From: Calothrix sp. PCC 7716
Lineage (GTDB): Bacteria > Cyanobacteriota > Cyanobacteriia > Cyanobacteriales > Nostocaceae
Direction of reading: 5' to 3'
DNA length: 64,000 nucleotides
Assembly (NCBI RefSeq): GCF_019977735.1
Contig: NZ_AP025018.1
Span: 4,902,580 to 4,966,579 of the forward strand
How positions within the stretch are numbered: the first letter of the stretch is position 1; each line of letters begins with the position of its first letter. Position numbers and translations under genes: made by a program. Under the pieces are notes generated by a model. It was not told the DNA's origin, did not search any database, and saw only the letters and a program-made list of their open reading frames with translations. Positions 1 to 64,000 of the stretch are shown here, piece by piece.

Positions 1-69
1 TAAAGAATTTAAGATTGAATTAGGCGCCGAGGTGGATAATTGATTTGGAACTGAATCGATTAATTGCAT
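1..69 (-). CDS. Start of a third RiPP-operon gene, runs off the left edge
   Basis: An open frame begins at an ATG whose complement is at 67-69 and stays open for 23 codons to the window edge. It starts 28 bases after the stop of the APH-like kinase on the same strand, so it is probably co-transcribed with the kinase and the precursor. The visible residues begin MQLIDSVPNQLSTSAPNS and show no diagnostic motif. By analogy with class V lanthipeptide and thioamitide pathways, where an APH-like kinase works with a HopA1-like lyase, a HopA1-family protein is the natural guess. That is inference from context only. A GGCGCC hexamer lies inside the frame, as in most genes native to this genome. Confidence 0.45.
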   Translation of the reverse strand, partial: MQLIDSVPNQLSTSAPNSILNSL

Positions 70-97
70 AAAATTGGTTGGCTAAAACTAAAACTAC

Positions 98-1273
98 TTA
101 AGCAAGAACAAAGTTAGAGTCAGTTAGTTCAGCTTCTGTGACTCCAAAAACTGTATAAATTGATTGTTCTGGACGACATAACAAACTCTTTGCCACCTGA
201 AGCATACAAATACCTGCATTGCCAAAGCTTTTTTCGTAATGGAGCATTGCCTGAATTCTGTTAATTAAAGCAAGACCGGCAAACTGTACGACTCGCTTCA
301 AAAAATCAGGACGGTGTTGTATAATTTCTGGAAAGTTATCAAAATAAGCTTGAGTAACGGCTGTAATAGAAGGCTGTATTTTTTCGAGTGGAATGACGGC
401 AAGACTTAAAGATTCGTTAATATTTATAGACTTACTAACAACTAAACTACCTAACCAAAACTGGAGATAGCTAGAAATAACTGTTCCCAAATCAAATGCA
501 GGGTCCCCCCAACTAGAGCGTTCCCAATCAATAAATCGAATCAGACTGATTTCATCTTGAGAGAAATTATCTTGTTCCCAATTATTGTGTAAGAGAATGT
601 TATTCAACTTCAGGTCATTGTGCGTCACACAACAAGGGTTAAAAGCAGCGCTCAAATCTAAAATTGCTTTTCCTAAACTGTCATATCGCTGATATAAAAC
701 CAAAAATTTTATTCCATCTGCGGGAATATGACCAAAAATCTCTGGACTAATCTGCTCTAATCCAAGACTAAGATGAAGAGCTTCGTTTACAACTATATCC
801 TCAGAGTCTTCTAAAAAGAAATTTTGGTATTCTTGATTGTTAAAAGTTGTGCGATGTATTGTAGATAATACCTTACCAATCAAAGATGCTATTGCAGTTG
901 GAAACTCTTCTTTCTCTGTGTATAAATCAGTCAGGTCAAAATATTTATCTAGGTAGTTAAAAACAATTATTGAATAATTTTTATCAAAATGAAGTACCTC
1001 TGATATTAATGTACGAATATGATTCAATTCTGGAAACTGTTGTAATAATTCTTGAAGGCGCCATTCATTAAAAAACTCTCCTATTGTTTTTCCTTCTCGA
1101 TTGATACGCTCTTGTTTAACAAGAAGTTGGCGCCCAGACTGCCAGTTTAATAGTAAGTTAAAGTTTTTTGCTTCTTTTAATTCAATTTCGCTGGGTTTGG
1201 GTTCTAATTTAGTACAAATTTTCTGTGTAACTAAATATTCTAATACATTGTTCGTGCTTAATGAAAATGTCAT
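98..1273 (-). CDS. APH/choline-kinase-like phosphotransferase of a RiPP cluster
   Basis: This is a 391-residue protein with the kinase core of the aminoglycoside phosphotransferase fold. The catalytic-loop motif HNDLKLNN (about residues 218-225) is followed by the metal-binding segment FIDWERSSWGDPAFDLG near residue 248. I chose the ATG at 1273, which has AAGGT upstream; the frame extends further upstream, but over the hairpin at 1301-1337. It lies 144 bases downstream of a double-glycine precursor gene on the same strand and just before another gene. In class V lanthipeptides and thioamitides, kinases of this fold phosphorylate Ser/Thr of the precursor ahead of elimination, and that role is inferred here. 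An antibiotic or small-molecule kinase is the alternative. The fold is secure; the substrate is not. Confidence 0.8.
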   Translation of the reverse strand: MTFSLSTNNVLEYLVTQKICTKLEPKPSEIELKEAKNFNLLLNWQSGRQLLVKQERINREGKTIGEFFNEWRLQELLQQFPELNHIRTLISEVLHFDKNYSIIVFNYLDKYFDLTDLYTEKEEFPTAIASLIGKVLSTIHRTTFNNQEYQNFFLEDSEDIVVNEALHLSLGLEQISPEIFGHIPADGIKFLVLYQRYDSLGKAILDLSAAFNPCCVTHNDLKLNNILLHNNWEQDNFSQDEISLIRFIDWERSSWGDPAFDLGTVISSYLQFWLGSLVVSKSININESLSLAVIPLEKIQPSITAVTQAYFDNFPEIIQHRPDFLKRVVQFAGLALINRIQAMLHYEKSFGNAGICMLQVAKSLLCRPEQSIYTVFGVTEAELTDSNFVLA

Positions 1274-1300
1274 GTTGTAAACCTTATTTAATGTAAAATT

Positions 1301-1337
1301 ACCCGCCAGCACCCTAGAAGGGTGTGGCTGTAGGGTT
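1301..1337 (-). terminator. Hairpin in the precursor-kinase gap, possible attenuator
   Basis: Nested inverted repeats lie in the 144-base gap: an outer CCGCC/GGCGG pair and an inner CACCC/GGGTG pair around AGAA. On the minus strand the stem is followed by a T-rich run. RiPP operons often place a partial terminator after the precursor gene so that the precursor is made in excess over its enzymes, and the position fits that pattern. The fold was judged by eye. Confidence 0.4.
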
Positions 1338-1417
1338 TTAGGCGGTTTTACCAACCTGTACAGAATTGACTAAACGTAAGCGGTCTAGGAATTCTTGGAG
1401 TACATGGTACTTGTCAT

Positions 1418-1705
1418 TTAAAAACTATTAAGCGGGTTGCTGAGTTGAGTGCTGATTTCCCAAGCTGTACCCCCTGCAATAAACCGAGAAATTTTTCCTT
1501 TATTTCTCCAAAGAGCTTTAGAACCTGCTACTGATTTTTCAACACTTTTAACTACACTTTTAACAATAGAGCGGGACACAGGTGTCGTTCTTCTACCACC
1601 ATAAACATCAAGTTCACCATCTCCCAGTTCATTCATGTAACTTTCGGAATCAGAAAAAAGTTCGGCGCCAGTAGGACGCAAGTCATCAATTTTAATAGTA
1701 GGCAT
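1418..1705 (-). CDS. RiPP precursor peptide with double-glycine leader
   Basis: A 95-residue peptide. Residues 1-37 form an acidic leader with the typical bacteriocin-like pattern NELGDGELDVYGG ending in Gly-Gly. Residues 38-95 form a basic core that starts RRTTPV. The core has no cysteine but holds a Ser ladder (SRSIVKSVVKSVEKSVAG) with a serine every fourth residue, a second Gly-Gly at about residues 78-79, and a hydrophobic tail ending NPLNSF. AGGAG lies eight bases before the ATG. It is probably co-transcribed with the APH-like kinase and lies divergent to a C39-peptidase exporter set that would cut after the first Gly-Gly. The mature product is unknown. Without cysteine, lanthionine rings cannot form within this peptide. 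Confidence 0.8.
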   Translation of the reverse strand: MPTIKIDDLRPTGAELFSDSESYMNELGDGELDVYGGRRTTPVSRSIVKSVVKSVEKSVAGSKALWRNKGKISRFIAGGTAWEISTQLSNPLNSF

Positions 1706-2029
1706 TTAGGAATCTCCTATTTAATTAAGGCGTTAATTGCCTGATAACACCTTTAGTTTGTGATAACAAAGTTAGAAAATCAAGAGTTTTCAACTAATTA
1801 CAAGTACATAATTAAAGGCTTTTTGTTTTGATTATTCAAAAAATGCTATTGAAAGTATCTCTATTTGGTAGATCAATTTTATGGCGCCGATGTCTTGCCG
1901 CATTAGAACAGCTTCAAAAGCCGCTACGCTTAAACATTTACAGATTGTTTGTAAAGTTTTGTAACATGTTGCAGAATTTCAGGTGTTTTGAGTCCGAAAA
2001 GAAAGCGGAATTGACAAGGAGGGACTGCT
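1706..2029. promoter_or_regulatory. Divergent control region between precursor and HTH/exporter genes
   Basis: This 324-base non-coding stretch separates the leftward biosynthetic genes from the rightward HTH and exporter genes, so it should hold both promoters. An inverted repeat TTTACA/TGTAAA (1937-1942 and 1950-1955, seven-base spacer) and the palindrome AACATGTT just downstream are candidate sites for the neighbouring HTH protein. An open frame from 1828 exists but has no ribosome site and no protein-like features, so I treat it as non-coding. Confidence 0.4.
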
Positions 2030-2563
2030 GTGGAAAATCTGAGTTTGCACTTAACGCCTTTTCAACGAAAGCTTTTACTCAAGAACCTTGAAACAAATTT
2101 GCGCGCGGAATATCGCCGGCGAATAGAAATTATGTTGCTAGCTGATGCGGGGAAGTCACAGGCGGAAATCTGTAAAGCTTTGGGATGTTGCCCTGAAACC
2201 GCACGTTATTGGATAGTGATTGCACAAACGGGAAAAGCACATTTATGGGATGACCGTCGTATCGGGCGCCCTAAGACTGTTAATGATTCGTATATAGTGC
2301 GTTTGAAGGAACTAGTGAGCCATAGTCCGCGCGAGTATGGTTATTCTTTTGGACGTTGGACAGCGCAGTGGTTAGGGAAGCATTTGGCGCAAGAGCTAGG
2401 AACTCAAGTTAGTAGTTGTCATATAAATCGTCTACTTAAGGAAATGGGACTTTCGACTCGACCAAAGAAGGACATGATTGAAGAAAATCAAAATATCCAA
2501 AATCATAAGATTAGAATTCAAGATTTATCACAAGGTAGTTGGCAACGGATACAACAGATGTAA
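2030..2563 (+). CDS. Helix-turn-helix protein of IS630-transposase N-terminal type
   Basis: A 177-residue protein starting at GTG 2030, preceded by a strong AAGGAGG ribosome site; no ATG in the frame is as well placed. Residues about 10-75 form an HTH of the IS630/homeodomain-like type (AGKSQAEICKALGCCPETAR). A second winged-helix segment follows, with WTAQWLGKHLAQELGTQVSS near residue 110. The DDE catalytic domain of a transposase is absent, and the C-terminus is a short polar tail. It stands just ahead of the exporter genes on the same strand and is probably a domesticated regulator of the locus. The alternative is a relict transposase N-terminus, but the strong ribosome site and intact frame argue for a working gene. 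Confidence 0.65.
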   Translation: MENLSLHLTPFQRKLLLKNLETNLRAEYRRRIEIMLLADAGKSQAEICKALGCCPETARYWIVIAQTGKAHLWDDRRIGRPKTVNDSYIVRLKELVSHSPREYGYSFGRWTAQWLGKHLAQELGTQVSSCHINRLLKEMGLSTRPKKDMIEENQNIQNHKIRIQDLSQGSWQRIQQM

Positions 2564-2617
2564 CGGATGGTTGATTTGTTCTTGTGTTAGGCGTTGCTAT
2601 ACATTTTTTATAAGGTT

Positions 2618-5359
2618 ATGAAATCTAGAAAATTTGTTTTGGATTTGGAAAATCTAGGTCAGCAACTGGCTCGTACATTTGGTGAAGAGTTGGAGACGCG
2701 ATATATCTCGTCTCTACATGAAAAAATACAAATTGTTGAACCAGCAGTTGGAAAAAAATTCTGGCAGGCAGAGGACGCAGCAGTTGGCATTTACCTGGTT
2801 CTTGCTGGTAAAGTTAGATTATTCGATAAAGCTGATAATTTAATCGTTACTCTGTCTGAAGAAGAGTCATTTGGCGAAGTAACTTTATTCCCAAATGAAC
2901 ATTTTCAAGCTTATTCTGCTAAAGCTTCATTAAATTTAAAACTTTGTTATGTCGAAGGTGAGTTTTTAAAACCTTTACTCAAACAGTATCCTAGCATCAC
3001 AAATCATCTCCATAATCAAGCAATTCAAAAAGATTTATTGCTAACACAATTTAATCAGTCGAGCGCCTTACCACCCCAAAGTGGAAACACAGAAGTTACA
3101 ATTCCCCAATCAAAAATCCAAAATCTATTAATTGTTGAAGACAAATCTACAATCAATCAGGCTTACTTTCCTAGTCCCACTTTACAAGTAAACCATTGGT
3201 GGCAAAGAGTTATTCGTCGCTATCCTTTCTTTGAACAGCAAAGTATGGCTGATTGCGGCGCCGCTTGTTTGGTAATGGTAAGCCGTTATTGGGGTAAGCA
3301 TTTTAGTATAAATCAACTGCGCTCGATTGGTGAATTTGACCGCAATGGCGTGTCGCTAAGAAATTTGGCTTTTTTGGCAGAGAGTGTTGGGTTTGCCACT
3401 CGACCTGTAAAAGCTAGTCTCGATAAATTAGGAACGCAAAACTTACCTGCAATTGCTCACTGGCAGGGAGACCATTATATTGTAGTTTATGAAGTGGCGC
3501 CTAAGTACGTTGTAATTGCAGACCCAGCAATTGGTCAGCGCGTTCTTAGTCATGCAGAATTTCAAGCTGGATGGACTGGGTATGCTTTATTACTAACACC
3601 CACTGCTGTACTGAAAGATGTTAATGAGAAAAATCAACCTCTGTGGGAATTTTTAAAGCTATTAAGACCTCATAAAGTTGTATTAATTGAGGTATTATTT
3701 GCTTCTATTTTACTCCAGATTTTTGGGCTAGTTTCACCACTATTTACTCAGTTAATTTTAGACCGAGTTGTAGTTCAGCGGAGTGAGTTAACCTTGACTG
3801 CTATAGGACTAGGACTGCTGATTTTTGGGGTAATGCAAATCGCTCTAACTGCACTCAGAGAATATCTTTTAGACCATACTGCAAATCGAGTTGATTTAGC
3901 TCTGATTGTCGGTTTTATTAATCATGCTTTTCGACTGCCTCTGTCATACTTTGAGTCACGCTACGTAGGAGATATTATTTCGCGCGTTCAGGAAAATCAA
4001 AAAATTCAAAAGTTTTTCACAGACCAAGCATTATCTATATTTATGGATATGCTGACAGTATTTGTATATCTGGGATTAATGTTTTGGTATAGTTGGAGAC
4101 TCACACTACTGACTTTAATAATCTTACCACCATATATATTATTAGCATTGTTTGCTACCCCTTTTCTGCGACGTGTTTCACGAGAAATCTTTGCTACTTC
4201 TAATGAAGAAACTGGATATTTAATCCAATCTTTAACCGGAATTAGCACGATTAAATCTATGGCAATTGAGCAAACAGTACGTTGGAAATGGGAAGAATTG
4301 TTTGGTAAGTCAATCAAAGCTAGCTTTTCTGGACAAATAATTGGGAACGTACTTCAAAGCATTAGCTCGTCTATTGAAATGCTAGCAACCACAGGATTAT
4401 TATGGTTAGGAGCATGGCAGGTAATTCACAATGAATTAACTATTGGGCAATTAGTTGCTTTTAATATGTTGCTCGGTAATGTCATAAACCCCTTTCAAAG
4501 GATAACTCAATTGTGGGATGAATTACAGGAGGTAATTATTGCAATTGAGCGTATCAATGATGTAATTGAAGCCAAACCAGAAGAGGATTTACAATCTAAT
4601 AATCGCAATTTTCTACCTGCAATTAATGGTCATATTTGTTTCAAAAACGTTACATTTCGTTATCAAAATGCTGATGTTAACATTCTAGAAAACATTAACT
4701 TTGAAGTACAACCAGGTCAGACTGTAGCATTAGTAGGGCGTAGTGGCTCCGGGAAAACAACTTTAGCCAAGTTACTTTTAGGACTTTATTTACCTACCGA
4801 TGGAAAAATACTTATTGATGGCGCCGATATTACTACTGTTTCTGTACGCTCGCTACGACAACAAGTAGGTGTAGTTGACCAAGATACATTTATGTTTGGT
4901 GGTACTATTCATGAGAACATTAGTATTGCTTACCCAGAAGCTCCGTTAGAAGAAATTATTGAAGTAAGTCAACTAGCAGGCGCCCATCAGTTTATCAACT
5001 CACTACCAATGGGTTACAAAACCCAAATTGGTGAAGGTGGTGGAATGCTTTCTGGTGGACAAAGACAACGCATCGCCATCGCGCGTGCGTTACTAGGAAA
5101 TCCTCAATTATTGGTTTTAGACGAAGCTACTAGCAGTCTTGACACCGAGTCAGAGCGAATAATTCAAAATAACCTCAGCAAAATCCTTCAAGGAAGAACA
5201 ACCCTAATAATTGCCCATCGTCTCTCAACAATACGCAACGCTGACCTAATTTTAGTATTAGACAAAGGCTTGCTAGTCGAAAGTGGAAATCACAATCAAT
5301 TAATGGCTAAACGTGGTCTGTACTTCTACCTTAACCAACAACAAGTTCCAATTAGTTAA
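2618..5359 (+). CDS. Peptidase-containing ABC transporter with N-terminal cNMP-binding-like domain
   Basis: About 913 residues from ATG 2618 (TAAGG upstream); a TTG eight codons earlier is less likely. Order of parts: a cyclic-nucleotide-binding-like beta-barrel (about residues 40-140), a C39 cysteine peptidase with SMADCGAAC (Cys near 212) and its His in WQGDHYIVV, six membrane helices (about 340-620), and a nucleotide-binding domain with Walker A GRSGSGKTT, signature LSGGQRQR and Walker B LLVLDEATSSLD. C39 exporters cut leaders after Gly-Gly while transporting the core, so this is the obvious processing and export protein for the precursor at 1418-1705. It is followed 11 bases later by its HlyD partner. 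The three-part architecture is typical of cyanobacteria. Confidence 0.93.
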   Translation: MKSRKFVLDLENLGQQLARTFGEELETRYISSLHEKIQIVEPAVGKKFWQAEDAAVGIYLVLAGKVRLFDKADNLIVTLSEEESFGEVTLFPNEHFQAYSAKASLNLKLCYVEGEFLKPLLKQYPSITNHLHNQAIQKDLLLTQFNQSSALPPQSGNTEVTIPQSKIQNLLIVEDKSTINQAYFPSPTLQVNHWWQRVIRRYPFFEQQSMADCGAACLVMVSRYWGKHFSINQLRSIGEFDRNGVSLRNLAFLAESVGFATRPVKASLDKLGTQNLPAIAHWQGDHYIVVYEVAPKYVVIADPAIGQRVLSHAEFQAGWTGYALLLTPTAVLKDVNEKNQPLWEFLKLLRPHKVVLIEVLFASILLQIFGLVSPLFTQLILDRVVVQRSELTLTAIGLGLLIFGVMQIALTALREYLLDHTANRVDLALIVGFINHAFRLPLSYFESRYVGDIISRVQENQKIQKFFTDQALSIFMDMLTVFVYLGLMFWYSWRLTLLTLIILPPYILLALFATPFLRRVSREIFATSNEETGYLIQSLTGISTIKSMAIEQTVRWKWEELFGKSIKASFSGQIIGNVLQSISSSIEMLATTGLLWLGAWQVIHNELTIGQLVAFNMLLGNVINPFQRITQLWDELQEVIIAIERINDVIEAKPEEDLQSNNRNFLPAINGHICFKNVTFRYQNADVNILENINFEVQPGQTVALVGRSGSGKTTLAKLLLGLYLPTDGKILIDGADITTVSVRSLRQQVGVVDQDTFMFGGTIHENISIAYPEAPLEEIIEVSQLAGAHQFINSLPMGYKTQIGEGGGMLSGGQRQRIAIARALLGNPQLLVLDEATSSLDTESERIIQNNLSKILQGRTTLIIAHRLSTIRNADLILVLDKGLLVESGNHNQLMAKRGLYFYLNQQQVPIS

Positions 5360-5370
5360 ACTAATCTATT

Positions 5371-6702
5371 ATGCAAGAACCTTTAAATCAAAATCGTCAA
5401 GTAAAACCTTCCAAATCTGTAATTAATGAATGGTCTAGTGTCACCAAGGAAATAATTGATACTTTACCGCTTGTTTGGACGCGCGGGTTAGTATATTTCC
5501 TCTTAATATTCGCAGCAACAATCTTACCTTGGGCAATGCTATCCAAAGTTGATGAAACAGGAAGTGCAAGAGGAAGACTAGAACCTCAAGGCAAAGTTTT
5601 GAAATTAGATGCACCAGTTTCTGGAACAGTTACAGCTATAAATATCAAAGAAGGTCAAACTATAACCAAAGGTCAAACTTTACTCAAACTAGACTCAGAA
5701 TTAGCACGTGCGGAACTGCAACAAACTCAGGCAAAGCTTGAAGGTTTACATAACCGTATCAGCCAGCTTGAATTACTAAAAAATCAATCGATAGCATCGA
5801 GTCGCACTCAACAATTACAAAATCAAGCACAAGATTCTGAGCAACTTGCTCAACTTAATCAAATACAACAAAGGCTAAATTCAAGCAAAAGAGTACATAT
5901 TCTTGAAAAAGGGCGCCTTAAAGTTGCAGAAAATGATGTCAAGCGTCATAAATATTTGTGGAAGCAAGGCGCCATTTCTAAGAGTAAATTAGAAGAAGTA
6001 CAAGGTGTTATGTTAGAACGTAAACGACTAAGTGAGCAAGCACAGTCAGATATCGAGCAAGCAACTACCGAAATAGCTAAACAGAAAAGCACAAATCAGC
6101 GTAACCAACGTACAGGTGAATTAGCAATTTTAGAAACTCAAAAACAACTTAAAGAACTACAGTCTCAGCATGTAGATGTTCAATCAGAAATTGCTCAAAC
6201 GAAAAAACAAATTTATTCTCTACTATTGCAAATGCAACAGCGAACACTATTAGCTCCTACTGACGGCACAATTTTTCAATTGAGTGTAGACCACGCGGGA
6301 GCAGTTCTACAGCCAGGACAAACAGTTGCTCAAGTGGCGCCGAAAGGAGTACCAATTATATTTAGAGCAGAAATACCCAGTACTGAAAGTGGTTTTTTGC
6401 GTATAGGAATGCCAGTAAAACTCAAATTTGATGCTTATCCATTTCAAGAATATGGAGTACTAGAAGGTAATCTAAGCTGGATTTCACCAGACTCGAAAAT
6501 TGTAGAAACTCCTCAAGGAAAACAAGAAAATTATGAATTAGAAATTACTTTGAAACAAACTTATATCCAAAACCAAAACAAACGTGTTTATTTAACACCA
6601 GGACAAACAGCAACTGCTGACGTAATTGTCAGACAGCGACGCATCATTGATTTTTTACTAGACCCATTTAAAAAATTGCAAAAAGATGGATTAAAGCTGT
6701 AA
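5371..6702 (+). CDS. HlyD-family membrane fusion protein
   Basis: A 443-residue periplasmic adaptor. There is one membrane segment near residues 38-58. A lipoyl/biotinyl half-motif follows (LDAPVSGTVTAINIKEGQ, about 87-104), then a long Gln/Lys-rich coiled coil (about 115-285), the second lipoyl half (LLAPTDGTIFQLS) and a beta-barrel. It links the inner-membrane ABC exporter at 2618-5359 to an outer-membrane TolC-type channel, which is not in the window. The 11-base gap to the transporter gene indicates one operon. GGCGCC sites within the gene match the rest of the native genome. Confidence 0.93.
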   Translation: MQEPLNQNRQVKPSKSVINEWSSVTKEIIDTLPLVWTRGLVYFLLIFAATILPWAMLSKVDETGSARGRLEPQGKVLKLDAPVSGTVTAINIKEGQTITKGQTLLKLDSELARAELQQTQAKLEGLHNRISQLELLKNQSIASSRTQQLQNQAQDSEQLAQLNQIQQRLNSSKRVHILEKGRLKVAENDVKRHKYLWKQGAISKSKLEEVQGVMLERKRLSEQAQSDIEQATTEIAKQKSTNQRNQRTGELAILETQKQLKELQSQHVDVQSEIAQTKKQIYSLLLQMQQRTLLAPTDGTIFQLSVDHAGAVLQPGQTVAQVAPKGVPIIFRAEIPSTESGFLRIGMPVKLKFDAYPFQEYGVLEGNLSWISPDSKIVETPQGKQENYELEITLKQTYIQNQNKRVYLTPGQTATADVIVRQRRIIDFLLDPFKKLQKDGLKL

Positions 6703-6740
6703 TTACATCATTTAACTTACCATTTTATAGGAGTCATATC

Positions 6741-7466
6741 ATGTCAGAATTTGCTACCATATCTAATGATGAGTTACTTTATCAAATAAAGTTATCTTGT
6801 CAAGTTCCTACTTTTGTCGAAGAAATAATCACTCGCAAGATTATTACACACGCAGCACAAGAAGCAGGTATTGAAGTCGAAACACATGAACTACAGCAAG
6901 CAGCAGATAACCTGCGACTAATCAATAATCTTTCCAGCGCTGATATGACTTGGCTATGGCTAGAAAAACATCATTTATCTTTAGATGAATTTGAACAATT
7001 AGTTTATCACAATGTTTTGACATCAAAATTAACAGAACATTTATTTGCAAACCAAGTTGAACAATTTTTTGTCGAACATCAGTTTGACTACGCACAAGTA
7101 GTTATGTATGAAATCGTACTTGATGATAAAGATTTAGCAATGGAACTTTTTTATGCTGTCAGCGAAGAAGATATAAGTTTTCCAGAAATTGCTCACCAAT
7201 ATATTCAAGATACAGAGCAACGTCGCTATGGTGGATACCAAGGTATACAAAGTCGCAAAGACCTAAAACCAGAAGTTTCTGCTGCTGTATTTGGCGCCAC
7301 TCCACCTCAAATTATTAAGCCAGTTATCACTTCGGAGGGTGTACATTTAATTTTTGTTGAAGAAATAATCACACCCCAATTAGATGAAACACTATATTCA
7401 CAAATTCTATTTGAGTTATTTGATAATTGGTTAAAACAAAGAATTGAGGAATTTGAATACCGTTAA
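6741..7466 (+). CDS. Parvulin-type peptidyl-prolyl isomerase of the export cassette
   Basis: A 241-residue protein with ribosome site TAGGAG before ATG 6741. The N-terminal half is a helical SurA-like chaperone region. The C-terminal half (about 115-225) resembles a rotamase domain, with RRYGGYQGI, an FGATPP turn and SEGVHLIFV. No signal peptide is seen. In cyanobacteria, parvulin-like proteins often accompany C39-ABC/HlyD pairs, and here the gene is last in that operon. It probably helps fold or present the exported peptide, but whether the rotamase site is active cannot be told from the sequence alone. Confidence 0.8.
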   Translation: MSEFATISNDELLYQIKLSCQVPTFVEEIITRKIITHAAQEAGIEVETHELQQAADNLRLINNLSSADMTWLWLEKHHLSLDEFEQLVYHNVLTSKLTEHLFANQVEQFFVEHQFDYAQVVMYEIVLDDKDLAMELFYAVSEEDISFPEIAHQYIQDTEQRRYGGYQGIQSRKDLKPEVSAAVFGATPPQIIKPVITSEGVHLIFVEEIITPQLDETLYSQILFELFDNWLKQRIEEFEYR

Positions 7467-7521
7467 AATGAGAAGCTTCCGTAGCATTAGTCTGCTTCCG
7501 TTATAAAAGGCAAAGCATGAC

Positions 7522-7558
7522 ATTAGCCACGTTTTAACAAAAAAATAACGTGACTAAT
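7522..7558. terminator. Bidirectional terminator between convergent genes
   Basis: Twelve-base arms ATTAGCCACGTT (7522-7533) and AACGTGACTAAT (7547-7558) pair with one mismatch around an A/T-rich loop. The hairpin lies between the convergent exporter operon and ilvD and can serve both. Outer CATG copies extend the symmetry. Confidence 0.65.
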
Positions 7559-7565
7559 TTCATGC

Positions 7566-9257
7566 CTAGTTATTGAACAAATTCAAATCAGTTACTGCAC
7601 CAATACTGCTAGAAGAAACCAAAAAGGCATATTTTGCCAATACGCCAAATGTGGAACGGGGTGAAGGAGGTTTCCAGTTTGCACGGCGCCGAGCTAATTC
7701 TTCGTCACATATGTTTAACTGTAAGAGGCGTGCAGGTGCATCAATGGTTATACTATCGCCTTCTTCTATTAAGGCAATTGTACCTCCAACTGCAGCTTCT
7801 GGTGCAACGTGACCAACTACCATGCCGTAAGTGGCGCCAGAAAAGCGCCCATCAGTAATTAATCCGACAGTATCACCTAAGCCAGCACCGATAATTGCTG
7901 AAGTGGGAGCTAGCATTTCCCGCATACCTGGGCCACCCTTTGGCCCTTCGTAACGGATAACAAGAATATCACCTGCTTGAATTTTACCTGCCAAAATTGC
8001 ATCTAAACAGGCTTCTTCCGATTCAAACACACGTGCGGACCCAGTAATTACTGGCTTTTTTACCCCAGCTATTTTAGCGACCGCACCTTCTGTTGCTAGA
8101 TTACCTCTAAGGATGGCTAAGTGTCCTTGGGTATACATCGGGTTATTCCAGGGACGGATTACATCTTGGTTGGCGGATGGTTCTGCTGGTACATCTGCCA
8201 AGACTTCTGCAACTGTTTGACCACTGATGGTGAGACTGTCTCCGTGTATTAAATCATGCACTAATAGCATTTTCATCACTTGGGGAATGCCACCGGCTTT
8301 GTGCAAGTCTGTAGCTATATATTTACCACTGGGTTTTAAATCACATAAAACAGGGACACGGGCGCGGATAGTTTCAAAGTCATCCAGGGTTAACTCAACA
8401 TTCGCAGCGCGAGCAATTGCTAACATATGCAACACGGCATTAGTCGAACCACCTACTGCCATAATTACAGAAATAGCATTCTCTATAGATTGGCGGGTGA
8501 TAATTTGGCGGGGTAAGATTTGCTTCTTAATAGCTTCGACTAAAACAAAAGCCGATTTTTCTGTACTATCAGCTTTTTCTGCATCTTCCGCTGCCATTGT
8601 TGAGGAATAAGGCAAACTCATTCCCATTGCCTCGAAAGCTGAAGACATAGTATTAGCTGTGAACATTCCACCACACGAACCAGCACCAGGACAAGCACGG
8701 CTTTCAATTTCTAATAGTTCTTGGGAGTTAATTTTTCCAGCGCTATATTGACCAACAGCTTCAAAAGAACTAACAAGGGTTAAATCGCGTCCATCATAGT
8801 GTCCAGGTTTAATCGTGCCACCGTAAACAAAGATAGCGGGGATATTCATTCGTGCGATTGCTAACATTGCTCCTGGCATATTCTTATCACAACCGCCAAT
8901 TGCTAGCACACCATCCATACTTTGCCCAGTACAAACGGTTTCAATCGAGTCAGCAATTACTTCGCGCGACACGAGGGAATATTTCATCCCTTCAGTTCCC
9001 ATCGAAATTCCGTCGCTAATGGTAATTGTGCCAAACATTTGTGGCATCGCCCCAGCACTTTTAACGGCAACTTCTGCTTTTTGTGCCAGTTGATTTATCC
9101 CCATATTGCAGGGGGTGATAGTGCTATAGCTATTGGCAATACCGACAATAGCTTTATTGAAATCTTCCGAAGTAAAACCAACAGCACGCAGCATTGCTCT
9201 GTTCGGTGATCGCCGTACTCCTTGCGTTACAGCTTGGCTTCTCAAGTTCTCTGGCAT
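7566..9257 (-). CDS. ilvD: Dihydroxy-acid dehydratase
   Basis: A 563-residue enzyme that dehydrates 2,3-dihydroxy-3-methyl acids to 2-keto acids in valine, leucine and isoleucine synthesis. Full family length. The Fe-S cysteines stand in TPCNMGIN (near residue 50), [11 protein letters not shown] (about 122) and [11 protein letters not shown] (about 190-200). The magnesium and substrate loops, including the C-terminal GRFSGATYG, are intact. Housekeeping metabolism, unrelated to the RiPP operon on its left. It is divergent from a LysR gene at 9363, with a symmetric site between them, so regulation by that protein is plausible. Confidence 0.97.
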
Positions 9258-9268
9258 AGTTACATCAT

Positions 9269-9298
9269 CCTATGACTTTCATGTATGAGTATCATAGG
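9269..9298. promoter_or_regulatory. Candidate LysR operator between ilvD and lysR-type gene
   Basis: Perfect arms CCTATGA (9269-9275) and TCATAGG (9292-9298) are separated by 16 bases in the 105-base divergent gap. This is the kind of dyad bound by LysR regulators, which usually sit next to their own gene. It starts about 11 bases upstream of the ilvD start. Confidence 0.55.
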
Positions 9299-9362
9299 TA
9301 GCAATTTTTCAGATGTCCAATATATATTTATGAATATTTGAGACTTATAAAATATCAAAACT

Positions 9363-10259
9363 ATGGAACTGCGACACCTGCGCTATTTTATTGCTGTTGC
9401 TGAGGAACTACACTTTAGTAGAGCCGCAGAGCGACTTCACATCGCTCAACCTCCCTTAAGCCAGCAAATTCAGCAGCTAGAAGCATTCCTTGGGGTAGAA
9501 CTTTTCCAACGCAAAACCAAACGACAAGTGCAGCTAACCCAAGCCGGACAAGTATTTTTGCAAGAAGCTTATCAATTGTTCGCTCAACTGGAAAAAGCAA
9601 TTGATCTGACTCAACGGACAGGTAGAGGTGAAAAAGGACAACTACAAGTAGGTTTCACCAGCTTGGTAACTTACGATTTGCTTCCTGTGATTTTGCGGCG
9701 GTTTAGAGAACAGTTTCCAGAAGTAGAGTTAGTATTGCAGGAATTAACGACAACTCAGCAAGAACAAGCGCTATTCAATCACCGTATCAATGTAGGTTTT
9801 GCCCATCCACCTTTAGAAGACAACACTCTCAATCTTGAATGCATTCAGCAAGAAGAACTAGTTTTAGCTTTGCTAGAAACTCATTCCTTAGCCAGACAAG
9901 AAAATATTTCAGTGAAATCGCTCTGGGACGAAAATTTTATTATGTTCCCCCGCCATTTAGGACCCGGACTTTACGATCAAATTCTGAGTGTTTGCCAGCA
10001 AGGAAATTTCAGCCCAAAAGTGACGATAGAAGCAATTCAAATGCAGACAATTATCGGGTTAGTGTCAGCGGGAATGGGAATGGCTATTGTACCGTCTTCT
10101 TTGCAAAATCTTCAAAGGGCTGGTGTAGTTTATCGCGCTTTCAAAGAAAAAACACCATTAGTAGAAACCGCTGTAGTGTGGCAACCAGAGGAGATGACAC
10201 CTGTTTTACGGGAGTTTTTACAAATTGTGAGAAGTGTTTCTGCGTTTGCGCACGGCTAA
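9363..10259 (+). CDS. LysR-family transcriptional regulator
   Basis: A 298-residue protein of normal family length. Residues 1-60 are the LysR winged HTH (MELRHLRYFIAVAEELHFSR; AERLHIAQPPLSQQIQQLE), followed by the linker helix. Residues about 90-295 form the two-lobed effector domain. The N-terminus resembles the CatR/CbnR/AlsR branch. It is divergent from ilvD, with a dyad in the gap at 9269-9298, so it may control ilvD, itself, or both. The effector is unknown. Confidence 0.93.
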   Translation: MELRHLRYFIAVAEELHFSRAAERLHIAQPPLSQQIQQLEAFLGVELFQRKTKRQVQLTQAGQVFLQEAYQLFAQLEKAIDLTQRTGRGEKGQLQVGFTSLVTYDLLPVILRRFREQFPEVELVLQELTTTQQEQALFNHRINVGFAHPPLEDNTLNLECIQQEELVLALLETHSLARQENISVKSLWDENFIMFPRHLGPGLYDQILSVCQQGNFSPKVTIEAIQMQTIIGLVSAGMGMAIVPSSLQNLQRAGVVYRAFKEKTPLVETAVVWQPEEMTPVLREFLQIVRSVSAFAHG

Positions 10260-10276
10260 TTCAGTCTTATTTATTT

Positions 10277-10343
10277 TCACTCTTTTTTCATAGCTCTGTA
10301 AGCTTTCGGCGCCACACCTGTGAGTTGCCGAAATTGTTTACTT
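10277..10343 (-). pseudogene. C-terminal remnant of an AraC-family regulator
   Basis: Read leftward, this stretch encodes LSKQFRQLTGVAPKAYR followed by AMKKE and a stop. That is the end of the second HTH of AraC/XylS regulators. No coding frame continues upstream: the homology stops exactly where the repeat AGGGACTTCC begins at 10344. A GGCGCC in the fragment marks it as native sequence. The rest of the gene is gone, so this is a relic at a rearrangement point. Confidence 0.7.
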
Positions 10344-10420
10344 AGGGACTTCCAAATAAAAAAATCTCCAATATCTTCTTGTGGAATGGGCATCCTGCCC
10401 GTTCATCAGGAGACCGCCAA
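10344..10420 (+). repeat. AGGGACTTCC-type repeat, copy 1 (left part)
   Basis: It begins AGGGACTTCCAAATAAAAAAA and continues with a G/C-rich palindromic part (GGGCATCCTGCCC). Copies at 18591 and 60233 share the AGGGACTTCCA end. This one directly abuts the AraC fragment and has no recognisable right end, so the element is incomplete. Confidence 0.5.
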
Positions 10421-11023
10421 TTAGACAAGCGCGAAATTGGAAAATTAAACCTGCTGCGGGGACAAGGGAACCTGTTAACTGTGATTAAACGGCATCTTTA
10501 ATACTGCGGATATTTCCGGCGCCTGTTTGATAAATACTTAAGTGTTTAAATATTTAGTAAAATAATAGGCGCCACCAACTTTCCGCAGCATTATCCAATC
10601 GCTTCATAATTAAACGATGCGTAAAGTATTGTTTAATTGACTATTGATTTAAAATGCTGGGTTCTATCGTATATAGCGTGCTAAATTTTAATTAAAATCT
10701 ATAAATACGCTTTATTTATATGGCTTACAGACGCTTCTAGTTTGAATTTTGGACAAAAACACCGTTCTGAAGGTAATAATGGCTGTAATATAAGCAGAAC
10801 AAGGCTTTTAAGCTTATTTTACCACTAAATTAGCACGCTAAGTACGCAAGAGCCGTAAGTTTGAGCTTAACTTGACACTAATAGCAAGACACCTATCCTA
10901 CGGGATAATTTATTCTTGAACTACTCTTAACGACCTAATCCTTGTGCCCTTATCACAATCTCGCACAGAAGCATCAGCCCTAAGTTCAATAACACTGCCG
11001 ACGAAGCTACCTCTTCCGATAGA
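10421..11023. other. Non-coding debris left of the island
   Basis: No intact gene. Two GGCGCC sites (about 10518 and 10568) show that the left part is native. Short protein-like stretches can be read, for example minus-strand LDNAAESWWRLL near 10570-10610, but none is identifiable. Right of about 10860 the sequence changes toward the composition of the following island. The island edge should lie between about 10620 and 11023. Confidence 0.4.
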
Positions 11024-11056
11024 TGTCACTTAGTGTCAAATTGACATTTAATGACA
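11024..11056. promoter_or_regulatory. Symmetric four-half-site operator ahead of tetR-type gene
   Basis: TGTCA (11024-11028), TGTCA (11034-11038), TGACA (11042-11046) and TGACA (11052-11056) are perfectly symmetric about base 11040. The spacings are 5, 3 and 5 bases. The inner pair extends to TGTCAA/TTGACA, and TTGACA is also a -35 consensus. It ends about 22 bases before the TetR start. Two TetR dimers could bind here, giving autorepression. Confidence 0.65.
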
Positions 11057-11078
11057 AGTATTCAAAAGTAAAACGGCT

Positions 11079-11747
11079 ATGAGGAGTGATGGTGACAGCA
11101 ACACGATGAACGATCTCAAATCAGGGGCAATGCGTGAGAAGCGGTACCAGCGGATACGTCTGGAAATTTCGCGGGAGGCAGCGCGTTTGTTTTGGGAACA
11201 GGGTGTCGCTGCCACGAGTGGTGAGCAAATTGCAAATGCGGTAGGAATCTCAGTGCGTACTCTCTGGCGGTACTTCCGTAACAAGGAAAGCTGTGTTGAG
11301 CCTCTCTTCGCGCAGGATGTTGAGGAGTGTGTGGAGGTGTTGCGCCGTTGGCCTCGAGAGGTTTCCCTAGAAGATCACCTAGTCGAGTGGGCAACGAATC
11401 GCCCCAAGAATCCCGATCAGCAGTCCTACGACGATGCCGTGATCAAGATGACCGTGCTAGCTAAAAAAGAGCCGGATTTGCGCGCGGCTTGGCTAATGAC
11501 CCACGATCGAATAGAGCGCGAGCTGGCTGAGATCATCGCGGATCGCCTGCGCCGTCCGGCTGACGATATCGAGGTGCGGTTGCACGCGGCAACTGCCACC
11601 GCAGTCTTGCGCGTCATTAGTGAAGATGTCAGTGCCGCCCTAATGACGGGAGCTGATGGCGCCTCTATCGGCAACCCGATCAAGCACATAGCCTACGCCG
11701 TGCGTGTAGCCACTGGTGGAACCGTCGGCGACCCGGTCGATCCCTGA
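11079..11747 (+). CDS. TetR-family transcriptional regulator
   Basis: 222 residues from ATG 11079; an in-frame ATG at 11106 (MNDLKSG) is an alternative start. Residues about 20-65 form the TetR HTH (ISREAARLFWEQGVAATSGE and GISVRTLWRYFRNKESC), followed by an all-helical ligand domain. The GC content and codon use are far higher than in flanking genes and resemble actinobacterial sequence, suggesting transfer. A symmetric four-half-site operator stands just upstream. It probably represses the membrane-protein genes that follow. Confidence 0.9.
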   Translation: MRSDGDSNTMNDLKSGAMREKRYQRIRLEISREAARLFWEQGVAATSGEQIANAVGISVRTLWRYFRNKESCVEPLFAQDVEECVEVLRRWPREVSLEDHLVEWATNRPKNPDQQSYDDAVIKMTVLAKKEPDLRAAWLMTHDRIERELAEIIADRLRRPADDIEVRLHAATATAVLRVISEDVSAALMTGADGASIGNPIKHIAYAVRVATGGTVGDPVDP

Positions 11748-11902
11748 AAACAATAGCAAAGGCAACTAGCAACCCGATCGCCTACAAGGTGTTCAAACGC
11801 GACGGGGCATCCGAACCCGTTTCCCAGAGAGATCGGACTGGTCATTGGTGATCTCGTCAGTTCGTAAAACCATCAGCAAATGGATCAAAGGAGTTGATCA
11901 TC

Positions 11903-12634
11903 ATGTCTAAAGTACCTTCTAACTACCCGCAGCAGCCAGGGAATTCCTTGGAGCGGTCTACACCTAACAAGCCCTCCCGTCCGGGCTGGCTCGAAATCAT
12001 TGTCGGTCTTGTTGTCTATTTGATCGTTGGGTTCGTCGGTGTCTCGCAGGTCAAGCGACTTGGTCTTGACCCCGCAGTCCAAGGACTGATTTTGAGTGCG
12101 TGGACGGGTGTCGCCACGCTAATTGCTTTCGCGGTGGCGGCGCGGCTGCGGATTCGTTCCCTGAGCGCCTTCGGTGTGCGGCGCACCTCTGTTCGCTGGC
12201 TCCTGATCGGGGTTGGAGTCGGAGTGGTTGCCTTCGTGCTCAAGACTCTGGCGATCCTGGCATGGATCAAGGTCACCGGGGATACGAACAATGTCCAGGA
12301 TGTTTATGTAGAGGGTGTTCGCGGTAGGTTACCGTTTCTGGTTTTAAGCCTGGTGTTCCTCACCGTCTTCTCACCCTTCGGCGAAGAACTGCTTTACCGT
12401 GGCATCGTCACTAATGGGCTACTGCGCTACGGTTCGTTCGTTAGTGTCGTCGGCAGCACCGTGATCTTCGCCCTCATGCATGGGATCAACACCGTCTTCC
12501 CCGCAGCCGTGGTGGCGGGTCTCGCCACCGCCGAGATCTTCCGCCGCAGTGGATCGATCTGGCCCGGTCTTGTGGTTCACTTCGTTTTCAACCTGCCCTC
12601 GTTCCTGATCATGATATTTGTTGGCACGGGCTGA
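11903..12634 (+). CDS. CPBP-family membrane metalloprotease, actinobacterial-like
   Basis: 243 residues from ATG 11903, with AAAGGAG nine bases upstream; a TTG three codons earlier is less likely. A Pro-rich N-terminus precedes about seven membrane helices. CPBP (CAAX/bacteriocin-processing) motifs are present: GEELLYRG near residue 160 and FALMHGIN near 188-195, giving the Glu and His metal and catalytic residues. Family members include prenyl-protein proteases and bacteriocin self-immunity proteins. High GC and no HIP1 or GGCGCC in the gene suggest a source different from both the host and the next genes. Function here is unknown. Confidence 0.88.
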   Translation: MSKVPSNYPQQPGNSLERSTPNKPSRPGWLEIIVGLVVYLIVGFVGVSQVKRLGLDPAVQGLILSAWTGVATLIAFAVAARLRIRSLSAFGVRRTSVRWLLIGVGVGVVAFVLKTLAILAWIKVTGDTNNVQDVYVEGVRGRLPFLVLSLVFLTVFSPFGEELLYRGIVTNGLLRYGSFVSVVGSTVIFALMHGINTVFPAAVVAGLATAEIFRRSGSIWPGLVVHFVFNLPSFLIMIFVGTG

Positions 12635-12662
12635 TAGGACAGATTATCTGGAGATTAAACCA

Positions 12663-13454
12663 ATGGCAATTCTAAAACAATTCGGCATTTTATTTGTATT
12701 GGGCAGTGTGGGAATTGTGATGCTCATGATCGCATCTATTCCTTCAATCGAGCAACAGTTAGCGAAACTGTCTCCAGAAGCACTGGCAAAAGTGCCGCCA
12801 CTCTGGGTTTTAATGCTTCTGCAAGGACTACAGTATTCAATACTATTGGCAATCAGCATTCTGGTCGGAATTGGTTGTGCCTATCGTGTTGGATTACGCT
12901 CCCATTTGATTGATCATTGGGTGTTTCACATCGCTAAGTCTCCATCTTTTGCTGTTGAGATGAAGTGGAGTTTGGGTGTCGGTGCAGCGACGATGATCGT
13001 TGTCTTGTTGCTCGATCGGTTCATGCAACCTGCTCTACCTGAAGCGCTACAGGCAGCTAATAGTCCAGAGCCAAGTGGGTTGAGGTTGCTCACAGCACTG
13101 TTCTATGGCGGCATAACTGAGGAAATTTTGCTGCGCTGGGGGTTAATGTCGCTGCTTGTTTGGATCGCGTGGAAAGGGCTAAAACAAGGCGTTACATTGC
13201 CAAGTCAAGGGATTTACCAGGGTGCGATCGTTCTAGCTGCGTTGGTATTTGGACTACTACACCTGCCAGCAACTGCCGCGATCGTTCCCCTCACTCCAGT
13301 TGTGATTATTCGAGCGTTGTTACTGAATGGGATTGCTGGCATTGCTTTTGGTTGGCTCTTTTGGCAATACTCGCTTGAGGCTGCGATGTTATCCCATGCC
13401 AGCTTTCATGCCTTTTCCTTTGCTCTTAGCCTTTTGCTGGCAAGATTTGTCTAA
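12663..13454 (+). CDS. Second CPBP-family membrane metalloprotease
   Basis: 263 residues from ATG 12663 (GGAG upstream). Multi-pass membrane protein with GGITEEILLRWG near residue 150 and FGLLHLPATA near 195, the CPBP Glu-Glu and His motifs, then a C-terminal SHASFHAFSF. It is not a recent copy of the preceding CPBP gene, since sequence and base composition differ. Lower GC than its left neighbour indicates that a different source segment starts here. Gap of 28 bases to the upstream gene; probably one transcript. Confidence 0.88.
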   Translation: MAILKQFGILFVLGSVGIVMLMIASIPSIEQQLAKLSPEALAKVPPLWVLMLLQGLQYSILLAISILVGIGCAYRVGLRSHLIDHWVFHIAKSPSFAVEMKWSLGVGAATMIVVLLLDRFMQPALPEALQAANSPEPSGLRLLTALFYGGITEEILLRWGLMSLLVWIAWKGLKQGVTLPSQGIYQGAIVLAALVFGLLHLPATAAIVPLTPVVIIRALLLNGIAGIAFGWLFWQYSLEAAMLSHASFHAFSFALSLLLARFV

Positions 13455-13507
13455 GCTTTTTGCTGGCAAGCATCACTGTATCCATCACCAAATATCGGAG
13501 CTAAAAC

Positions 13508-14203
13508 ATGTCACGCAAAACGATCGCCACCAAAGACCAGTCTCCACAACGACCACTTACTCCCAGTGCCAAACCCCCGCTTCGGCGGTTTCTTCGCAAA
13601 CCCTTTCAGATCATTCGCACTAATTTTCGCGCCTACCTCACTATCAACGCCATTGTGTATGGCTTAGTCATCACCGGGTTGGTAGTGGCAATGGTCTTCC
13701 CCAACCTGAGCGCAACTCAGGCAGCCATCCTGGAAGACAACGGAACGGCGGATCTTGTGCGATCGCTATTCAATAACCCCTGGCTGTTCTCGCTGACTAT
13801 CCTGGGAGTCAACCTCACGACTGGCGCGCTGTGGATCGTACTCCCTTCGCTGATCGTTCCCTTTGCTGGCATCGCCATGTTTGCATATAAGACGTTCACT
13901 CTCGGTTTAGCGATGGCTCCGACTACCAAGATTATGGCGGTGGCACTGATCCCGCACTCGCTGACAATACTCATCGAACTCCAAGCTTACGCCCTCTTGA
14001 TGTTTGGCGCATACATCCTGGGTCGGTCTTGGGTTCGCCCCGCCACCATCGGGACTCGGAACCATCGTCAGGGTTACGTCCGTGGGCTGCAACAGCTTGG
14101 TTGGCTGAGTCTGTCCACGCTCCCACTGTTCATCGTCGGTGCGATCTGGGAGGCGTTCTCGCTCCGCTACCTGGTTCCTCCGCTGACCCAATGGTTGTTG
14201 TAG
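13508..14203 (+). CDS. SpoIIM/DUF95-like membrane protein
   Basis: 231 residues. A basic N-terminal tail (1-40) is followed by about five membrane helices. The segment ALIPHSLTILIELQAYALL and the later GAIWEAFSL match the PHG...E and EAF signatures of the SpoIIM/DUF95 family. Its role outside spore formers is unknown. A HIP1 octamer (GCGATCGC at 13759-13766) lies inside the gene, pointing to a HIP1-bearing cyanobacterial source, unlike the rest of the window. It follows the CPBP gene by 53 bases. Confidence 0.7.
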   Translation: MSRKTIATKDQSPQRPLTPSAKPPLRRFLRKPFQIIRTNFRAYLTINAIVYGLVITGLVVAMVFPNLSATQAAILEDNGTADLVRSLFNNPWLFSLTILGVNLTTGALWIVLPSLIVPFAGIAMFAYKTFTLGLAMAPTTKIMAVALIPHSLTILIELQAYALLMFGAYILGRSWVRPATIGTRNHRQGYVRGLQQLGWLSLSTLPLFIVGAIWEAFSLRYLVPPLTQWLL

Positions 14204-14274
14204 CGCTAAACAAACCAAATCATTATGGTTTCTTGGATCGATTGACATCTCTGCAATTTTAGATGGTGAATTAA

Positions 14275-14562
14275 ATGATTAAGTACAAAGATTTTGCACC
14301 TCGAATTACTGAACGGGGACCCTTCGGCGGACCTTCCGAGTATGAATCCTTCTCTGAGGTTGTGAGTGCTGTAAATCAGTGGATCGAAAGTGGAACGATA
14401 CAGGTAATCAATGTTGAAACTGTTGTTTTACCCGATCGGATTGAAGGCACAAGTGATGATGTTTACGGATTGACGATCAGTAATAGTTTCCACCCAGTAA
14501 TGATCAGTCAAGGATTGACTATCAATTGCTTTCAATGTGTCCGTGTCTGGTACAGAGAATAA
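14275..14562 (+). CDS. Hypothetical 95-residue soluble protein
   Basis: Not recognised. A soluble, mixed alpha/beta-looking protein without membrane segments. It starts MIKYKDFAPRITERGPFGG and has a Val-rich centre (IQVINVETVVLPDRIEG) and two Cys near the C-terminus (INCFQCVRVW). The ribosome site is weak. It lies in the island between the SpoIIM-like gene and a small membrane protein, in the same direction, 18 bases before the latter. Confidence 0.6.
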   Translation: MIKYKDFAPRITERGPFGGPSEYESFSEVVSAVNQWIESGTIQVINVETVVLPDRIEGTSDDVYGLTISNSFHPVMISQGLTINCFQCVRVWYRE

Positions 14563-14580
14563 GCTCGATTGGAGAAAGCA

Positions 14581-14958
14581 ATGAAACGATTTACCTTGTT
14601 TACTTTCCTGTATCTCGCGCTGGGAGTTTGTCTGACGGCGATCGCGTTTGGATACCCAAACCTGCCTTCGGGTCTTCAAATCAGCCTGTTCGCTAGTGCA
14701 GGAGCATCCTACCTTGTTTGTCTCTTCAGTACCTTCCCATTTTGGCGGGAGGCGACGCTACGCTCCTATCGCAGACGGAATTCATTGGTCATCGTACCCT
14801 GGTTGGTGATTGGAGTGAACATTATTGTGGCGATCTGGGAGCTTCAGAGTCAGAACTGGACAATGGAAGCCATTTTACAAGCGTTTTCGCGGCTATTAGT
14901 CGTCTTAATATTTGTAGAAATGGTTGTGATTACATGGCGAGTGAATCCTGAAAATTAG
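14581..14958 (+). CDS. Four-helix small membrane protein, copy 1
   Basis: 125 residues from ATG 14581 (GGAG upstream). Four membrane helices: MKRFTLFTFLYLALGVCLTA, a second near 40-60, a third near 75-95 (IVPWLVIGVNIIVAIWEL) and a fourth at the C-terminus. Function unknown. It is clearly homologous to the protein at 15355-15726, so the two are tandem copies flanking a truncated gene. A HIP1 octamer lies at 14638-14645. Confidence 0.75.
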   Translation: MKRFTLFTFLYLALGVCLTAIAFGYPNLPSGLQISLFASAGASYLVCLFSTFPFWREATLRSYRRRNSLVIVPWLVIGVNIIVAIWELQSQNWTMEAILQAFSRLLVVLIFVEMVVITWRVNPEN

Positions 14959-15081
14959 GGATGACAACCTGCCAATTCCTGAATCGATCGATTCATAGTT
15001 CTGTTGATAAAAACCGCTTTCACAGGGGTTGAGCCGAATAGTACAGATATAGAGTTGCACTTCAACTCTGGGGTGAGCATT

Positions 15082-15345
15082 ATGGTGCAGCATGAATGGC
15101 AAGATGAAACACGACAGTTGGCGATCGCGCCTCGCCTGCCGCTCTGGTGGACATTGGCTACTACAATTGCGGGGGCGATCGTCGGAGCACTGGAAGCGTC
15201 AGGATTTCAGCTTGTAGCAACCATATTTTTTACAGGTTTATTGATTGGCGCAGCCCAATGGCTCGTTTTGCGCCAGTACATTCCTAAAGCCTTTTGGTGG
15301 ATAGTGGTTACTAGATCAGCATTCAAGGTACCCTTACTTTACTAA
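15082..15345 (+). pseudogene. Truncated membrane protein between two duplicate genes
   Basis: 88 residues from ATG 15082 (MVQHEWQDETRQ). Two membrane helices end in GAAQWLVLRQYIPKAFWW, the start of a larger cyanobacterial membrane-protein family with repeated helical units. The frame then breaks off (VTRSAFKVPLLY, stop), nine bases before the second small membrane gene. Upstream codons in the same frame exist but look unnatural. Likely a 5' fragment cut by the duplication that placed copy 2 downstream. HIP1 at 15121-15128. Confidence 0.6.
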
Positions 15346-15354
15346 GGAGGACAA

Positions 15355-15726
15355 ATGAAACGATTTACTTGGTTTAGTTTTCTATATCTCGCGCTGGGAG
15401 TTTGTCTAACAGCGATCGCACTCACGTACCCAAACCTGCCTTCGGGTCTTCAAACCGGCCTGTTCGTCAGTGCAGGAATGTCCTACATCGCTTGTATCTT
15501 CAGCCCATCTTGGCGGGAGCCGACGATCCGCTTCTATCGCAGCCGCAATTCACCGATCATTCTACCCTGGTTGGGGATTGGATTCTATATTATTCGGATG
15601 ATCTGGGAGGTTCAAAGTCAGAACTGGACGATGGAAGCCATTTTACGAGCGTCTTCGTGGCTAATAGTTGTCTTACTGTTTGCAGAAATCATTGTGATTA
15701 CATGGCAAGTGAATTCTGAACATTAA
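15355..15726 (+). CDS. Four-helix small membrane protein, copy 2
   Basis: 123 residues with AAGGAGG just upstream of ATG 15355. Same four-helix plan as the gene at 14581-14958, with shared stretches such as FLYLALGVCLTAIA, YPNLPSGLQ and QSQNWTMEAIL. The main change is a shorter second loop. The DNA is also visibly similar, including the HIP1 octamer at 15412-15419 aligned with that of copy 1. Function unknown. Confidence 0.78.
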   Translation: MKRFTWFSFLYLALGVCLTAIALTYPNLPSGLQTGLFVSAGMSYIACIFSPSWREPTIRFYRSRNSPIILPWLGIGFYIIRMIWEVQSQNWTMEAILRASSWLIVVLLFAEIIVITWQVNSEH

Positions 15727-15852
15727 TGCCTGAATTAACAATACCTTCGCGGCTATTTCTGAGTCCGAACATAATATAAACGCTTGTAGAATTAAAATTT
15801 TTTCGTACTAAGATAAACAAGCGCTATAATTTCCGGACTAGTTAAAAACTCC

Positions 15853-15878
15853 GTCCCGTTATTTCACACCGGGTTTTT
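15853..15878 (+). terminator. Probable terminator in the 15727-16086 gap
   Basis: CCCG and CCGGG arms around ATTTCACA are followed by GTTTTTAG, with AAAAAC on the left. It lies about 130 bases after the small membrane gene. Another weak inverted repeat (AACGCTTGT/ACAAGCGCT, about 15779-15827) precedes it. The rest of this 360-base gap shows nothing else recognisable. Confidence 0.45.
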
Positions 15879-16086
15879 AGATTAAAAACCTTGATGCATA
15901 TGGACTCTAGGGTTAACGACTAGCAGACAAGTTCAATATTTTTTTTGACTGGAAACGTTGACGGCAAAAGCATTTTTGCCAATCATATTTTTGGTGAAGG
16001 AATTGCACCATAAGAATTTGATAAACTCTTACGATCTTTTAACCTGCCTAGTTGCGGTCAAGCATTTTGTTATGTAAGTAAGTGAC

Positions 16087-18303
16087 ATGTTTAAAAATTC
16101 AAAATCACGACAAGAGGCACTGAAATTCAACCTCTTTGGATTTCGACTCTCATTTCAAAAAATACCGCTGCGCCGCACAGCCCTTTTCGCTCTCGCGCTA
16201 CTTTTTACTACCCATTTCGCCTCCGCTTGCACGGATTCTACAGCAATGATGCCTACAATTACCTATCCTAAAACCAAGCAAGTCAATGTCGTCGAGAAGC
16301 GTTTCGGGCAGACGATTGCCGACCCCTATCGCTGGCTAGAAAACGATGTCCGCAACGACAAGGAAGTTGCTGCCTGGGTCGAAGCGCAGAACAAAGTTAC
16401 CAACGCTTATCTCAATACACTGCCAGGTCGAGATATCTTCAGGGAGCGACTGAAGCAGTTGTACAACTATGAGCGGTTCTCTATTCCGGTCAAAAATGGT
16501 GGACGGTATTTCTACCTCTATAATTCCGGTCTTCAAAACCAACAAGTTCTCTATGTCCGCGACAGTGTAGATAGCGCAGGGCGCGTCCTGATCGATCCCA
16601 ATACCTGGGCTATTGATGGAGCGATCGCACTTGCTGAATGGTCGGCATCTGACGACGGTAAGCGCGTGGCTTATGCGGTGCAGGATGGCGGCACGGACTG
16701 GCGCACGATTCGGGTGCTGGACGTGAACACAGGCAAGGTACTCGACGATGAGATCAAATGGGCGAGGTTCACCACCATCATCTGGACTAAGGACGGGTCT
16801 GGCTTTTTCTACAGCCGTTACCCTGAACCGAAACAGGGAGACGCATCCGTAGCCAACCATGCCGTCTACTTTCATGCGATCAGCACTCCCCAAGCGCAAG
16901 ATCGGCAAATCTATGCAACCCCGGATCAGCCGAATATGCTGCATACTTCTGACATCACCGAAGACGGGCGTTATCTCACGATCGTTTCCACGCCCCTTTC
17001 GCTCGGCAACCAACTGACCGTGGTGGACCTCAAGAGCGCTGATTGGAAGCCTCGCAAACTGGTCGATAATGACGATAATCGATGGTATCTGATCGGCAAT
17101 GTGGGGACGAAGTTCTTCCTCATGACTACTCAGGACGCGCCACGCTACAAAATGGTGACAATGGACATCGCCACCGCAGACCCAGTGATCCGGGATGTGG
17201 TGCCGGAGCAGGATTCGGTTCTGCTCAGTGCGTCGCTGGTCGGTGGACGGTTGCTGATCTCTTACATGACTGACGTGAAGACGTCCGTTCGACGCTACAC
17301 GCTGGATGGCAAGGCTGATGGTGTGGTGAAGCTGCCTGGTATCGGCGCCGCTGGCGGTTTTAGGGGCGACCAGGACGACCCAGAAACCTTCTTCGACTTC
17401 ACCAGCTTCAACACTCCGGGCATGATTTATCGATACGATGTCGCCAGCAACACGGCGCGGGTGTGGGCGCAACCCAAGGTTGCGATCGATCTCAGCCAGA
17501 TTGCGGTCGAACAGCGTTTCTACAAATCGAAGGATGGCACCCGTGTCCCAATGTTTATTGTCCGGCGCAAGGATGTGACCAGTCCAGCGCCGACCCTGCT
17601 CTTTGCCTATGGGGGATTTGGAATTCCCCTACCTCCCACCTTCTTGCCGGGGTATCTGGGGTGGGTCGAACAGGGCGGGGTGTTCGCACTCGCCAATATT
17701 CGCGGTGGCTCCGAATATGGCAAGGCATGGCACGAAGCGGGTCGTCGTCAGAACAAGCAAAACGTCTTTGATGATTTCATCGCAGCGGGCGAGTATCTGA
17801 AGGCGCAGGGAATCACACCACAAGACGGGCTGGCGATTCAGGGCGAATCGAATGGCGGACTCCTGATTGGCGCGGTGGTCAATCAGCGACCGGGTCTGTT
17901 CGCTGCCGCGCTGCCCCAAGTGGGTGTGATGGATATGCTCCGCTTCGACCAGTTCACGAGTGGGAAAACATGGGTAGAAGAATTTGGATCTCCGGCACGG
18001 GAAGCGGATTTCCGTAACCTCTTGAGCTATTCGCCTTATCACAACATTCAATCGGGTAAGGCATATCCCGCGATCCTAGCTACTACTGCCGACACAGACG
18101 ATCGCGTAGTGCCGGGTCACACCTTCAAATATGTCGCAGCACTCCAAGCAGCGGATATCGGCTCCAAGCCACACCTTGTCCGCATTGAGACGCGGGCGGG
18201 ACATGGAGCGGGCAAGCCCACCGACAAAATCATTGAGGAAACAGCAGATATGTGGGCTTTTGCCGCTCACTGGACAGGGCTGAATGTCGGGGATGGAAAA
18301 TGA
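16087..18303 (+). CDS. Prolyl oligopeptidase family (S9A) serine peptidase
   Basis: 738 residues. A basic N-terminus and hydrophobic segment (about 38-52) end in FASAC, suggesting export, possibly as a lipoprotein. The mature start TYPKTKQVNVVEKRFGQTIA is typical of S9A. A beta-propeller spans about 80-470. The C-terminal hydrolase domain holds Ser588 in GESNGG, Asp671/672 in DTDDRVV and His706 in AGHGAG, so the catalytic triad is complete. These enzymes cut after proline in short peptides. HIP1 at 16621-16628 and high GC mark it as part of the island. It was probably followed by another gene whose first codons survive at 18363. Confidence 0.93.
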   Translation: MFKNSKSRQEALKFNLFGFRLSFQKIPLRRTALFALALLFTTHFASACTDSTAMMPTITYPKTKQVNVVEKRFGQTIADPYRWLENDVRNDKEVAAWVEAQNKVTNAYLNTLPGRDIFRERLKQLYNYERFSIPVKNGGRYFYLYNSGLQNQQVLYVRDSVDSAGRVLIDPNTWAIDGAIALAEWSASDDGKRVAYAVQDGGTDWRTIRVLDVNTGKVLDDEIKWARFTTIIWTKDGSGFFYSRYPEPKQGDASVANHAVYFHAISTPQAQDRQIYATPDQPNMLHTSDITEDGRYLTIVSTPLSLGNQLTVVDLKSADWKPRKLVDNDDNRWYLIGNVGTKFFLMTTQDAPRYKMVTMDIATADPVIRDVVPEQDSVLLSASLVGGRLLISYMTDVKTSVRRYTLDGKADGVVKLPGIGAAGGFRGDQDDPETFFDFTSFNTPGMIYRYDVASNTARVWAQPKVAIDLSQIAVEQRFYKSKDGTRVPMFIVRRKDVTSPAPTLLFAYGGFGIPLPPTFLPGYLGWVEQGGVFALANIRGGSEYGKAWHEAGRRQNKQNVFDDFIAAGEYLKAQGITPQDGLAIQGESNGGLLIGAVVNQRPGLFAAALPQVGVMDMLRFDQFTSGKTWVEEFGSPAREADFRNLLSYSPYHNIQSGKAYPAILATTADTDDRVVPGHTFKYVAALQAADIGSKPHLVRIETRAGHGAGKPTDKIIEETADMWAFAAHWTGLNVGDGK

Positions 18304-18362
18304 TCGGAACACGACAACAGAACATCCCGATTAACGGGCATGAAGCAATTCAGGAGACCAAC

Positions 18363-18432
18363 ATGCGGTATGAAAATCGATTTCTTTTAATGTCTTTGGC
18401 CTCCCTGCTATTTCTAAACATCTCAAAGTGTT
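18363..18432 (+). pseudogene. Chimeric gene start at the island's right junction
   Basis: A good ribosome site (AGGAG) and ATG 18363 open a signal-peptide-like start (MRYENRFLLMSLASLLFL) that hits a stop after 22 codons. From about base 18390 the DNA instead matches an ArsR gene in another frame. The island's next gene therefore seems to have been cut after about ten codons and joined to native sequence. Confidence 0.5.
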
Positions 18433-18590
18433 AGAGCGTGCTGGACTAGTTGCACAAAGTCGAGAAGCTCAATGGCGCCCATGTCGTTTAGAAATAGAAC
18501 CGCTCAAAGATGCGGCGAATTGGATTGAGCAATACCGCCAATTTTGGGAAGAGAACCTTGATTGTTTGGATGATTATCTTAGGGACTTCC
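18398..18590 (+). pseudogene. ArsR-family regulator, C-terminal fragment
   Basis: Reading from GGC 18398 gives GLPAISKHLKVLERAGLV, then SREAQWRPCRL and WIEQYRQFWEENLDCLDDYL. This is the recognition helix, wing and C-terminal helix of SmtB/ArsR-like regulators of the type that ends near DRLDxYL. The N-terminal half is missing at the island junction, and the end runs into the AGGGACTTCC repeat at 18591. GGCGCC at 18474 suggests native DNA. It is not expected to be functional. Confidence 0.75.
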
Positions 18591-18697
18591 AAAAAATAAA
18601 TTCTTCATGTTGTGGAGCGGGCATCCTTGCCCGCCTACGTTTAGAGCAGGCAAGGATGCCTGCTCCACAAAAAAATTTTGGAGATTTTTTTATATGC
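18591..18697 (+). repeat. AGGGACTTCC-type element, copy 2, with internal hairpin
   Basis: Starts AGGGACTTCCAAAAAATAAA. It contains 21-base inverted arms (18611-18631 and 18649-18669, one mismatch, beginning TGTGGAGC) and continues with TTTTGGAGATTTTTTTATATG, matching the copy at 60233-60278. The expected right end TGGAAGTCCCT is missing. It sits between the ArsR fragment and the broken oxidase gene, so it marks a rearrangement joint. Confidence 0.65.
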
Positions 18698-18756
18698 TCT
18701 AAATCTTGGACAATTTGATGAGCGTCTCTTATAGCATTTGACCGTTGTAAACTCTA

Positions 18757-19048
18757 GTAGTGATGGAAATGTCCAGCCAAATAACATTACAGTTCCGTGC
18801 ATGGTGAATAAACCATTGTACACGGTGCGGTCAACAAGGTCAGATTGTGGAGTGAGTAATTCACCCCTCATAATCATTGCGAAGATGCCGCCAACGAGTA
18901 GAAAGATGAATGAGGTAACAAGATATTGAATGCCTATTACCTTGTGGTCGTGGCTGAAGCTAAAGTAAGTTTTCCAGGTTGTGGGAGGAAGATGGTGATG
19001 TTTTTCAATCACAACGCTGGAACTTTTCTCAACGTTGATGTTTGTCAT
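18757..19048 (-). pseudogene. Truncated terminal-oxidase subunit I (ctaD-type), N-terminal part only
   Basis: About 97 recognisable residues: MTNINVEKSSSVV, the first helix (IGIQYLVTSFIFLLVGGIFA) and TMHGTVMLFGWTFPS, as in heme-copper oxidase subunit I. After that the frame reads non-homologous sequence and enters the repeat at 18697. A full protein has about 550 residues with six His ligands to heme and CuB, nearly all lost. The operon therefore lacks a working subunit I here, and subunit III is also absent from this position. The cut lies near 18757. Confidence 0.85.
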
Positions 19049-19067
19049 AAGTTAGTTAGGTATTTGT

Positions 19068-19106
19068 TCGTCGTAAAGACTCGTCGTAAGAACTCGTTGT
19101 AAGGAC
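19068..19106. repeat. Three 13-bp tandem units between ctaD and ctaC remnants
   Basis: TCGTCGTAAAGAC, TCGTCGTAAGAAC and TCGTTGTAAGGAC follow each other without gaps. They lead into a short palindrome AAGGACTTTAGTCCTT (about 19101-19116). Such short tandem repeats are common between cyanobacterial genes. Confidence 0.6.
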
Positions 19107-19123
19107 TTTAGTCCTTATCTCAA

Positions 19124-20092
19124 TCACGAGCCTGTGTAATTAACAACGGGAGGCGCCGCAGGTTCAACACTTTGCCAACCAGTCTTAAAAGGACTATCCT
19201 TTGTCAGTGCATACTCAGTTGCAGCTTGGTTAATAGCAGGCGCCGGTTTTTGGTTTGCAGCTTGTTTTAACCAGTTTTTGTAATCTTCAAGGGAATCAAC
19301 TACTACATTTGCTTCCATTGTGGCGAAATAAGTACCGCTAAATTGTGAGTCCATTAAACGGTAAGTACCTTCGCGTGTTGGAGTAAATTCAAAGTCGATT
19401 TTGTTTTTGGGGATGATATCCTGTTTGACTCGGAAAGCTGGAACGAAAAAGCCGTGGAGAACATCAAGAGATTCTAAGGCGAGATGAACTCGTTCGTTTA
19501 CAGGTATATGTAGTTCTGTACTAGAAACATTTTTGTAGGGATAGCGAAACTCCCAAGACCATTGTCTAGCGATGACGTTGATAGGTTGGGTTGTATCAAT
19601 ATTTATATCTGGTGCTGGTGCTGGTGCTGGTTCAGAAGTTTCAGATTGTTTGTTTTTGTTCCAAAGTCCATCCCAAGGCGCCGCTTGTGCTGACTCCATA
19701 CCCATTGGCATATGAAGATGATGTTCCATTGGGCCGCGAATAGACATTTGGTCATAAATTTGGTAACTGTAACCAGCAATCCAAATTACCAATACAATAG
19801 GAATTGCTGTCCAAACTACTTCGAGAGTGATATTACCTTCAATTGGTGGACCATCGCTAGTATCATGTTCTGCCACGCGATGAAAAGTAACAGCATATAG
19901 TAATGCGGCAGTTACAGCAAAGAAAATAAATGAAGCGAGTACTACGAGAAAACTAAATAAATCGTCAATGAGTTGCGCTTCGACTGTAGCTTGAACAGGG
20001 AACCAAGAATAAGCTTGCTGTCCCATCCAAAGACTTGCCGCAGTCACTACAACTGTACCAACGGTCAGTGCTGAAAGGTTCCGGATGTTCAT
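19124..20092 (-). CDS. CuA-less terminal oxidase subunit II (ARTO type)
   Basis: 322 residues: an N-terminal hydrophobic segment, two membrane helices (about 45-70 and 90-110) and a periplasmic cupredoxin domain. The histidine of the family is kept (DVLHGFFVPAFRVK), but the place of the CuA motif CxExCGxxHxxM reads MDSQFSGTYFATM with no cysteine. Loss of CuA is the mark of cyanobacterial alternative respiratory terminal oxidases, thought to take electrons from quinol. A Pro/Ala-rich insert (EPAPAPAPD) follows the second helix. The gene is intact, but its partner subunit I at 18757-19048 is cut, so the product is probably orphaned. Confidence 0.9.
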   Translation of the reverse strand: MNIRNLSALTVGTVVVTAASLWMGQQAYSWFPVQATVEAQLIDDLFSFLVVLASFIFFAVTAALLYAVTFHRVAEHDTSDGPPIEGNITLEVVWTAIPIVLVIWIAGYSYQIYDQMSIRGPMEHHLHMPMGMESAQAAPWDGLWNKNKQSETSEPAPAPAPDINIDTTQPINVIARQWSWEFRYPYKNVSSTELHIPVNERVHLALESLDVLHGFFVPAFRVKQDIIPKNKIDFEFTPTREGTYRLMDSQFSGTYFATMEANVVVDSLEDYKNWLKQAANQKPAPAINQAATEYALTKDSPFKTGWQSVEPAAPPVVNYTGS

Positions 20093-20116
20093 GGTTAATG
20101 GGCAATCGTCTATCTA

Positions 20117-20725
20117 TTACTTCAACAACAATTTATGAATATTTCCACCCGAACGTAATATCGAGTCAGCGGTATTATGCACACCAAATTCTGCGGCAAG
20201 CTGGGCGCCTAATGTACCATGTAGATACAAGACAAACATAATTGCCATACCAGCTAATAAGTAACTCCACTGAACTTGACGGTCTTCGTCTTTACGCCAG
20301 TTAAAGCGCTGTAAACCTCTCCATATGGTCATGCCAACCATAATAGCGAGTAACAAAACACCACCAACTCCATGCCACAGCATAGTTTCCATAGCGTGGA
20401 GTCCCCAAGCGCTGGTTACATCCATATTTGGTTCTGCGAGCATCATTTCGTAGAAACCTGCTGCAACAGTAAAGAATGTAATGATGGCTGAACCGAGCAT
20501 GTTATACCAGCCAACATCGAAGAAGTTAGACTGCTTTGCTGGTAGTGCTAAAAATTTGAATACAGGCTGTTGATATGGAAAGAGTACACCAACAAAATCA
20601 AACGTAATGCCAATAATAAACAACCCTAGCGTTAAGTGTACCAAGTTTGGGTGAATTGGAATAATATATGGCAAACCATTGGCGCCGAGATGCGCGCGTA
20701 ATTGTTCAATGAGTCCTGTTTCCAT
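20117..20725 (-). CDS. DUF2231 membrane protein, second of pair
   Basis: 202 residues with about five membrane helices. The family-typical IPIHPNLVHLTLGLFIIG (about 22-39) and later His-containing helices (HAMETMLWHGVGGVLLLA) could bind heme. It starts within the stop of the preceding gene (TAATG), so the two are translationally coupled, and it ends 24 bases before subunit II. Similar pairs head oxidase operons in heterocystous cyanobacteria (for example around alr2729-2730 of Anabaena 7120, from memory). Exact role unknown. Confidence 0.85.
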   Translation of the reverse strand: METGLIEQLRAHLGANGLPYIIPIHPNLVHLTLGLFIIGITFDFVGVLFPYQQPVFKFLALPAKQSNFFDVGWYNMLGSAIITFFTVAAGFYEMMLAEPNMDVTSAWGLHAMETMLWHGVGGVLLLAIMVGMTIWRGLQRFNWRKDEDRQVQWSYLLAGMAIMFVLYLHGTLGAQLAAEFGVHNTADSILRSGGNIHKLLLK

Positions 20726-21222
20726 TACAGTAATCCTTCTTTGAGTGCTTCAACAACAGGGACAGTATGCAAGCCATATATCCAAACGAGTTCATCACCG
20801 AGGAAAACTTGCACAAATATCAAACCAGTTAATACGATTCCTAGACCTAAGTAAGGAACAGGCAATTTATCAGGAGTTTTTAGACGAATTACATATCGCC
20901 AACCTGTAATTGCAGCAATAATTCCAGACAACGACCAACCAATTAGCGTATGTGTACTCAACACAGGTTGTGCCATATCATATGGATGTGCTAAACCCGC
21001 TTCAAACTGACCAAAAATGATAGCCACGAACACAGCAACAGTGGCAAGACACATATTCCACCAACTCACCTCGAACAAACGCGCGTTCTTAGTAAAGTAG
21101 CCAATGATATCGCATACGAAGGCAAACAGCACCATTGCAATCACAAAGTGAACAATGATGGGGTGAATAGTGTCGGGATATGGTAGACCGTGGTCATTCA
21201 ACTTTTGCAGAAGCTCAAACAT
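20725..21222 (-). CDS. DUF2231 membrane protein, first of pair
   Basis: 165 residues with four to five membrane helices. It has the DUF2231 signature TIHPIIVHFVIAMVLFAFV near residues 19-37 and a conserved His in LSTHTLIGW. First gene of the leftward operon DUF2231 - DUF2231 - subunit II - broken subunit I. It presumably belongs to the membrane part of the alternative oxidase system; heme binding is a guess from the conserved histidines. Confidence 0.85.
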   Translation of the reverse strand: MFELLQKLNDHGLPYPDTIHPIIVHFVIAMVLFAFVCDIIGYFTKNARLFEVSWWNMCLATVAVFVAIIFGQFEAGLAHPYDMAQPVLSTHTLIGWSLSGIIAAITGWRYVIRLKTPDKLPVPYLGLGIVLTGLIFVQVFLGDELVWIYGLHTVPVVEALKEGLL

Positions 21223-21753
21223 AGTATTCTCCTAGGCGCCTCTCCTGAAGGAAATAAATCTTTACAGTTACTCCAATTGTTAAGGAATTGAAAAATTAAA
21301 AAAGTTCAAATTGCGACTTTTACAATTGATTTTTAATGTTCAGGGTGAGATTGTTTGCTTGGCATATTTGTAAGCACAAAGATAACCCCCCCTTATCAAG
21401 GGGGTTGGAGGGATTCTATATGTAAATGACATTCCAAGCTTATTGATTTAATTATAGCTTTATATTTTCTTAAACAAGTTAAATAAAATAAAAATATATG
21501 TGTTACTAATAACAACTTTAATTTTATAAATGTTACTAGCAAACATAGATTTCCGAAGCCTATCAAAAATCAATAGAGAAATATTTAAGAAATAATCAGT
21601 AATTGTACTAGCTTGATTTAGCCATATTTCGGATACAAACAAATTATACACATCAACGATTTATTGATGAAGCCGGATTTTCGTCGCAAAACCCGGACGT
21701 ATTTGCTTGCTTTTTTATAAACCCGTTTTTTATTCCTACATTATTTAACATCC
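21223..21753. other. 531-base gap, oxidase promoter side and a small hairpin
   Basis: Contains the promoter of the leftward oxidase operon and the 5' side of the giant protein gene. The only clear structure is an inverted repeat (21384-21394 with 21398-21406: C-rich arm, ATC loop, AAGGGGGTT), a sequence type often repeated in Nostoc-like genomes. No NtcA-type GTA-N8-TAC site was found by eye. Confidence 0.5.
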
Positions 21754-24700
21754 ATGAACACAACAGGCTTGCCACCACAAGATAAAAACTTAAACGCAGG
21801 TGTCAATTTACAAACCTCACTGGCGCCAACTCCATTAGAAGCACCGCAATACACAGCTAGTTCATCATCACTGGCATTTATAGATATAGGTGTAAGCCAG
21901 ATTAATAGTTTAATTGCTGGTATGGCGCCCGGTACTGAGGTACATATATTAAAATCGGGCGAAGATGCAATAACTCAAATTACAGAGACTCTTTTAAATC
22001 GTCAGGGTATTTCCAACCTGCACATTATTTCACACGGCAGTACAGGAAGCTTAGATTTTGCAGCAAATTCACTCAATGCATATAACATCCGTAGTTACAC
22101 AGATAAATTAGAATCTTGGGGTAATGCGTTAACAGAAAACGCCGATATTTTGTTATATGGGTGTAATGTTGCAGAAAATGCACTTGGTAAAGCATTTGTT
22201 GAGATAATGCGACAAGTGACAGGCGCCGATGTAGCTGCATCTGATAACTTAACTGGAAGTGCTAGCAAAGGTGGTAACTGGATATTAGAGTACAAAGCAG
22301 GCAGCATTGAAACATCTGAGGTAATTACTCAAAAAGGCACCGCGCATTATGAAGATACTTTAATGACCCCATTTTTAGTTGCAAACCTAAATCCTCGGAC
22401 GGCAACAAGCACGGGACCAATGTCAAACGCAGGTTCTAATCCAGCAAATTTAACAAATATCAATAATATACTTTTCTTTACTGCTGATGATGGAATTGGT
22501 GGTACAGAATTATGGCGAGTTGACCCTGGTAGTACTAATCCAATGTTAGTTAGAGATTTAAATACTAATCCTGGTTTGGGTTCAAATCCATCTAATTTAA
22601 CTAATGTAAATAATATACTTTTCTTTACTGCTGATGATGGGATGGGTGGCGCCGCACTATGGCGATTAGACCCATTGTCTGGTGGTATGCCAAGCCGACT
22701 TCAAATCGGCACTACTACAACTCTTGTAGGTTATAATCCATCTAATTTAATCAATATTAACGGCACATTATACTTTACTGCGGATGATGGAAACGGTACT
22801 GAATTATGGCGAATCAGTACATCTACAACAACAGCTCCTGTAAAATTTGATATTAATACTCGTCCTGGAGTTGGTTCTAATCCATCAAACTTAGTTAATG
22901 TCAACAACGTACTTTATTTCACTGCTGATGATGGAATCGCAGGAACAGAGTTATGGCGATTAGATACATTAAATAATCCTAACCCAACGCGCGTTACAGA
23001 AGTCCGTATAGGAGAAGCTAGTTCAAACCCAGCTAATTTAACCAACATCAGTGGTATACTTTACTTCACTGCTGATAATGGTAACAGTGGCACAGAACTT
23101 TGGAGACTTGATTCAACAGGCAACCCTGTCTTATTAGATATTAATACTCGTGCTGGTGCTGGTTCCAACTCAGCAAATTTAACCAACGTCAACGGTATAC
23201 TTTATTTCACTGCTGATGATGGATATGGTGTTAGTGATTTAATGCAAATTGATGCGAGTGGTAAAGCTATTGTTGTTCAACCTGTAAATACTACTAGTTT
23301 TCCAGATAACCCAGCAAATTTAACCAACGTTAACGGTACGCTGTATTTTACTGCTACTACAAACAATGCTGGTACTGAATTATGGCGCCTTGATTCATCA
23401 GGGAGGTCTGTTCAAGTACAAGATATTGCTAGTGGTAATGCTGGTTCTAATCCATCGAATTTAATCAATATTAACGGTACACTTTACTTTAGTACTAATG
23501 ATGGAAGAATATGGTTTGTTCCCCCACCAAGCCCAACCTCCCCTAATTCTGTTTCTTCTCCTGTTGCCATTAATACACCAATACCCAACCGCCCAGTTTT
23601 TAATTCTAGTCCGCTAAATTTCACCAGCGCTGGCGGAAATCTTTACTTTACATACGATGAGGGAAATATTGGCACTGAACTATGGCGCATAGCATTAAAT
23701 GCAAATGGCACTCCGATTAGCACAAGTTCGAGCATATCGCTAGTTCGAGATATTCGTACGACTGGTAATGTCAGTTCTAACCCATCGAATATAACTAATG
23801 TTAACGGTACAATTTATTTTACTGCTGATGATGGTATTCGTGGTACGAAATTATGGCAACTCGACGCAAATGGAAACGCTGTACCCGTTATAGAAAATAG
23901 TTCCACTGGTCCTGGTACTAGTAATACCATTTTCAATCCGTCAAATTTGACGAACGTAAGTGGGACACTTTACTTTACCGCTAACGAAGGAATGAGCGGT
24001 AATGAGTTATGGCGCCTTGAACCAGGTGGTAGTCCAGTTCGAGTTGCAGATATTCGTCCTGGTCAAGGAGGCTCTAACCCATCAAACCTGACAAATCTTA
24101 ACGGTATGCTTTTCTTCACAGCGAATGATGGCATGTATGGTTCAGACTTGTGGGTTATTGATAAACCAAATGGTACCCCAGTAAGGGTTTCTTTAGGCTC
24201 AAGCCAGGGTGTACCCAATACTTCTAACTTAATCACTGTTGGTAATTCACTTTTCTTTACTGCTAATGATGGAATGAATGGTACGGAATTATGGAGATTG
24301 ACTCCTGGTTCTGGTACAACTGTTGGTAGCCCTATCTTAATAAATATTCGCAATCGTGATGCAGGCAGTTCTAATCCTTCAAATTTAACAGATGTTAACG
24401 GTATACTTTTCTTCACATCTGATGATGGTAACGGTGGAAGAGAATTGTGGTGGATAAATTCAGGTAGTAATATTCCAAATGCAGTTAATATTCGTCTTGG
24501 CGCCGCTGGTTCTAACCCATCAAATTTAACTAACATTAACGGTAGACTTTACTTTAGTGCCGATGATGGCATAAACGGAACAGAAATATGGTTTGTTGAC
24601 ACAGTTTCAGGAAACCCTGGAACCCCCACGCGCGTAGAAGTCCGCCCTGGCGCCGCTAGTTCTAACCCAGGTAATTTCACTAATGTAAACGGTACACTTT

Positions 24701-27700
24701 ACTTTAGCGCTGATAGTGGTAGAGGTATGGAAGTGTTCCGCCTAAATAGTAGTGGAGGTATTTCTCCTGTTAATACGATAAGCCCTGCGACTGAGGGTGT
24801 TTCTAACCCATCAAATTTAGTCAGTTTAGGCGATTCACTTTTCTTCAGTGGATTTCAAAAAGCTGCCGGAAGAGAATTATGGCGAGTTGATAGTGCTGGA
24901 AACTTGGGATTTGCACGAAATATTCGCAACAACGGTAGCTCCGAACTATCGAATTTTGTAAATATCAACGGTACTGTTTACTTTGCTGCTGATGATGGTA
25001 CTTACGGCAGAGAATTATGGCGATTAGATGCTGATGGTAACTCAGCAATGGTTGGGGATATTCGCAGCAGTAATGGTTTTGGTTCTAATCCATCCAACTT
25101 TATCGATGTTAACGGCGTAGTGTATTTTACTGCTGATGATGGTAATAGTGGTACAGAATTATGGCGAATTAGTGGACCAGGTGCAACACCATCTCTAGTT
25201 AGGAACATAAACATTTCATCAGGTAGTAATTTTGGTATTGGTTCCAATCCATCGAACTTGACTAACGTTAACGGTACACTTTACTTTACTGCTGATGATG
25301 GTATTGGTGGTAGAGAATTATGGCGACTAGATAGCATGGGCAGCCCTATTTTGGTTCGCGATATTAATACTTTGACCAGAACTGGTTCTAACCCATCAAA
25401 TTTAACCAATGTTAATGGCATACTTTATTTCAGCGCTAATAATGGAAGTAATGGCACAGAATTATGGCGACTCGATGCTACTGGAAATCCGGTCATGGTT
25501 CGCGATCTAAATAGTCGTCCCGCCTTTGGTTCTAATCCATCGCAGTTGACAATTGTTAATGGAGTACTTTACTTTACAGCTGATGTAGGTGTTGGCGATA
25601 GAGAGTTATGGCGGATAGATAATACAGGTAATGCAGTTTTAGTTCGTGACATTAATACTGGTTACAACATTAATCTTAATTCCGGAATTGGTTCTGACCC
25701 TTCGCAATTAACAAATGTCAATGGTGTACTTTATTTCACCGCCAATGATGGTGCCAGTGGTGGTAGAGAACTATGGCGAATTGATTCGATGGGTAATGCT
25801 GTTTTAGTACGTGATATTAATACTCGCACACCTGGCGCCAGTTCAAACCCATCACAGTTAACTAATATCAATGGTGTACTTTACTTTACTGCTGATGATG
25901 GTTTAAGCGGTACAGAATTATGGCGAATTGATGGAACAGGAAATCCAGTTCGAGTTCGTGATATTAATACTTCTGCTGGAATTGGTTCTAATCCATCAAA
26001 TTTAACCAACGTTAACGGCATACTTTACTTTACTGCGAATGATGGCGTAACTGGTAGAGAATTATGGCGAATTGATTCAATGGGCAATGCAGTTCCTGTT
26101 TTCGACATTAATACGTCTCGTCCAGGTGCTAGCTCTAATCCATCAAATCTCACTGTCGTTAATAATATCCTGTATTTTGTCGCTGAAGATTTTGGTGGAA
26201 ATAGAGAACTATGGCGAATAGACCCGAATGGGGCGCCATCAGTTCCACCAGTTAGGTTAGAGATTCAACTGGGTAGTTTGGGTTCTCATCCATCGCAACT
26301 AACAAACTTTAACGGTATGCTGTATTTTACGGCAGAAAATAGTATTGGTAATACCGAATTATGGAGAATCAATAGGTCAGGAACTTTAGAGTTAGTACGA
26401 GATATTCGTTCAGGAACTGCTGGTTCCAACCCATCCAATCTATTTAGTACCAACGGCGCCTTGTACTTCACAGCTAATGACGGTACAAATGGTACAGAGC
26501 TTTGGAGAATTGATAACCTCGCTCCAAGCCTTAGTACTGTAACTAAGTCAGGAAATGAAGATTCAGTAATTTCTTTTACAGCAGCAGATTTTACTAGTAG
26601 GTTTAACGACCCAGAAGGTAATCCTTTAACCCAAATTAGAATTGCATCACTACCTACTAATGGTACATTAAGACTTGGTACTAACAATGTTATTGCTGGT
26701 CAAGAAATACTAGTTGCTGATATTGGTTTTTTAACATTTACTCCAAACCCAAATTTCAACGGCAGTGTTAGCTTCTCTTGGAATGGTTTTGATGGTAGTA
26801 GATACTCTATAGGCAACGCGCCTGTATCCATTTCTATAAGTCCAGTTAATGACCTTCCTACTGTTACTAGTGTTTCAAAATCAGGTGATGAAGATAGAGT
26901 AATTAAATTTACAGTATCTGACTTTGACAGTAAATTTACTGATATCGATGGTAATACTCTAAATAAGATTAGAATTACCTCGCTGCCTAACAATGGTAAA
27001 TTAATGTTAGGCACCACCGATGTAACTCTGAGCCAAGAAATTGCTACTGCGGATATTGCTAACTTAACATTTATACCAAATGCGAACTTTAGCGGTACTG
27101 TTAGCTTTGGTTGGAATGGATTCGATGGTACTGCATATGCAACAGCTAGTTCGACTGTTACTATTACAGTTAATCCAACTCCAGAATGGCAAATTGTTGC
27201 AGTTGAAGATTTTACAGGTGATGGAAAGCAAGATATTGTTCAACGTGATGAAAATGGTAACTATAGGTTATGGCGCCTAAATAATAATGTTGGCGAAATC
27301 GTTGCCTTACCAACAATTAGCTCAGAATGGCAAATAGCTGGTATTGCAGACTTTAACCGTGATAATGCCAAGGATATCTTATGGCACAACTCGACAACTG
27401 GTCAAAACCGGATTTGGCAAATGGGTATAAATGGCGCCTCTGAAATTAATATCCTAGGTGTTACCCCTGGTAATGGGCTAAAAATTGAATATGTAGGAGA
27501 TTTTGATGGTGATGGTGATGCCGATATTCTTTGGAAAGATGCTTTAGGTTTCATTACACTTTGGGAGATGAACAACATAACTCCTGTTCGTGGTATTGGT
27601 TTACCAGGTGTCGGTGATACCAACATCAAAATAGAGAAAATAGCTGACTTTGATGGTGATGAAGACCTTGATATCCTATGGCGCGATTATGCGACTGGGT

Positions 27701-28212
27701 ATATAACGATGTGGGAGATGAATGGATTAGAATATGTCCGAGGTATTAATTTGCCTGGTTTTATCGACCCAAACCTCAAACTCGAAGCAGTTGCTAACTT
27801 TGATGGTGATGGTGATTTAGATATTATTTGGCGTGATTATAGTAGCGGACGTTTAACACTGTGGGAAATGAATGGGTTGCAATACAACCAATCAGTGGGG
27901 ATGCGAGGTATGGATGATGTAAATGCCAAACTTGAAGCAGTTGCAGATTTTGATGGTGATGGCAAGCTTGATATTCTTTGGAATGATACTACCAATGCCT
28001 GGCACACAGTTTGGAAGATGGACGGTATTAATGTTGTTCAGGGTATTGGTTTACCGGGAGTTGGGGATACTGCTTTAAAGATGAGGGTTGTTGGAGACTT
28101 TGATGGTGATGGCAAGATTGATATTCTTTTTAATGACCCAACTACAAGTGTTACAAAACTTTGGTTTATGGATGGCACTAACTACGGTAGTGAAATCTTA
28201 CTACCTAGTTAA
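21754..28212 (+). CDS. Giant DUF4347 / ELWR-repeat / FG-GAP surface protein
   Basis: 2,152 residues, no signal peptide. Residues about 35-205 are DUF4347, with LHIISHGSTGS and ILLYGCNVA. Then come about 28 repeats of roughly 50 residues, each like NVNGTLYFTADDG..GTELWRLD (ELWxxDGT-type propeller repeats), to about residue 1590. Two cadherin/Ig-like domains follow (SGNEDSVISFTAADF; SGDEDRVIKFTVSDF). The last 340 residues are FG-GAP/VCBS units with Ca-binding DFDGDGDADILW loops. The C-terminal module is nearly the same as in the next protein. Probably a secreted or surface adhesin-like protein; the export route is not visible. The repeat DNA is AT-rich and carries many GGCGCC sites. Confidence 0.9.
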   Translation: MNTTGLPPQDKNLNAGVNLQTSLAPTPLEAPQYTASSSSLAFIDIGVSQINSLIAGMAPGTEVHILKSGEDAITQITETLLNRQGISNLHIISHGSTGSLDFAANSLNAYNIRSYTDKLESWGNALTENADILLYGCNVAENALGKAFVEIMRQVTGADVAASDNLTGSASKGGNWILEYKAGSIETSEVITQKGTAHYEDTLMTPFLVANLNPRTATSTGPMSNAGSNPANLTNINNILFFTADDGIGGTELWRVDPGSTNPMLVRDLNTNPGLGSNPSNLTNVNNILFFTADDGMGGAALWRLDPLSGGMPSRLQIGTTTTLVGYNPSNLININGTLYFTADDGNGTELWRISTSTTTAPVKFDINTRPGVGSNPSNLVNVNNVLYFTADDGIAGTELWRLDTLNNPNPTRVTEVRIGEASSNPANLTNISGILYFTADNGNSGTELWRLDSTGNPVLLDINTRAGAGSNSANLTNVNGILYFTADDGYGVSDLMQIDASGKAIVVQPVNTTSFPDNPANLTNVNGTLYFTATTNNAGTELWRLDSSGRSVQVQDIASGNAGSNPSNLININGTLYFSTNDGRIWFVPPPSPTSPNSVSSPVAINTPIPNRPVFNSSPLNFTSAGGNLYFTYDEGNIGTELWRIALNANGTPISTSSSISLVRDIRTTGNVSSNPSNITNVNGTIYFTADDGIRGTKLWQLDANGNAVPVIENSSTGPGTSNTIFNPSNLTNVSGTLYFTANEGMSGNELWRLEPGGSPVRVADIRPGQGGSNPSNLTNLNGMLFFTANDGMYGSDLWVIDKPNGTPVRVSLGSSQGVPNTSNLITVGNSLFFTANDGMNGTELWRLTPGSGTTVGSPILINIRNRDAGSSNPSNLTDVNGILFFTSDDGNGGRELWWINSGSNIPNAVNIRLGAAGSNPSNLTNINGRLYFSADDGINGTEIWFVDTVSGNPGTPTRVEVRPGAASSNPGNFTNVNGTLYFSADSGRGMEVFRLNSSGGISPVNTISPATEGVSNPSNLVSLGDSLFFSGFQKAAGRELWRVDSAGNLGFARNIRNNGSSELSNFVNINGTVYFAADDGTYGRELWRLDADGNSAMVGDIRSSNGFGSNPSNFIDVNGVVYFTADDGNSGTELWRISGPGATPSLVRNINISSGSNFGIGSNPSNLTNVNGTLYFTADDGIGGRELWRLDSMGSPILVRDINTLTRTGSNPSNLTNVNGILYFSANNGSNGTELWRLDATGNPVMVRDLNSRPAFGSNPSQLTIVNGVLYFTADVGVGDRELWRIDNTGNAVLVRDINTGYNINLNSGIGSDPSQLTNVNGVLYFTANDGASGGRELWRIDSMGNAVLVRDINTRTPGASSNPSQLTNINGVLYFTADDGLSGTELWRIDGTGNPVRVRDINTSAGIGSNPSNLTNVNGILYFTANDGVTGRELWRIDSMGNAVPVFDINTSRPGASSNPSNLTVVNNILYFVAEDFGGNRELWRIDPNGAPSVPPVRLEIQLGSLGSHPSQLTNFNGMLYFTAENSIGNTELWRINRSGTLELVRDIRSGTAGSNPSNLFSTNGALYFTANDGTNGTELWRIDNLAPSLSTVTKSGNEDSVISFTAADFTSRFNDPEGNPLTQIRIASLPTNGTLRLGTNNVIAGQEILVADIGFLTFTPNPNFNGSVSFSWNGFDGSRYSIGNAPVSISISPVNDLPTVTSVSKSGDEDRVIKFTVSDFDSKFTDIDGNTLNKIRITSLPNNGKLMLGTTDVTLSQEIATADIANLTFIPNANFSGTVSFGWNGFDGTAYATASSTVTITVNPTPEWQIVAVEDFTGDGKQDIVQRDENGNYRLWRLNNNVGEIVALPTISSEWQIAGIADFNRDNAKDILWHNSTTGQNRIWQMGINGASEINILGVTPGNGLKIEYVGDFDGDGDADILWKDALGFITLWEMNNITPVRGIGLPGVGDTNIKIEKIADFDGDEDLDILWRDYATGYITMWEMNGLEYVRGINLPGFIDPNLKLEAVANFDGDGDLDIIWRDYSSGRLTLWEMNGLQYNQSVGMRGMDDVNAKLEAVADFDGDGKLDILWNDTTNAWHTVWKMDGINVVQGIGLPGVGDTALKMRVVGDFDGDGKIDILFNDPTTSVTKLWFMDGTNYGSEILLPS

Positions 28213-28228
28213 TTAATTGCCTTAATTG

Positions 28229-28279
28229 GTTCGTAGTGAGCGATTTGTCGTATCCTAAAGCCCAGTCCTTACTACGAAC
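28229..28279. repeat. Inverted repeat after the giant gene
   Basis: GTTCGTAGT (28229-28237) pairs with ACTACGAAC (28271-28279) around a 33-base loop. It lies 17 bases after the stop, so it may act as a terminator. It also resembles short repeats scattered in Nostoc-type genomes. Confidence 0.5.
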
Positions 28280-28456
28280 TTTTCAAGTAACATATCGACA
28301 ACAGAGAAAGATTTAACTAATTATAAGTATTTTTACTGTCTTAAATTGTGTCTATTTGATATACAACCATAATATAAACCACAGTACCAAAACAGCAAGT
28401 TTGTTAAAGTTTGTATTTTTGAGCTACTTTTACCTAAAATTCAATAATTTATTTTT

Positions 28457-31400
28457 ATGCAACCTAACGTCTCAGTTAATCAAACAGTTTTTCAATCCTT
28501 CGATAAAACCTTAAATACTGGAGTCAGTTCAGAATTATTAGTGGCGCCAGTTTCTTCTCTGAAAGCACCAATACATACAGGAGCTTCATCTTCGTTAGTA
28601 TTTATAGATACAAGTGTTCTTGATTATCAAAGTTTAGTTCAAGGTGTTAAAGCTGGAACAGAGGTACATATTCTCGAATCTGGTAAAAATGCGATTACTC
28701 AGATAACCGAGACTTTACTAGGGCGCCAAGGTCTATCTAGTCTGCATATTATTACTCATGGTAGTGTCGGCAGCTTAGACTTTGCTTCTAATTCGCTCAA
28801 TAAAGATAACATAAGTAGTTATACTAACAATTTACAAGTATGGGGTAGCTCTTTAACTGCGAATGCGGATATATTTTTATACGGCTGTAATATTGCTACG
28901 GGCGAAGCGGGAGTTAACTTTGTTCAAAAGTTGAGTGAAATTACACGCGCCGATGTTGTTGCATCTAATGATTTAACAGGTAGCAGCAGCAAAGGTGGTA
29001 ACTGGGTATTAGAAACTGCTACAGGTTTAATTGAATCATCTTCTGCGCTGCGATTAGAAGCAATCACAGATTATAATTCTGTGCTAAATAGCCCTGTTGC
29101 TATTATCAATGAATTTTCTCAAGGTAGCAGTGGTGCGAGAGAATGGGTTGAGATTTTGGTTGTTCAAGATAATTTAAATTTACAAAATTATCGCTTAGTT
29201 GATGGAGATGGTACTAATAGACTTGATATACAGTTAACTGGTCTTGGCTTTAATGGACTGAAAGCAGGGACTTTAATAATACTTTACAACGGTGGTGATG
29301 TTGATAGCACTATCACTCCTGACTTAAACTATGACCCAGCAAAGGGTGATTATTCTCTACAAATCTCGTCTTTGAATAATACTGGGAATTTCGCAATTAA
29401 TCGTACTACTGGTTGGAGTAATGCGACTGAAGCTTTTACAAATAGTAGTGCTACTGATATTCCTAGATTGCTAGATGCAACAGGAAATGAGGTTTATAGA
29501 TTTCCCAAGGCTTCAACTCCAGCAGGGCTTGTTGTAACGTCGCTCATACCACCCAGAGCTTTACCGGGACGTGCAACAGCTTTTATTGGTGATACCGCAA
29601 TAGGAGCAACACAAGCAGGAAATTGGTCTGTTGATTATTACTCTGCTGCTGGAAATCCTGGTTTAGCAAATGGTGATAAAAATACTACTTGGATAAATTC
29701 ACTGCGTGGTAATGTTTCTCCCACCTTTAATAACTCTACAAATTTAACGCTTCCGAGTATTAATGAAGATGCATCCTTAACAGATAACCAAGGAGTTTTC
29801 ATTTCTGACTTAATTAAAGGTGAAATTTCAGACATTGATAATAATATTCAAGGTATTGCTGTAACTGATGTTACTGGAAGTGGGAATTGGCAATATTCGT
29901 TTAATGGTGGTAGTAACTGGAGTAATTTTGGTCAAGTCTCAAATACTTCTGCTACTGTACTAACTGGTTTAGTATCTCTTTACAATGGTGGAGCAAATAC
30001 TACACCGGGAAACCAAGGCTGGCTGCAATATGGAGCATCACCACCAATTTCGCAAGTAGGTATGGCTGTTGGTGGAACTCAAACTGTTAATACTGGCGCC
30101 ACTAATTTAGTTAGTACAGAATCTGGTTCAGCAGGTTACAGTAATTACAGTGGTGGATTTGCTAGCTTGCTTAACCCAGCATTTCCAATTTTAGACCGTA
30201 ATCAAGGCTTTACCCTCAGCTTTGATGTCAAAATTAACAGCGAAGCTCATAGTGACAATACTAGAGCCGGGTTTAGTGTTATTTTAGTTACCAGCGATAA
30301 AACTAAAGCAATTGAGCTTGGTTTCTGGCAAGACAAAATTTTTGCACAAAATACAACTTTTACAGGCAGTACGGAGAGTGTCACCCACACGACTACAGCG
30401 CTCACTCGTTATGATTTGAAAGTCCAAGGTGATACATACCAGTTGTTTGCAGCAGGTGGAACAAAAGCACTTTTTACAGGGTTGCTGCGTGACTATACTC
30501 CATTCGACCATACTACAGCAGGGCCATTTAGTACCCCTTTACCGTATGACCCTTACGAACAAACTAATTTTGTTTTCTTAGGTGACAATACTAGCAGAGC
30601 ATCAGCGAATATAAATTTGGCACGAGTGGAACTCATAACCAATACTAAAATTCGTTTTGCTCCCAATGCAAATTATCATGGCGAAGCAGTAATTGAGTTC
30701 CGTGCGTGGGATGGAACTAATAGCGCTGCAACTGGAAGTTTAGGAGTAAATACTACTACTTCTGCGTTCAGTAGCGCTTCCAAGATAGCTAACCTGACAG
30801 TCAACTCAATTCCAGAATGGCAAATTGTTGCAGTTGAAGATTTTACAGGTGATGGCAAACAAGATATTGTTCAACGTGACGAAACAGGTAATTATAGATT
30901 ATGGCGCCTAAATAATAACATTGGTGAAACTGTTGCCTTACCAACAATAAGTTCAGAATGGCAAATCGCTGGTATTGCGGACTTCAACCGTGATGATGCC
31001 AAAGATATCTTATGGCACAACTCGACAACAGGTCAAAACCGAATTTGGCAAATGGGTATAAATGGCGCCTCGGAAATTAATATTCTTGGTGTTAGCCCTG
31101 GCAACGGACTTAAAGTTGAACATGTTGGAGATTTTGACGGTGATGGTGATGCGGATATTCTTTGGAAAGATGCTTCGGGTTTCATTACACTTTGGGAAAT
31201 GAACAACATAACTCCTGTTCGTGGTATTGGTTTACCAGGCGTTAGTGATATTAATACAAAAATAGAGAAAATAGCTGACTTTAACCGTGATGGAGACCTT
31301 GATATCCTATGGCGCGATTATGCAACTGGGTATATAACGATGTGGGAAATGAATAAATTAGAATATGTCCGAGGTATTAATTTGCCTGGTTTTATCAACC

Positions 31401-31837
31401 CAAACCTAAAACTTGAAGCAGTAGCTAACTTTGATGGTGATGGTGATTTAGATATTATTTGGCGCGATTATAGTACCGGACGTTTAACGTTGTGGGAAAT
31501 GAATGGACTGCAATACAACCAATCAGTGGGGATGCGGGGTATGGATGATGTAAATACCAAACTAGAAGCAGTTGCAGACTTTGATGGTGACAGTAAGCTT
31601 GATATTCTCTGGAATGATACCGTCAATGGCTGGAACACAGTTTGGAAGATGAACGGTATCAATGTTGTTCAGGGTATTGGTTTACCAGGAGTTGGGGATG
31701 CAGCGTTAAAGATGAGGGCAGTTGGAGATTTTAATGGTGATGGTAAGAATGATATTGTCCTCAATAACTCAACCATAAGTGTCACAAAGCTTTGGTTTAT
31801 GGATGGCACTAACTACAGTGGTGAAATTTTAGTATAG
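28457..31837 (+). CDS. DUF4347 / FG-GAP surface protein, paralogue
   Basis: 1,126 residues. N-terminal DUF4347 (about 45-200; LHIITHGSVGS and IFLYGCNIA) as in the gene before. A middle region (about 215-420) starting AIINEFSQGSSGAREWVEI looks like a lamin-tail-type domain. Next is a beta-rich part with an LVSTESGSAGYSN-type segment that may be a lectin-like domain. The last 340 residues are FG-GAP/VCBS repeats nearly the same as those of the upstream giant, also at DNA level. It has no ELWR repeats. Likely a surface or secreted protein of the same system. A terminator follows. Confidence 0.88.
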   Translation: MQPNVSVNQTVFQSFDKTLNTGVSSELLVAPVSSLKAPIHTGASSSLVFIDTSVLDYQSLVQGVKAGTEVHILESGKNAITQITETLLGRQGLSSLHIITHGSVGSLDFASNSLNKDNISSYTNNLQVWGSSLTANADIFLYGCNIATGEAGVNFVQKLSEITRADVVASNDLTGSSSKGGNWVLETATGLIESSSALRLEAITDYNSVLNSPVAIINEFSQGSSGAREWVEILVVQDNLNLQNYRLVDGDGTNRLDIQLTGLGFNGLKAGTLIILYNGGDVDSTITPDLNYDPAKGDYSLQISSLNNTGNFAINRTTGWSNATEAFTNSSATDIPRLLDATGNEVYRFPKASTPAGLVVTSLIPPRALPGRATAFIGDTAIGATQAGNWSVDYYSAAGNPGLANGDKNTTWINSLRGNVSPTFNNSTNLTLPSINEDASLTDNQGVFISDLIKGEISDIDNNIQGIAVTDVTGSGNWQYSFNGGSNWSNFGQVSNTSATVLTGLVSLYNGGANTTPGNQGWLQYGASPPISQVGMAVGGTQTVNTGATNLVSTESGSAGYSNYSGGFASLLNPAFPILDRNQGFTLSFDVKINSEAHSDNTRAGFSVILVTSDKTKAIELGFWQDKIFAQNTTFTGSTESVTHTTTALTRYDLKVQGDTYQLFAAGGTKALFTGLLRDYTPFDHTTAGPFSTPLPYDPYEQTNFVFLGDNTSRASANINLARVELITNTKIRFAPNANYHGEAVIEFRAWDGTNSAATGSLGVNTTTSAFSSASKIANLTVNSIPEWQIVAVEDFTGDGKQDIVQRDETGNYRLWRLNNNIGETVALPTISSEWQIAGIADFNRDDAKDILWHNSTTGQNRIWQMGINGASEINILGVSPGNGLKVEHVGDFDGDGDADILWKDASGFITLWEMNNITPVRGIGLPGVSDINTKIEKIADFNRDGDLDILWRDYATGYITMWEMNKLEYVRGINLPGFINPNLKLEAVANFDGDGDLDIIWRDYSTGRLTLWEMNGLQYNQSVGMRGMDDVNTKLEAVADFDGDSKLDILWNDTVNGWNTVWKMNGINVVQGIGLPGVGDAALKMRAVGDFNGDGKNDIVLNNSTISVTKLWFMDGTNYSGEILV

Positions 31838-31871
31838 AATGTATAAAATTTATCATTCATAAGCTATTTTT

Positions 31872-31898
31872 AAGGCAGGCTATCTAGTAGCCTGTCTT
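31872..31898 (+). terminator. Terminator after the second DUF4347 gene
   Basis: Arms AAGGCAGGCTA and TAGCCTGTCTT (one mismatch) with a five-base TCTAG loop, followed by TTAATGTT. It begins 35 bases after the stop codon. Confidence 0.7.
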
Positions 31899-31911
31899 TA
31901 ATGTTAGGGTA

Positions 31912-32231
31912 AGCCAAAAAATGGATGATCCTGTGGTGTCATGCTGAGGAACGAAGCATCTTAAGGTGGCGACTTATACTAAAAACGGGTAATATTTAAA
32001 CTTTGTTATGCTTCACTACACTACGTTCCGTTCAGCATCTCAGAGATTCTTCTCTGCGAGAAAACTCCGTTTATGCTACGCGACTAATGACAGTTTTAAG
32101 CCGTTTTTAGTATAAACATAGTTTTTCCGCAAAGTCGCATCTGGGCGAGATTCTAGCCTGCGGCAAATGCTTCGCATTACACTGCGTTCAGAATAACCGA
32201 GGGGCATTTTTTTTCGTGGAGTTCTCTTAAA
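31912..32231 (-). repeat. MITE-like element A, interrupted by a nested element
   Basis: Read on the minus strand it begins AGAGAACTCCACGAAAAA, continues AATGCCCC and TCTGAACGCA, and ends CTCAGCATGACACCACAGG. This matches the element at 40102-40266 along its length, once an inserted 140-base segment (31975-32114) is removed. No coding capacity. Confidence 0.55.
31975..32114. mobile_element. 140-bp nested MITE with 14-bp terminal inverted repeats
   Basis: Perfect ends TATACTAAAAACGG (31975-31988) and CCGTTTTTAGTATA (32101-32114). It lies inside the larger repeat element A and has no open frame. The TA-flanked ends suggest a miniature inverted-repeat transposable element moved by an outside transposase. 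Confidence 0.65.
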
Positions 32232-32560
32232 AGCTTGTAGTAGTCTGTGCCATTAAGTTTGATGAGTTGTAGCTCAGGTGTCTCGCCGTAAGATTGCATA
32301 TAATTTTTTACCACAGAGGCACAGAGAGAGGATATCCCGAAGGGTAGGAAAATTTACCTGTGGAATACTTTCCTGCAGAACACTACGTGAACGTGAAAGC
32401 GTCTCTATTTAAGTAATTATACGTATACAAATATCTAATCTCTGTAAAATTAAGTATTTACTGGGAGTTATGCGATTAATTCGGTATGTTAGCTTACTGT
32501 ATAAATTCTTAGTAATTATCGTTAAGACATCATGTTTACTCTAATTTGCTAAATTTACAA
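32232..32560. other. Gap before the exopolysaccharide genes
   Basis: 329 bases upstream of the first exopolysaccharide gene. Nothing recognisable as a gene. It contains further degraded repeat-like text (ACAGAGGCACAGAGAGAG near 32315) and, near its end, AT-rich DNA that should hold the promoter of the rightward block. Confidence 0.4.
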
Positions 32561-33331
32561 ATGAATATTCCGATTTTAGTTGTATCGTGCGACGCATATC
32601 AAGATGTGTGGCATCCTTTCTTTCATCTATTCTTTAAACATTGGTCTGATTGTCCATATCCAGTCTATCTAGTCTCCAATACAGTTAAGTATCCTGACTC
32701 AAGGGTTACATCAATATTGGTTGGCGCCGATGTAGACTACAGCAGTAATTTAATCAAGGCACTCGAACAAATTCCTGACGAGTGGCTAATCTTTTGGGTA
32801 GATGATCGTCCTCCCGTAATTTCTGTAGATACACATCGTTTAAGTAAGCTTATTAAACTAGCTCAAGCAAAAGACGCAGGATATTTAAAATTAATTCCGT
32901 GTAATCCTCCCGCATTAGTCAAATCAGATGAGGAAATAGGAGAGATTCCTAAAGGTTCGCGTTACCGTGTATCGATGACAGTCGCGTTATGGAAGAAATC
33001 GACTTTACTCAAGATTTTACAATCGGGTGAAACTGCTTGGGACATTGAGAAACGAGGAGGAATTGAGCGAGCTAGCAAAATTGATGATAAATTTTATGCT
33101 TTACCAGTAGATACTTGTGTTCATCCTCCCTTACTCGATATACACTTAATTTCTAAAAGAGAACTGATTTGGCGAGGTTCAAAAATTTTAAAACAAGAAG
33201 GTTTGCTTGATTACCTACAGCATCGTCGTTCAACGTCATTCTGGCGTAATTTATACATCGAACTATATGAAGTAGTGTGGAACACCTATTATCAACTTCG
33301 CTGGCAATTAAAAAGATTTAACATGGAATAA
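32561..33331 (+). CDS. Glycosyltransferase-like protein of the exopolysaccharide cluster
   Basis: 256 residues from ATG 32561; a TTG five codons earlier is an unlikely start. It begins MNIPILVVSCDAYQDVWHPF, a beta-strand opening as in GT-A folds, and carries WLIFWVDDRPP near residue 78, where the DD pair could be the metal-binding site. No membrane segment. It resembles a family of small cyanobacterial polysaccharide proteins, but the donor and acceptor are unknown. First gene of the rightward block, 34 bases before a flippase gene. Confidence 0.6.
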   Translation: MNIPILVVSCDAYQDVWHPFFHLFFKHWSDCPYPVYLVSNTVKYPDSRVTSILVGADVDYSSNLIKALEQIPDEWLIFWVDDRPPVISVDTHRLSKLIKLAQAKDAGYLKLIPCNPPALVKSDEEIGEIPKGSRYRVSMTVALWKKSTLLKILQSGETAWDIEKRGGIERASKIDDKFYALPVDTCVHPPLLDIHLISKRELIWRGSKILKQEGLLDYLQHRRSTSFWRNLYIELYEVVWNTYYQLRWQLKRFNME

Positions 33332-33365
33332 AGCTCTACTTTAATAGTATCATAAAAATGTATCA

Positions 33366-34793
33366 GTGAAAAATAAATTATTAAAAAATGGACTTTATAA
33401 CACTATCGCCGGAGTCATTAGACTTGGGCTTTCCTTGTTAACAGTTCCAGTCCTAATTAATTTAATGGGAGTTGAAGAGTACGGATTATGGGCTTTGGCT
33501 TCTGCTGTGGTAGCAGTTGTGTTGCTTGCTGAGGCAGGACTCTCAATTGCAACAACAGTATATGTTGCTCAAGTTGATAAAAAAGATGCCAACAGTCTTT
33601 CGCAAATTTTGACTGTAAGTTTTGGTGGAATGTTGATATTGGCGACAACATTTATGCTATTACTTTTTTTAAGCTCAGAACCAATTAGTGCTTTTTTCCC
33701 TCGATTAGAAGCACAACAACGGCAAACTTTAGTGTCAACATTACAAATTGCCAGTTTGGCAGTTTGGATAAGGTTAATGCAACAAGTATTTGTAGGGGTT
33801 GAGCAGGCTTATGAAAGGTATGGCTTGATGAATTTACTAAATACAATTCAGTGGGTGTTGTTGAATTGTGGACTTTGTATTATTGCTTGGCTTGGAGGAC
33901 GTACATTTGAATTAATGGAGTGGTTGGTTGCTTGTAACTTTGCTATTTTAATATGTCATGCTTCAGTTATCAAATCGCTACTCAAAGGCATTAAAATTAG
34001 GTTTTTATGGGATAATACAACAGGCTTAAATATTATTAAGCATAGTTTGAATAGTTGGATAGCTACATTAGGAGTGGTTCTTTTTCTAAAATGCGATAGA
34101 TTGATTGTTGCTTCAATTCTTGGTTCAAAAGTATTAGGAGTATATGCGGCAATTACTGATGCAGTTGGAGCAATTCATCTATTTTCAGCGCTACCAGTAC
34201 AGCCACTACTTCCATATATAAGTCAGCATCAAGAAAAAAAAGTTCATAATTTAGATTTAAGAAAATATGTACAACAATCGCTTGCTTTAAATGCATTACT
34301 TGCTATCATACTAGGCACTTCGCTATATATTTTTTCTCCAATCATTATGAATATAATGTTAAAGGAATCAGCTACCGAAAATATTATAATGTCATTTAAG
34401 TTGGCAATAATTATCTACACATTATATTCACTTAATGCAGTCGGTTATTTTATTTTGTTAAATATAGCAGTAAAAAAAATGATGATAATAATATTATTCA
34501 GCAGTGTGTTAACATTATTATTAATAGCATTTGGAGCAAAATATTTTGGATTAATAGGCGCAATTTTAGGAAATGGAGTATATATAATAACCATTTGGAT
34601 GAATGCAATTGCTTTAAGCTTACTTGGGTTATCTAAAAAAATTTGGTTTAACTCAATGAAATTACCTTTTTATTTAATGAGTGTATTTTTGATAATAATA
34701 TCTATAAATAATATTTATTTAAATATTTGTTTTGTGATTTTGCAATTAATAGCAGCATTTGTTTGGTTTTACCAACGAATTATTTATACATAA
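33366..34793 (+). CDS. Oligosaccharide flippase, Wzx type (first)
   Basis: 475 residues from GTG 33366, with about 12-14 membrane helices and the family's N-terminal pattern (YNTIAGVIRLGLSLLTVP, LMGVEEYGLWALA). Wzx proteins flip lipid-linked sugar repeat units to the outer face of the membrane. A second, different flippase stands at 44994, so the locus probably serves two polymers. The last third is very AT-rich. Confidence 0.88.
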   Translation: MKNKLLKNGLYNTIAGVIRLGLSLLTVPVLINLMGVEEYGLWALASAVVAVVLLAEAGLSIATTVYVAQVDKKDANSLSQILTVSFGGMLILATTFMLLLFLSSEPISAFFPRLEAQQRQTLVSTLQIASLAVWIRLMQQVFVGVEQAYERYGLMNLLNTIQWVLLNCGLCIIAWLGGRTFELMEWLVACNFAILICHASVIKSLLKGIKIRFLWDNTTGLNIIKHSLNSWIATLGVVLFLKCDRLIVASILGSKVLGVYAAITDAVGAIHLFSALPVQPLLPYISQHQEKKVHNLDLRKYVQQSLALNALLAIILGTSLYIFSPIIMNIMLKESATENIIMSFKLAIIIYTLYSLNAVGYFILLNIAVKKMMIIILFSSVLTLLLIAFGAKYFGLIGAILGNGVYIITIWMNAIALSLLGLSKKIWFNSMKLPFYLMSVFLIIISINNIYLNICFVILQLIAAFVWFYQRIIYT

Positions 34794-34832
34794 AAATAAT
34801 TTTTCTTAAGTAACAATTAAATTATAAACGTA

Positions 34833-36077
34833 ATGTACAGAAAAGAAGATAAGTTAATTCAATCAAATAAGACAATAATACATTTACGTGAAGAGTTATT
34901 ATGGTATTTAGTATTAATATGTCTTTTAAGTGTCACTCTCCTTGTTCAATATATTGCTAAATCTAAAGCACTTGATATAACCAATTTTTATATACCAGAT
35001 AGTAATACATACGAAATAAGAGTATTCTCTTCACAAGATTTAGAAGGGTTTTCTGCAAAACTTTACAATAATTTTAATAAAATACTTTATAGTATATCAT
35101 CACAAAGCTTTTTGTGGTTTAATGCTTCGTTATTATTCATTTCATTACATTTATGTCGAGATGTCTTTAAGCATGTATCAAAAGCCTCTATAACCTATGC
35201 CAGATTGGCAATTGTTGTAAATCCATATATATTGATTGGCGCCATTGGATCAAATAAAGAAACGATATTAACTTTTATCTGTTTACTGTTCTGGGCATGT
35301 TTTTTAAATATAAGAGGAACAATACGTTTTCCTATTTCTGTACTAGTATTATTACTTTCACTTGCAATACGTCCAGTGGTTTGCGTACCACTTGTTATTA
35401 GTATTACTATATATACATTCACAAAAACTATTAAAAATCCGGGTAAAATAATTTTAAAAATTTTAATTATATATTTTATAGCTAATTCAATACCTTTTGT
35501 AAATGAGTTATTAGCTTCTGTTCATGATGATAATTTAAATGCATTTACAGAATCAAGAATTTATGATGTGGCTGTTTATCTTAACTCTTTTAGCCAACAT
35601 CCAATATTTCAATATCCTGCATTTATAATTAAATCAATTATTTTACTATTTGGATTTATTATTCGACCAATACAACTATTCGCTCAACCTCTGCCATTAT
35701 TAGATATTGGGTATTCATTTTTAGCCTATTTATTTTTTCCATTTAATTTATCACTAGTTATTACGCTCTTAACAAATCAGTGGAATAAAACAAAGATTAT
35801 TGATTACAGTATAACGAATAATTTGTTAGTTTTTGTTAGTGTTTCTTACCTCACAATTATACTCAACCCAATTTTAACATTTCGTTATTTACTCCCATAT
35901 GTACCATTCGTTTTTGCTATATTCCCGGTTATTAATATTAAATTTAAAAAGATAGTGTTAATTACTTCATGTTTATGTTGTTTATTTGGAATTTTATTCA
36001 GTGTTAATACTAATGCAAATTCTGATTTTTATTTTAAAGATTATGATGCTTTACCTAAGTTTATAGAATGGTTATAA
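34833..36077 (+). CDS. Multi-pass membrane protein, candidate polysaccharide polymerase
   Basis: 414 residues with about ten membrane helices and one large outer loop (about 220-260, including NELLASVHDDNLNAFTESRI). It lies right after the flippase, the usual place of Wzy-type polymerases, which are poorly conserved. No O-antigen ligase signature is obvious, so the function is inferred from topology and position. A membrane glycosyltransferase is the alternative. Confidence 0.6.
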   Translation: MYRKEDKLIQSNKTIIHLREELLWYLVLICLLSVTLLVQYIAKSKALDITNFYIPDSNTYEIRVFSSQDLEGFSAKLYNNFNKILYSISSQSFLWFNASLLFISLHLCRDVFKHVSKASITYARLAIVVNPYILIGAIGSNKETILTFICLLFWACFLNIRGTIRFPISVLVLLLSLAIRPVVCVPLVISITIYTFTKTIKNPGKIILKILIIYFIANSIPFVNELLASVHDDNLNAFTESRIYDVAVYLNSFSQHPIFQYPAFIIKSIILLFGFIIRPIQLFAQPLPLLDIGYSFLAYLFFPFNLSLVITLLTNQWNKTKIIDYSITNNLLVFVSVSYLTIILNPILTFRYLLPYVPFVFAIFPVINIKFKKIVLITSCLCCLFGILFSVNTNANSDFYFKDYDALPKFIEWL

Positions 36078-36127
36078 ATAGCAAAGTCCAAAAATTAATC
36101 AAGCTCAAAAATATGCAAGTTAGAAAA

Positions 36128-36853
36128 ATGAAACAACTTAACGATTTACAACTCGAATATTTTGATACAGAATATGTTAATCCAACTCGATGGGAAATTG
36201 TTAAAGTTTTAATTGATAAAGACTTTCCAGATGGAAACTTTAAATTTTTAGATGTGGGGGGTGGAAATGGTGTTTTTACTGACCGCTTACTACAAAGTTA
36301 TCCTAACTCTGAAGGTACAGTTTTAGATAACTCAGAGTTACTTTTAAGTAAGAATTTACATCACCCCAGAAAAAATATAATTTGTGATTCAGTTGAAAAT
36401 TTGGGTAATTTAAATCAAAAATATGATTTAATTAATTTCAACTGGGTACTGCATCATTTAGTTGGAAAATCATATAATGATTCAAGAAATAATATGCTTT
36501 CAGCATTACACAACGTTGAAAGTTTGCTAACCGATAACGGCAGGGTATCAATATTTGAAAATATGTATGATGGTATATTTTTAGATAATTTGCCAAGTCA
36601 TTTAATTTTTAAGCTCACATCTATGAAGATGATAGCAGGTATTATTCACAAAATGGGCGCCAATACTGCTGGAGTCGGTGTTTGCTTTTTATCTAAGAAG
36701 CAATGGGTTGCGACTCTAAATAAAACTCACTTCTCTGTGCAAAACTACGCGGATGATAAAGAAAGCAAGTCAATTATTCCACTTTCACATCGAATATTTC
36801 TCCATCTTGGTCATGTGCGTGTAGGTCATTTTTGGTTATCTAAATGTGTCTAG
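36128..36853 (+). CDS. Class I SAM-dependent methyltransferase, paralogue 1
   Basis: 241 residues from ATG 36128; the frame opens earlier at 36068, but the paralogue at 39131 supports the MKQL start. Motif I FLDVGGGNGVFTDRLL (about 38-53) binds SAM, and FNWVLHHLV is motif IV-like. It shares most of its sequence with the gene at 39131-39859, including MGANTAGVGVCFLSK. Likely methylates a sugar or lipid-linked intermediate of the polymer. The copies flank a glycosyltransferase and an oppositely oriented O-methyltransferase. Confidence 0.85.
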   Translation: MKQLNDLQLEYFDTEYVNPTRWEIVKVLIDKDFPDGNFKFLDVGGGNGVFTDRLLQSYPNSEGTVLDNSELLLSKNLHHPRKNIICDSVENLGNLNQKYDLINFNWVLHHLVGKSYNDSRNNMLSALHNVESLLTDNGRVSIFENMYDGIFLDNLPSHLIFKLTSMKMIAGIIHKMGANTAGVGVCFLSKKQWVATLNKTHFSVQNYADDKESKSIIPLSHRIFLHLGHVRVGHFWLSKCV

Positions 36854-36876
36854 CTAATGTATATTGATAATTATTT

Positions 36877-37953
36877 ATGATTCCCAAATTTTATCCTTCA
36901 GTTACCATTGCCATTCCTACATATAACGAAGCGCTCAATATTGAACAAATTATTCGGTGTTTCATTAATAGTGGCTATAAAAATATAGTAGAAATTTTTG
37001 TGGCAGATGGTGGCAGTACAGATAATACGCAAGATATTGTCAGACGACTATCGAAAGAAGATTCACGAATCAAGTTACTCTATAACCCACTCAAAATTCA
37101 ATCTGCTGGACTCAATTTAATATTACATTCATCTACTGGAGAAATATTTCTACGCGCGGATGCACATTCAGAATATGCTCCAGACTACGTTGAAAGATGT
37201 GTTGAAGCTTTAATAGAATCAAATGCTCTCAATGCAGGTGGCGCCCAGCGTTTTGTCGCAAAAACTCGCTTTCAGGCAGCAATTGCAATTGCTTCTAAAA
37301 GTATTTTAAGCAATGGGGGTGCAAAATATCGAAACCCTAATTACAACGGATATGCAGATACAGTGTACCTAGGCTGCTTTTGGAGGAAGGCACTACAAGA
37401 AGTATCAGGTTTTAATAGTACGTATCATCATAATGAGGATGCTGAACTCAACCAACGCTTACTAACACAGAAACTGAACGCAATCTATATTAGCTCGGTA
37501 GTTCGCGTATGGTATTACCCACGTAACACGTGGAAATCATTATGGCTTCAGTATTTCAAATACGGTCAGGGACGGTGTTTAACGAGTATTAAATACAAAT
37601 TAAGTACACAGTTGCGGGGTATAATCCCATTTTTAGCTCTATCTACTATAAGTTTGCTACTTGTAGTTGACTTATTACTACCATCACTACATCTGCCTAT
37701 CGAACAACTAGTATTTATATGTATACTTATTCCATTTTTAGAAAGTTTTCGAGTAATACTTAAATACCACAATAATTTCAGGTTAGAAGTTTGGCAAGGT
37801 AATAATGATGAAATACCATCGTGGATAAGTTCTTGGTTTTTGTGTGGAATCACATTATTAACAATGCCAATTGCACATTCTTTGGGTTATGCTTATCAAT
37901 TATTACGGTTATTACTGCAATCCCGTCAGTTAAGTACTACATCTTTAATGTAA
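36877..37953 (+). CDS. Family 2 glycosyltransferase, ExoA-like
   Basis: 358 residues. The GT-A domain opens VTIAIPTYNEALNIEQII; DGGSTDNTQ and RADAHSEYAPDYV (metal-binding DxD-like) follow, then YHHNEDAELNQRL. Three membrane helices at the C-terminus (about 245-350) match ExoA of succinoglycan synthesis, which adds a sugar to a lipid-linked chain. It starts 24 bases after the methyltransferase on the same strand. Confidence 0.88.
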   Translation: MIPKFYPSVTIAIPTYNEALNIEQIIRCFINSGYKNIVEIFVADGGSTDNTQDIVRRLSKEDSRIKLLYNPLKIQSAGLNLILHSSTGEIFLRADAHSEYAPDYVERCVEALIESNALNAGGAQRFVAKTRFQAAIAIASKSILSNGGAKYRNPNYNGYADTVYLGCFWRKALQEVSGFNSTYHHNEDAELNQRLLTQKLNAIYISSVVRVWYYPRNTWKSLWLQYFKYGQGRCLTSIKYKLSTQLRGIIPFLALSTISLLLVVDLLLPSLHLPIEQLVFICILIPFLESFRVILKYHNNFRLEVWQGNNDEIPSWISSWFLCGITLLTMPIAHSLGYAYQLLRLLLQSRQLSTTSLM

Positions 37954-37976
37954 ACCATTATATTGAAGTTTCACAT

Positions 37977-38798
37977 TTAATTAATATCCCAAAATATAAT
38001 ACAATTATTTGGATATGTTAGTGGAACTTCTTCCATGACTTTAGCGTTAGGAATAATATCAAGCAATTCAGATTTTTTGTAAGAATTAAAATTTACTGGT
38101 GTAATTTCGTTGTAAGTGATATAGCCTCTTTGCGAATTAAGAATAATTTTTTCTAAATAAACATCTTGTATAACTCGTGGAAGCTCTGTGAAGGCATAGT
38201 TACTAATTAATAAGTCATACTTACTAAATTTGTCTAATTCATTCATTGTTTGATATATTAGCTTGGACTCAATAATAAAGTTATCTAAAAATCTTTGAGC
38301 AAGCATCAGTGCTGGTTTAATATCTACAAGAGTATAGGTATTTGGCTTGTAATAACTATTTATGACTCGACATTGACCTCCATAACCTACACCTATCTCA
38401 CAAATATTCAAACTATTTAAATTTCTAAATATATCTTCTAAATCGCTAAGTACTTTTATGTACCTTAATGTTGAAGGAGAAAACTTCCCTACTGAGTCAT
38501 AGGTAAAGACCCTTGGATTACCAACTTTATCGTTATCTCTAAATTTATCAATTTCTGCTAGTATCTGAGGAGATTTTTGAATTTGCTGCAAATAATCATT
38601 GCCTTGTTTATATGTAACATGCTCTAATATCTCTGTATAAATAGAATTAGACCGAAAATTTTGAAAAATTCGATAATCATTACTGGCTTGAAGACAAAAG
38701 TTAGGGTATATCTGATTATCTGACAAACTTGTTGATACTCGCTCGTTTAGTTGTAAGCGGTGTAATTTGCTGATTGCTTTATTAATAATTGTTCTCAT
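37977..38798 (-). CDS. Putative sugar O-methyltransferase
   Basis: 273 residues. The N-terminal half is helical; the SAM site is NICEIGVGYGGQCRVI near residues 130-145, followed by YTLVDIKPAL and LLISNYAFTEL. This is the pattern of the putative sugar O-methyltransferase family found in polysaccharide loci. It is transcribed leftward, against its neighbours, ending 24 bases from the ExoA-like gene. Confidence 0.75.
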   Translation of the reverse strand: MRTIINKAISKLHRLQLNERVSTSLSDNQIYPNFCLQASNDYRIFQNFRSNSIYTEILEHVTYKQGNDYLQQIQKSPQILAEIDKFRDNDKVGNPRVFTYDSVGKFSPSTLRYIKVLSDLEDIFRNLNSLNICEIGVGYGGQCRVINSYYKPNTYTLVDIKPALMLAQRFLDNFIIESKLIYQTMNELDKFSKYDLLISNYAFTELPRVIQDVYLEKIILNSQRGYITYNEITPVNFNSYKKSELLDIIPNAKVMEEVPLTYPNNCIIFWDIN

Positions 38799-39130
38799 TT
38801 TTATTCTCTCAGTTAATCATCATTCTAAAATTATACTCCGGCGCCAAAGATTTAGCGACCCCAATATATATTATGTCAACTAAAATGATAAAACTCGTGA
38901 AATCAAGCTTTGGCTAGCATAACAAAAAACTATTTTAAAATTTTTTAGTTACATGTTAGATTCACCTTGTTCTTGGGAATAATATTAAATAAGATTTAGT
39001 AGGAGCATAATTACACAGTTTAAAAAAGAAGGTTACTGTTGCTCGTAAAAATATGACTTGCAATGTAAACTGTGCATTGCTGCTACAGCATGTAAGAAAA
39101 TGACAAAATTGATCATAGGAAATTAAAGCC
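38799..39130. other. 332-base divergent gap
   Basis: Lies between the leftward O-methyltransferase and the rightward methyltransferase, so it should contain both promoters. An inverted repeat CACAGTTTA/TAAACTGTG (about 39014-39073) and one GGCGCC are the only visible features. Confidence 0.35.
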
Positions 39131-39859
39131 ATGAAACAACTTGAATATTCACAGCTTGAAACTTTTGATACCGAATATGTAAATAACAACAGATGGGAAA
39201 TAGTTAAAGAGAAGATAGACAATGATTTTCCTGATGGTAATTTTACATTTTTAGATATTGGTGGAGGAAACGGCAAATTTGCAGATAGATTATTAATGGC
39301 TTATCCTCAATCAAACGGAACAGTAATTGATAATTCAGAATTACTCTTAAGTAAGAATAAAACTCATGAGAGAAAAACATTAATTTGTGATTCTGTCGCT
39401 AATCTTAGTAAGTTTCACCAAAAATATGATTTAGTTTGTTTTAACTGGCTTCTACATCATCTTGTTAGCGACTCTTATACACAGACTCGTCAGAATATGT
39501 TTGATACTGTAAATATTGCCCAATCTCTTTTAACTTATTGCGGAAGAGTATCGATTTTTGAAAATATGTATAATGGTTTAGTTATTGATGGATTACCAAG
39601 CCACTTAATATTTTCTTTGACTTCATCTAAATATATAGCAAGTTTTACGAAAAAAATGGGCGCTAATACCGCAGGAGTTGGCGTTTGCTTTTTATCAAAA
39701 CAACAATGGATATCAACGCTCAAAAAAAGTGATTTGCAATTATTAGCATATTCAGATGCCGGAGATGCTTGGTCTATTTCTTGGGTAAGAAAATTATTTC
39801 TGCATATGGGGAAAGTACATGAAGGGCATTTTTGGTTATCCTCTTCATCCCCTATATAA
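39131..39859 (+). CDS. Class I SAM-dependent methyltransferase, paralogue 2
   Basis: 242 residues. Motif I is FLDIGGGNGKFADRLL, with FNWLLHHLV later. Clear paralogue of the protein at 36128-36853, with the same length and motifs; the closest stretches are GRVSIFENMY and KMGANTAGVGVCFLSK. AGGAA precedes the ATG. Probably arose by duplication within the cluster and now acts on a related acceptor. It stands alone between two gaps rich in repeats. Confidence 0.85.
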   Translation: MKQLEYSQLETFDTEYVNNNRWEIVKEKIDNDFPDGNFTFLDIGGGNGKFADRLLMAYPQSNGTVIDNSELLLSKNKTHERKTLICDSVANLSKFHQKYDLVCFNWLLHHLVSDSYTQTRQNMFDTVNIAQSLLTYCGRVSIFENMYNGLVIDGLPSHLIFSLTSSKYIASFTKKMGANTAGVGVCFLSKQQWISTLKKSDLQLLAYSDAGDAWSISWVRKLFLHMGKVHEGHFWLSSSSPI

Positions 39860-39893
39860 GCGTTCTATTTGATTTGTGAACCGATGATATAAA

Positions 39894-40044
39894 TGGGAGC
39901 AATGCGATTTTGTTAAATTAGGATTTCATTCGCAATAAAAAGGGCTGATTCGCAATAAAATCTCATTTTGGCGCCTATAATTACCCCAAAATAGGCGATT
40001 TATACCCTTAATTTTCCGCACTTAACAAAATCGCGCTGCTCCCA
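39894..40044. mobile_element. 151-bp MITE-like element with 23-bp inverted ends
   Basis: Left end TGGGAGCAATGCGATTTTG (39894 on) and right end CAAAATCGCGCTGCTCCCA (to 40044) pair over 23 bases with two mismatches. Inside, TTCGCAATAAAA occurs twice about 22 bases apart. No coding frame. GGCGCC inside at 39970. Confidence 0.6.
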
Positions 40045-40101
40045 ATATAAATATAGAGACCCAATATACTGTGTCTCTATAGTCTACATCTTCAAGAACG
40101 A

Positions 40102-40266
40102 TTTAGAGAACTCCACGAAAAATAATGCCCAATGGCATCTGAACGCAATATAGTAAAATGAAGAATTTAATTGAAATGCTCGCGTTAAGCTTTGAGATGC
40201 GCGGGTTAGCTTACGCTGCACTCAGCATGACAACATTGGATCAATTATTCTGTGGGGTTCTCTTAG
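40102..40266 (+). mobile_element. 165-bp MITE-like element B
   Basis: Ends AGAGAACTCCAC and GTGGGGTTCTCT are inverted repeats with one mismatch. The interior (AATGCCC, TCTGAACGCA, CTCAGCATGACA) matches element A at 31912-32231 on the other strand. A 70-codon frame across it is not protein-like. Confidence 0.6.
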
Positions 40267-40294
40267 AAAAATTTAAAATAAAAATTTATATGTA

Positions 40295-41506
40295 CTATAC
40301 CTGCTTGAACTGGTTAATCGTAGTAGACAACTTAACTTCAATTGGCAAAGGTTTAATACCTATTTTTTGATAATAATTTTTTAATCTTTCAAAAACTAAA
40401 CATTCATCATATTCATGTTCAACTCGTAACCTACCCGCTCTACCATAAATTTGCCGCAGATTGTAGTCTAATAGTAAAGTTTTTAAAGCAAGAGCAAGTT
40501 CATCAATATCACGAGGTGGTACAATTAAACCTGTTTTACGGTGAACAACTGCTTCTCTACAACCACGAATATCAGTAGAAACCACAGGTAACTCCATTGC
40601 CATTGCTTCGCAAATAGAGCGAGGCAAACCTTCATGAGTAAAAGTAGGTAGCGTGAATATGTCGAGCAAACCAAGTAATTCTGGAGTGTCTTGACGATAG
40701 CCTGTTAAGGTAACATGTTTTTCTATACCTAAGCCATGTATGCGCTTAATTAACTCTTCTTGAAATGGCTCTGGATCTCCTTTAACTTGCCCGCCAATGA
40801 TTACAGTGTGTAGATTAGGAAATTCAGGCATTAATTTTGCTATTGCTTCAATTAAAAACCCACTTCCTTTCTTATAAGTTAGGCGCCCGATGGTACCGAT
40901 AATTAAGTTTGCCGTGTCGGGGATATTAAGAGAATGACGAAGTTGAAGTTGGGAAGCTGGGTCAAGTTTAGTACGATTGAAGCGCTCAGTGTCTATTCCA
41001 TTACCTAAATAGTCTATTTTTTTAGATGAACACAAATTGAGCTTTTTGGCGGTCAGCAAGTCTTCAAAACTCTGAGTTAAAATGAGGTCTGTCAGCAAAG
41101 CGCTTAATTTTTCGACTGTGAAGTAGAATTTATACTCGCTAGCGGAGGATTGGTCGTGGAAGGGAAAGCCATGAGCAGTGTAAACTACTCGTTTAACTCC
41201 AGCAATTTTAGCGGCAATGCGACCCAAAACAGCAGCGATAGGAGTGTGGACGTGGACTAAATCGTATTCACAATCACGCATCAACTTTGCTAACTGAAAA
41301 ATATTGATGAGATTAGCTAACGGGTCAATACGACGTGCAAGTTGAATGGGATGAATTACATAACCCTTTTGCTGTAGAATATTAACATCTTGCCCAGGAG
41401 AACAGACAACCTCAACAGATACACCATGAGACAAAAAGTAATCGATTTGAGGTAAAAGAAGGTTTTTGAGAGTGAATCCGACAGCGCAAATATGTAAAAT
41501 TTTCAT
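40295..41506 (-). CDS. Family 4 glycosyltransferase
   Basis: 403 residues with a GT-B fold. The start is MKILHICAVGFTLKNLLLPQ; VHVHTPIAAVLGRIAAK and YTAHGFPFHD lie in the N-domain. The donor-binding C-domain has GTIGRLTYKKGSGFLIEAI and the EGLPRSICEAMAMELPVV E-x7-E motif. It likely transfers a hexose or N-acetyl-hexosamine to the lipid-linked unit. First or last gene of the leftward block, 103 bases from the next gene. Confidence 0.9.
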   Translation of the reverse strand: MKILHICAVGFTLKNLLLPQIDYFLSHGVSVEVVCSPGQDVNILQQKGYVIHPIQLARRIDPLANLINIFQLAKLMRDCEYDLVHVHTPIAAVLGRIAAKIAGVKRVVYTAHGFPFHDQSSASEYKFYFTVEKLSALLTDLILTQSFEDLLTAKKLNLCSSKKIDYLGNGIDTERFNRTKLDPASQLQLRHSLNIPDTANLIIGTIGRLTYKKGSGFLIEAIAKLMPEFPNLHTVIIGGQVKGDPEPFQEELIKRIHGLGIEKHVTLTGYRQDTPELLGLLDIFTLPTFTHEGLPRSICEAMAMELPVVSTDIRGCREAVVHRKTGLIVPPRDIDELALALKTLLLDYNLRQIYGRAGRLRVEHEYDECLVFERLKNYYQKIGIKPLPIEVKLSTTINQFKQV

Positions 41507-41609
41507 TTGTTTGAGAAGTCTAGAGTATTCTTATTTAGTATTACTGGTAGTTTCTTGATGTAGTTTTAATAGTATCTGAAATAACATCATACATGTAAGA
41601 AGTTGATGT

Positions 41610-42461
41610 TCATAAACTATACTTTTTTAAATCTTGTTCTTTTGAACCAGCTATATTCCTTCTAAGGAAAGCTTTTAATTCTTTAGGTGAATAACAGTAA
41701 ACATACCTACCTAAAGGGTAAACTCCCATCCAAAATGGAAGGTTTAATTCTCGAATTGCTTGCCATTGAATACTTGCTAGTTTTTTCTGGCGATGTTGAT
41801 ATTTAAAGTTTTGATACCAAAAACTTTCAGAGTGTACCCAATGTTCACCTAATACTTTATTAATGCAACCGAAATAGCATCCTTGCTTTGCAAATTGAAT
41901 CCATAAATGAAGGTCTTCGATTCCATCCATTTCAAGATATCCTCGCGTTTGTGCCCAAATCTCTTTCCTATAAGTCACTAATGTATTGGCAAAGGGAACA
42001 CATTTTGCCATTTTCCTGATGATTTGTTTATGTTCAGTAGGCGGAATTCTCACATAACGTTCATTGCGGTTTTGGTCATTCACAATATAGTTACATCCAA
42101 CAAGACCTATTTTTGGATGAGTATCTAAAAACTCAGCTTGCAAAGCTAAACGTTCAGGATAACTAATGTCATCAAAATCCTGATTAGCAATGTATTCTCC
42201 TTGAGCATTTGAAATAGCATAATTAAAAGCTTTTACGCGGCCTAAACGTCCAGGATAAAAAACCTTAACTCTTGCATCATTGCTTGCAAGCTCCTCTAGC
42301 AGTTTAGGAATTGAATCTGTAGAACCGTCATCTACAATTATCCATTCAAAATTTTTGTAAGTTTGGTTCAAAATGCTAGGAACCACTTTATCAAAATACT
42401 GTTGACCGTTGTATACAGATGTCACAACAGAAACTTTTGGCTTATTTTGTAACTGTAACAT
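41610..42461 (-). CDS. Family 2 glycosyltransferase
   Basis: 283 residues, soluble GT-A fold: VSVVTSVYNGQQYFDKVV, IIVDDGSTDSIPKLL, and QDFDDISYPERLALQ with the acidic metal site, then MDGIEDLHLWIQFAK. Typical side-chain or backbone transferase of polysaccharide clusters. It carries no GGCGCC site and is AT-rich, as are its neighbours on the right. Confidence 0.9.
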   Translation of the reverse strand: MLQLQNKPKVSVVTSVYNGQQYFDKVVPSILNQTYKNFEWIIVDDGSTDSIPKLLEELASNDARVKVFYPGRLGRVKAFNYAISNAQGEYIANQDFDDISYPERLALQAEFLDTHPKIGLVGCNYIVNDQNRNERYVRIPPTEHKQIIRKMAKCVPFANTLVTYRKEIWAQTRGYLEMDGIEDLHLWIQFAKQGCYFGCINKVLGEHWVHSESFWYQNFKYQHRQKKLASIQWQAIRELNLPFWMGVYPLGRYVYCYSPKELKAFLRRNIAGSKEQDLKKYSL

Positions 42462-42484
42462 TTTTATTCAAATTTTAAACTAAA

Positions 42485-43618
42485 TTACAAGGTGATGTTA
42501 TGTTTATTCAATATTTTCCAGTATAACTCTTCCCATTTATCAACAATTTTATTTGTGCTATAATTAGCTAACACATATTTCCTTCCCTTTTTCCCCATTT
42601 CTAATCTATCTACTTGCGGCATATCCATCAATTTTTGCATAGCAGCAGAAAGTGCTTCTGGATTATTTGGTGGCACCAAAAATCCTGTTTCATTATCCAA
42701 CACTGTCTCTGGTATACCTCCGACATCTGTAGCAACAATAGGTAAACCTGTAGCAGCAGCTTCTAATAAAACTAATGGCATCCCTTCCCAAGCAGAGGAC
42801 ATCAGATATGTATCAGCAGCATTCATTAAATTTACAATATCACGACGAGGACCTAAAAACTGAACATTAGGCTGAATTCCAAGCTGTATTACCAACTTTT
42901 CTATTTCTGTTTTTAGTGGACCTTCCCCTGCGATAAGCAGCAAACTTTTTGGCTGTTTTTTTAAACTTATTGCAAAAGCACTAATCATAGATGGATAATC
43001 TTTCTGTAGATAAAAACGACCAACTGCTAACCAAGTAAACTGTTTTTCTATCCCTAAAATTTTTCGTGTTTTTTCCCTAAGTTCCGAGTTCGATTTAAAT
43101 TGATGCATGTCAACAGAATTAGGAATAAATATGATTTTATTTTTATCAGTCAGTTTTATATCAATGTAACGTTTTACTCCAGTTTTACTAACATTAGTCA
43201 TAGAATCACAAAGAAAGTCTGTGATTCTATAAGCATAATTTCTCCAAGTTTTACCTGCACTTTCGTCAACATTTTGTGCTGTAGATATTTGAACTGGAAA
43301 TTTAACAAGACATCGTATAAACCTTGCTAATATATTTGCATGAATCATGTGACTATGCAATATATCAGGTTGCCATTTTTTAATTAAAGTGATTAATTTG
43401 GGAACAACTCTAGGGTCAGGTATTCCTCGTGTCATATTCAAAGTATCAACATCTATTCCGCGAGATTTAGCCTCTAAACCCATAACATCGGGAGCAACCA
43501 TTGACACCATTTTTACTTGATGCCCTCTAGCCATTAGATTAGAGGTGATGGCGATTGCCTCCTTATCACCTCCGCCTAAACCTAAACTAGTAGATAACAT
43601 TAAAATTTTCAGCTTCAT
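42485..43618 (-). CDS. Family 4 glycosyltransferase
   Basis: 377 residues from ATG 43618 (MKLKILMLSTSLGLGGGDKE). The frame runs 19 codons further upstream, but that part is hydrophobic and atypical. GT-B fold with HSHMIHANILARFIR, AVGRFYLQKDYPSMI and the EGMPLVLLEAAATGLPIVATD donor site. It is 60 bases downstream of a membrane protein gene and part of a leftward operon. Confidence 0.9.
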   Translation of the reverse strand: MKLKILMLSTSLGLGGGDKEAIAITSNLMARGHQVKMVSMVAPDVMGLEAKSRGIDVDTLNMTRGIPDPRVVPKLITLIKKWQPDILHSHMIHANILARFIRCLVKFPVQISTAQNVDESAGKTWRNYAYRITDFLCDSMTNVSKTGVKRYIDIKLTDKNKIIFIPNSVDMHQFKSNSELREKTRKILGIEKQFTWLAVGRFYLQKDYPSMISAFAISLKKQPKSLLLIAGEGPLKTEIEKLVIQLGIQPNVQFLGPRRDIVNLMNAADTYLMSSAWEGMPLVLLEAAATGLPIVATDVGGIPETVLDNETGFLVPPNNPEALSAAMQKLMDMPQVDRLEMGKKGRKYVLANYSTNKIVDKWEELYWKILNKHNITL

Positions 43619-43678
43619 AAATATAAAACTCCCAAAATCAGACACAACTAAAAATATAAAAACTGTCAAATACAATAG

Positions 43679-44938
43679 TTATTTAACTAATTTATTTTTA
43701 TAACTTATAGAATTAAGTGATAGCTTTTTATTCGTTTTGAAATGTTCTATAACACTTGTTGCTGTTGTTATTACTATCAATGTTGAAGGTAATCTCCATC
43801 TTTCTGCGGAGCCAGCATTTTTTACTCCTGCTCCTAAAGCAATCGCAACAAATACTATCGTTATCAGCAATAATTTAAGCATTTCATTTTGTTTAACTTC
43901 TGTTCGTCGTTTTTGCCAAGCATTTAAGCACAGTATAAATAAAAGCCATGCTTGTATTGAACTACCTATAGCAAATGCGCTTCTTATATCCCAAGGCATT
44001 GGAGATAACATGAAATAAAAAGCTTGAAGAGGTAGATACCATAACCAATCTATAGGGCTGCTGGGGTAAACACCTTTAAGATAAGCAGAACCTCCATCTT
44101 CTCCCGAAGTTGCAATACGTACAACGTCTTGCTGTAAATCGAGCAATTCAGTAGTTTGATTATACTGACCAAATTGCTGGTAAAGACTTAGCATACCTAG
44201 AGTTAGCATTATAGTGATCAAAAAAGAAAGAAAATAGAGGATAGTCCGTAGATATGGAGAAATTTTGATGGACTTAACTCTAGTGAAAAGTGATAATGCT
44301 AAAATAGGTATAAAGTAAGCAATATAATGTGTTCTCAATAAACATGAAAATACAAGAGCCATAAAAGTAAAAAATATTATTGCAATATTAGTAATTGATT
44401 TAGTATTAGTAATAATTGTAAGTAAACCACAAATACCAAAAAGAACCATAAATACAGTAGATGAAGTTCTCCCCACCTCAATTGTGTAACGTATCCAAGT
44501 TGGCCAAAACATAATAATAAATGCTTGAAACTGACTAAGCTTTTTGCCAAATACAATTTGATTTAGCCATGTCAATAGCCCAACACAGGTTACACCAAGA
44601 GCGGCATTGATAACTCTTATTACCCATAGTCCAGATTCTCCTAGTGAATTAAATATCCAGCCAGGGTACATAACTGTATAAAATGCTGTATGAGGTTTTA
44701 TAAAACTAGCTAAATCATGAATTCCTGTTTCGCTAAATTCCGTAAAATAAGGTAGAAAATCATTGACATCTAAATCTTGAAATATGCGAGTTTCTTCGTG
44801 AAAATAAATTATAAATAGCCTAGCAATGAATCCAATTACTATTATCAAAAAATATTTTTTGCAAAAAAATCTTGCCCAAATAAATAATAATAGGCTAGTT
44901 ATAACAGGTATTAAAATATATAGTGCATTATTACTCAT
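43679..44938 (-). CDS. Multi-pass membrane protein, candidate polymerase or GT-C enzyme
   Basis: 419 residues with about ten to eleven membrane helices. After the second helix comes a loop with HEETRIFQDLDVNDFLPYF. FWPTWIRYTIEVGRTSS is a further recognisable segment. The topology, with an acidic residue-rich first loop, fits GT-C glycosyltransferases or Wzy-like polymerases. It lies beside the second flippase, so a polymerase role is reasonable but unproven. Compare the similar-sized protein at 34833. Confidence 0.6.
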   Translation of the reverse strand: MSNNALYILIPVITSLLLFIWARFFCKKYFLIIVIGFIARLFIIYFHEETRIFQDLDVNDFLPYFTEFSETGIHDLASFIKPHTAFYTVMYPGWIFNSLGESGLWVIRVINAALGVTCVGLLTWLNQIVFGKKLSQFQAFIIMFWPTWIRYTIEVGRTSSTVFMVLFGICGLLTIITNTKSITNIAIIFFTFMALVFSCLLRTHYIAYFIPILALSLFTRVKSIKISPYLRTILYFLSFLITIMLTLGMLSLYQQFGQYNQTTELLDLQQDVVRIATSGEDGGSAYLKGVYPSSPIDWLWYLPLQAFYFMLSPMPWDIRSAFAIGSSIQAWLLFILCLNAWQKRRTEVKQNEMLKLLLITIVFVAIALGAGVKNAGSAERWRLPSTLIVITTATSVIEHFKTNKKLSLNSISYKNKLVK

Positions 44939-44993
44939 AAACTTTATTACTCATTGTAATCTTTATCAAATCAAAATGTTATAAGCGATTAAT

Positions 44994-46349
44994 CTATGTA
45001 TCAAAAAAAGTATTTTCATTCAGCTTAGGAAGTTTTTTCAATGCATAAATAAAAATTATTGCAAAACCAATAATTTGTAAAATTTCGTCAATAACTAAAA
45101 CATAAGCCGAGCCGTTTAAGCCATGTGATGGAATTAAAGATAAGCTGAATAAAGCTGTTGTACAAGCTTTTATAAAAACTACAATCAAGGTGCTTCTAAA
45201 AACTCGAGCTGCTGTTATAGCATAACCTAGAAAAGTTCCAATATAACTAAAAAATACCCAAAACATGAGTAATAAAAGAACATCAGATTTTTCTGCGTAT
45301 TCAGATTGGTAAACTAAAGTTAGAATTGGCTTACCTGCAAAAATAGCAATTAATATTCCAAATAAACCTAATCCTACACCAATAAAAATAAGTTGAAAAA
45401 TTAATTTTATATACGCTATTTTGTCACCTTTTGTATAGTACTTTGCTAATCGAGTTAGAGCAGACTGACCTAATGCGGAAACTACAATAATCCCAGATGT
45501 CGGTATATATGCTATTGCTGCAAATATACCTAGTTCTCTTTGTCCCAGGTAGTACTCTATACAATAACGCGGCATGTTTGTACTAATAGCAAGTAGCATC
45601 ATAATGCCACCAACAGGTAAAGAAAAATTAATCAAATTTAAAAGTTTCTGCCATTTATTATAAAGTAAAGATATGTTGTATTCTTCTAATGTTTGCTGAT
45701 AAATTTGTGATAATTGTTGTTTAAAATTAACATTAGCGAAAACATTGCTTGTCGGAATATCAAAAACGAATAAGGTAATTATTGTAGTAATTGTCCAGCC
45801 AATCACTGCCCATTTTAGACTATTAGTTAAGTATAACGTTAGAGACAAAGTAATAAATGATAGTAAACTTCTAAATATTATTGATTGAGCAATATTATCC
45901 ATTCTTTCTTTTTGTTGAAATAAACCATAAAAAATATCACTAATTGATTCTATTGCTTTTGCTAATCCGACAAATACAATAATTATTGCTGTTACTCGCT
46001 GATAATCTCCTAAAAAAACAAGACTTACTACTACACAAAGCGCTAAAGTGGTTGTAATGATTCGCAATAGTAAATAATCATAGAAAAAATACTCTTGCTT
46101 AGTATCACTTGCTTGAAGCCCTCTCAGATTTAAGTTAAAAAATAAAATTACTGGTGAAAGTAATGCAAGAGCAAGGGTAAACTGTCCCAACATTTGCGGA
46201 GTACCAAGTTTTGCAAGTACTATTAGTGTTCCCCACTGGCAAGTACCATAAACAAGTTGGCTTAAAAAAGTCCAAGAGAAATTTTGTCTTAAACTAAGTG
46301 CTTTGTCATCTGATCTTATCAATGCGAAACTTAGCAAAATTTTTTTCAT
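44994..46349 (-). CDS. Oligosaccharide flippase, Wzx type (second)
   Basis: 451 residues from ATG 46349; a TTG 15 codons upstream would overlap the methyltransferase gene by 11 bases. About 12-14 membrane helices; the opening SLRQNFSWTFLSQLVYGTCQ and LGTPQMLGQFTLALAL are typical of the MATE-like polysaccharide flippases. It differs from the flippase at 33366. AT-rich and free of GGCGCC. Confidence 0.88.
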   Translation of the reverse strand: MKKILLSFALIRSDDKALSLRQNFSWTFLSQLVYGTCQWGTLIVLAKLGTPQMLGQFTLALALLSPVILFFNLNLRGLQASDTKQEYFFYDYLLLRIITTTLALCVVVSLVFLGDYQRVTAIIIVFVGLAKAIESISDIFYGLFQQKERMDNIAQSIIFRSLLSFITLSLTLYLTNSLKWAVIGWTITTIITLFVFDIPTSNVFANVNFKQQLSQIYQQTLEEYNISLLYNKWQKLLNLINFSLPVGGIMMLLAISTNMPRYCIEYYLGQRELGIFAAIAYIPTSGIIVVSALGQSALTRLAKYYTKGDKIAYIKLIFQLIFIGVGLGLFGILIAIFAGKPILTLVYQSEYAEKSDVLLLLMFWVFFSYIGTFLGYAITAARVFRSTLIVVFIKACTTALFSLSLIPSHGLNGSAYVLVIDEILQIIGFAIIFIYALKKLPKLNENTFFDT

Positions 46350-46383
46350 AAAGTGATTAAGAACCGTTCCTATTTTAATATTT

Positions 46384-47085
46384 CTACTCTGCAAGCACTA
46401 ACAGTGGATAACCGCCTAATAACCTAGCCGCAAAATCAGGATTAAGACCAGAAATAAATTTACGAGGAAAAGCCATAAGATTTCCTTTTAAAGATTGGTT
46501 GGCAGCTTCAACGTAATATGGAGTATAAAAGTAATCAATTATTTTGTAGCCAGTATCTGTCAATGCAGCTAATGCTGTTTCTTTATTAAAAAAATGTATA
46601 TGACCATTTTGTTGCCATGATTTTAATAAAATATTACCTCTGAAAGCAGAAGAAACCGAAATTTCTAGAGGTATATGAAAAACTTTGTATTTAGCTTTAT
46701 TTTTAAAAATTTTTAAAAAATCTAGATAATCTGGTATATGCTCAAAAACATCAAGACACAAAGCTATATCAAAAAAAACTTTTTTATCCTGAAGCAAATC
46801 TGCAAGTAAAAAATTTAATCTGTCTTGTCTTCTACCTTGGCACAATTCAATTGCTTGAGGTGAAATATCATATCCCGTAAAATTAATATTTTTAGGCAAA
46901 TTTAAGTATAATTGTCGAAGAATTTCACCTGCCCCACAACCTATTTCGCAGACTGAATTAATTTCAATTTTATTATCATTTATAATTTTTATTACTTGCT
47001 TTGCTTTCCAAGGAGAATCTTCCAGATGCCAGGTAGGATGGCTTACTAAATATTTGCCTTGAGTGTACAAATCTGTTTTATTCAT
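46384..47085 (-). CDS. SAM-dependent methyltransferase of the leftward block
   Basis: 233 residues. SAM motif SVCEIGCGAGEILRQLY (about 44-60), YDISPQAIELC, ALCLDVFEHIPDYLDFL and HIHFFNKETALAAL match the ubiE/cyclopropane-like family 11/25. First gene of the leftward exopolysaccharide operon, just upstream of the second flippase. Substrate unknown. Confidence 0.85.
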   Translation of the reverse strand: MNKTDLYTQGKYLVSHPTWHLEDSPWKAKQVIKIINDNKIEINSVCEIGCGAGEILRQLYLNLPKNINFTGYDISPQAIELCQGRRQDRLNFLLADLLQDKKVFFDIALCLDVFEHIPDYLDFLKIFKNKAKYKVFHIPLEISVSSAFRGNILLKSWQQNGHIHFFNKETALAALTDTGYKIIDYFYTPYYVEAANQSLKGNLMAFPRKFISGLNPDFAARLLGGYPLLVLAE

Positions 47086-47512
47086 TGTCTTAAAAACCTA
47101 TGAAGTTGATATTTTAATAGTACTAATTACTATTTTTATAATTGCTTTAACTTACTATAAGTCTGTTGCAATAGCACTACAATATTGCAATGTTTATTCA
47201 GCAAAGCCCTTAAGCTTATATTTTGACTAGAATCTTTTCACGAAAGTACTAATACGTCGATAGACTCTTAACAAGTATTGAGAGCTATCTTTAAGAGTAT
47301 TGAACTTTATACTTGTGAAGGCTTATTCAGTATTTAAACTTACGTTGAATTGCTGTTAAAGCCGATTTGCATAAGAACAGCTTACACTAGAGATATTAAA
47401 AAGAACTCGTGGTATTTACTGATATTTTTACAGGTAAAAGATTTTTGTGTATTTACCATATGCGTCAAAACAGCCTATAAACACAGCCTGCGTTACTGCT
47501 ATGACCTGTTCG
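47086..47512. other. 427-base gap with an inverted repeat
   Basis: Upstream of the leftward methyltransferase operon and downstream of galE. TTGCAATA (47166-47173) pairs with TATTGCAA (47183-47190), about 80 bases upstream of the methyltransferase start, and may be an operator. A 72-codon frame from 47350 overlaps galE on the other strand and is not convincing. Confidence 0.4.
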
Positions 47513-48625
47513 TTAAAATAAATTGTGGAAAACAGCACGTTGTACATGTCCCTGTTGCCGTAACTTGATATCCAAGCTCTTAGGAAGCGTAATGCTTTGA
47601 CGCAAGCGCCGAGCAATTGCACTAACTAACGGATGCTTGACAATATTAATATCGCGCTGAATTTCCCAGAATAAAGCGTTACGTACTATCGTATCCAAGT
47701 CATTATACTCCGGCGCCCACCCAAGCACCTCCCTAATCTTCTTCCCACTAGCAGTAACACAGGCAGGGTCTCCCAGGCGCCTTTCGCTTTCAAGTACAGC
47801 AAAATCAACTCCAGAAATAGCCTTCACACATTCAATTACTTCACGAACACTGTAACCCTGACCATATCCACAATTCAATACCTGACTTGCATTACCTGCC
47901 TCAAGATACCGCAGCGCAGAAATATGTGCTGAAGCAAGGTCTTCAACATGAATATAATCACGGATACCAGTGCCATCAGGGGTAGGAAAATCTGTACCAA
48001 AAATCCTCACACCTGGTTTACGTCCGATTGCAGCATCACAAGCAGCACGAATTAAGTGCGTAGCATTCGGGTTCATTTGCCCAATTCTACCCAAAGGGTC
48101 GGCGCCTGCCACATTAAAATACCGCAAAATAACATAGCGTAAATTAGAAGCTCTACTCTGGTCTTGAATTAACCACTCACTCATCAGCTTCGAGCGTCCG
48201 TAAGGGTTAATAGGAACAGTAGGGGTTTCTTCGGTAACAGGATTTTGCTGCGGTTCACCATATACCGCAGCAGTGCTAGAAAAAATTAATTGATTCACCC
48301 TGAACGTTTCGCATACTCGGAGTAGGTTCAGCGTGTTGCGGGTATTATTTGCGTAGTAGTCGAGTGGGTGTACTACAGATTCTGGAGCAATTAGACTTGC
48401 TGCAAAATGTAAAACGGCACTAAACTTATTGCGCGCAAATGTTTGATATAAACGCTCAATATCAGCTAAATCGCCAGTAATCAGTTCACCATATAATACA
48501 GCAGATGCATTTCCTGTTGAGCAGTTATCATAAACTACTACATCATAACCAGCTTCACCAAGTTGACGAACAACATGCGAGCCAATATAACCTGCTCCAC
48601 CTGTAACCAATACTCTTTTTTGCAT
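47513..48625 (-). CDS. galE: UDP-glucose 4-epimerase
   Basis: 370 residues, about 35 longer than usual because of a basic C-terminal tail. NAD-binding TGGAGYIGSHV (7-17), SSTAAVYGEP with the catalytic Ser/Thr region, and PYGRSK with the Tyr-x3-Lys pair. It interconverts UDP-glucose and UDP-galactose and so supplies galactose for the polymers. The start ATG follows directly on the stop of the sugar transferase gene (TAA then ATG), indicating coupling. GGCGCC sites are again present here, after a gap of nearly 7 kb. Confidence 0.95.
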   Translation of the reverse strand: MQKRVLVTGGAGYIGSHVVRQLGEAGYDVVVYDNCSTGNASAVLYGELITGDLADIERLYQTFARNKFSAVLHFAASLIAPESVVHPLDYYANNTRNTLNLLRVCETFRVNQLIFSSTAAVYGEPQQNPVTEETPTVPINPYGRSKLMSEWLIQDQSRASNLRYVILRYFNVAGADPLGRIGQMNPNATHLIRAACDAAIGRKPGVRIFGTDFPTPDGTGIRDYIHVEDLASAHISALRYLEAGNASQVLNCGYGQGYSVREVIECVKAISGVDFAVLESERRLGDPACVTASGKKIREVLGWAPEYNDLDTIVRNALFWEIQRDINIVKHPLVSAIARRLRQSITLPKSLDIKLRQQGHVQRAVFHNLF

Positions 48626-49981
48626 TTATCTGCCCTTTCCTAATAACACAACACGAATGGTTTTGAGTGCAATCACCAAATCTAAAGCAAACGAGTAATG
48701 TTTAATGTAATAAAGGTCGTATGACAGCTTTTGACGCGCGTCATCTACCGATGCACCATAAGGATACATAACTTGTGCCCAACCTGTAATTCCCGGTTTG
48801 ATGCTATAGCGCATTTTGTAGTAAGGAATAACTTCAGCTAGTTTGACATCGAACTCCGGTCGTTCTGGACGTGGACCAATCAAACTCATTTCACCATTCA
48901 ATACATTCCAAAGCTGCGGTAACTCATCAATTCGCGTTAGTCGTAACCAGCGTCCAACAGGTGTTACACGTGGGTCATGTTCCATAGCCCATTGGGCGCC
49001 TAATTGTTCCGCATCTTGGTACATCGAGCGGAATTTATAAACGCGCAAAGTTTCACCATTATATCCACTACGTACTTGTGAATAAAGTAATGGGCCTGGA
49101 CTGTTTAATTTCACAGCAATAGCAGCCAATACCATTAATGGAGACAGAACAGCTAAAAGCACGCTCGCTGCAACAATATCAACTACTCGCTTACAGTTTT
49201 GATGAAATTGACTTGAATTCAGCTTAAATCCTTTAGTGAAAACAAACCAATTATCATTAACTAAATTTGGTGGTATTTTATACCATATCTGTTCATAAGC
49301 TTCAGGTAATTGATAAATAGGCACTCCTTGCAGGCGATAATTTACAAGCGTTTGTAATTCCTCTCCTGCTAAAGGCGCCTGTGTGGCAACAACAACACCA
49401 GATAACGGGCGTGCATTGGATTCTAATAATGGATACTGCTCTGCCAAATCTTTTTTAAATTGATTGGCGCCTTGACTTGCACCCACAATCAACCAGCGAT
49501 TGCTGTTGAGTAAAGTATTCATAGCAACCTTTCCGAACGGCGCCCGCATATAAATAACAGCTATAAGCCTTGTTAAGACTGCCCATAGCAGAAATATACC
49601 GAAGCTTGCAAGTAAAATACCTTGATTTAGCTGCCAGTTTGCTTCCCAAATATTCGATAAGTAGATGAGTACAGTGCTAATAGCACTAACTATAATAAGA
49701 CTAATAATGGTTCTCAATCGCGTCCAGACAATCGCGACTTGTAAGTGAGAACGGTACGCATCAAATATATATAGCCCAATTAACCCTGATAATATTATTC
49801 CAGAAGCAAATGTATTAAACTGCTCGATGTGTTTGTTAAACTGCATCGACAAGACAGATATTATACTGAAGAACATACCAGCTAAATCCGATATAAGTAG
49901 AAATACCGCTATAGTACGCGGTATTGCGATTTGCGTTGGTAATGTTAAGTTTTTTGGGAAATAAGAGGTATTCGCTGACAT
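48626..49981 (-). CDS. Initiating undecaprenyl-phosphate sugar-phosphate transferase
   Basis: 451 residues. Four N-terminal membrane helices, a central soluble Rossmann-like segment, a fifth helix near 265-290, then the catalytic bacterial sugar transferase domain: [51 protein letters not shown] and [10 protein letters not shown]. It transfers a sugar phosphate, probably glucose or galactose, from UDP-sugar to undecaprenyl phosphate, the first step of repeat-unit assembly. Paired with galE and divergent from the BY-kinase. Confidence 0.93.
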
Positions 49982-50179
49982 CGCACTGATATCTAATCGT
50001 CTTTATATTTATACTTCCCATTTTTTCTGCGAAAATCACATACAAAGCATACATTTTTTCAAAAAGCGGGATTTCCTTTTTTCTTTTTTCAGAGACATTA
50101 CATACGTCAGTGTTAAATATACAGATAAGCTTCACTTCAGAAAATATACTGATGTCAAATGTGTAAATACTGAAATATA

Positions 50180-50208
50180 TTGACCTCAAATAAAAACTTT
50201 ATTATTAT
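50180..50208 (+). promoter_or_regulatory. Sigma-70-type promoter of the BY-kinase gene
   Basis: TTGACC (50180-50185) and TATTAT (50203-50208) with 17 bases between them. The expected start is near 50215, only about six bases before the ATG, and no ribosome site is visible. If real, the mRNA would be almost leaderless. Confidence 0.5.
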
Positions 50209-50220
50209 CACTATCTTCTT

Positions 50221-52386
50221 ATGCCAGCACTAAATACTGAAAACGACTCTATTAATTTTCGACAAGCTTGGCGAATACTCAAACGACGTTGGCTAGCAGT
50301 AACTATTGTTGTTAGTTCTGCTGTCGGAGTAACAGGGGCAATCACGTTTTCGCAAACACCTATTTATGAAGCTGAAGGAAAGTTACTATTTAATAAAGCG
50401 AATCTTTATTCATCACTAACAGGAATCGCTGGAGAAAAAGAACTAGAAATGCTTGGAAGGGGTGGAAATGTGGGCAATCCCTTAGAAACACAAGCTGAAA
50501 TTATTCGCTCTCAACCTGTAATCCAAAAAACAATCGATACATTAGAGCTTAAAAATAAAAAAGGGCAACCGCTTGCGTTTGACGAATTTTCTAAAAATTT
50601 AAAAGTATCAGGAGTTAAAGGTACAGATATATTACAAATTAGCTACCGTAGTCCTGACAAAAAAATGGCTGCTGCTATAGTTGATTCACTTATTAAAAAT
50701 TATCTCGAAAACGATATTCGCGCAAATCGAGCCGAAGTTGTTTCCGCTCGCGAATTTATTAGTAAGGAGTTGCCAGAAATCGAAGCAAAAGTTCGTCAAG
50801 CAGAAGTATCACTACGCCAATTCAAAGAGCAAAATCGCGTCGTTGAACTTCAAGAAGAAGCAAAAACATCGATTGCCAACCAAAGCGATTTAGCAGACCA
50901 AATCATTAAAACCGAAGCGACGCTAGTTGATACCAGTTCAAAAATTATATCACTCCAAAATCAACTTGGGTTAAATTCACAAAAAGCCATAGCCCTCAAT
51001 GCCCTTAGTCAATCGAAGGCAGTTCAGCAGTTGCTTGACGAGTTTCGCTCCTCTCAAAATAAATTAGCAGTAGAACGAATACGCTTCAGCGACGCGCATC
51101 CAACAATTATTGATTTAGCTGACAAAGTACAGGTGCTGCGACAGCAGTTACAACAGCGAATTATACAAACTTTAGGAGGCGCCCCACAAGGCTTAAACGA
51201 ACGCGACTTAAATCTTGACTCCCTTAAGCAAAACTTAATTGCCGAACTAGTTAAGTTAGAAGTCGAACGAACAGGTTTATCCAACCGCATTTCTACTTTA
51301 AGCAACGCGCTAACTCTATATAAGCAACGCGCGAGTTCACTACCACGTCTTGAGCAAAACCAAAGCCAACTCGAACGTGACTTACAAGTCGCACGCCAAA
51401 CTTACGAGCAACTCTTGAGACGCTTTCAAGAAGTACAAGTTATCGAAAATAAAACTGTTGGTAATGCGCGCGTTGTCTCTCAAGCATTAGTCACAGACGA
51501 CCCCGTTTCTCCTAAAATTGCACTCAACTTAGCATTAGGCGGATTTTTAGGTATTATACTAGCCGTCGGCGCCGCGCTAACGTTAGAAGCATTAGATGGA
51601 ACAGTCAAAACAATTGAAGAAGCACAAGAACTACTCGGTTATGCACTGCTTGGTACTATTCCACGTCTTTCTGTAAGTCGGCATTACCGAAATCGTGATA
51701 TCTCAACTTTGCCAATTCGTGATAACCCTTGGTCTCCAGCAAGCGCAGCGTTTGAAAAACTGCAATCAACACTCGAATATACCCTTCCCGACCAAGTACT
51801 CAAAACTATTGTTATTACCAGTGCTATACCCAACGAAGGCAAATCTTTTGTAAGTGCCAACTTAGCACTAGCAATGGCTCAACTTGGGCGCCGAGTATTA
51901 ATTATCGATGCTGATATGCGGTGTTCCAGTCAGCACCAAGTCTGGAAAGTTGAAAACTCACAAGGGTTAAACGAAATATTAGAAAACAAAATTGACTTGC
52001 AAACAGCATCACGCAAAGTCGCAAATAACGTTTATCTTTTAACTGCTGGCGCCACTCCCTCAAACCCCTTTGCTACACTTGCCTCTCCGCGAATGAACGC
52101 GCTAATTGCAACTGCACAGCAAGAATATGACTTTGTAATTATTGATACCCCTCCTGTGATATATGCTGCTGATGCTTTAGTATTGGGTAAATTAGTTGAT
52201 GGCACCTTAGTTGTAGTACGCCCAGGCGCCGCGAATTCAGCTATTTCCCAAGAAATGAAATCATTGCTCACACAATCAACTCAACGAGTGTTGGGAATGG
52301 TTATCAATGATGTAATGGATGAGACAGACTCTTATTATGGGTATGGAGTGCAAAAAGGATATTATAGATTGCCAGTAGCCAAGTAG
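50221..52386 (+). CDS. Polysaccharide co-polymerase / BY-type tyrosine autokinase (Wzc type)
   Basis: 721 residues. A Wzz domain lies between two membrane helices (about 25-45 and 435-455) with a coiled-coil periplasmic part (about 180-420). The cytoplasmic kinase holds Walker A SAIPNEGKSFVSANLA near 530-545, Walker A' RVLIIDADMR and Walker B FVIIDTPPV. The C-terminus is a tyrosine cluster (DSYYGYGVQKGYYR) for autophosphorylation. It controls chain length and export of the polymers made by the neighbouring genes. A repeat element abuts its stop codon. Confidence 0.95.
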   Translation: MPALNTENDSINFRQAWRILKRRWLAVTIVVSSAVGVTGAITFSQTPIYEAEGKLLFNKANLYSSLTGIAGEKELEMLGRGGNVGNPLETQAEIIRSQPVIQKTIDTLELKNKKGQPLAFDEFSKNLKVSGVKGTDILQISYRSPDKKMAAAIVDSLIKNYLENDIRANRAEVVSAREFISKELPEIEAKVRQAEVSLRQFKEQNRVVELQEEAKTSIANQSDLADQIIKTEATLVDTSSKIISLQNQLGLNSQKAIALNALSQSKAVQQLLDEFRSSQNKLAVERIRFSDAHPTIIDLADKVQVLRQQLQQRIIQTLGGAPQGLNERDLNLDSLKQNLIAELVKLEVERTGLSNRISTLSNALTLYKQRASSLPRLEQNQSQLERDLQVARQTYEQLLRRFQEVQVIENKTVGNARVVSQALVTDDPVSPKIALNLALGGFLGIILAVGAALTLEALDGTVKTIEEAQELLGYALLGTIPRLSVSRHYRNRDISTLPIRDNPWSPASAAFEKLQSTLEYTLPDQVLKTIVITSAIPNEGKSFVSANLALAMAQLGRRVLIIDADMRCSSQHQVWKVENSQGLNEILENKIDLQTASRKVANNVYLLTAGATPSNPFATLASPRMNALIATAQQEYDFVIIDTPPVIYAADALVLGKLVDGTLVVVRPGAANSAISQEMKSLLTQSTQRVLGMVINDVMDETDSYYGYGVQKGYYRLPVAK

Positions 52387-52443
52387 GTTGGGGAGCCACT
52401 CACGTGCCGAGGCTTCCTCGGTTGAGTGAAGTGGCGTTGGAGG
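52383..52443 (+). repeat. Repeated palindromic element overlapping the BY-kinase stop
   Basis: Starts GTAGGTTGGGGAGCCACTCA and contains nested arms CACTCA/TGAGTG and CCGAGG/CCTCGG around CTT. A second copy at 60337-60400 is nearly the same. The hairpin lies just past the stop and may terminate transcription. Confidence 0.65.
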
Positions 52444-53329
52444 AACGGAACCCAACAAATGTTATTGTAAGGACAGGTAAGGGCTTGTCTTTAAGTGCTA
52501 GTGTTGGGGTGCCCATCCCACAAGATTTATATTCAATTTCAAATTAAGATTTTTTGAATTGAATTTCAAGTTAAAGGTCTATATGCTCAAATAAACAATT
52601 TGTCGATTTATTTTTTAGCTTAACTAAAAAGACATTTAACCTTGTGGGGTTCTCTGAATTATGATTTTGTCTATCTATCTAAACAATATTTTTTGTTTAT
52701 GCAAAGATTTTTTCAACTTGAACGAAATATAGCTAGGAAGGCTTTTTAGTACATATAAATATGCTCTTGTACTTAGGAGCGACCATAGTTCCTAACTTGC
52801 ACATTCTAAAATCCTATATATAGCAAAGGTTTCAGAAAATGTGCTAGTTAGGAGGTAGGAAGTAAAGGTGACGGCGCCCTTAGCATAATCAAAGATTTAG
52901 CTTATAGCATAAATCGGGCTTTAATTGTAATAAATGTTTCAATATAATAAGAAATAATACTCGGTATATGACTATTTCAGAGTTTGAGCAAAAAATCAAG
53001 TGTAAAAATATACTAAAATTTTAGACACAAACTAATATTAAGTAAATGTCTCAACGTCATAACTTTTTTATTTTTTGAGATTGACAAATGAGAGTTAGAC
53101 AACTATATTTCTATGTAGGTGAGAAAATTCTCATCTATATTTTAATGTTCCTCTTAAGTTTTATCGTGCTAGAGATAGTTGAATCAGCTTTTTATCTTCG
53201 TGAAGGATAAAAAATGTCAGATTGCAAATGAAATTTGCATCTAATTTATACTTAATGTTTTAGCAAAGCTTGCAATACATCAACTATGAAACATAATCAT
53301 TTATGCTACAGGCGGTCATAACTGCTTGA

Positions 53330-53530
53330 GATTCTTGCTGCCGTTGTAAATGGCAGTCAATAGATGGAAACTATCAAAATCTGCTTAAAAGGATGGGCAA
53401 CTACAGGGTGTACTTGGTAAAAACCTAGCACGCACCTGATAGATTGCCGCATCATAGACCGGAGGTTAGCTGCGTTGTCGGAATTCGCTATTGCTACTCT
53501 TCGTGCCCACCTTAATTTTAACCTCCTGCT
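53330..53530 (+). ncRNA. Possible structured RNA of unknown type
   Basis: In an AT-rich gap this part is less AT-rich and full of pairings: CTGCCGTTGTAAATGGCAG; CAGGGTG with CACCTG around GGTAAAAACC; and GGAGGTTA (about 53459) with TAACCTCC (about 53520), followed by TGCTTTT. It ends over 300 bases before the next gene, so a leader role is uncertain. I could not match it to a known riboswitch or RNA. Confidence 0.25.
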
Positions 53531-53600
53531 TTTCTATTTGTAAAAGTAAGAGATAAATTTGTGAATTTTCTAACAGCCATCTCTCATGCGAATGCCTAAA

Positions 53601-53630
53601 TGTAGAGACGCGACATGTCGCGTCTCTACA
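53601..53630. repeat. Perfect 30-base palindrome
   Basis: TGTAGAGACGCGACA followed by its exact reverse complement. Similar GTAGAGACGCG hairpins are dispersed in many cyanobacterial genomes. Confidence 0.7.
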
Positions 53631-53842
53631 ATGCGCGGATTTACTTCGTTTACGTTAACGTGAATACGAATGATTTAGGACTGCTATATGAGGATACCTA
53701 TAAATAAATGAAATTGTAGATTGTACGGTGCGTTAGCTAAAAACTTTAAAAACCAACACGATTCGCTAACGCGCTCTACGACTTCAATGTTCTAAGCCAA
53801 AACTTTCCAACTTAATTCAGTTAATCTATAGGTATCGATTCA

Positions 53843-56800
53843 ATGGCGGCTCAAAACTTTAGCAATCAATTTCTTGTTGGAAATAACTTCAACGGTCAAA
53901 ACCTCAATGGTTCAAATTTTTTCAAAGCAACTCTTACAAATGTGCAATTCGTTGGTACAGGGCTAAGAGGTACTAACTTTGAGGAATCTAAGTGGTTTAA
54001 TGTTAATGCATCTAATGCAATTTTTGCCCCTAACACCAACTTTCCATCGCCAGCGAATTTGTTCAAGGCGACATTAGAAAATGTTAATCTGAGTGGGGCA
54101 AACCTGACCCAGGCGAATCTCTCATTAATAGACACCAAATTCATTAACCTGTCGAATGCCAATCTCACTAATGCCAGTCTTCGAGAAGCTAATCTCAGTG
54201 GCGAACAGTCGGAGCGACCAAACCTTAGAGGAGCTAACTTTACCGGGGCTGATTTATATAAAGCGAAGCTCAAAGCTGCTGATTTTACAGGTGCAAATTT
54301 GACAAATGCCAAGTTAGAAGAAGCTGATTTTGAAGCAACTCTTTTAATTAATGTCGATGCAACTGGCGCTGACTTTCGATTAGCAAAACTGACAGATTTG
54401 ACACTGCAAAACGTTACTTTTGACCTAGCTAATTTTAGTAATGTTGTTTTGAGTGATGTCACTCTCGAACCAGGTCAAACTGCTAATGTGAGATTTCGTG
54501 GCGCTAATTTAACCAACTTTAGTCTAGATGATGTTGCTTTAACGGGTGCTGATTTTAGTGCTTATGTTGCAGCCAATGGCACTGTTACAGTCACAGATAT
54601 GACTGGGGCAAAATTCGTTGACAGCGATTTGACTGGCTCAAATTTCAGTAGTGCCAAGCTGTTGAATGCTGACCTGTCTAAAGGCAACTTCACCAATGCC
54701 AATTTTACGGCAGCTAACCTCACTGGGGTGCTAACGACTGATGCGATTGCTATTGGTGCAAATTTCACTGATGCCAAGCTGAATAACGCTAACCTGTCTA
54801 AAGGCAACTTTACAAATGCTACCTTTGTAGGCGCCGATCTCACGGGAGCGAGCGCAGTTGATGCCATTGGCTTATATCTTGGAGATGCAGGCAACAACAC
54901 CCTTAATGGCACCAGCAGCGGGGATAACCTCTTTGGTAACGGTGGCAATGATACCCTCAACGGTGCTGGCGGTAATGATTATCTCGATGGCGGTGCGGGT
55001 AATGACCGGATGGTTGGTGGCGCTGGGAATGATACTTATGCAGTCAATAGCACAGGCGATACGGTCGTTGAAAATGCAAACGCAGGTACAGATACTGTCC
55101 GTTCTAGCCTTGCTAGCTATACCTTAGCCAACAACGTCGAAAATTTGACTCTGATTGGTACAGCCCAAAGCGGTACTGGTAACGCACTTAATAATATTAT
55201 TACTGGTAACACTAGCAACAATAACCTCAATGGAGCAGCTGGCAACGATACCCTAATTGGTGGTGCTGGCAATGACACCCTTGATGGCGGACTTGGCAAT
55301 GACTCCCTAATTGGTGGCACAGGCAATGATACTTATATAATCGATAGCACAGGGGATATTATTACAGAAAACACCAATGAAGGTGTAGACACTATCCAAT
55401 CTAACCAAAACTACACTTTAAGCAGCAATTTAGAAAACCTCACCTTGATTGGTACAGCCCAAACAGGCACAGGTAATGAACTTGCCAACGTTATCACAGG
55501 TAATGATGGCAATAATACCCTCAACGGGGGTGATGGCAACGATACCCTCAGTAGCGGTGCAGGCGACGATTTGCTTAACGGTGGTGCGGGGGATGATTCC
55601 CTAATTGGTGGGACTGGTAACGATACTTATGTAGTAGATAGTACAGCGGACAATATTACAGAAAACGCCAATGAAGGTATTGATACTGTCGAGTCTACCC
55701 AGAACTACACTTTAAGCAACAACATAGAAAACCTCATCTTGATTGGTACAGCCCAAACAGGTACTGGTAACGAACTTGCCAACATCATTACAGGTAATGA
55801 TGTCAACAATACCCTCAGTGGGGCTGATGGCAACGATACCCTCAGTAGCGGTGCAGGCGACGATTTGCTAAATGGTGGTGCGGGGGATGACTCTCTAATT
55901 GGTGGGACTGGTAACGACACCTATGTAGTAGATAGTATCGGGGACAATATTACAGAAAACGCGAATGAAGGTATTGATACTGTCGAGTCTAGCCAAAACT
56001 ACACTTTAAGCAACAACTTAGAAAACCTCACCTTGATTGGTACAGCCCAAACAGGTACGGGTAATGAACTTGCCAACATCATCACAGGTAATGATGTCAA
56101 CAATACCCTCAGTGGGGCTGATGGTAACGATACCCTCAGTAGCGGTGCAGGCGACGATTTGCTAAATGGTGGTGCGGGGGATGACTCTCTAATTGGTGGG
56201 ACTGGTAACGACACCTATGTCGTAGAGACTACAGGGGATACTATTACAGAAAACGCGAATGAAGGTATTGATACTGTCGAGTCTACCCAGAACTACACTT
56301 TAAGCAGCAACTTAGAAAACCTCACCTTGATTGGTACAGCCCAAACAGGTACTGGTAACGAACTTGCCAACATCATCACAGGTAATGATGGCAACAATAC
56401 TCTTAACGGGGCTGATGGTAACGATACCCTCAGTAGCGGTGCAGGCGACGATTTGCTAAATGGTGGTGCGGGGGATGACTCTCTAATTGGTGGGACTGGT
56501 AACGACACCTATGTAGTAGATAGTACAGCGGACAATATTACAGAAAACGCGAATGAAGGTATTGATACTGTCGAGTCTACCCAGAACTACACTTTAAGCA
56601 GCAACTTAGAAAACCTCACCTTGATTGGTACAGCCCAAAGCGGAACTGGTAATGAACTCGCCAATATCATTACAGGTAATGATGCCAACAATACCCTCAG
56701 TGGGGCTGATGGCAACGATACCCTCAGTAGCGGTGCAGGCGATGATTTGCTTAATGGTGGTGCGGGGGATGATTCCCTAATTGGTGGGATTGGTAACGAC

Positions 56801-57973
56801 ACCTATGTAGTAGATAGTACAGGGGATACTATTACAGAAAACGCCAATGAAGGTATTGATACTGTCGAGTCTACCCAGAACTACACTTTAAGCAGCAACT
56901 TAGAAAACCTCACCTTGATTGGTACAGCCCAAAGCGGAACTGGTAATGAACTCGCCAATATCATTACAGGTAATGATGCCAACAATACCCTCAACGGGGG
57001 TGATGGTAACGATACCCTGAGTGGCGGTTTAGGTGCTGACACCATTGATGGCGGTATAGGCGATGATTCCCTCACTGGTGGTAACGGAATTGACTTGCTT
57101 TCTGGTGGCGAAGGCAACGACTTCCTTGATGGCGGTGCAGGTGCTGATACCTTGAATGGCGGTATAGGTGATGACGTTCTCAATGGTAGTGGCGGCAATG
57201 ACTTCCTTGATGGCGGTGCAGGCAATGACACCACCACTGGTGGTTTGGGTAACGATACATACATAGTCGATAGTACAGGTGATGTGATCGCAGAAAACCT
57301 TGATGAAGGAATAGATACACTTCAATCAAGCGTGGACTATACCCTAGGTGATAACTTAGAAAACCTGATCTTATTAGGCACAGCCCAAATAGGTACAGGC
57401 AATGGACTTGCTAACACCATTACTGGTAATGAAGCTGACAACACCCTCAATGGACTTGGCGGCAGCGATATTCTCTTTGGTAACGGTGGCGCCGATGTTC
57501 TAACTGGAGCAGGTGGTAATGATAACCTCGATGGGGGTGATGGTGATGACAACCTTAACGGTGGAATTGGCGCTGATACCCTTACGGGTGGGGCAGGCAA
57601 TGATGTCCTGACTGGCGCTGATGGTAATGATATTTTGGTCGGCGGTATTGGTAATGACACAATTACCGGTGGTATAGGCAGCGATACCATTCGCTATACC
57701 TTGGGTGATGGTAGCGATCGAGTTAACGGATTTGTCACAGCAACAGGGGGAGATTTCCTTTCCTTCAGTGGTATTACCGCCATTGATGTGCGGCTTGTTA
57801 ATACTGCTACTGGCACTAATACTCAGTTTAGAGTCAGCGACGGCATTGCTGGCAACGCAGGATTTGGCACAACAGGAGATTTGTTAATTACCTTGATTGG
57901 CACCAGCTTTACCCAAGCGGATATCAGCACCAACATTATTGACTCAGCAAATACGACCTTTTTGTTCTCGTAG
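53843..57973 (+). CDS. Pentapeptide-repeat / RTX fusion protein
   Basis: 1,376 residues, no signal peptide. Residues 1-345 are pentapeptide repeats of A(N/D)LxN type (ANLTQANLS, GANFTGADLYKA). Residues about 350-1280 are RTX calcium-binding nonapeptides (GGAGNDTLDGG and relatives) interleaved with an NYTLSSNLENLTLIGTAQTG segment. The C-terminus (about 1280-1376; GDGSDRVNGFVTATGGDFLS) is the usual RTX end, likely the type I secretion signal. Six nearly identical 98-residue units lie at about 520-1060. Secreted calcium-binding surface protein; exact role unknown. The fusion of a pentapeptide helix with RTX is uncommon but seen in cyanobacteria. Confidence 0.88.
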   Translation: MAAQNFSNQFLVGNNFNGQNLNGSNFFKATLTNVQFVGTGLRGTNFEESKWFNVNASNAIFAPNTNFPSPANLFKATLENVNLSGANLTQANLSLIDTKFINLSNANLTNASLREANLSGEQSERPNLRGANFTGADLYKAKLKAADFTGANLTNAKLEEADFEATLLINVDATGADFRLAKLTDLTLQNVTFDLANFSNVVLSDVTLEPGQTANVRFRGANLTNFSLDDVALTGADFSAYVAANGTVTVTDMTGAKFVDSDLTGSNFSSAKLLNADLSKGNFTNANFTAANLTGVLTTDAIAIGANFTDAKLNNANLSKGNFTNATFVGADLTGASAVDAIGLYLGDAGNNTLNGTSSGDNLFGNGGNDTLNGAGGNDYLDGGAGNDRMVGGAGNDTYAVNSTGDTVVENANAGTDTVRSSLASYTLANNVENLTLIGTAQSGTGNALNNIITGNTSNNNLNGAAGNDTLIGGAGNDTLDGGLGNDSLIGGTGNDTYIIDSTGDIITENTNEGVDTIQSNQNYTLSSNLENLTLIGTAQTGTGNELANVITGNDGNNTLNGGDGNDTLSSGAGDDLLNGGAGDDSLIGGTGNDTYVVDSTADNITENANEGIDTVESTQNYTLSNNIENLILIGTAQTGTGNELANIITGNDVNNTLSGADGNDTLSSGAGDDLLNGGAGDDSLIGGTGNDTYVVDSIGDNITENANEGIDTVESSQNYTLSNNLENLTLIGTAQTGTGNELANIITGNDVNNTLSGADGNDTLSSGAGDDLLNGGAGDDSLIGGTGNDTYVVETTGDTITENANEGIDTVESTQNYTLSSNLENLTLIGTAQTGTGNELANIITGNDGNNTLNGADGNDTLSSGAGDDLLNGGAGDDSLIGGTGNDTYVVDSTADNITENANEGIDTVESTQNYTLSSNLENLTLIGTAQSGTGNELANIITGNDANNTLSGADGNDTLSSGAGDDLLNGGAGDDSLIGGIGNDTYVVDSTGDTITENANEGIDTVESTQNYTLSSNLENLTLIGTAQSGTGNELANIITGNDANNTLNGGDGNDTLSGGLGADTIDGGIGDDSLTGGNGIDLLSGGEGNDFLDGGAGADTLNGGIGDDVLNGSGGNDFLDGGAGNDTTTGGLGNDTYIVDSTGDVIAENLDEGIDTLQSSVDYTLGDNLENLILLGTAQIGTGNGLANTITGNEADNTLNGLGGSDILFGNGGADVLTGAGGNDNLDGGDGDDNLNGGIGADTLTGGAGNDVLTGADGNDILVGGIGNDTITGGIGSDTIRYTLGDGSDRVNGFVTATGGDFLSFSGITAIDVRLVNTATGTNTQFRVSDGIAGNAGFGTTGDLLITLIGTSFTQADISTNIIDSANTTFLFS
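55411..57010 (+). repeat. 294-bp tandem repeat array inside the RTX gene
   Basis: The segment AACTACACTTTAAGCA recurs at about 55410, 55704, 55998, 56292, 56586 and 56880, a strict period of 294 bases (98 codons). Five full units and a partial sixth differ at few positions. Two diverged units flank the array. Confidence 0.85.
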
Positions 57974-58000
57974 CTAACATCTTGCACCTTCTCAACAAGG

Positions 58001-58025
58001 GTAAGGTGGGCACTGCCCACCTTAC
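58001..58025 (+). terminator. Perfect 12-bp-arm hairpin after the RTX gene
   Basis: GTAAGGTGGGCA, one base C, then TGCCCACCTTAC, 28 bases past the stop. A strong stem without a T run; it may end transcription or be a dispersed repeat. Confidence 0.6.
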
Positions 58026-58139
58026 GCAGGAATAAGCAAAATCTTTCTCAAGAAGCCCGGTTTCTCGGACTGGTGCATTCCAGTAGTCAAGAGTTCCTAA
58101 AAAATTAATATCACTTACATAACGCAGTGTCAGAACACT

Positions 58140-60224
58140 ATGGCAAATACCATTAAACTCACAGAAATTGGTAAATATACAACCGGAGTATTTAACCAAG
58201 GTGCGGCGGAAATTTCAGCTTACGACTCTGCATCCAAGCGGCTGTTCGTAGTCAATGCACAAACCGCCACTATTGATATTCTTGACCTCAGTGACCCCAC
58301 AAGTCCGGCCAAAATTAGTCAGATTGCTGTCGGTTCGTTCGGTGCTGTTGCTAATAGCGTTACTGCCAAAAATGGCATTATAGCAGTGGCTGTGGAAGCT
58401 GTGGATAAAACTAACCCCGGCAAGGTTGTATTCTACGATACCAATGGCACTTATTTAAAAGATGTACAAGTGGGGTCGTTGCCGGATATGTTGACCTTTA
58501 CTCCTGATGGCAGCAAAGTGCTAGTTGCCAATGAAGGTGAACCCGGTATTGTTGACCCTGATGGTTCGGTCAGTATCATTGACTTATCAGGTGGGGTTAA
58601 CAATCTCACTCAAGCTAATGTCACAACAGCAAGCTTCGCGAGCTTTAATGGCTTAGAGGCTCAACTCCGAGCAGATGGTGTCCGCATTTTTTCGGGCAAG
58701 ACTGCTGCACAGGATTTGGAGCCAGAATATATTGCAGTTTCTCCCGATGGGCAGAAAGCATACGTGACATTGCAGGAAAATAATACCGTTGCTGTAATCG
58801 ATATTGCCACCGCAACAGTTACCGCACTGCAACCATTAGGCTTGAAAGACCATAGCCTAGTGGGGAACGGACTTGATGCCAGCGACCGCGATAATGCCAT
58901 CAATATAAATACATGGCCTGTCTTCGGGATGTATATGCCTGACGCTATCGCAACTTTCAGTGCCAACGGTCAAACCTACTACGTGACGGCAAATGAAGGG
59001 GACGATAGGGGTGAAAACAGAAGTGTCAGGAATTTAACGCTCGATCCAACGGCTTTTCCTGATGCTTCGACCTTAAGACTAGACCAAAACCTCGGACGTT
59101 TGAGCGTGTCTAGTATTGATGGTGACACTGATGGCGACGGCGATTACGACAAGCTTTATGCTTACGGTACTCGCTCGTTTTCGGTTTGGGATAGCCAGGG
59201 TAACTTAGTTTACGACAGTGGTGATGACTTCGAGCAAATTACCGCCCAGCAATTTGCTGCTAACTTTAATGCTAGCAACGACAATAATAGTTTCGATAAC
59301 CGCAGCGACAACAAAGGTCCCGAACCAGAAGGTATAGTAGTTGGTCAAGTTGGTGACCGCACGTACAGTTTCATCGGTTTGGAACGCATTGGTGGGGTGA
59401 TGGTCTATGACGTAACTAATCCAAATAGCCCGCAATTTGTCCAATACCTCAACAACCGCGACTTCAGCCAAAACGTGCAACTACCAGGTGCAGGGGATTT
59501 GGGACCTGAAGGATTGACCTTCATTTCTGCCGCAGATAGTCCTACTGGTTTGCCCTTATTAGTCGTCACCAATGAAATTAGCGGTAGCACCACAACTTAC
59601 GCCATAGCACCTAACGATACGGGTGGGATTGTTGGTACTGAAGTGGGAGAAACTTTGAACGGTTCTAATCAAATCGATTTTATTAACGGTTTGGGAGGTA
59701 ACGATAGCATCTTCGGCGACAATGGAAATGATGTGATTTATGGTGGCGCCGGCGATGATATTATTAACGGAAACAACGGCGACGATTTGCTTTTTGGAGA
59801 ATCGGGGGTAAATAGCATCTTCGGTGGCAATGGAGATGATATTATCTACGGTGGGGCTAACAGCGATACGATTACCGGAAATAATGGCAATGACAGATTG
59901 TTCGGCGGTGCTGGTAATGATAACCTCAATGGTGGAGCTGGTGCTGACACTCTAATTGGTGGTGCTGGTAACGATACCATGAATGGAGCATCAGGGAACG
60001 ACACCTTTATCTTTGCATCGGGTTTTGGCAACGATAGTATTAACGGTTTCGCCAATGGTGCAGACAAAATCGATTTAAAGGTATTTGCGACTAGTTTCGG
60101 AGCTTTGACTGTGACTCAAAATAGCGCAAACACAGTAATTTCCAGTTCGCTGTTCGGTACAGATACGATAACCCTAGAAAACTTCATTGCCACCAATGTT
60201 GATGCTAGCGACTTTATCTTTTAA
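58140..60224 (+). CDS. Choice-of-anchor I family protein with RTX C-terminus
   Basis: 694 residues. The N-terminal 490 residues form a beta-propeller of the choice-of-anchor I family (IKLTEIGKYTTGVFNQGAAE; PEYIAVSPDGQKAYVTLQE; GPEPEGIVVGQVGDRTYSF), some members of which are annotated as atypical alkaline phosphatases. From about 500 to 640 there are RTX nonapeptides (GGNDSIFGDNGNDVIYGG), then a C-terminal RTX end (ITLENFIATNVDASDFIF). No signal peptide; export by type I secretion is expected. Phosphatase activity cannot be confirmed from sequence alone. Confidence 0.88.
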   Translation: MANTIKLTEIGKYTTGVFNQGAAEISAYDSASKRLFVVNAQTATIDILDLSDPTSPAKISQIAVGSFGAVANSVTAKNGIIAVAVEAVDKTNPGKVVFYDTNGTYLKDVQVGSLPDMLTFTPDGSKVLVANEGEPGIVDPDGSVSIIDLSGGVNNLTQANVTTASFASFNGLEAQLRADGVRIFSGKTAAQDLEPEYIAVSPDGQKAYVTLQENNTVAVIDIATATVTALQPLGLKDHSLVGNGLDASDRDNAININTWPVFGMYMPDAIATFSANGQTYYVTANEGDDRGENRSVRNLTLDPTAFPDASTLRLDQNLGRLSVSSIDGDTDGDGDYDKLYAYGTRSFSVWDSQGNLVYDSGDDFEQITAQQFAANFNASNDNNSFDNRSDNKGPEPEGIVVGQVGDRTYSFIGLERIGGVMVYDVTNPNSPQFVQYLNNRDFSQNVQLPGAGDLGPEGLTFISAADSPTGLPLLVVTNEISGSTTTYAIAPNDTGGIVGTEVGETLNGSNQIDFINGLGGNDSIFGDNGNDVIYGGAGDDIINGNNGDDLLFGESGVNSIFGGNGDDIIYGGANSDTITGNNGNDRLFGGAGNDNLNGGAGADTLIGGAGNDTMNGASGNDTFIFASGFGNDSINGFANGADKIDLKVFATSFGALTVTQNSANTVISSSLFGTDTITLENFIATNVDASDFIF

Positions 60225-60232
60225 CTTTTTTA

Positions 60233-60278
60233 AGGGACTTCCAAAAAATTTTGGAGATTTTCTTATATGGAAGTCCCT
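60233..60278. repeat. AGGGACTTCC-type element, copy 3, complete short form
   Basis: Perfect 11-base ends AGGGACTTCCA (60233-60243) and TGGAAGTCCCT (60268-60278) enclose a short A/T-rich core with TTTTGGAGATTTT. It lies nine bases after the stop of the choice-of-anchor gene and could act as a terminator. It shows the full outline of the family seen in partial form at 10344 and 18591. Confidence 0.7.
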
Positions 60279-60336
60279 AACTAGCTGCAAGATTCCCTAC
60301 AACTTTTACGCACGTCGGGAATTTGACAATAGCTAA

Positions 60337-60400
60337 GTAGGTTGGGTAGCCACTCACGTGCCGAGGCTTCGTCGGTTGAGTGAAGTGGCGTTGGAGGAAA
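60337..60400 (+). repeat. Second copy of the GTAGGTTGGG repeat
   Basis: Matches the copy at 52383-52443 over more than 55 bases. The inner stem is weaker here (CCGAGG with CGTCGG). Non-coding. Confidence 0.65.
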
Positions 60401-60452
60401 ATAGCAATTTTCAGTTAAATATTTTAGTGTAGGGTGCGAATTGTGAGTGTCA

Positions 60453-62474
60453 TCAAGCTACTCGCACAACTAACGCATAAGATTGAGGTTGAACAACACG
60501 ATTAGCGCGTACTATAATTTCAACTGTAGATGCAGGTATATCATTCCAAATAACCTGTTCGACATTATTATACCTATCAAACTCTGTAGATGTCGGCGCC
60601 ATATTTCCATGTCGTTCTTGTCCATCAGAGGTTTTGACAATTAAATCTAAGTCGTTTTGAAGTGCCTCTCCTGGATAGTCAACCCATACTAATGTAACTT
60701 TTAGTAGCGAGTCTGTGTCTTTTATTTCAACTTCAATTTTTTCCTCTTCACTTGTATCAAGAGCAGTATTTTCATCTTTAAAAATAACTCGCTCGTTCTC
60801 ACCGCGTGGCGCCACTGTTGCAGCTAAGTCAACTCTACCAAAACCTTCGGCAAAGTTAGGAATTTCTCCTGCTTCTGAGGGGACATATTGACCTGAGATA
60901 TCTTTGGCGCCATTAATAAGCATGGCTTTAACTAAAGCACCACTCGGAGAATTATAATTTTCTTTCTTTTGAAAATACTCTCTAACTACCGCAGCACAAC
61001 CCGCAACTAACGGAGTTGCCATGCTAGTTCCAGACAAAAATGCATAAAGGGGGTCTGCGGATGTGCCGTAAAATGGTTTTATATTTGCTTCTCGCGAACA
61101 AGTAGATAAAATTACGGTACCAGGCGCCACAATATCAGGTTTAATACGGTCACCTTGAGTTGGACCTCGACTACTAAAAGCTGCCATCCCTTCTGGGTTA
61201 TTACACCATCCATCTGATGCTATCGGTTCAGCGCGATAACGACCGAGAGTACTATATGGTTTTGATAATTCAGGTCTGTTATTTTCTGTCGCACCAACTG
61301 TAATACAATTTTTGGCGGCGCCAGGTGAGGCAATAGAGCCATTGTCAATAACACCGTTTACATCTCTGTCACGACCATCGTTACCAGCGGCAAAACAAAT
61401 TACCATATCTCGATGTTCCCAGACAAATTGGTCTACTTCTTTGCAATTAATATTGTATCTACCTGCAGTCGGGGCGCCCCAAGAATTAGTATGAACACGG
61501 GCGCCATCGTTTTCGTAAGGAACTTTAAATAAATCGTTTAAATCTTCGGGTATACCTCCTAAACCTCCTCTGGGGTCTAAAAGAGATTGTAAAACAAGCT
61601 TGGCTTTCGGCGCCGTACCGCGAATAGCACCACCCATACTTTCCGAAAAACCATCACCTAACACCGAACCAGTAACGTGAGTCCCATGTCCATCAGGGTC
61701 AGAAGCTATTGCTTTCCCCAATGCATAAAGCTTGAGTACCCTACCTGTAAAAGCAGGATGAACATCTTCGGTAGAACCTTTATCAAAACCACTATCAGCA
61801 ACTGCGACAATTTGACCTTCACCTTCAAACTTGGCGATGTCGTGGGTTTTATCTGCATTTATTACTGAATTCGCCACATTATTATATAGTTGTGCTGGTA
61901 CGTGTTCTTCAATATGTCGTACCTCATCTATTTTTGCTAAATCTTCTATATATTGTGCTTGTACCGAAAGCCTAATTGAGTTACGGGCAAATCGCAAGTC
62001 ATCAACGTTTATTCTCGCAGCTTCAGCAAGGCGCCTTTTTAGGTCGTCATTAATTTCAACATTATTATGGAATACAATATCAACTTCCTTTGGTTGCCGT
62101 GATATTGTTTTATCTAACTCACCAAGTTCAAGTAAATTTGTTCTTCTAGGGTCAACAGTTCCAGGACGTAACGTAGGTGCAACTTTAAAACCTTCTAAAT
62201 ATATGTTTGCCCATTGTACAAATGGTAAATTGCGAATAGCATCTAAATCAGCAGGTTCGTAACGACAAATATAAGCGTTTTCTGGTACATACTCAAGAAT
62301 GGAGGCGCCGACCTGTGCCAGTTGACTTTTTTGCTCGCGAGTTAGCGGTTGAGTAGCTTGGATTATTATATAGTTTGAGGTGGAGCTATCTGGACTGATA
62401 AGATTGGCAAATCCCATCGCATTGCTCTGCGCTTCTGGGTCAATCGAAATGCCATTGATAGTGATTTTTGTCAT
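60453..62474 (-). CDS. Subtilisin-like S8 serine peptidase
   Basis: 673 residues from ATG 62474 with GAGGT upstream. No classic signal peptide. Residues 1-200 look like a propeptide (YIIIQATQPLTREQKSQLAQ). The S8 domain carries Asp in VAVADSGFDKG (near 226), His in DGHGTHVTG (near 262), the oxyanion Asn in CFAAGNDGRD and Ser in SGTSMATPLVAG (near 483). A P/proprotein-like beta domain closes the protein (about 560-673). The triad is complete, so it should be active. Substrate and location are unknown. Seven or more GGCGCC sites lie in this gene alone. Confidence 0.93.
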   Translation of the reverse strand: MTKITINGISIDPEAQSNAMGFANLISPDSSTSNYIIIQATQPLTREQKSQLAQVGASILEYVPENAYICRYEPADLDAIRNLPFVQWANIYLEGFKVAPTLRPGTVDPRRTNLLELGELDKTISRQPKEVDIVFHNNVEINDDLKRRLAEAARINVDDLRFARNSIRLSVQAQYIEDLAKIDEVRHIEEHVPAQLYNNVANSVINADKTHDIAKFEGEGQIVAVADSGFDKGSTEDVHPAFTGRVLKLYALGKAIASDPDGHGTHVTGSVLGDGFSESMGGAIRGTAPKAKLVLQSLLDPRGGLGGIPEDLNDLFKVPYENDGARVHTNSWGAPTAGRYNINCKEVDQFVWEHRDMVICFAAGNDGRDRDVNGVIDNGSIASPGAAKNCITVGATENNRPELSKPYSTLGRYRAEPIASDGWCNNPEGMAAFSSRGPTQGDRIKPDIVAPGTVILSTCSREANIKPFYGTSADPLYAFLSGTSMATPLVAGCAAVVREYFQKKENYNSPSGALVKAMLINGAKDISGQYVPSEAGEIPNFAEGFGRVDLAATVAPRGENERVIFKDENTALDTSEEEKIEVEIKDTDSLLKVTLVWVDYPGEALQNDLDLIVKTSDGQERHGNMAPTSTEFDRYNNVEQVIWNDIPASTVEIIVRANRVVQPQSYALVVRVA

Positions 62475-62618
62475 ACACACCTCATTTTAGCTTGACGTAT
62501 AAAGTTTATTACTTACTCATGGCAGTGGTAGCATTTGTAAAAAAACGTAAAAAACGTTATTTGCTTATATAGCAATGCTTTGATTAATATATCTTGTAGC
62601 ACATCTGTCTGGTAGTAA

Positions 62619-63470
62619 CTATTCAAATACTACAGTTCTATCACCGTAAACCAATACTCTATTTTGTAAATGCGCGCGCACTGCTCTAGCTAAAACCATT
62701 CGTTCTAAGTCTTTACCCTTACGAATTAAATCAGCTACAGCATCACGGTGACTTATTCGTACTACTTCTTGCTCGATAATGGGTCCTTCGTCTAAGTCTG
62801 CCGTAACATAATGAGCTGTGGCGCCAATAATTTTAACTCCCCTTTGATACGCACGCTCATAAGGATTGGCGCCAACAAAGGCAGGTAAAAATGAATGATG
62901 GATATTAATAATCTGTGAAAATTTACTAACAAATTCGGAGCTAAGTATCCTCATATACTTTGCCAAAACCACTAAGTCAATATTATATTGTCGTAGAAGT
63001 TCTAACTGTTTAGCTTCCTGTTCGAGTTTGTTTTCGTTATTTATTGTAACATAATGATAATCAATACCAAACTGATTTGCAATAATTTCTAAATCAGGAT
63101 GATTGCTGATAATTAAAGGAATTTCTGCCGCTAACTCAGACGCTCGCTGGCGCCAAATTAAATCTAACAAACAATGGTCTTGACGACTGACCCAAATCGC
63201 AATTCGTGGCACGGTGTCAGAAAAATGAAGCTCCCATTTGGCATCTAAAGGTTGAGCAATAGCGTTGAAAGCTGGACTAATTAGTTCGCGGGGTAAGTGA
63301 AAACCCTCTAACTGCCATTCAATTCGTGTCAAAAACAATCCAACGGCAAAATCGGTGTGTTGGTCGGCATGTACAATATTACCACCGTTGGCATAAATAA
63401 AATTAGCAAATTTTGCTACCAAGCCTCGTTGGTCAGGACAAGAAATGAGCAGAGTTGCAGTCGCTGTCAT
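62619..63470 (-). CDS. purU: Formyltetrahydrofolate deformylase
   Basis: 283 residues from ATG 63470; ten extra codons are open upstream but unlikely to be used. N-terminal ACT domain (ATLLISCPDQRGLVAKFANF), then the formyltransferase-like domain with the Asn-His-Asp site: INIHHSFLPAF, GATAHYVTADLDEGPI. It splits 10-formyl-tetrahydrofolate into formate and tetrahydrofolate, balancing one-carbon units. Full length and typical. Not functionally linked to its neighbours. Confidence 0.95.
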   Translation of the reverse strand: MTATATLLISCPDQRGLVAKFANFIYANGGNIVHADQHTDFAVGLFLTRIEWQLEGFHLPRELISPAFNAIAQPLDAKWELHFSDTVPRIAIWVSRQDHCLLDLIWRQRASELAAEIPLIISNHPDLEIIANQFGIDYHYVTINNENKLEQEAKQLELLRQYNIDLVVLAKYMRILSSEFVSKFSQIINIHHSFLPAFVGANPYERAYQRGVKIIGATAHYVTADLDEGPIIEQEVVRISHRDAVADLIRKGKDLERMVLARAVRAHLQNRVLVYGDRTVVFE

Positions 63471-64000
63471 AGAATTTTTGACGAAAGTAGTTTTTATCAA
63501 GGATATACGGGAAGATTATTATAACCTTGCGAATACTGGTAATTGTAGTATTTTACAGACGCTTGCATCACAACCCAGTTAATGATATTATTTATCATCT
63601 AATTAAATAGAGAATTTTAACTGTTTGCACAATTCAGATAAGATGCTATGACCCTTTTTCTAAAAGAATCAACAGATTGTCACCATATGATGATTACACG
63701 CTCAAAGAAGATTTAGTCGTGAAGATTCCTTCGGCTCAACCTTAAACTTGTTTGGAGTTAAGTTTTAGCCTTTTGGGTCATAATACTAGTGAAGATGTGC
63801 TAGCAGGATAAAGTATTAAAGCATACGGCTTTGCTTAACAAAAGAATAACTCTTAAGTAAGATTATTTTGATTTATCTTTTCATTATTATAAGTTATTAA
63901 AGTTAGTGTAAACAAATACAAATATGTTTATTGTAATAGTCCGTTCAGGAATTGTTAAAAGTTCCAAAATGTAGATGTCGCGTTATTCAATGTTCTACAT
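63471..64000. other. Right-edge non-coding stretch
   Basis: 530 bases upstream of purU, with its promoter at the left end. No gene, tRNA or clear terminator was recognised. AT-rich, without GGCGCC. Confidence 0.4.

What the first reader, a model, noticed from the sequence alone, without database searches (positions are those of the whole stretch)
1..7466. Candidate new RiPP system: Gly-Gly precursor, APH-like kinase and full peptide exporter
A 95-residue precursor with a bacteriocin-type leader is probably co-transcribed with an APH-like kinase and another gene leaving the window. It lies divergent to an HTH protein, a C39-peptidase ABC transporter, HlyD and a parvulin. Gly-Gly cleavage and C39 export are established knowledge. 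An APH-like kinase acting on a peptide is known from class V lanthipeptides and thioamitides. Here the core lacks cysteine, so the final chemistry would differ from lanthionine formation.
Basis: partly seen in the sequence, partly recalled or inferred. Interest (0 to 1): 0.82.

Follow-up and report, generated by a model that had tools for sequence, protein, structure and literature searches.

The report
Cyanobacterial dehydrated-peptide locus with unusual reductase
A cyanobacterium carries genes to make, chemically alter and export a small peptide; the kinase–lyase pair is of a known kind, but a third, conserved enzyme of unusual make-up beside it may convert the altered residues into mirror-image (D-) amino acids by a route not yet described.

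Summary
In detail: a 95-residue Gly-Gly precursor, an APH-like kinase, and a divergent HTH/C39-ABC/HlyD/parvulin export cassette. The gene leaving the window is a HopA1-type lyase, followed by an aldo/keto-reductase-like (AKR-like) gene and a second parvulin. Kinase plus HopA1 is the class V lanthipeptide/thioamitide Ser/Thr dehydratase pair, and cyanobacterial loci of this type with Gly-Gly leaders and variable cores were already predicted (Eyles 2021; Liang 2022). So it is not a new system as such. What looks new is the AKR-like gene. Of 65 such genes examined, 58 sit behind HopA1; the other 7 lie within 5.3 kb of a different dehydratase, LanM. An enzyme shared by two unrelated dehydratases points to their common product, dehydroalanine/dehydrobutyrine. 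With LanM, 38 of 42 precursors are Cys-free when the AKR-like gene is present, 0 of 33 in control loci (leader family is confounded). The AKR-like family lacks the canonical AKR Lys and His in 64 of 64. Best reading: the core is dehydrated at Ser/Thr, partly reduced to D-Ala/D-Abu, then cleaved and exported. Dehydration is well supported by homology; reduction is inference. No experiment was possible.

The parts
1..69 (-). first 23 codons of the HopA1-type lyase gene (368 aa; rest left of the window, G000:C1:4901542-4902648)
   Evidence: Pfam HopA1 PF17914 9.3e-63; PDB match to lyase chain 9dk1_B (LxmY) 3.3e-8
98..1273 (-). APH/LxmK-like peptide kinase, HxDxxxxN motif HNDLKLNN
   Evidence: Pfam APH 8.9e-9; NCBIfam LxmK 4.5e-22, 78.6 bits, under its cut-off of 315
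1418..1705 (-). RiPP precursor, 95 aa: leader of 37 residues ending in Gly-Gly, Cys-free core of 58 residues with 14 Ser/Thr
   Evidence: leader homologues at 86 of 95 kinase-HopA1 loci
2030..2563 (+). HTH protein related to IS630 transposase N-terminus, conserved beside the exporter
   Evidence: present upstream of 62 of 73 C39 genes over 1000 bits, the other 11 lie at a locus edge
2594..5359 (+). cNMP-binding + C39 peptidase + ABC transporter (leader cleavage and export)
   Evidence: Pfam cNMP_binding, Peptidase_C39 4.9e-38, ABC_membrane, ABC_tran
5371..6702 (+). HlyD-type periplasmic adaptor
   Evidence: TIGR01843 6.9e-63, over its cut-off
6741..7466 (+). PpiC/SurA-type parvulin of the peptide-maturation type
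   Evidence: TIGR04500 1.8e-22, under its cut-off; Rotamase

Best explanation
The locus makes a ribosomal peptide whose core Ser/Thr are phosphorylated by the APH-like kinase and eliminated by the HopA1 lyase to dehydroalanine/dehydrobutyrine (class V-type dehydration). The AKR-like protein encoded next then reduces some of these to D-Ala/D-Abu, as LanJ enzymes do, but with a different fold and an active site that lacks the usual AKR Lys and His. Since the core has no Cys and no cyclase or decarboxylase is encoded in the operon, no thioether ring forms. The C39 domain cuts after Gly-Gly and the ABC/HlyD machine exports the product, with the two parvulins as helpers. Shown by homology and synteny: kinase, lyase, precursor family, exporter. 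Inferred: that this precursor is the substrate, the number of dehydrated residues, and above all the reduction step. Biological role (probably a secreted antagonistic or signalling peptide) is a guess.
For: Gene order precursor-kinase-HopA1-AKR-parvulin on one strand. Kinase best match LxmK; lyase matches HopA1 and the LxmY structure. The residues matching CaoY Arg187, Lys219, Arg229, Tyr236 by spacing are Arg205, Lys236, Arg246, Tyr253 here; all four kept in 58 of 58 lyases of AKR+ loci, Lys236 in 31 of 32 of precursor loci without an intact AKR (CaoY residues from PMC9486802). AKR-like: 58 of 65 downstream of HopA1 (52 of 58 at 60 bases or less), the 7 others near LanM with NHLP-type precursors: 5 of 7 within 203 bases, 2 at 3.1 and 5.3 kb. 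LanM+AKR cores 38 of 42 Cys-free against 0 of 33 in LanM loci without it. Adjacent Ser/Thr are avoided in AKR+ cores (77 pairs, 154 expected), not in AKR- cores (31, 28 expected).
Against: No chemistry was seen. The AKR-like protein has lost canonical catalytic residues (Lys to Val110, His to Gly141 in 64 of 64) and could be non-catalytic or do something else. 30 precursor loci have kinase-HopA1 without an intact AKR, so it is not needed for the pathway as such. In HopA1 loci its presence does not go with fewer Cys: 67 of 97 against 21 of 31 Cys-free. The LanM comparison is confounded with leader family and is not independent per precursor: the 4 Cys-bearing precursors are all those found in L102 and L153, so 5 of 7 loci are wholly Cys-free and 2 of 7 wholly not. 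In L165 and L166 LanM is on the other strand, tail to tail with the AKR-like gene. The kinase falls well below the LxmK cut-off. (On checking, these locus-level facts made me lower the confidence from a first 0.58 to 0.55.)
Confidence: 0.55

Rival explanations
1. Kinase and lyase dehydrate the core, and the AKR-like protein is not a reductase of dehydro residues: it is a scaffold, leader-binding or chaperone subunit of the dehydratase, or acts on another group; the product is a linear dehydropeptide.
For: Loss of the AKR Lys and His in 64 of 64. 30 precursor loci without an intact AKR. Strictly conserved but unusual residues (W140-G-W142, D78, H80, Y84, R216, N218, K246) fit a binding role as well as catalysis.
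Against: Pairing with two unrelated dehydratases, and mostly Cys-free cores in the LanM case, fit a shared chemical intermediate better than a shared protein partner.
Confidence: 0.29
2. The kinase-HopA1 pair does not modify this precursor; the precursor is an unmodified class II-type bacteriocin or signal exported by the C39 cassette, and the pair is a neighbour with another role (as in the orphan pairs near phylloquinone genes).
For: Cores are highly variable; several look like unmodified amphipathic or two-peptide bacteriocins. Orphan pairs without precursor exist (8 of 95 fetched loci).
Against: 86 of 95 pairs have leader-bearing ORFs on the same strand; the lyase Lys is kept in 89 of 90 lyases at precursor loci and lost in 8 of 8 orphans.
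Confidence: 0.1
3. An N-terminal pyruvyl/oxobutyryl group from a first Ser/Thr is reduced by the AKR-like protein to a lactyl-type group, as by ElxO or TaaRed.
For: AKRs usually reduce carbonyls (recalled); TaaRed does such a step in a HopA1 pathway (PMC8153245, passage seen).
Against: Only 16 of 97 AKR+ cores start with Ser/Thr after Gly-Gly, the window core starts with Arg, and cleavage by C39 happens at export, away from a cytoplasmic enzyme (general knowledge).
Confidence: 0.05

Closest known systems
Cyanobacterial Family 1A precursors with HopA1/phosphotransferase (Eyles et al. 2021, PMC8153245) and type-B class V LanA (Liang et al. 2022, PMC9486802)
   Same: Cyanobacterial; kinase beside HopA1; conserved leader with Gly-Gly; very variable core without conserved Ser, Thr or Cys (Family 1A); often several precursors per locus
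   Different: The passages seen do not mention an AKR gene; type B was collected among ORFs with Cys in the C-terminal part, which the window core lacks. Their sequence lists are in supplements that I could not open, so identity was not tested directly
Class V lanthipeptides (cacaoidin, lexapeptide, pristinin)
   Same: APH-like kinase + HopA1 lyase; kinase hits LxmK, lyase hits the LxmY structure; D residues from a reductase are known there
   Different: No Cys in the core, no cyclase, no Cys decarboxylase found in the operon; candidate reductase is AKR-like rather than F420-dependent; C39/HlyD export
LanJ dehydroamino-acid reductases (LanJA zinc/NADPH, LanJB flavin, LanJC F420; classes as in passages of PMC11519912)
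   Same: Proposed reaction: Dha/Dhb to D-Ala/D-Abu beside LanM or class V dehydratases
   Different: AKR fold (PF00248) rather than these families; unproven
Cyanobacterial 'bacteriocin' clusters with long C39 transporter, HlyD and SurA (groups I, II, VI of Wang et al. 2011, PMC3140520)
   Same: CAP_ED/cNMP + C39 + ABC transporter, HlyD, SurA-type parvulin, Gly-Gly precursors (section 5 read)
   Different: Their main text holds no 'kinase', 'phosphotransferase', 'aldo' or 'reductase' (HopA1 was not among the terms)

Membership tests
Class V lanthipeptide | APH-like kinase (LanK) | tested here: met
   LxmK profile 4.5e-22 but 78.6 bits against a cut-off of 315: homologue, not equivalog
Class V lanthipeptide | HopA1-type lyase (LanY) with catalytic residues | tested here: met
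   PF17914 9.3e-63; Arg205, Lys236, Arg246, Tyr253 present, matched by spacing
Class V lanthipeptide | Cys in the core for (Me)Lan rings | tested here: not met
   Core of the window precursor has no Cys; 143 of 188 AKR+ cores are Cys-free
Class V lanthipeptide | cyclase (LanX or LanC) or Cys decarboxylase in the cluster | tested here: not met
   None among the nine operon and export proteins scanned; other genes further off were not scanned
Cyanobacterial Family 1A / type B precursors | cyanobacterial kinase-HopA1 locus with conserved Gly-Gly leader and variable core | tested here: met
   no direct comparison with the published sequence lists
LanJA, LanJB or LanJC reductase | zinc MDR, flavin or F420 reductase family | tested here: not met
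   Only Pfam match at 0.1 is Aldo_ket_red 5.1e-8
Canonical aldo/keto reductase | catalytic Asp-Tyr-Lys-His (tetrad recalled) | tested here: not met
   Lys to Val110 and His to Gly141 in 64 of 64; Asp and Tyr positions not cleanly alignable
Dehydroamino-acid reductase by function | Dha/Dhb reduced to D residues | not testable with these tools
   needs enzyme assay
C39-type peptide export | C39 peptidase domain with catalytic residues, ABC, HlyD, Gly-Gly substrate | tested here: met
   stretches ADCGAAC, HWQGDHYIV and ADP, read by eye as the Cys, His and Asp sites

The most novel reading that the evidence does not exclude
The AKR-like protein is a fourth structural class of dehydroamino-acid reductase, shared by class V-like and LanM pathways of heterocystous-type cyanobacteria. 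In the loci whose cores alternate Ser/Thr with hydrophobic residues, some ending in Trp-rich stretches (L107, L154; also L100), complete dehydration and reduction gives alternating L/D peptides that fold as gramicidin-like beta-helical membrane channels made from ribosomal precursors without an epimerase.
Probability: 0.12. Interest if true: 0.88.

Novelty: new variant of a known kind. Interest (0 to 1): 0.6.

Why it matters
Three reductase families are known to put D-amino acids into lanthipeptides. A fourth, with an AKR fold but without the AKR Lys and His, would be new enzymology, would explain why these cyanobacterial pathways dehydrate peptides that often have no Cys, and would give a genome-mining handle for linear D-residue peptides. 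The alternating cores make it directly testable whether a ribosome-made peptide can imitate gramicidin by dehydration and reduction.

Tried and rejected
Tried without result: AlphaFold model of the window kinase with its Cylindrospermum homologue (two sequences) gave mean pLDDT 40.3, too poor for a fold search, so none was run. The kinase has no significant sequence match in the PDB (best 0.059). Paper searches for an AKR in such pathways found none (aldo-keto reductase + RiPP + lanthipeptide, 0 papers; 'keto reductase' at 0 in all 15 listed of 17 papers); this covers only the held open-access library, not supplements.

Rejected: that the product is a lanthipeptide (no Cys, no cyclase in the operon); that the HTH gene is a decayed transposon (conserved beside the exporter in 62 of 73 cases); that AKR presence marks Cys-free cores in HopA1 loci (67 of 97 against 21 of 31); that the tree proves several switches of the AKR-like gene between HopA1 and LanM (7 LanM rows fall in two places, but one clade is not rejected, AU p 0.231).

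The Ser/Thr two-residue period of AKR+ cores is modest: z 5.7 in 97 non-redundant cores, 3.1 without eight extreme loci, 2.5 in the weakest leave-one-locus-out run (200 shuffles); hydrophobic residues show the same parity (z 5.6), so plain beta-strand amphipathy would also give it. In an earlier smaller set lags 2, 4 and 6 stood out; with more loci lag 2 alone is weak (z 1.5) and lag 5 is up (z 4.5). Strict four-fold alternation is in 9 of 97 AKR+ and 1 of 31 AKR- non-redundant cores, but counting every row, near-copies included, in 15 of 188 and 7 of 100, which is no difference. In the window core 10 of 14 Ser/Thr are on odd positions; its parity score is not significant (p 0.08).
Full report
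Place. The window is positions 4902580-4966579 of contig 1 of a 12.4 Mb genome.

Observation. The kinase most likely starts at the ATG at 1273, not at the TTG at 1354. The gene that leaves the window begins at position 69 on the minus strand. The DNA to the left shows HopA1 lyase (368 aa), then an AKR-like protein (342 aa, overlapping HopA1 by 7 bases) and a second parvulin (258 aa), on the same strand as precursor and kinase. This is one probable operon: precursor, 144 bases, kinase, HopA1, AKR-like, parvulin.

What the enzymes are. The kinase matches Pfam APH (8.9e-9) and, best among NCBIfam models, the class V lanthipeptide kinase LxmK (4.5e-22; the next, methylthioribose kinase, 6e-4). It stays far under the LxmK cut-off (78.6 of 315 bits), so it is a homologue and not an equivalog. 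I built no tree with small-molecule kinases. The lyase matches HopA1 (9.3e-63) and the solved chain 9dk1_B (3.3e-8), the lyase of the LxmKY complex (passages of PMC12141560). Liang et al. (PMC9486802; abstract and parts 1 and 2 of 3 of section 4 read) showed for CaoY that Arg187, Lys219 and Arg229 matter. By spacing these are Arg205, Lys236 and Arg246 here. Among 98 aligned HopA1 proteins Lys236 is kept in 58 of 58 from AKR+ loci, 31 of 32 from precursor loci without an intact AKR, and 0 of 8 from orphan pairs.

Relatives. PF17914 occurs in 214 of 217 genomes of the family. I fetched stretches of up to 20 kb around HopA1 or AKR hits. Of 95 loci with a kinase and a HopA1 (L126, a duplicate of L077, left out), 86 have at least one leader-homologous ORF on the kinase's strand; 57 have an AKR-like gene over 400 bits; 8 have neither precursor nor AKR; 1 has AKR without a recognised precursor. 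The leaders are alike and end in Gly-Gly in most; the cores vary widely.

The AKR-like gene. A protein search found it in 60 of 217 family genomes and in 9 of 386 genomes drawn from the phylum, all 9 in the same order. I examined 65 genes over 400 bits: 63 of the 71 rows plus 2. Of the 8 rows left out, two were fetched but fragmentary (L129, L150), one looks like a duplicate contig copy, three are fragments not fetched, and two full-length ones were not fetched (G090:C186 and G019:C1:1663134). Of the 65, 58 lie behind a HopA1 gene (52 at 60 bases or less), 56 of these with a precursor and 57 with the second parvulin. The other 7 have no HopA1 in the stretch. All 7 stretches hold a LanM gene: within 203 bases in 5 of 7 and at 3.1 and 5.3 kb in 2; in L165 and L166 it is on the opposite strand, tail to tail, with the AKR-like gene in line with precursor genes instead. 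The four LanM scanned with Pfam carry DUF4135 and LANC_like, and the three scanned with NCBIfam match TIGR03897 at 6e-262 or better. The three precursors scanned are of the NHLP-leader family; the rest were recognised with a profile made from such precursors. LanM and kinase-HopA1 give the same product, dehydrated Ser/Thr. An enzyme shared by both most simply acts on that product.

Cores in the LanM case. In those 7 loci 38 of 42 NHLP-type precursors have no Cys in the core, odd for a lanthionine synthetase. The 4 with Cys are the only ones found in L102 and L153; so by locus 5 of 7 are wholly Cys-free. In 20 LanM loci without the gene (taken mostly from the top of the hit list, not at random) two precursor families gave 33 cores after a Gly-Gly/Ala site, all 33 with Cys (two family members without such a site were dropped, and single precursors would be missed by my clustering). 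Ser/Thr content is alike (0.189 and 0.179). The leader families differ, so this is association, not proof. In HopA1 loci the gene does not track Cys (67 of 97 against 21 of 31 Cys-free).

Is it a working reductase? Profile alignment with 14 AKRs of the same genome (8 of the 14 show the D-T-A-x-x-Y motif by my pattern) puts Val110 where AKRs have the catalytic Lys and Gly141 where they have the His. Both are invariant in the 64 rows aligned (57 HopA1-linked, 7 LanM-linked; one short linked row dropped). The Asp/Tyr part does not align cleanly (F74, H80 or Y84 are candidates). The tetrad itself is recalled knowledge. Loss of part of the carbonyl-reducing set together with strict conservation of other residues (D78, H80, Y84, W140, W142, H196, R216, N218, K246) fits a changed reaction such as C=C reduction, or a non-enzymatic role. 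LanJ reductases of three other families do the proposed step in class II and class V pathways (PMC11519912, passages; RosJ in PMC12291118, passages).

Core patterns. From 294 cores (188 AKR+, 100 AKR-, 6 with an AKR fragment; 18 precursors without a recognised Gly-Gly and 3 short or ambiguous ones dropped), 131 remain at 50% identity. In 97 AKR+ cores adjacent Ser/Thr pairs are half as frequent as in shuffles (77 against 154) and Ser/Thr keep to one parity (z 5.7); 31 AKR- cores show neither (z 0.6). Nine of 97 AKR+ cores have four Ser/Thr in strict alternation (2.6 expected; at most 8 in 500 shuffles), 1 of 31 AKR- (0.3 expected); over all rows the shares are equal, 15 of 188 and 7 of 100. 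The clearest (L107, L154, L100) are runs of Thr/Ser with Val/Ile/Leu, some with Trp-rich ends, and recall gramicidin A (comparison from memory). The signal shrinks when such loci are left out, and hydrophobic residues show the same parity, so I treat the L/D beta-helix as a bold reading, not the main one. The window core is different: Lys/Ser/Val-rich, Ser every fourth residue between positions 9 and 25, with the look of a cationic helix, in style like the LanM+AKR cores of L165 and L166 (by eye); its own parity is not significant (p 0.08).

Verdict. Dehydration locus of a known predicted type, export cassette of a known type (Wang et al. groups I/II/VI, PMC3140520, abstract and section 5 read), with a conserved AKR-like third enzyme that I take as a candidate new dehydroamino-acid reductase. 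I found no paper on that in the held library.

Noticed in passing
L050:9696-12019, L058:7907-10337, L065:8060-10437, also L066, L068, L069, L112, L128: An orphan kinase-HopA1 pair without precursor, lyase Lys replaced by Gln/Glu/His in 8 of 8. Neighbours: an o-succinylbenzoate-CoA-ligase-like and a 4HBT thioesterase gene in 7 of 8 loci, and menC, menA and isochorismate synthase in 6 of 8 (not in L050, the own genome) (clusters, named from L050 and L058; the ligase is under its cut-offs). A search with one of these lyases hits 214 of 217 family genomes, but the hits include the RiPP paralogues. A kinase with a pseudo-lyase may serve vitamin K1 metabolism; no paper in the library holds both 'HopA1' and 'phylloquinone'.
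   Followed up: partly
window 2030-2563; same gene beside C39 in most loci: HTH protein related to the IS630 transposase N-terminus is conserved upstream of the C39 exporter (62 of 73, the other 11 at a locus edge), so it is probably a domesticated regulator.
   Followed up: partly
L056, L057, L060, L110, L111, L114-L116, L118-L120, L124, L125: AKR- loci with 4 to 8 leader-bearing ORFs, mostly in tandem, whose Cys-free cores are unusually conserved (..STLTKLAEAFVNVYGIGHIAYLAKSYS.. and a second type); unlike the variable cores elsewhere this suggests a conserved, perhaps signalling, role.
   Followed up: no
L078, L083, L085, L090, L093: Two different precursor types alternate in tandem, with small-residue-rich helical-looking cores, like two-peptide bacteriocins.
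   Followed up: no
AKR+ cores: Ser/Thr-Pro within the first six core residues in 23 of 97 AKR+ and 4 of 31 AKR- non-redundant cores; the window core has Thr-Pro there too.
   Followed up: no
L148, L158, L159, L163: Cores with repeated Asn-Ala-Asn-Thr-x-Gly-Asn-type motifs, of unknown meaning.
   Followed up: no
L062:5594-7969; also L123 (genes starting at 6572 and 7714): A second, more divergent HopA1-kinase pair in tandem with a fuller pair; in L062 its lyase Lys is replaced by Asn.
   Followed up: no
window 11079-12634: TetR regulator and CPBP/Rce1-like protease genes in a stretch of higher GC (0.54-0.57 against 0.39-0.44 between 8 and 11 kb), look acquired from elsewhere.
   Followed up: partly
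L155:10897-11904: A microviridin-type ATP-grasp gene (MvdD, 1.9e-158) sits within the LanM/AKR-like/NHLP region; a similar gene is in L166 (cluster c4).
   Followed up: no
L052, L063, L129: Fragmentary AKR-like reading frames behind HopA1, i.e. decay of the third gene in some relatives.
   Followed up: no
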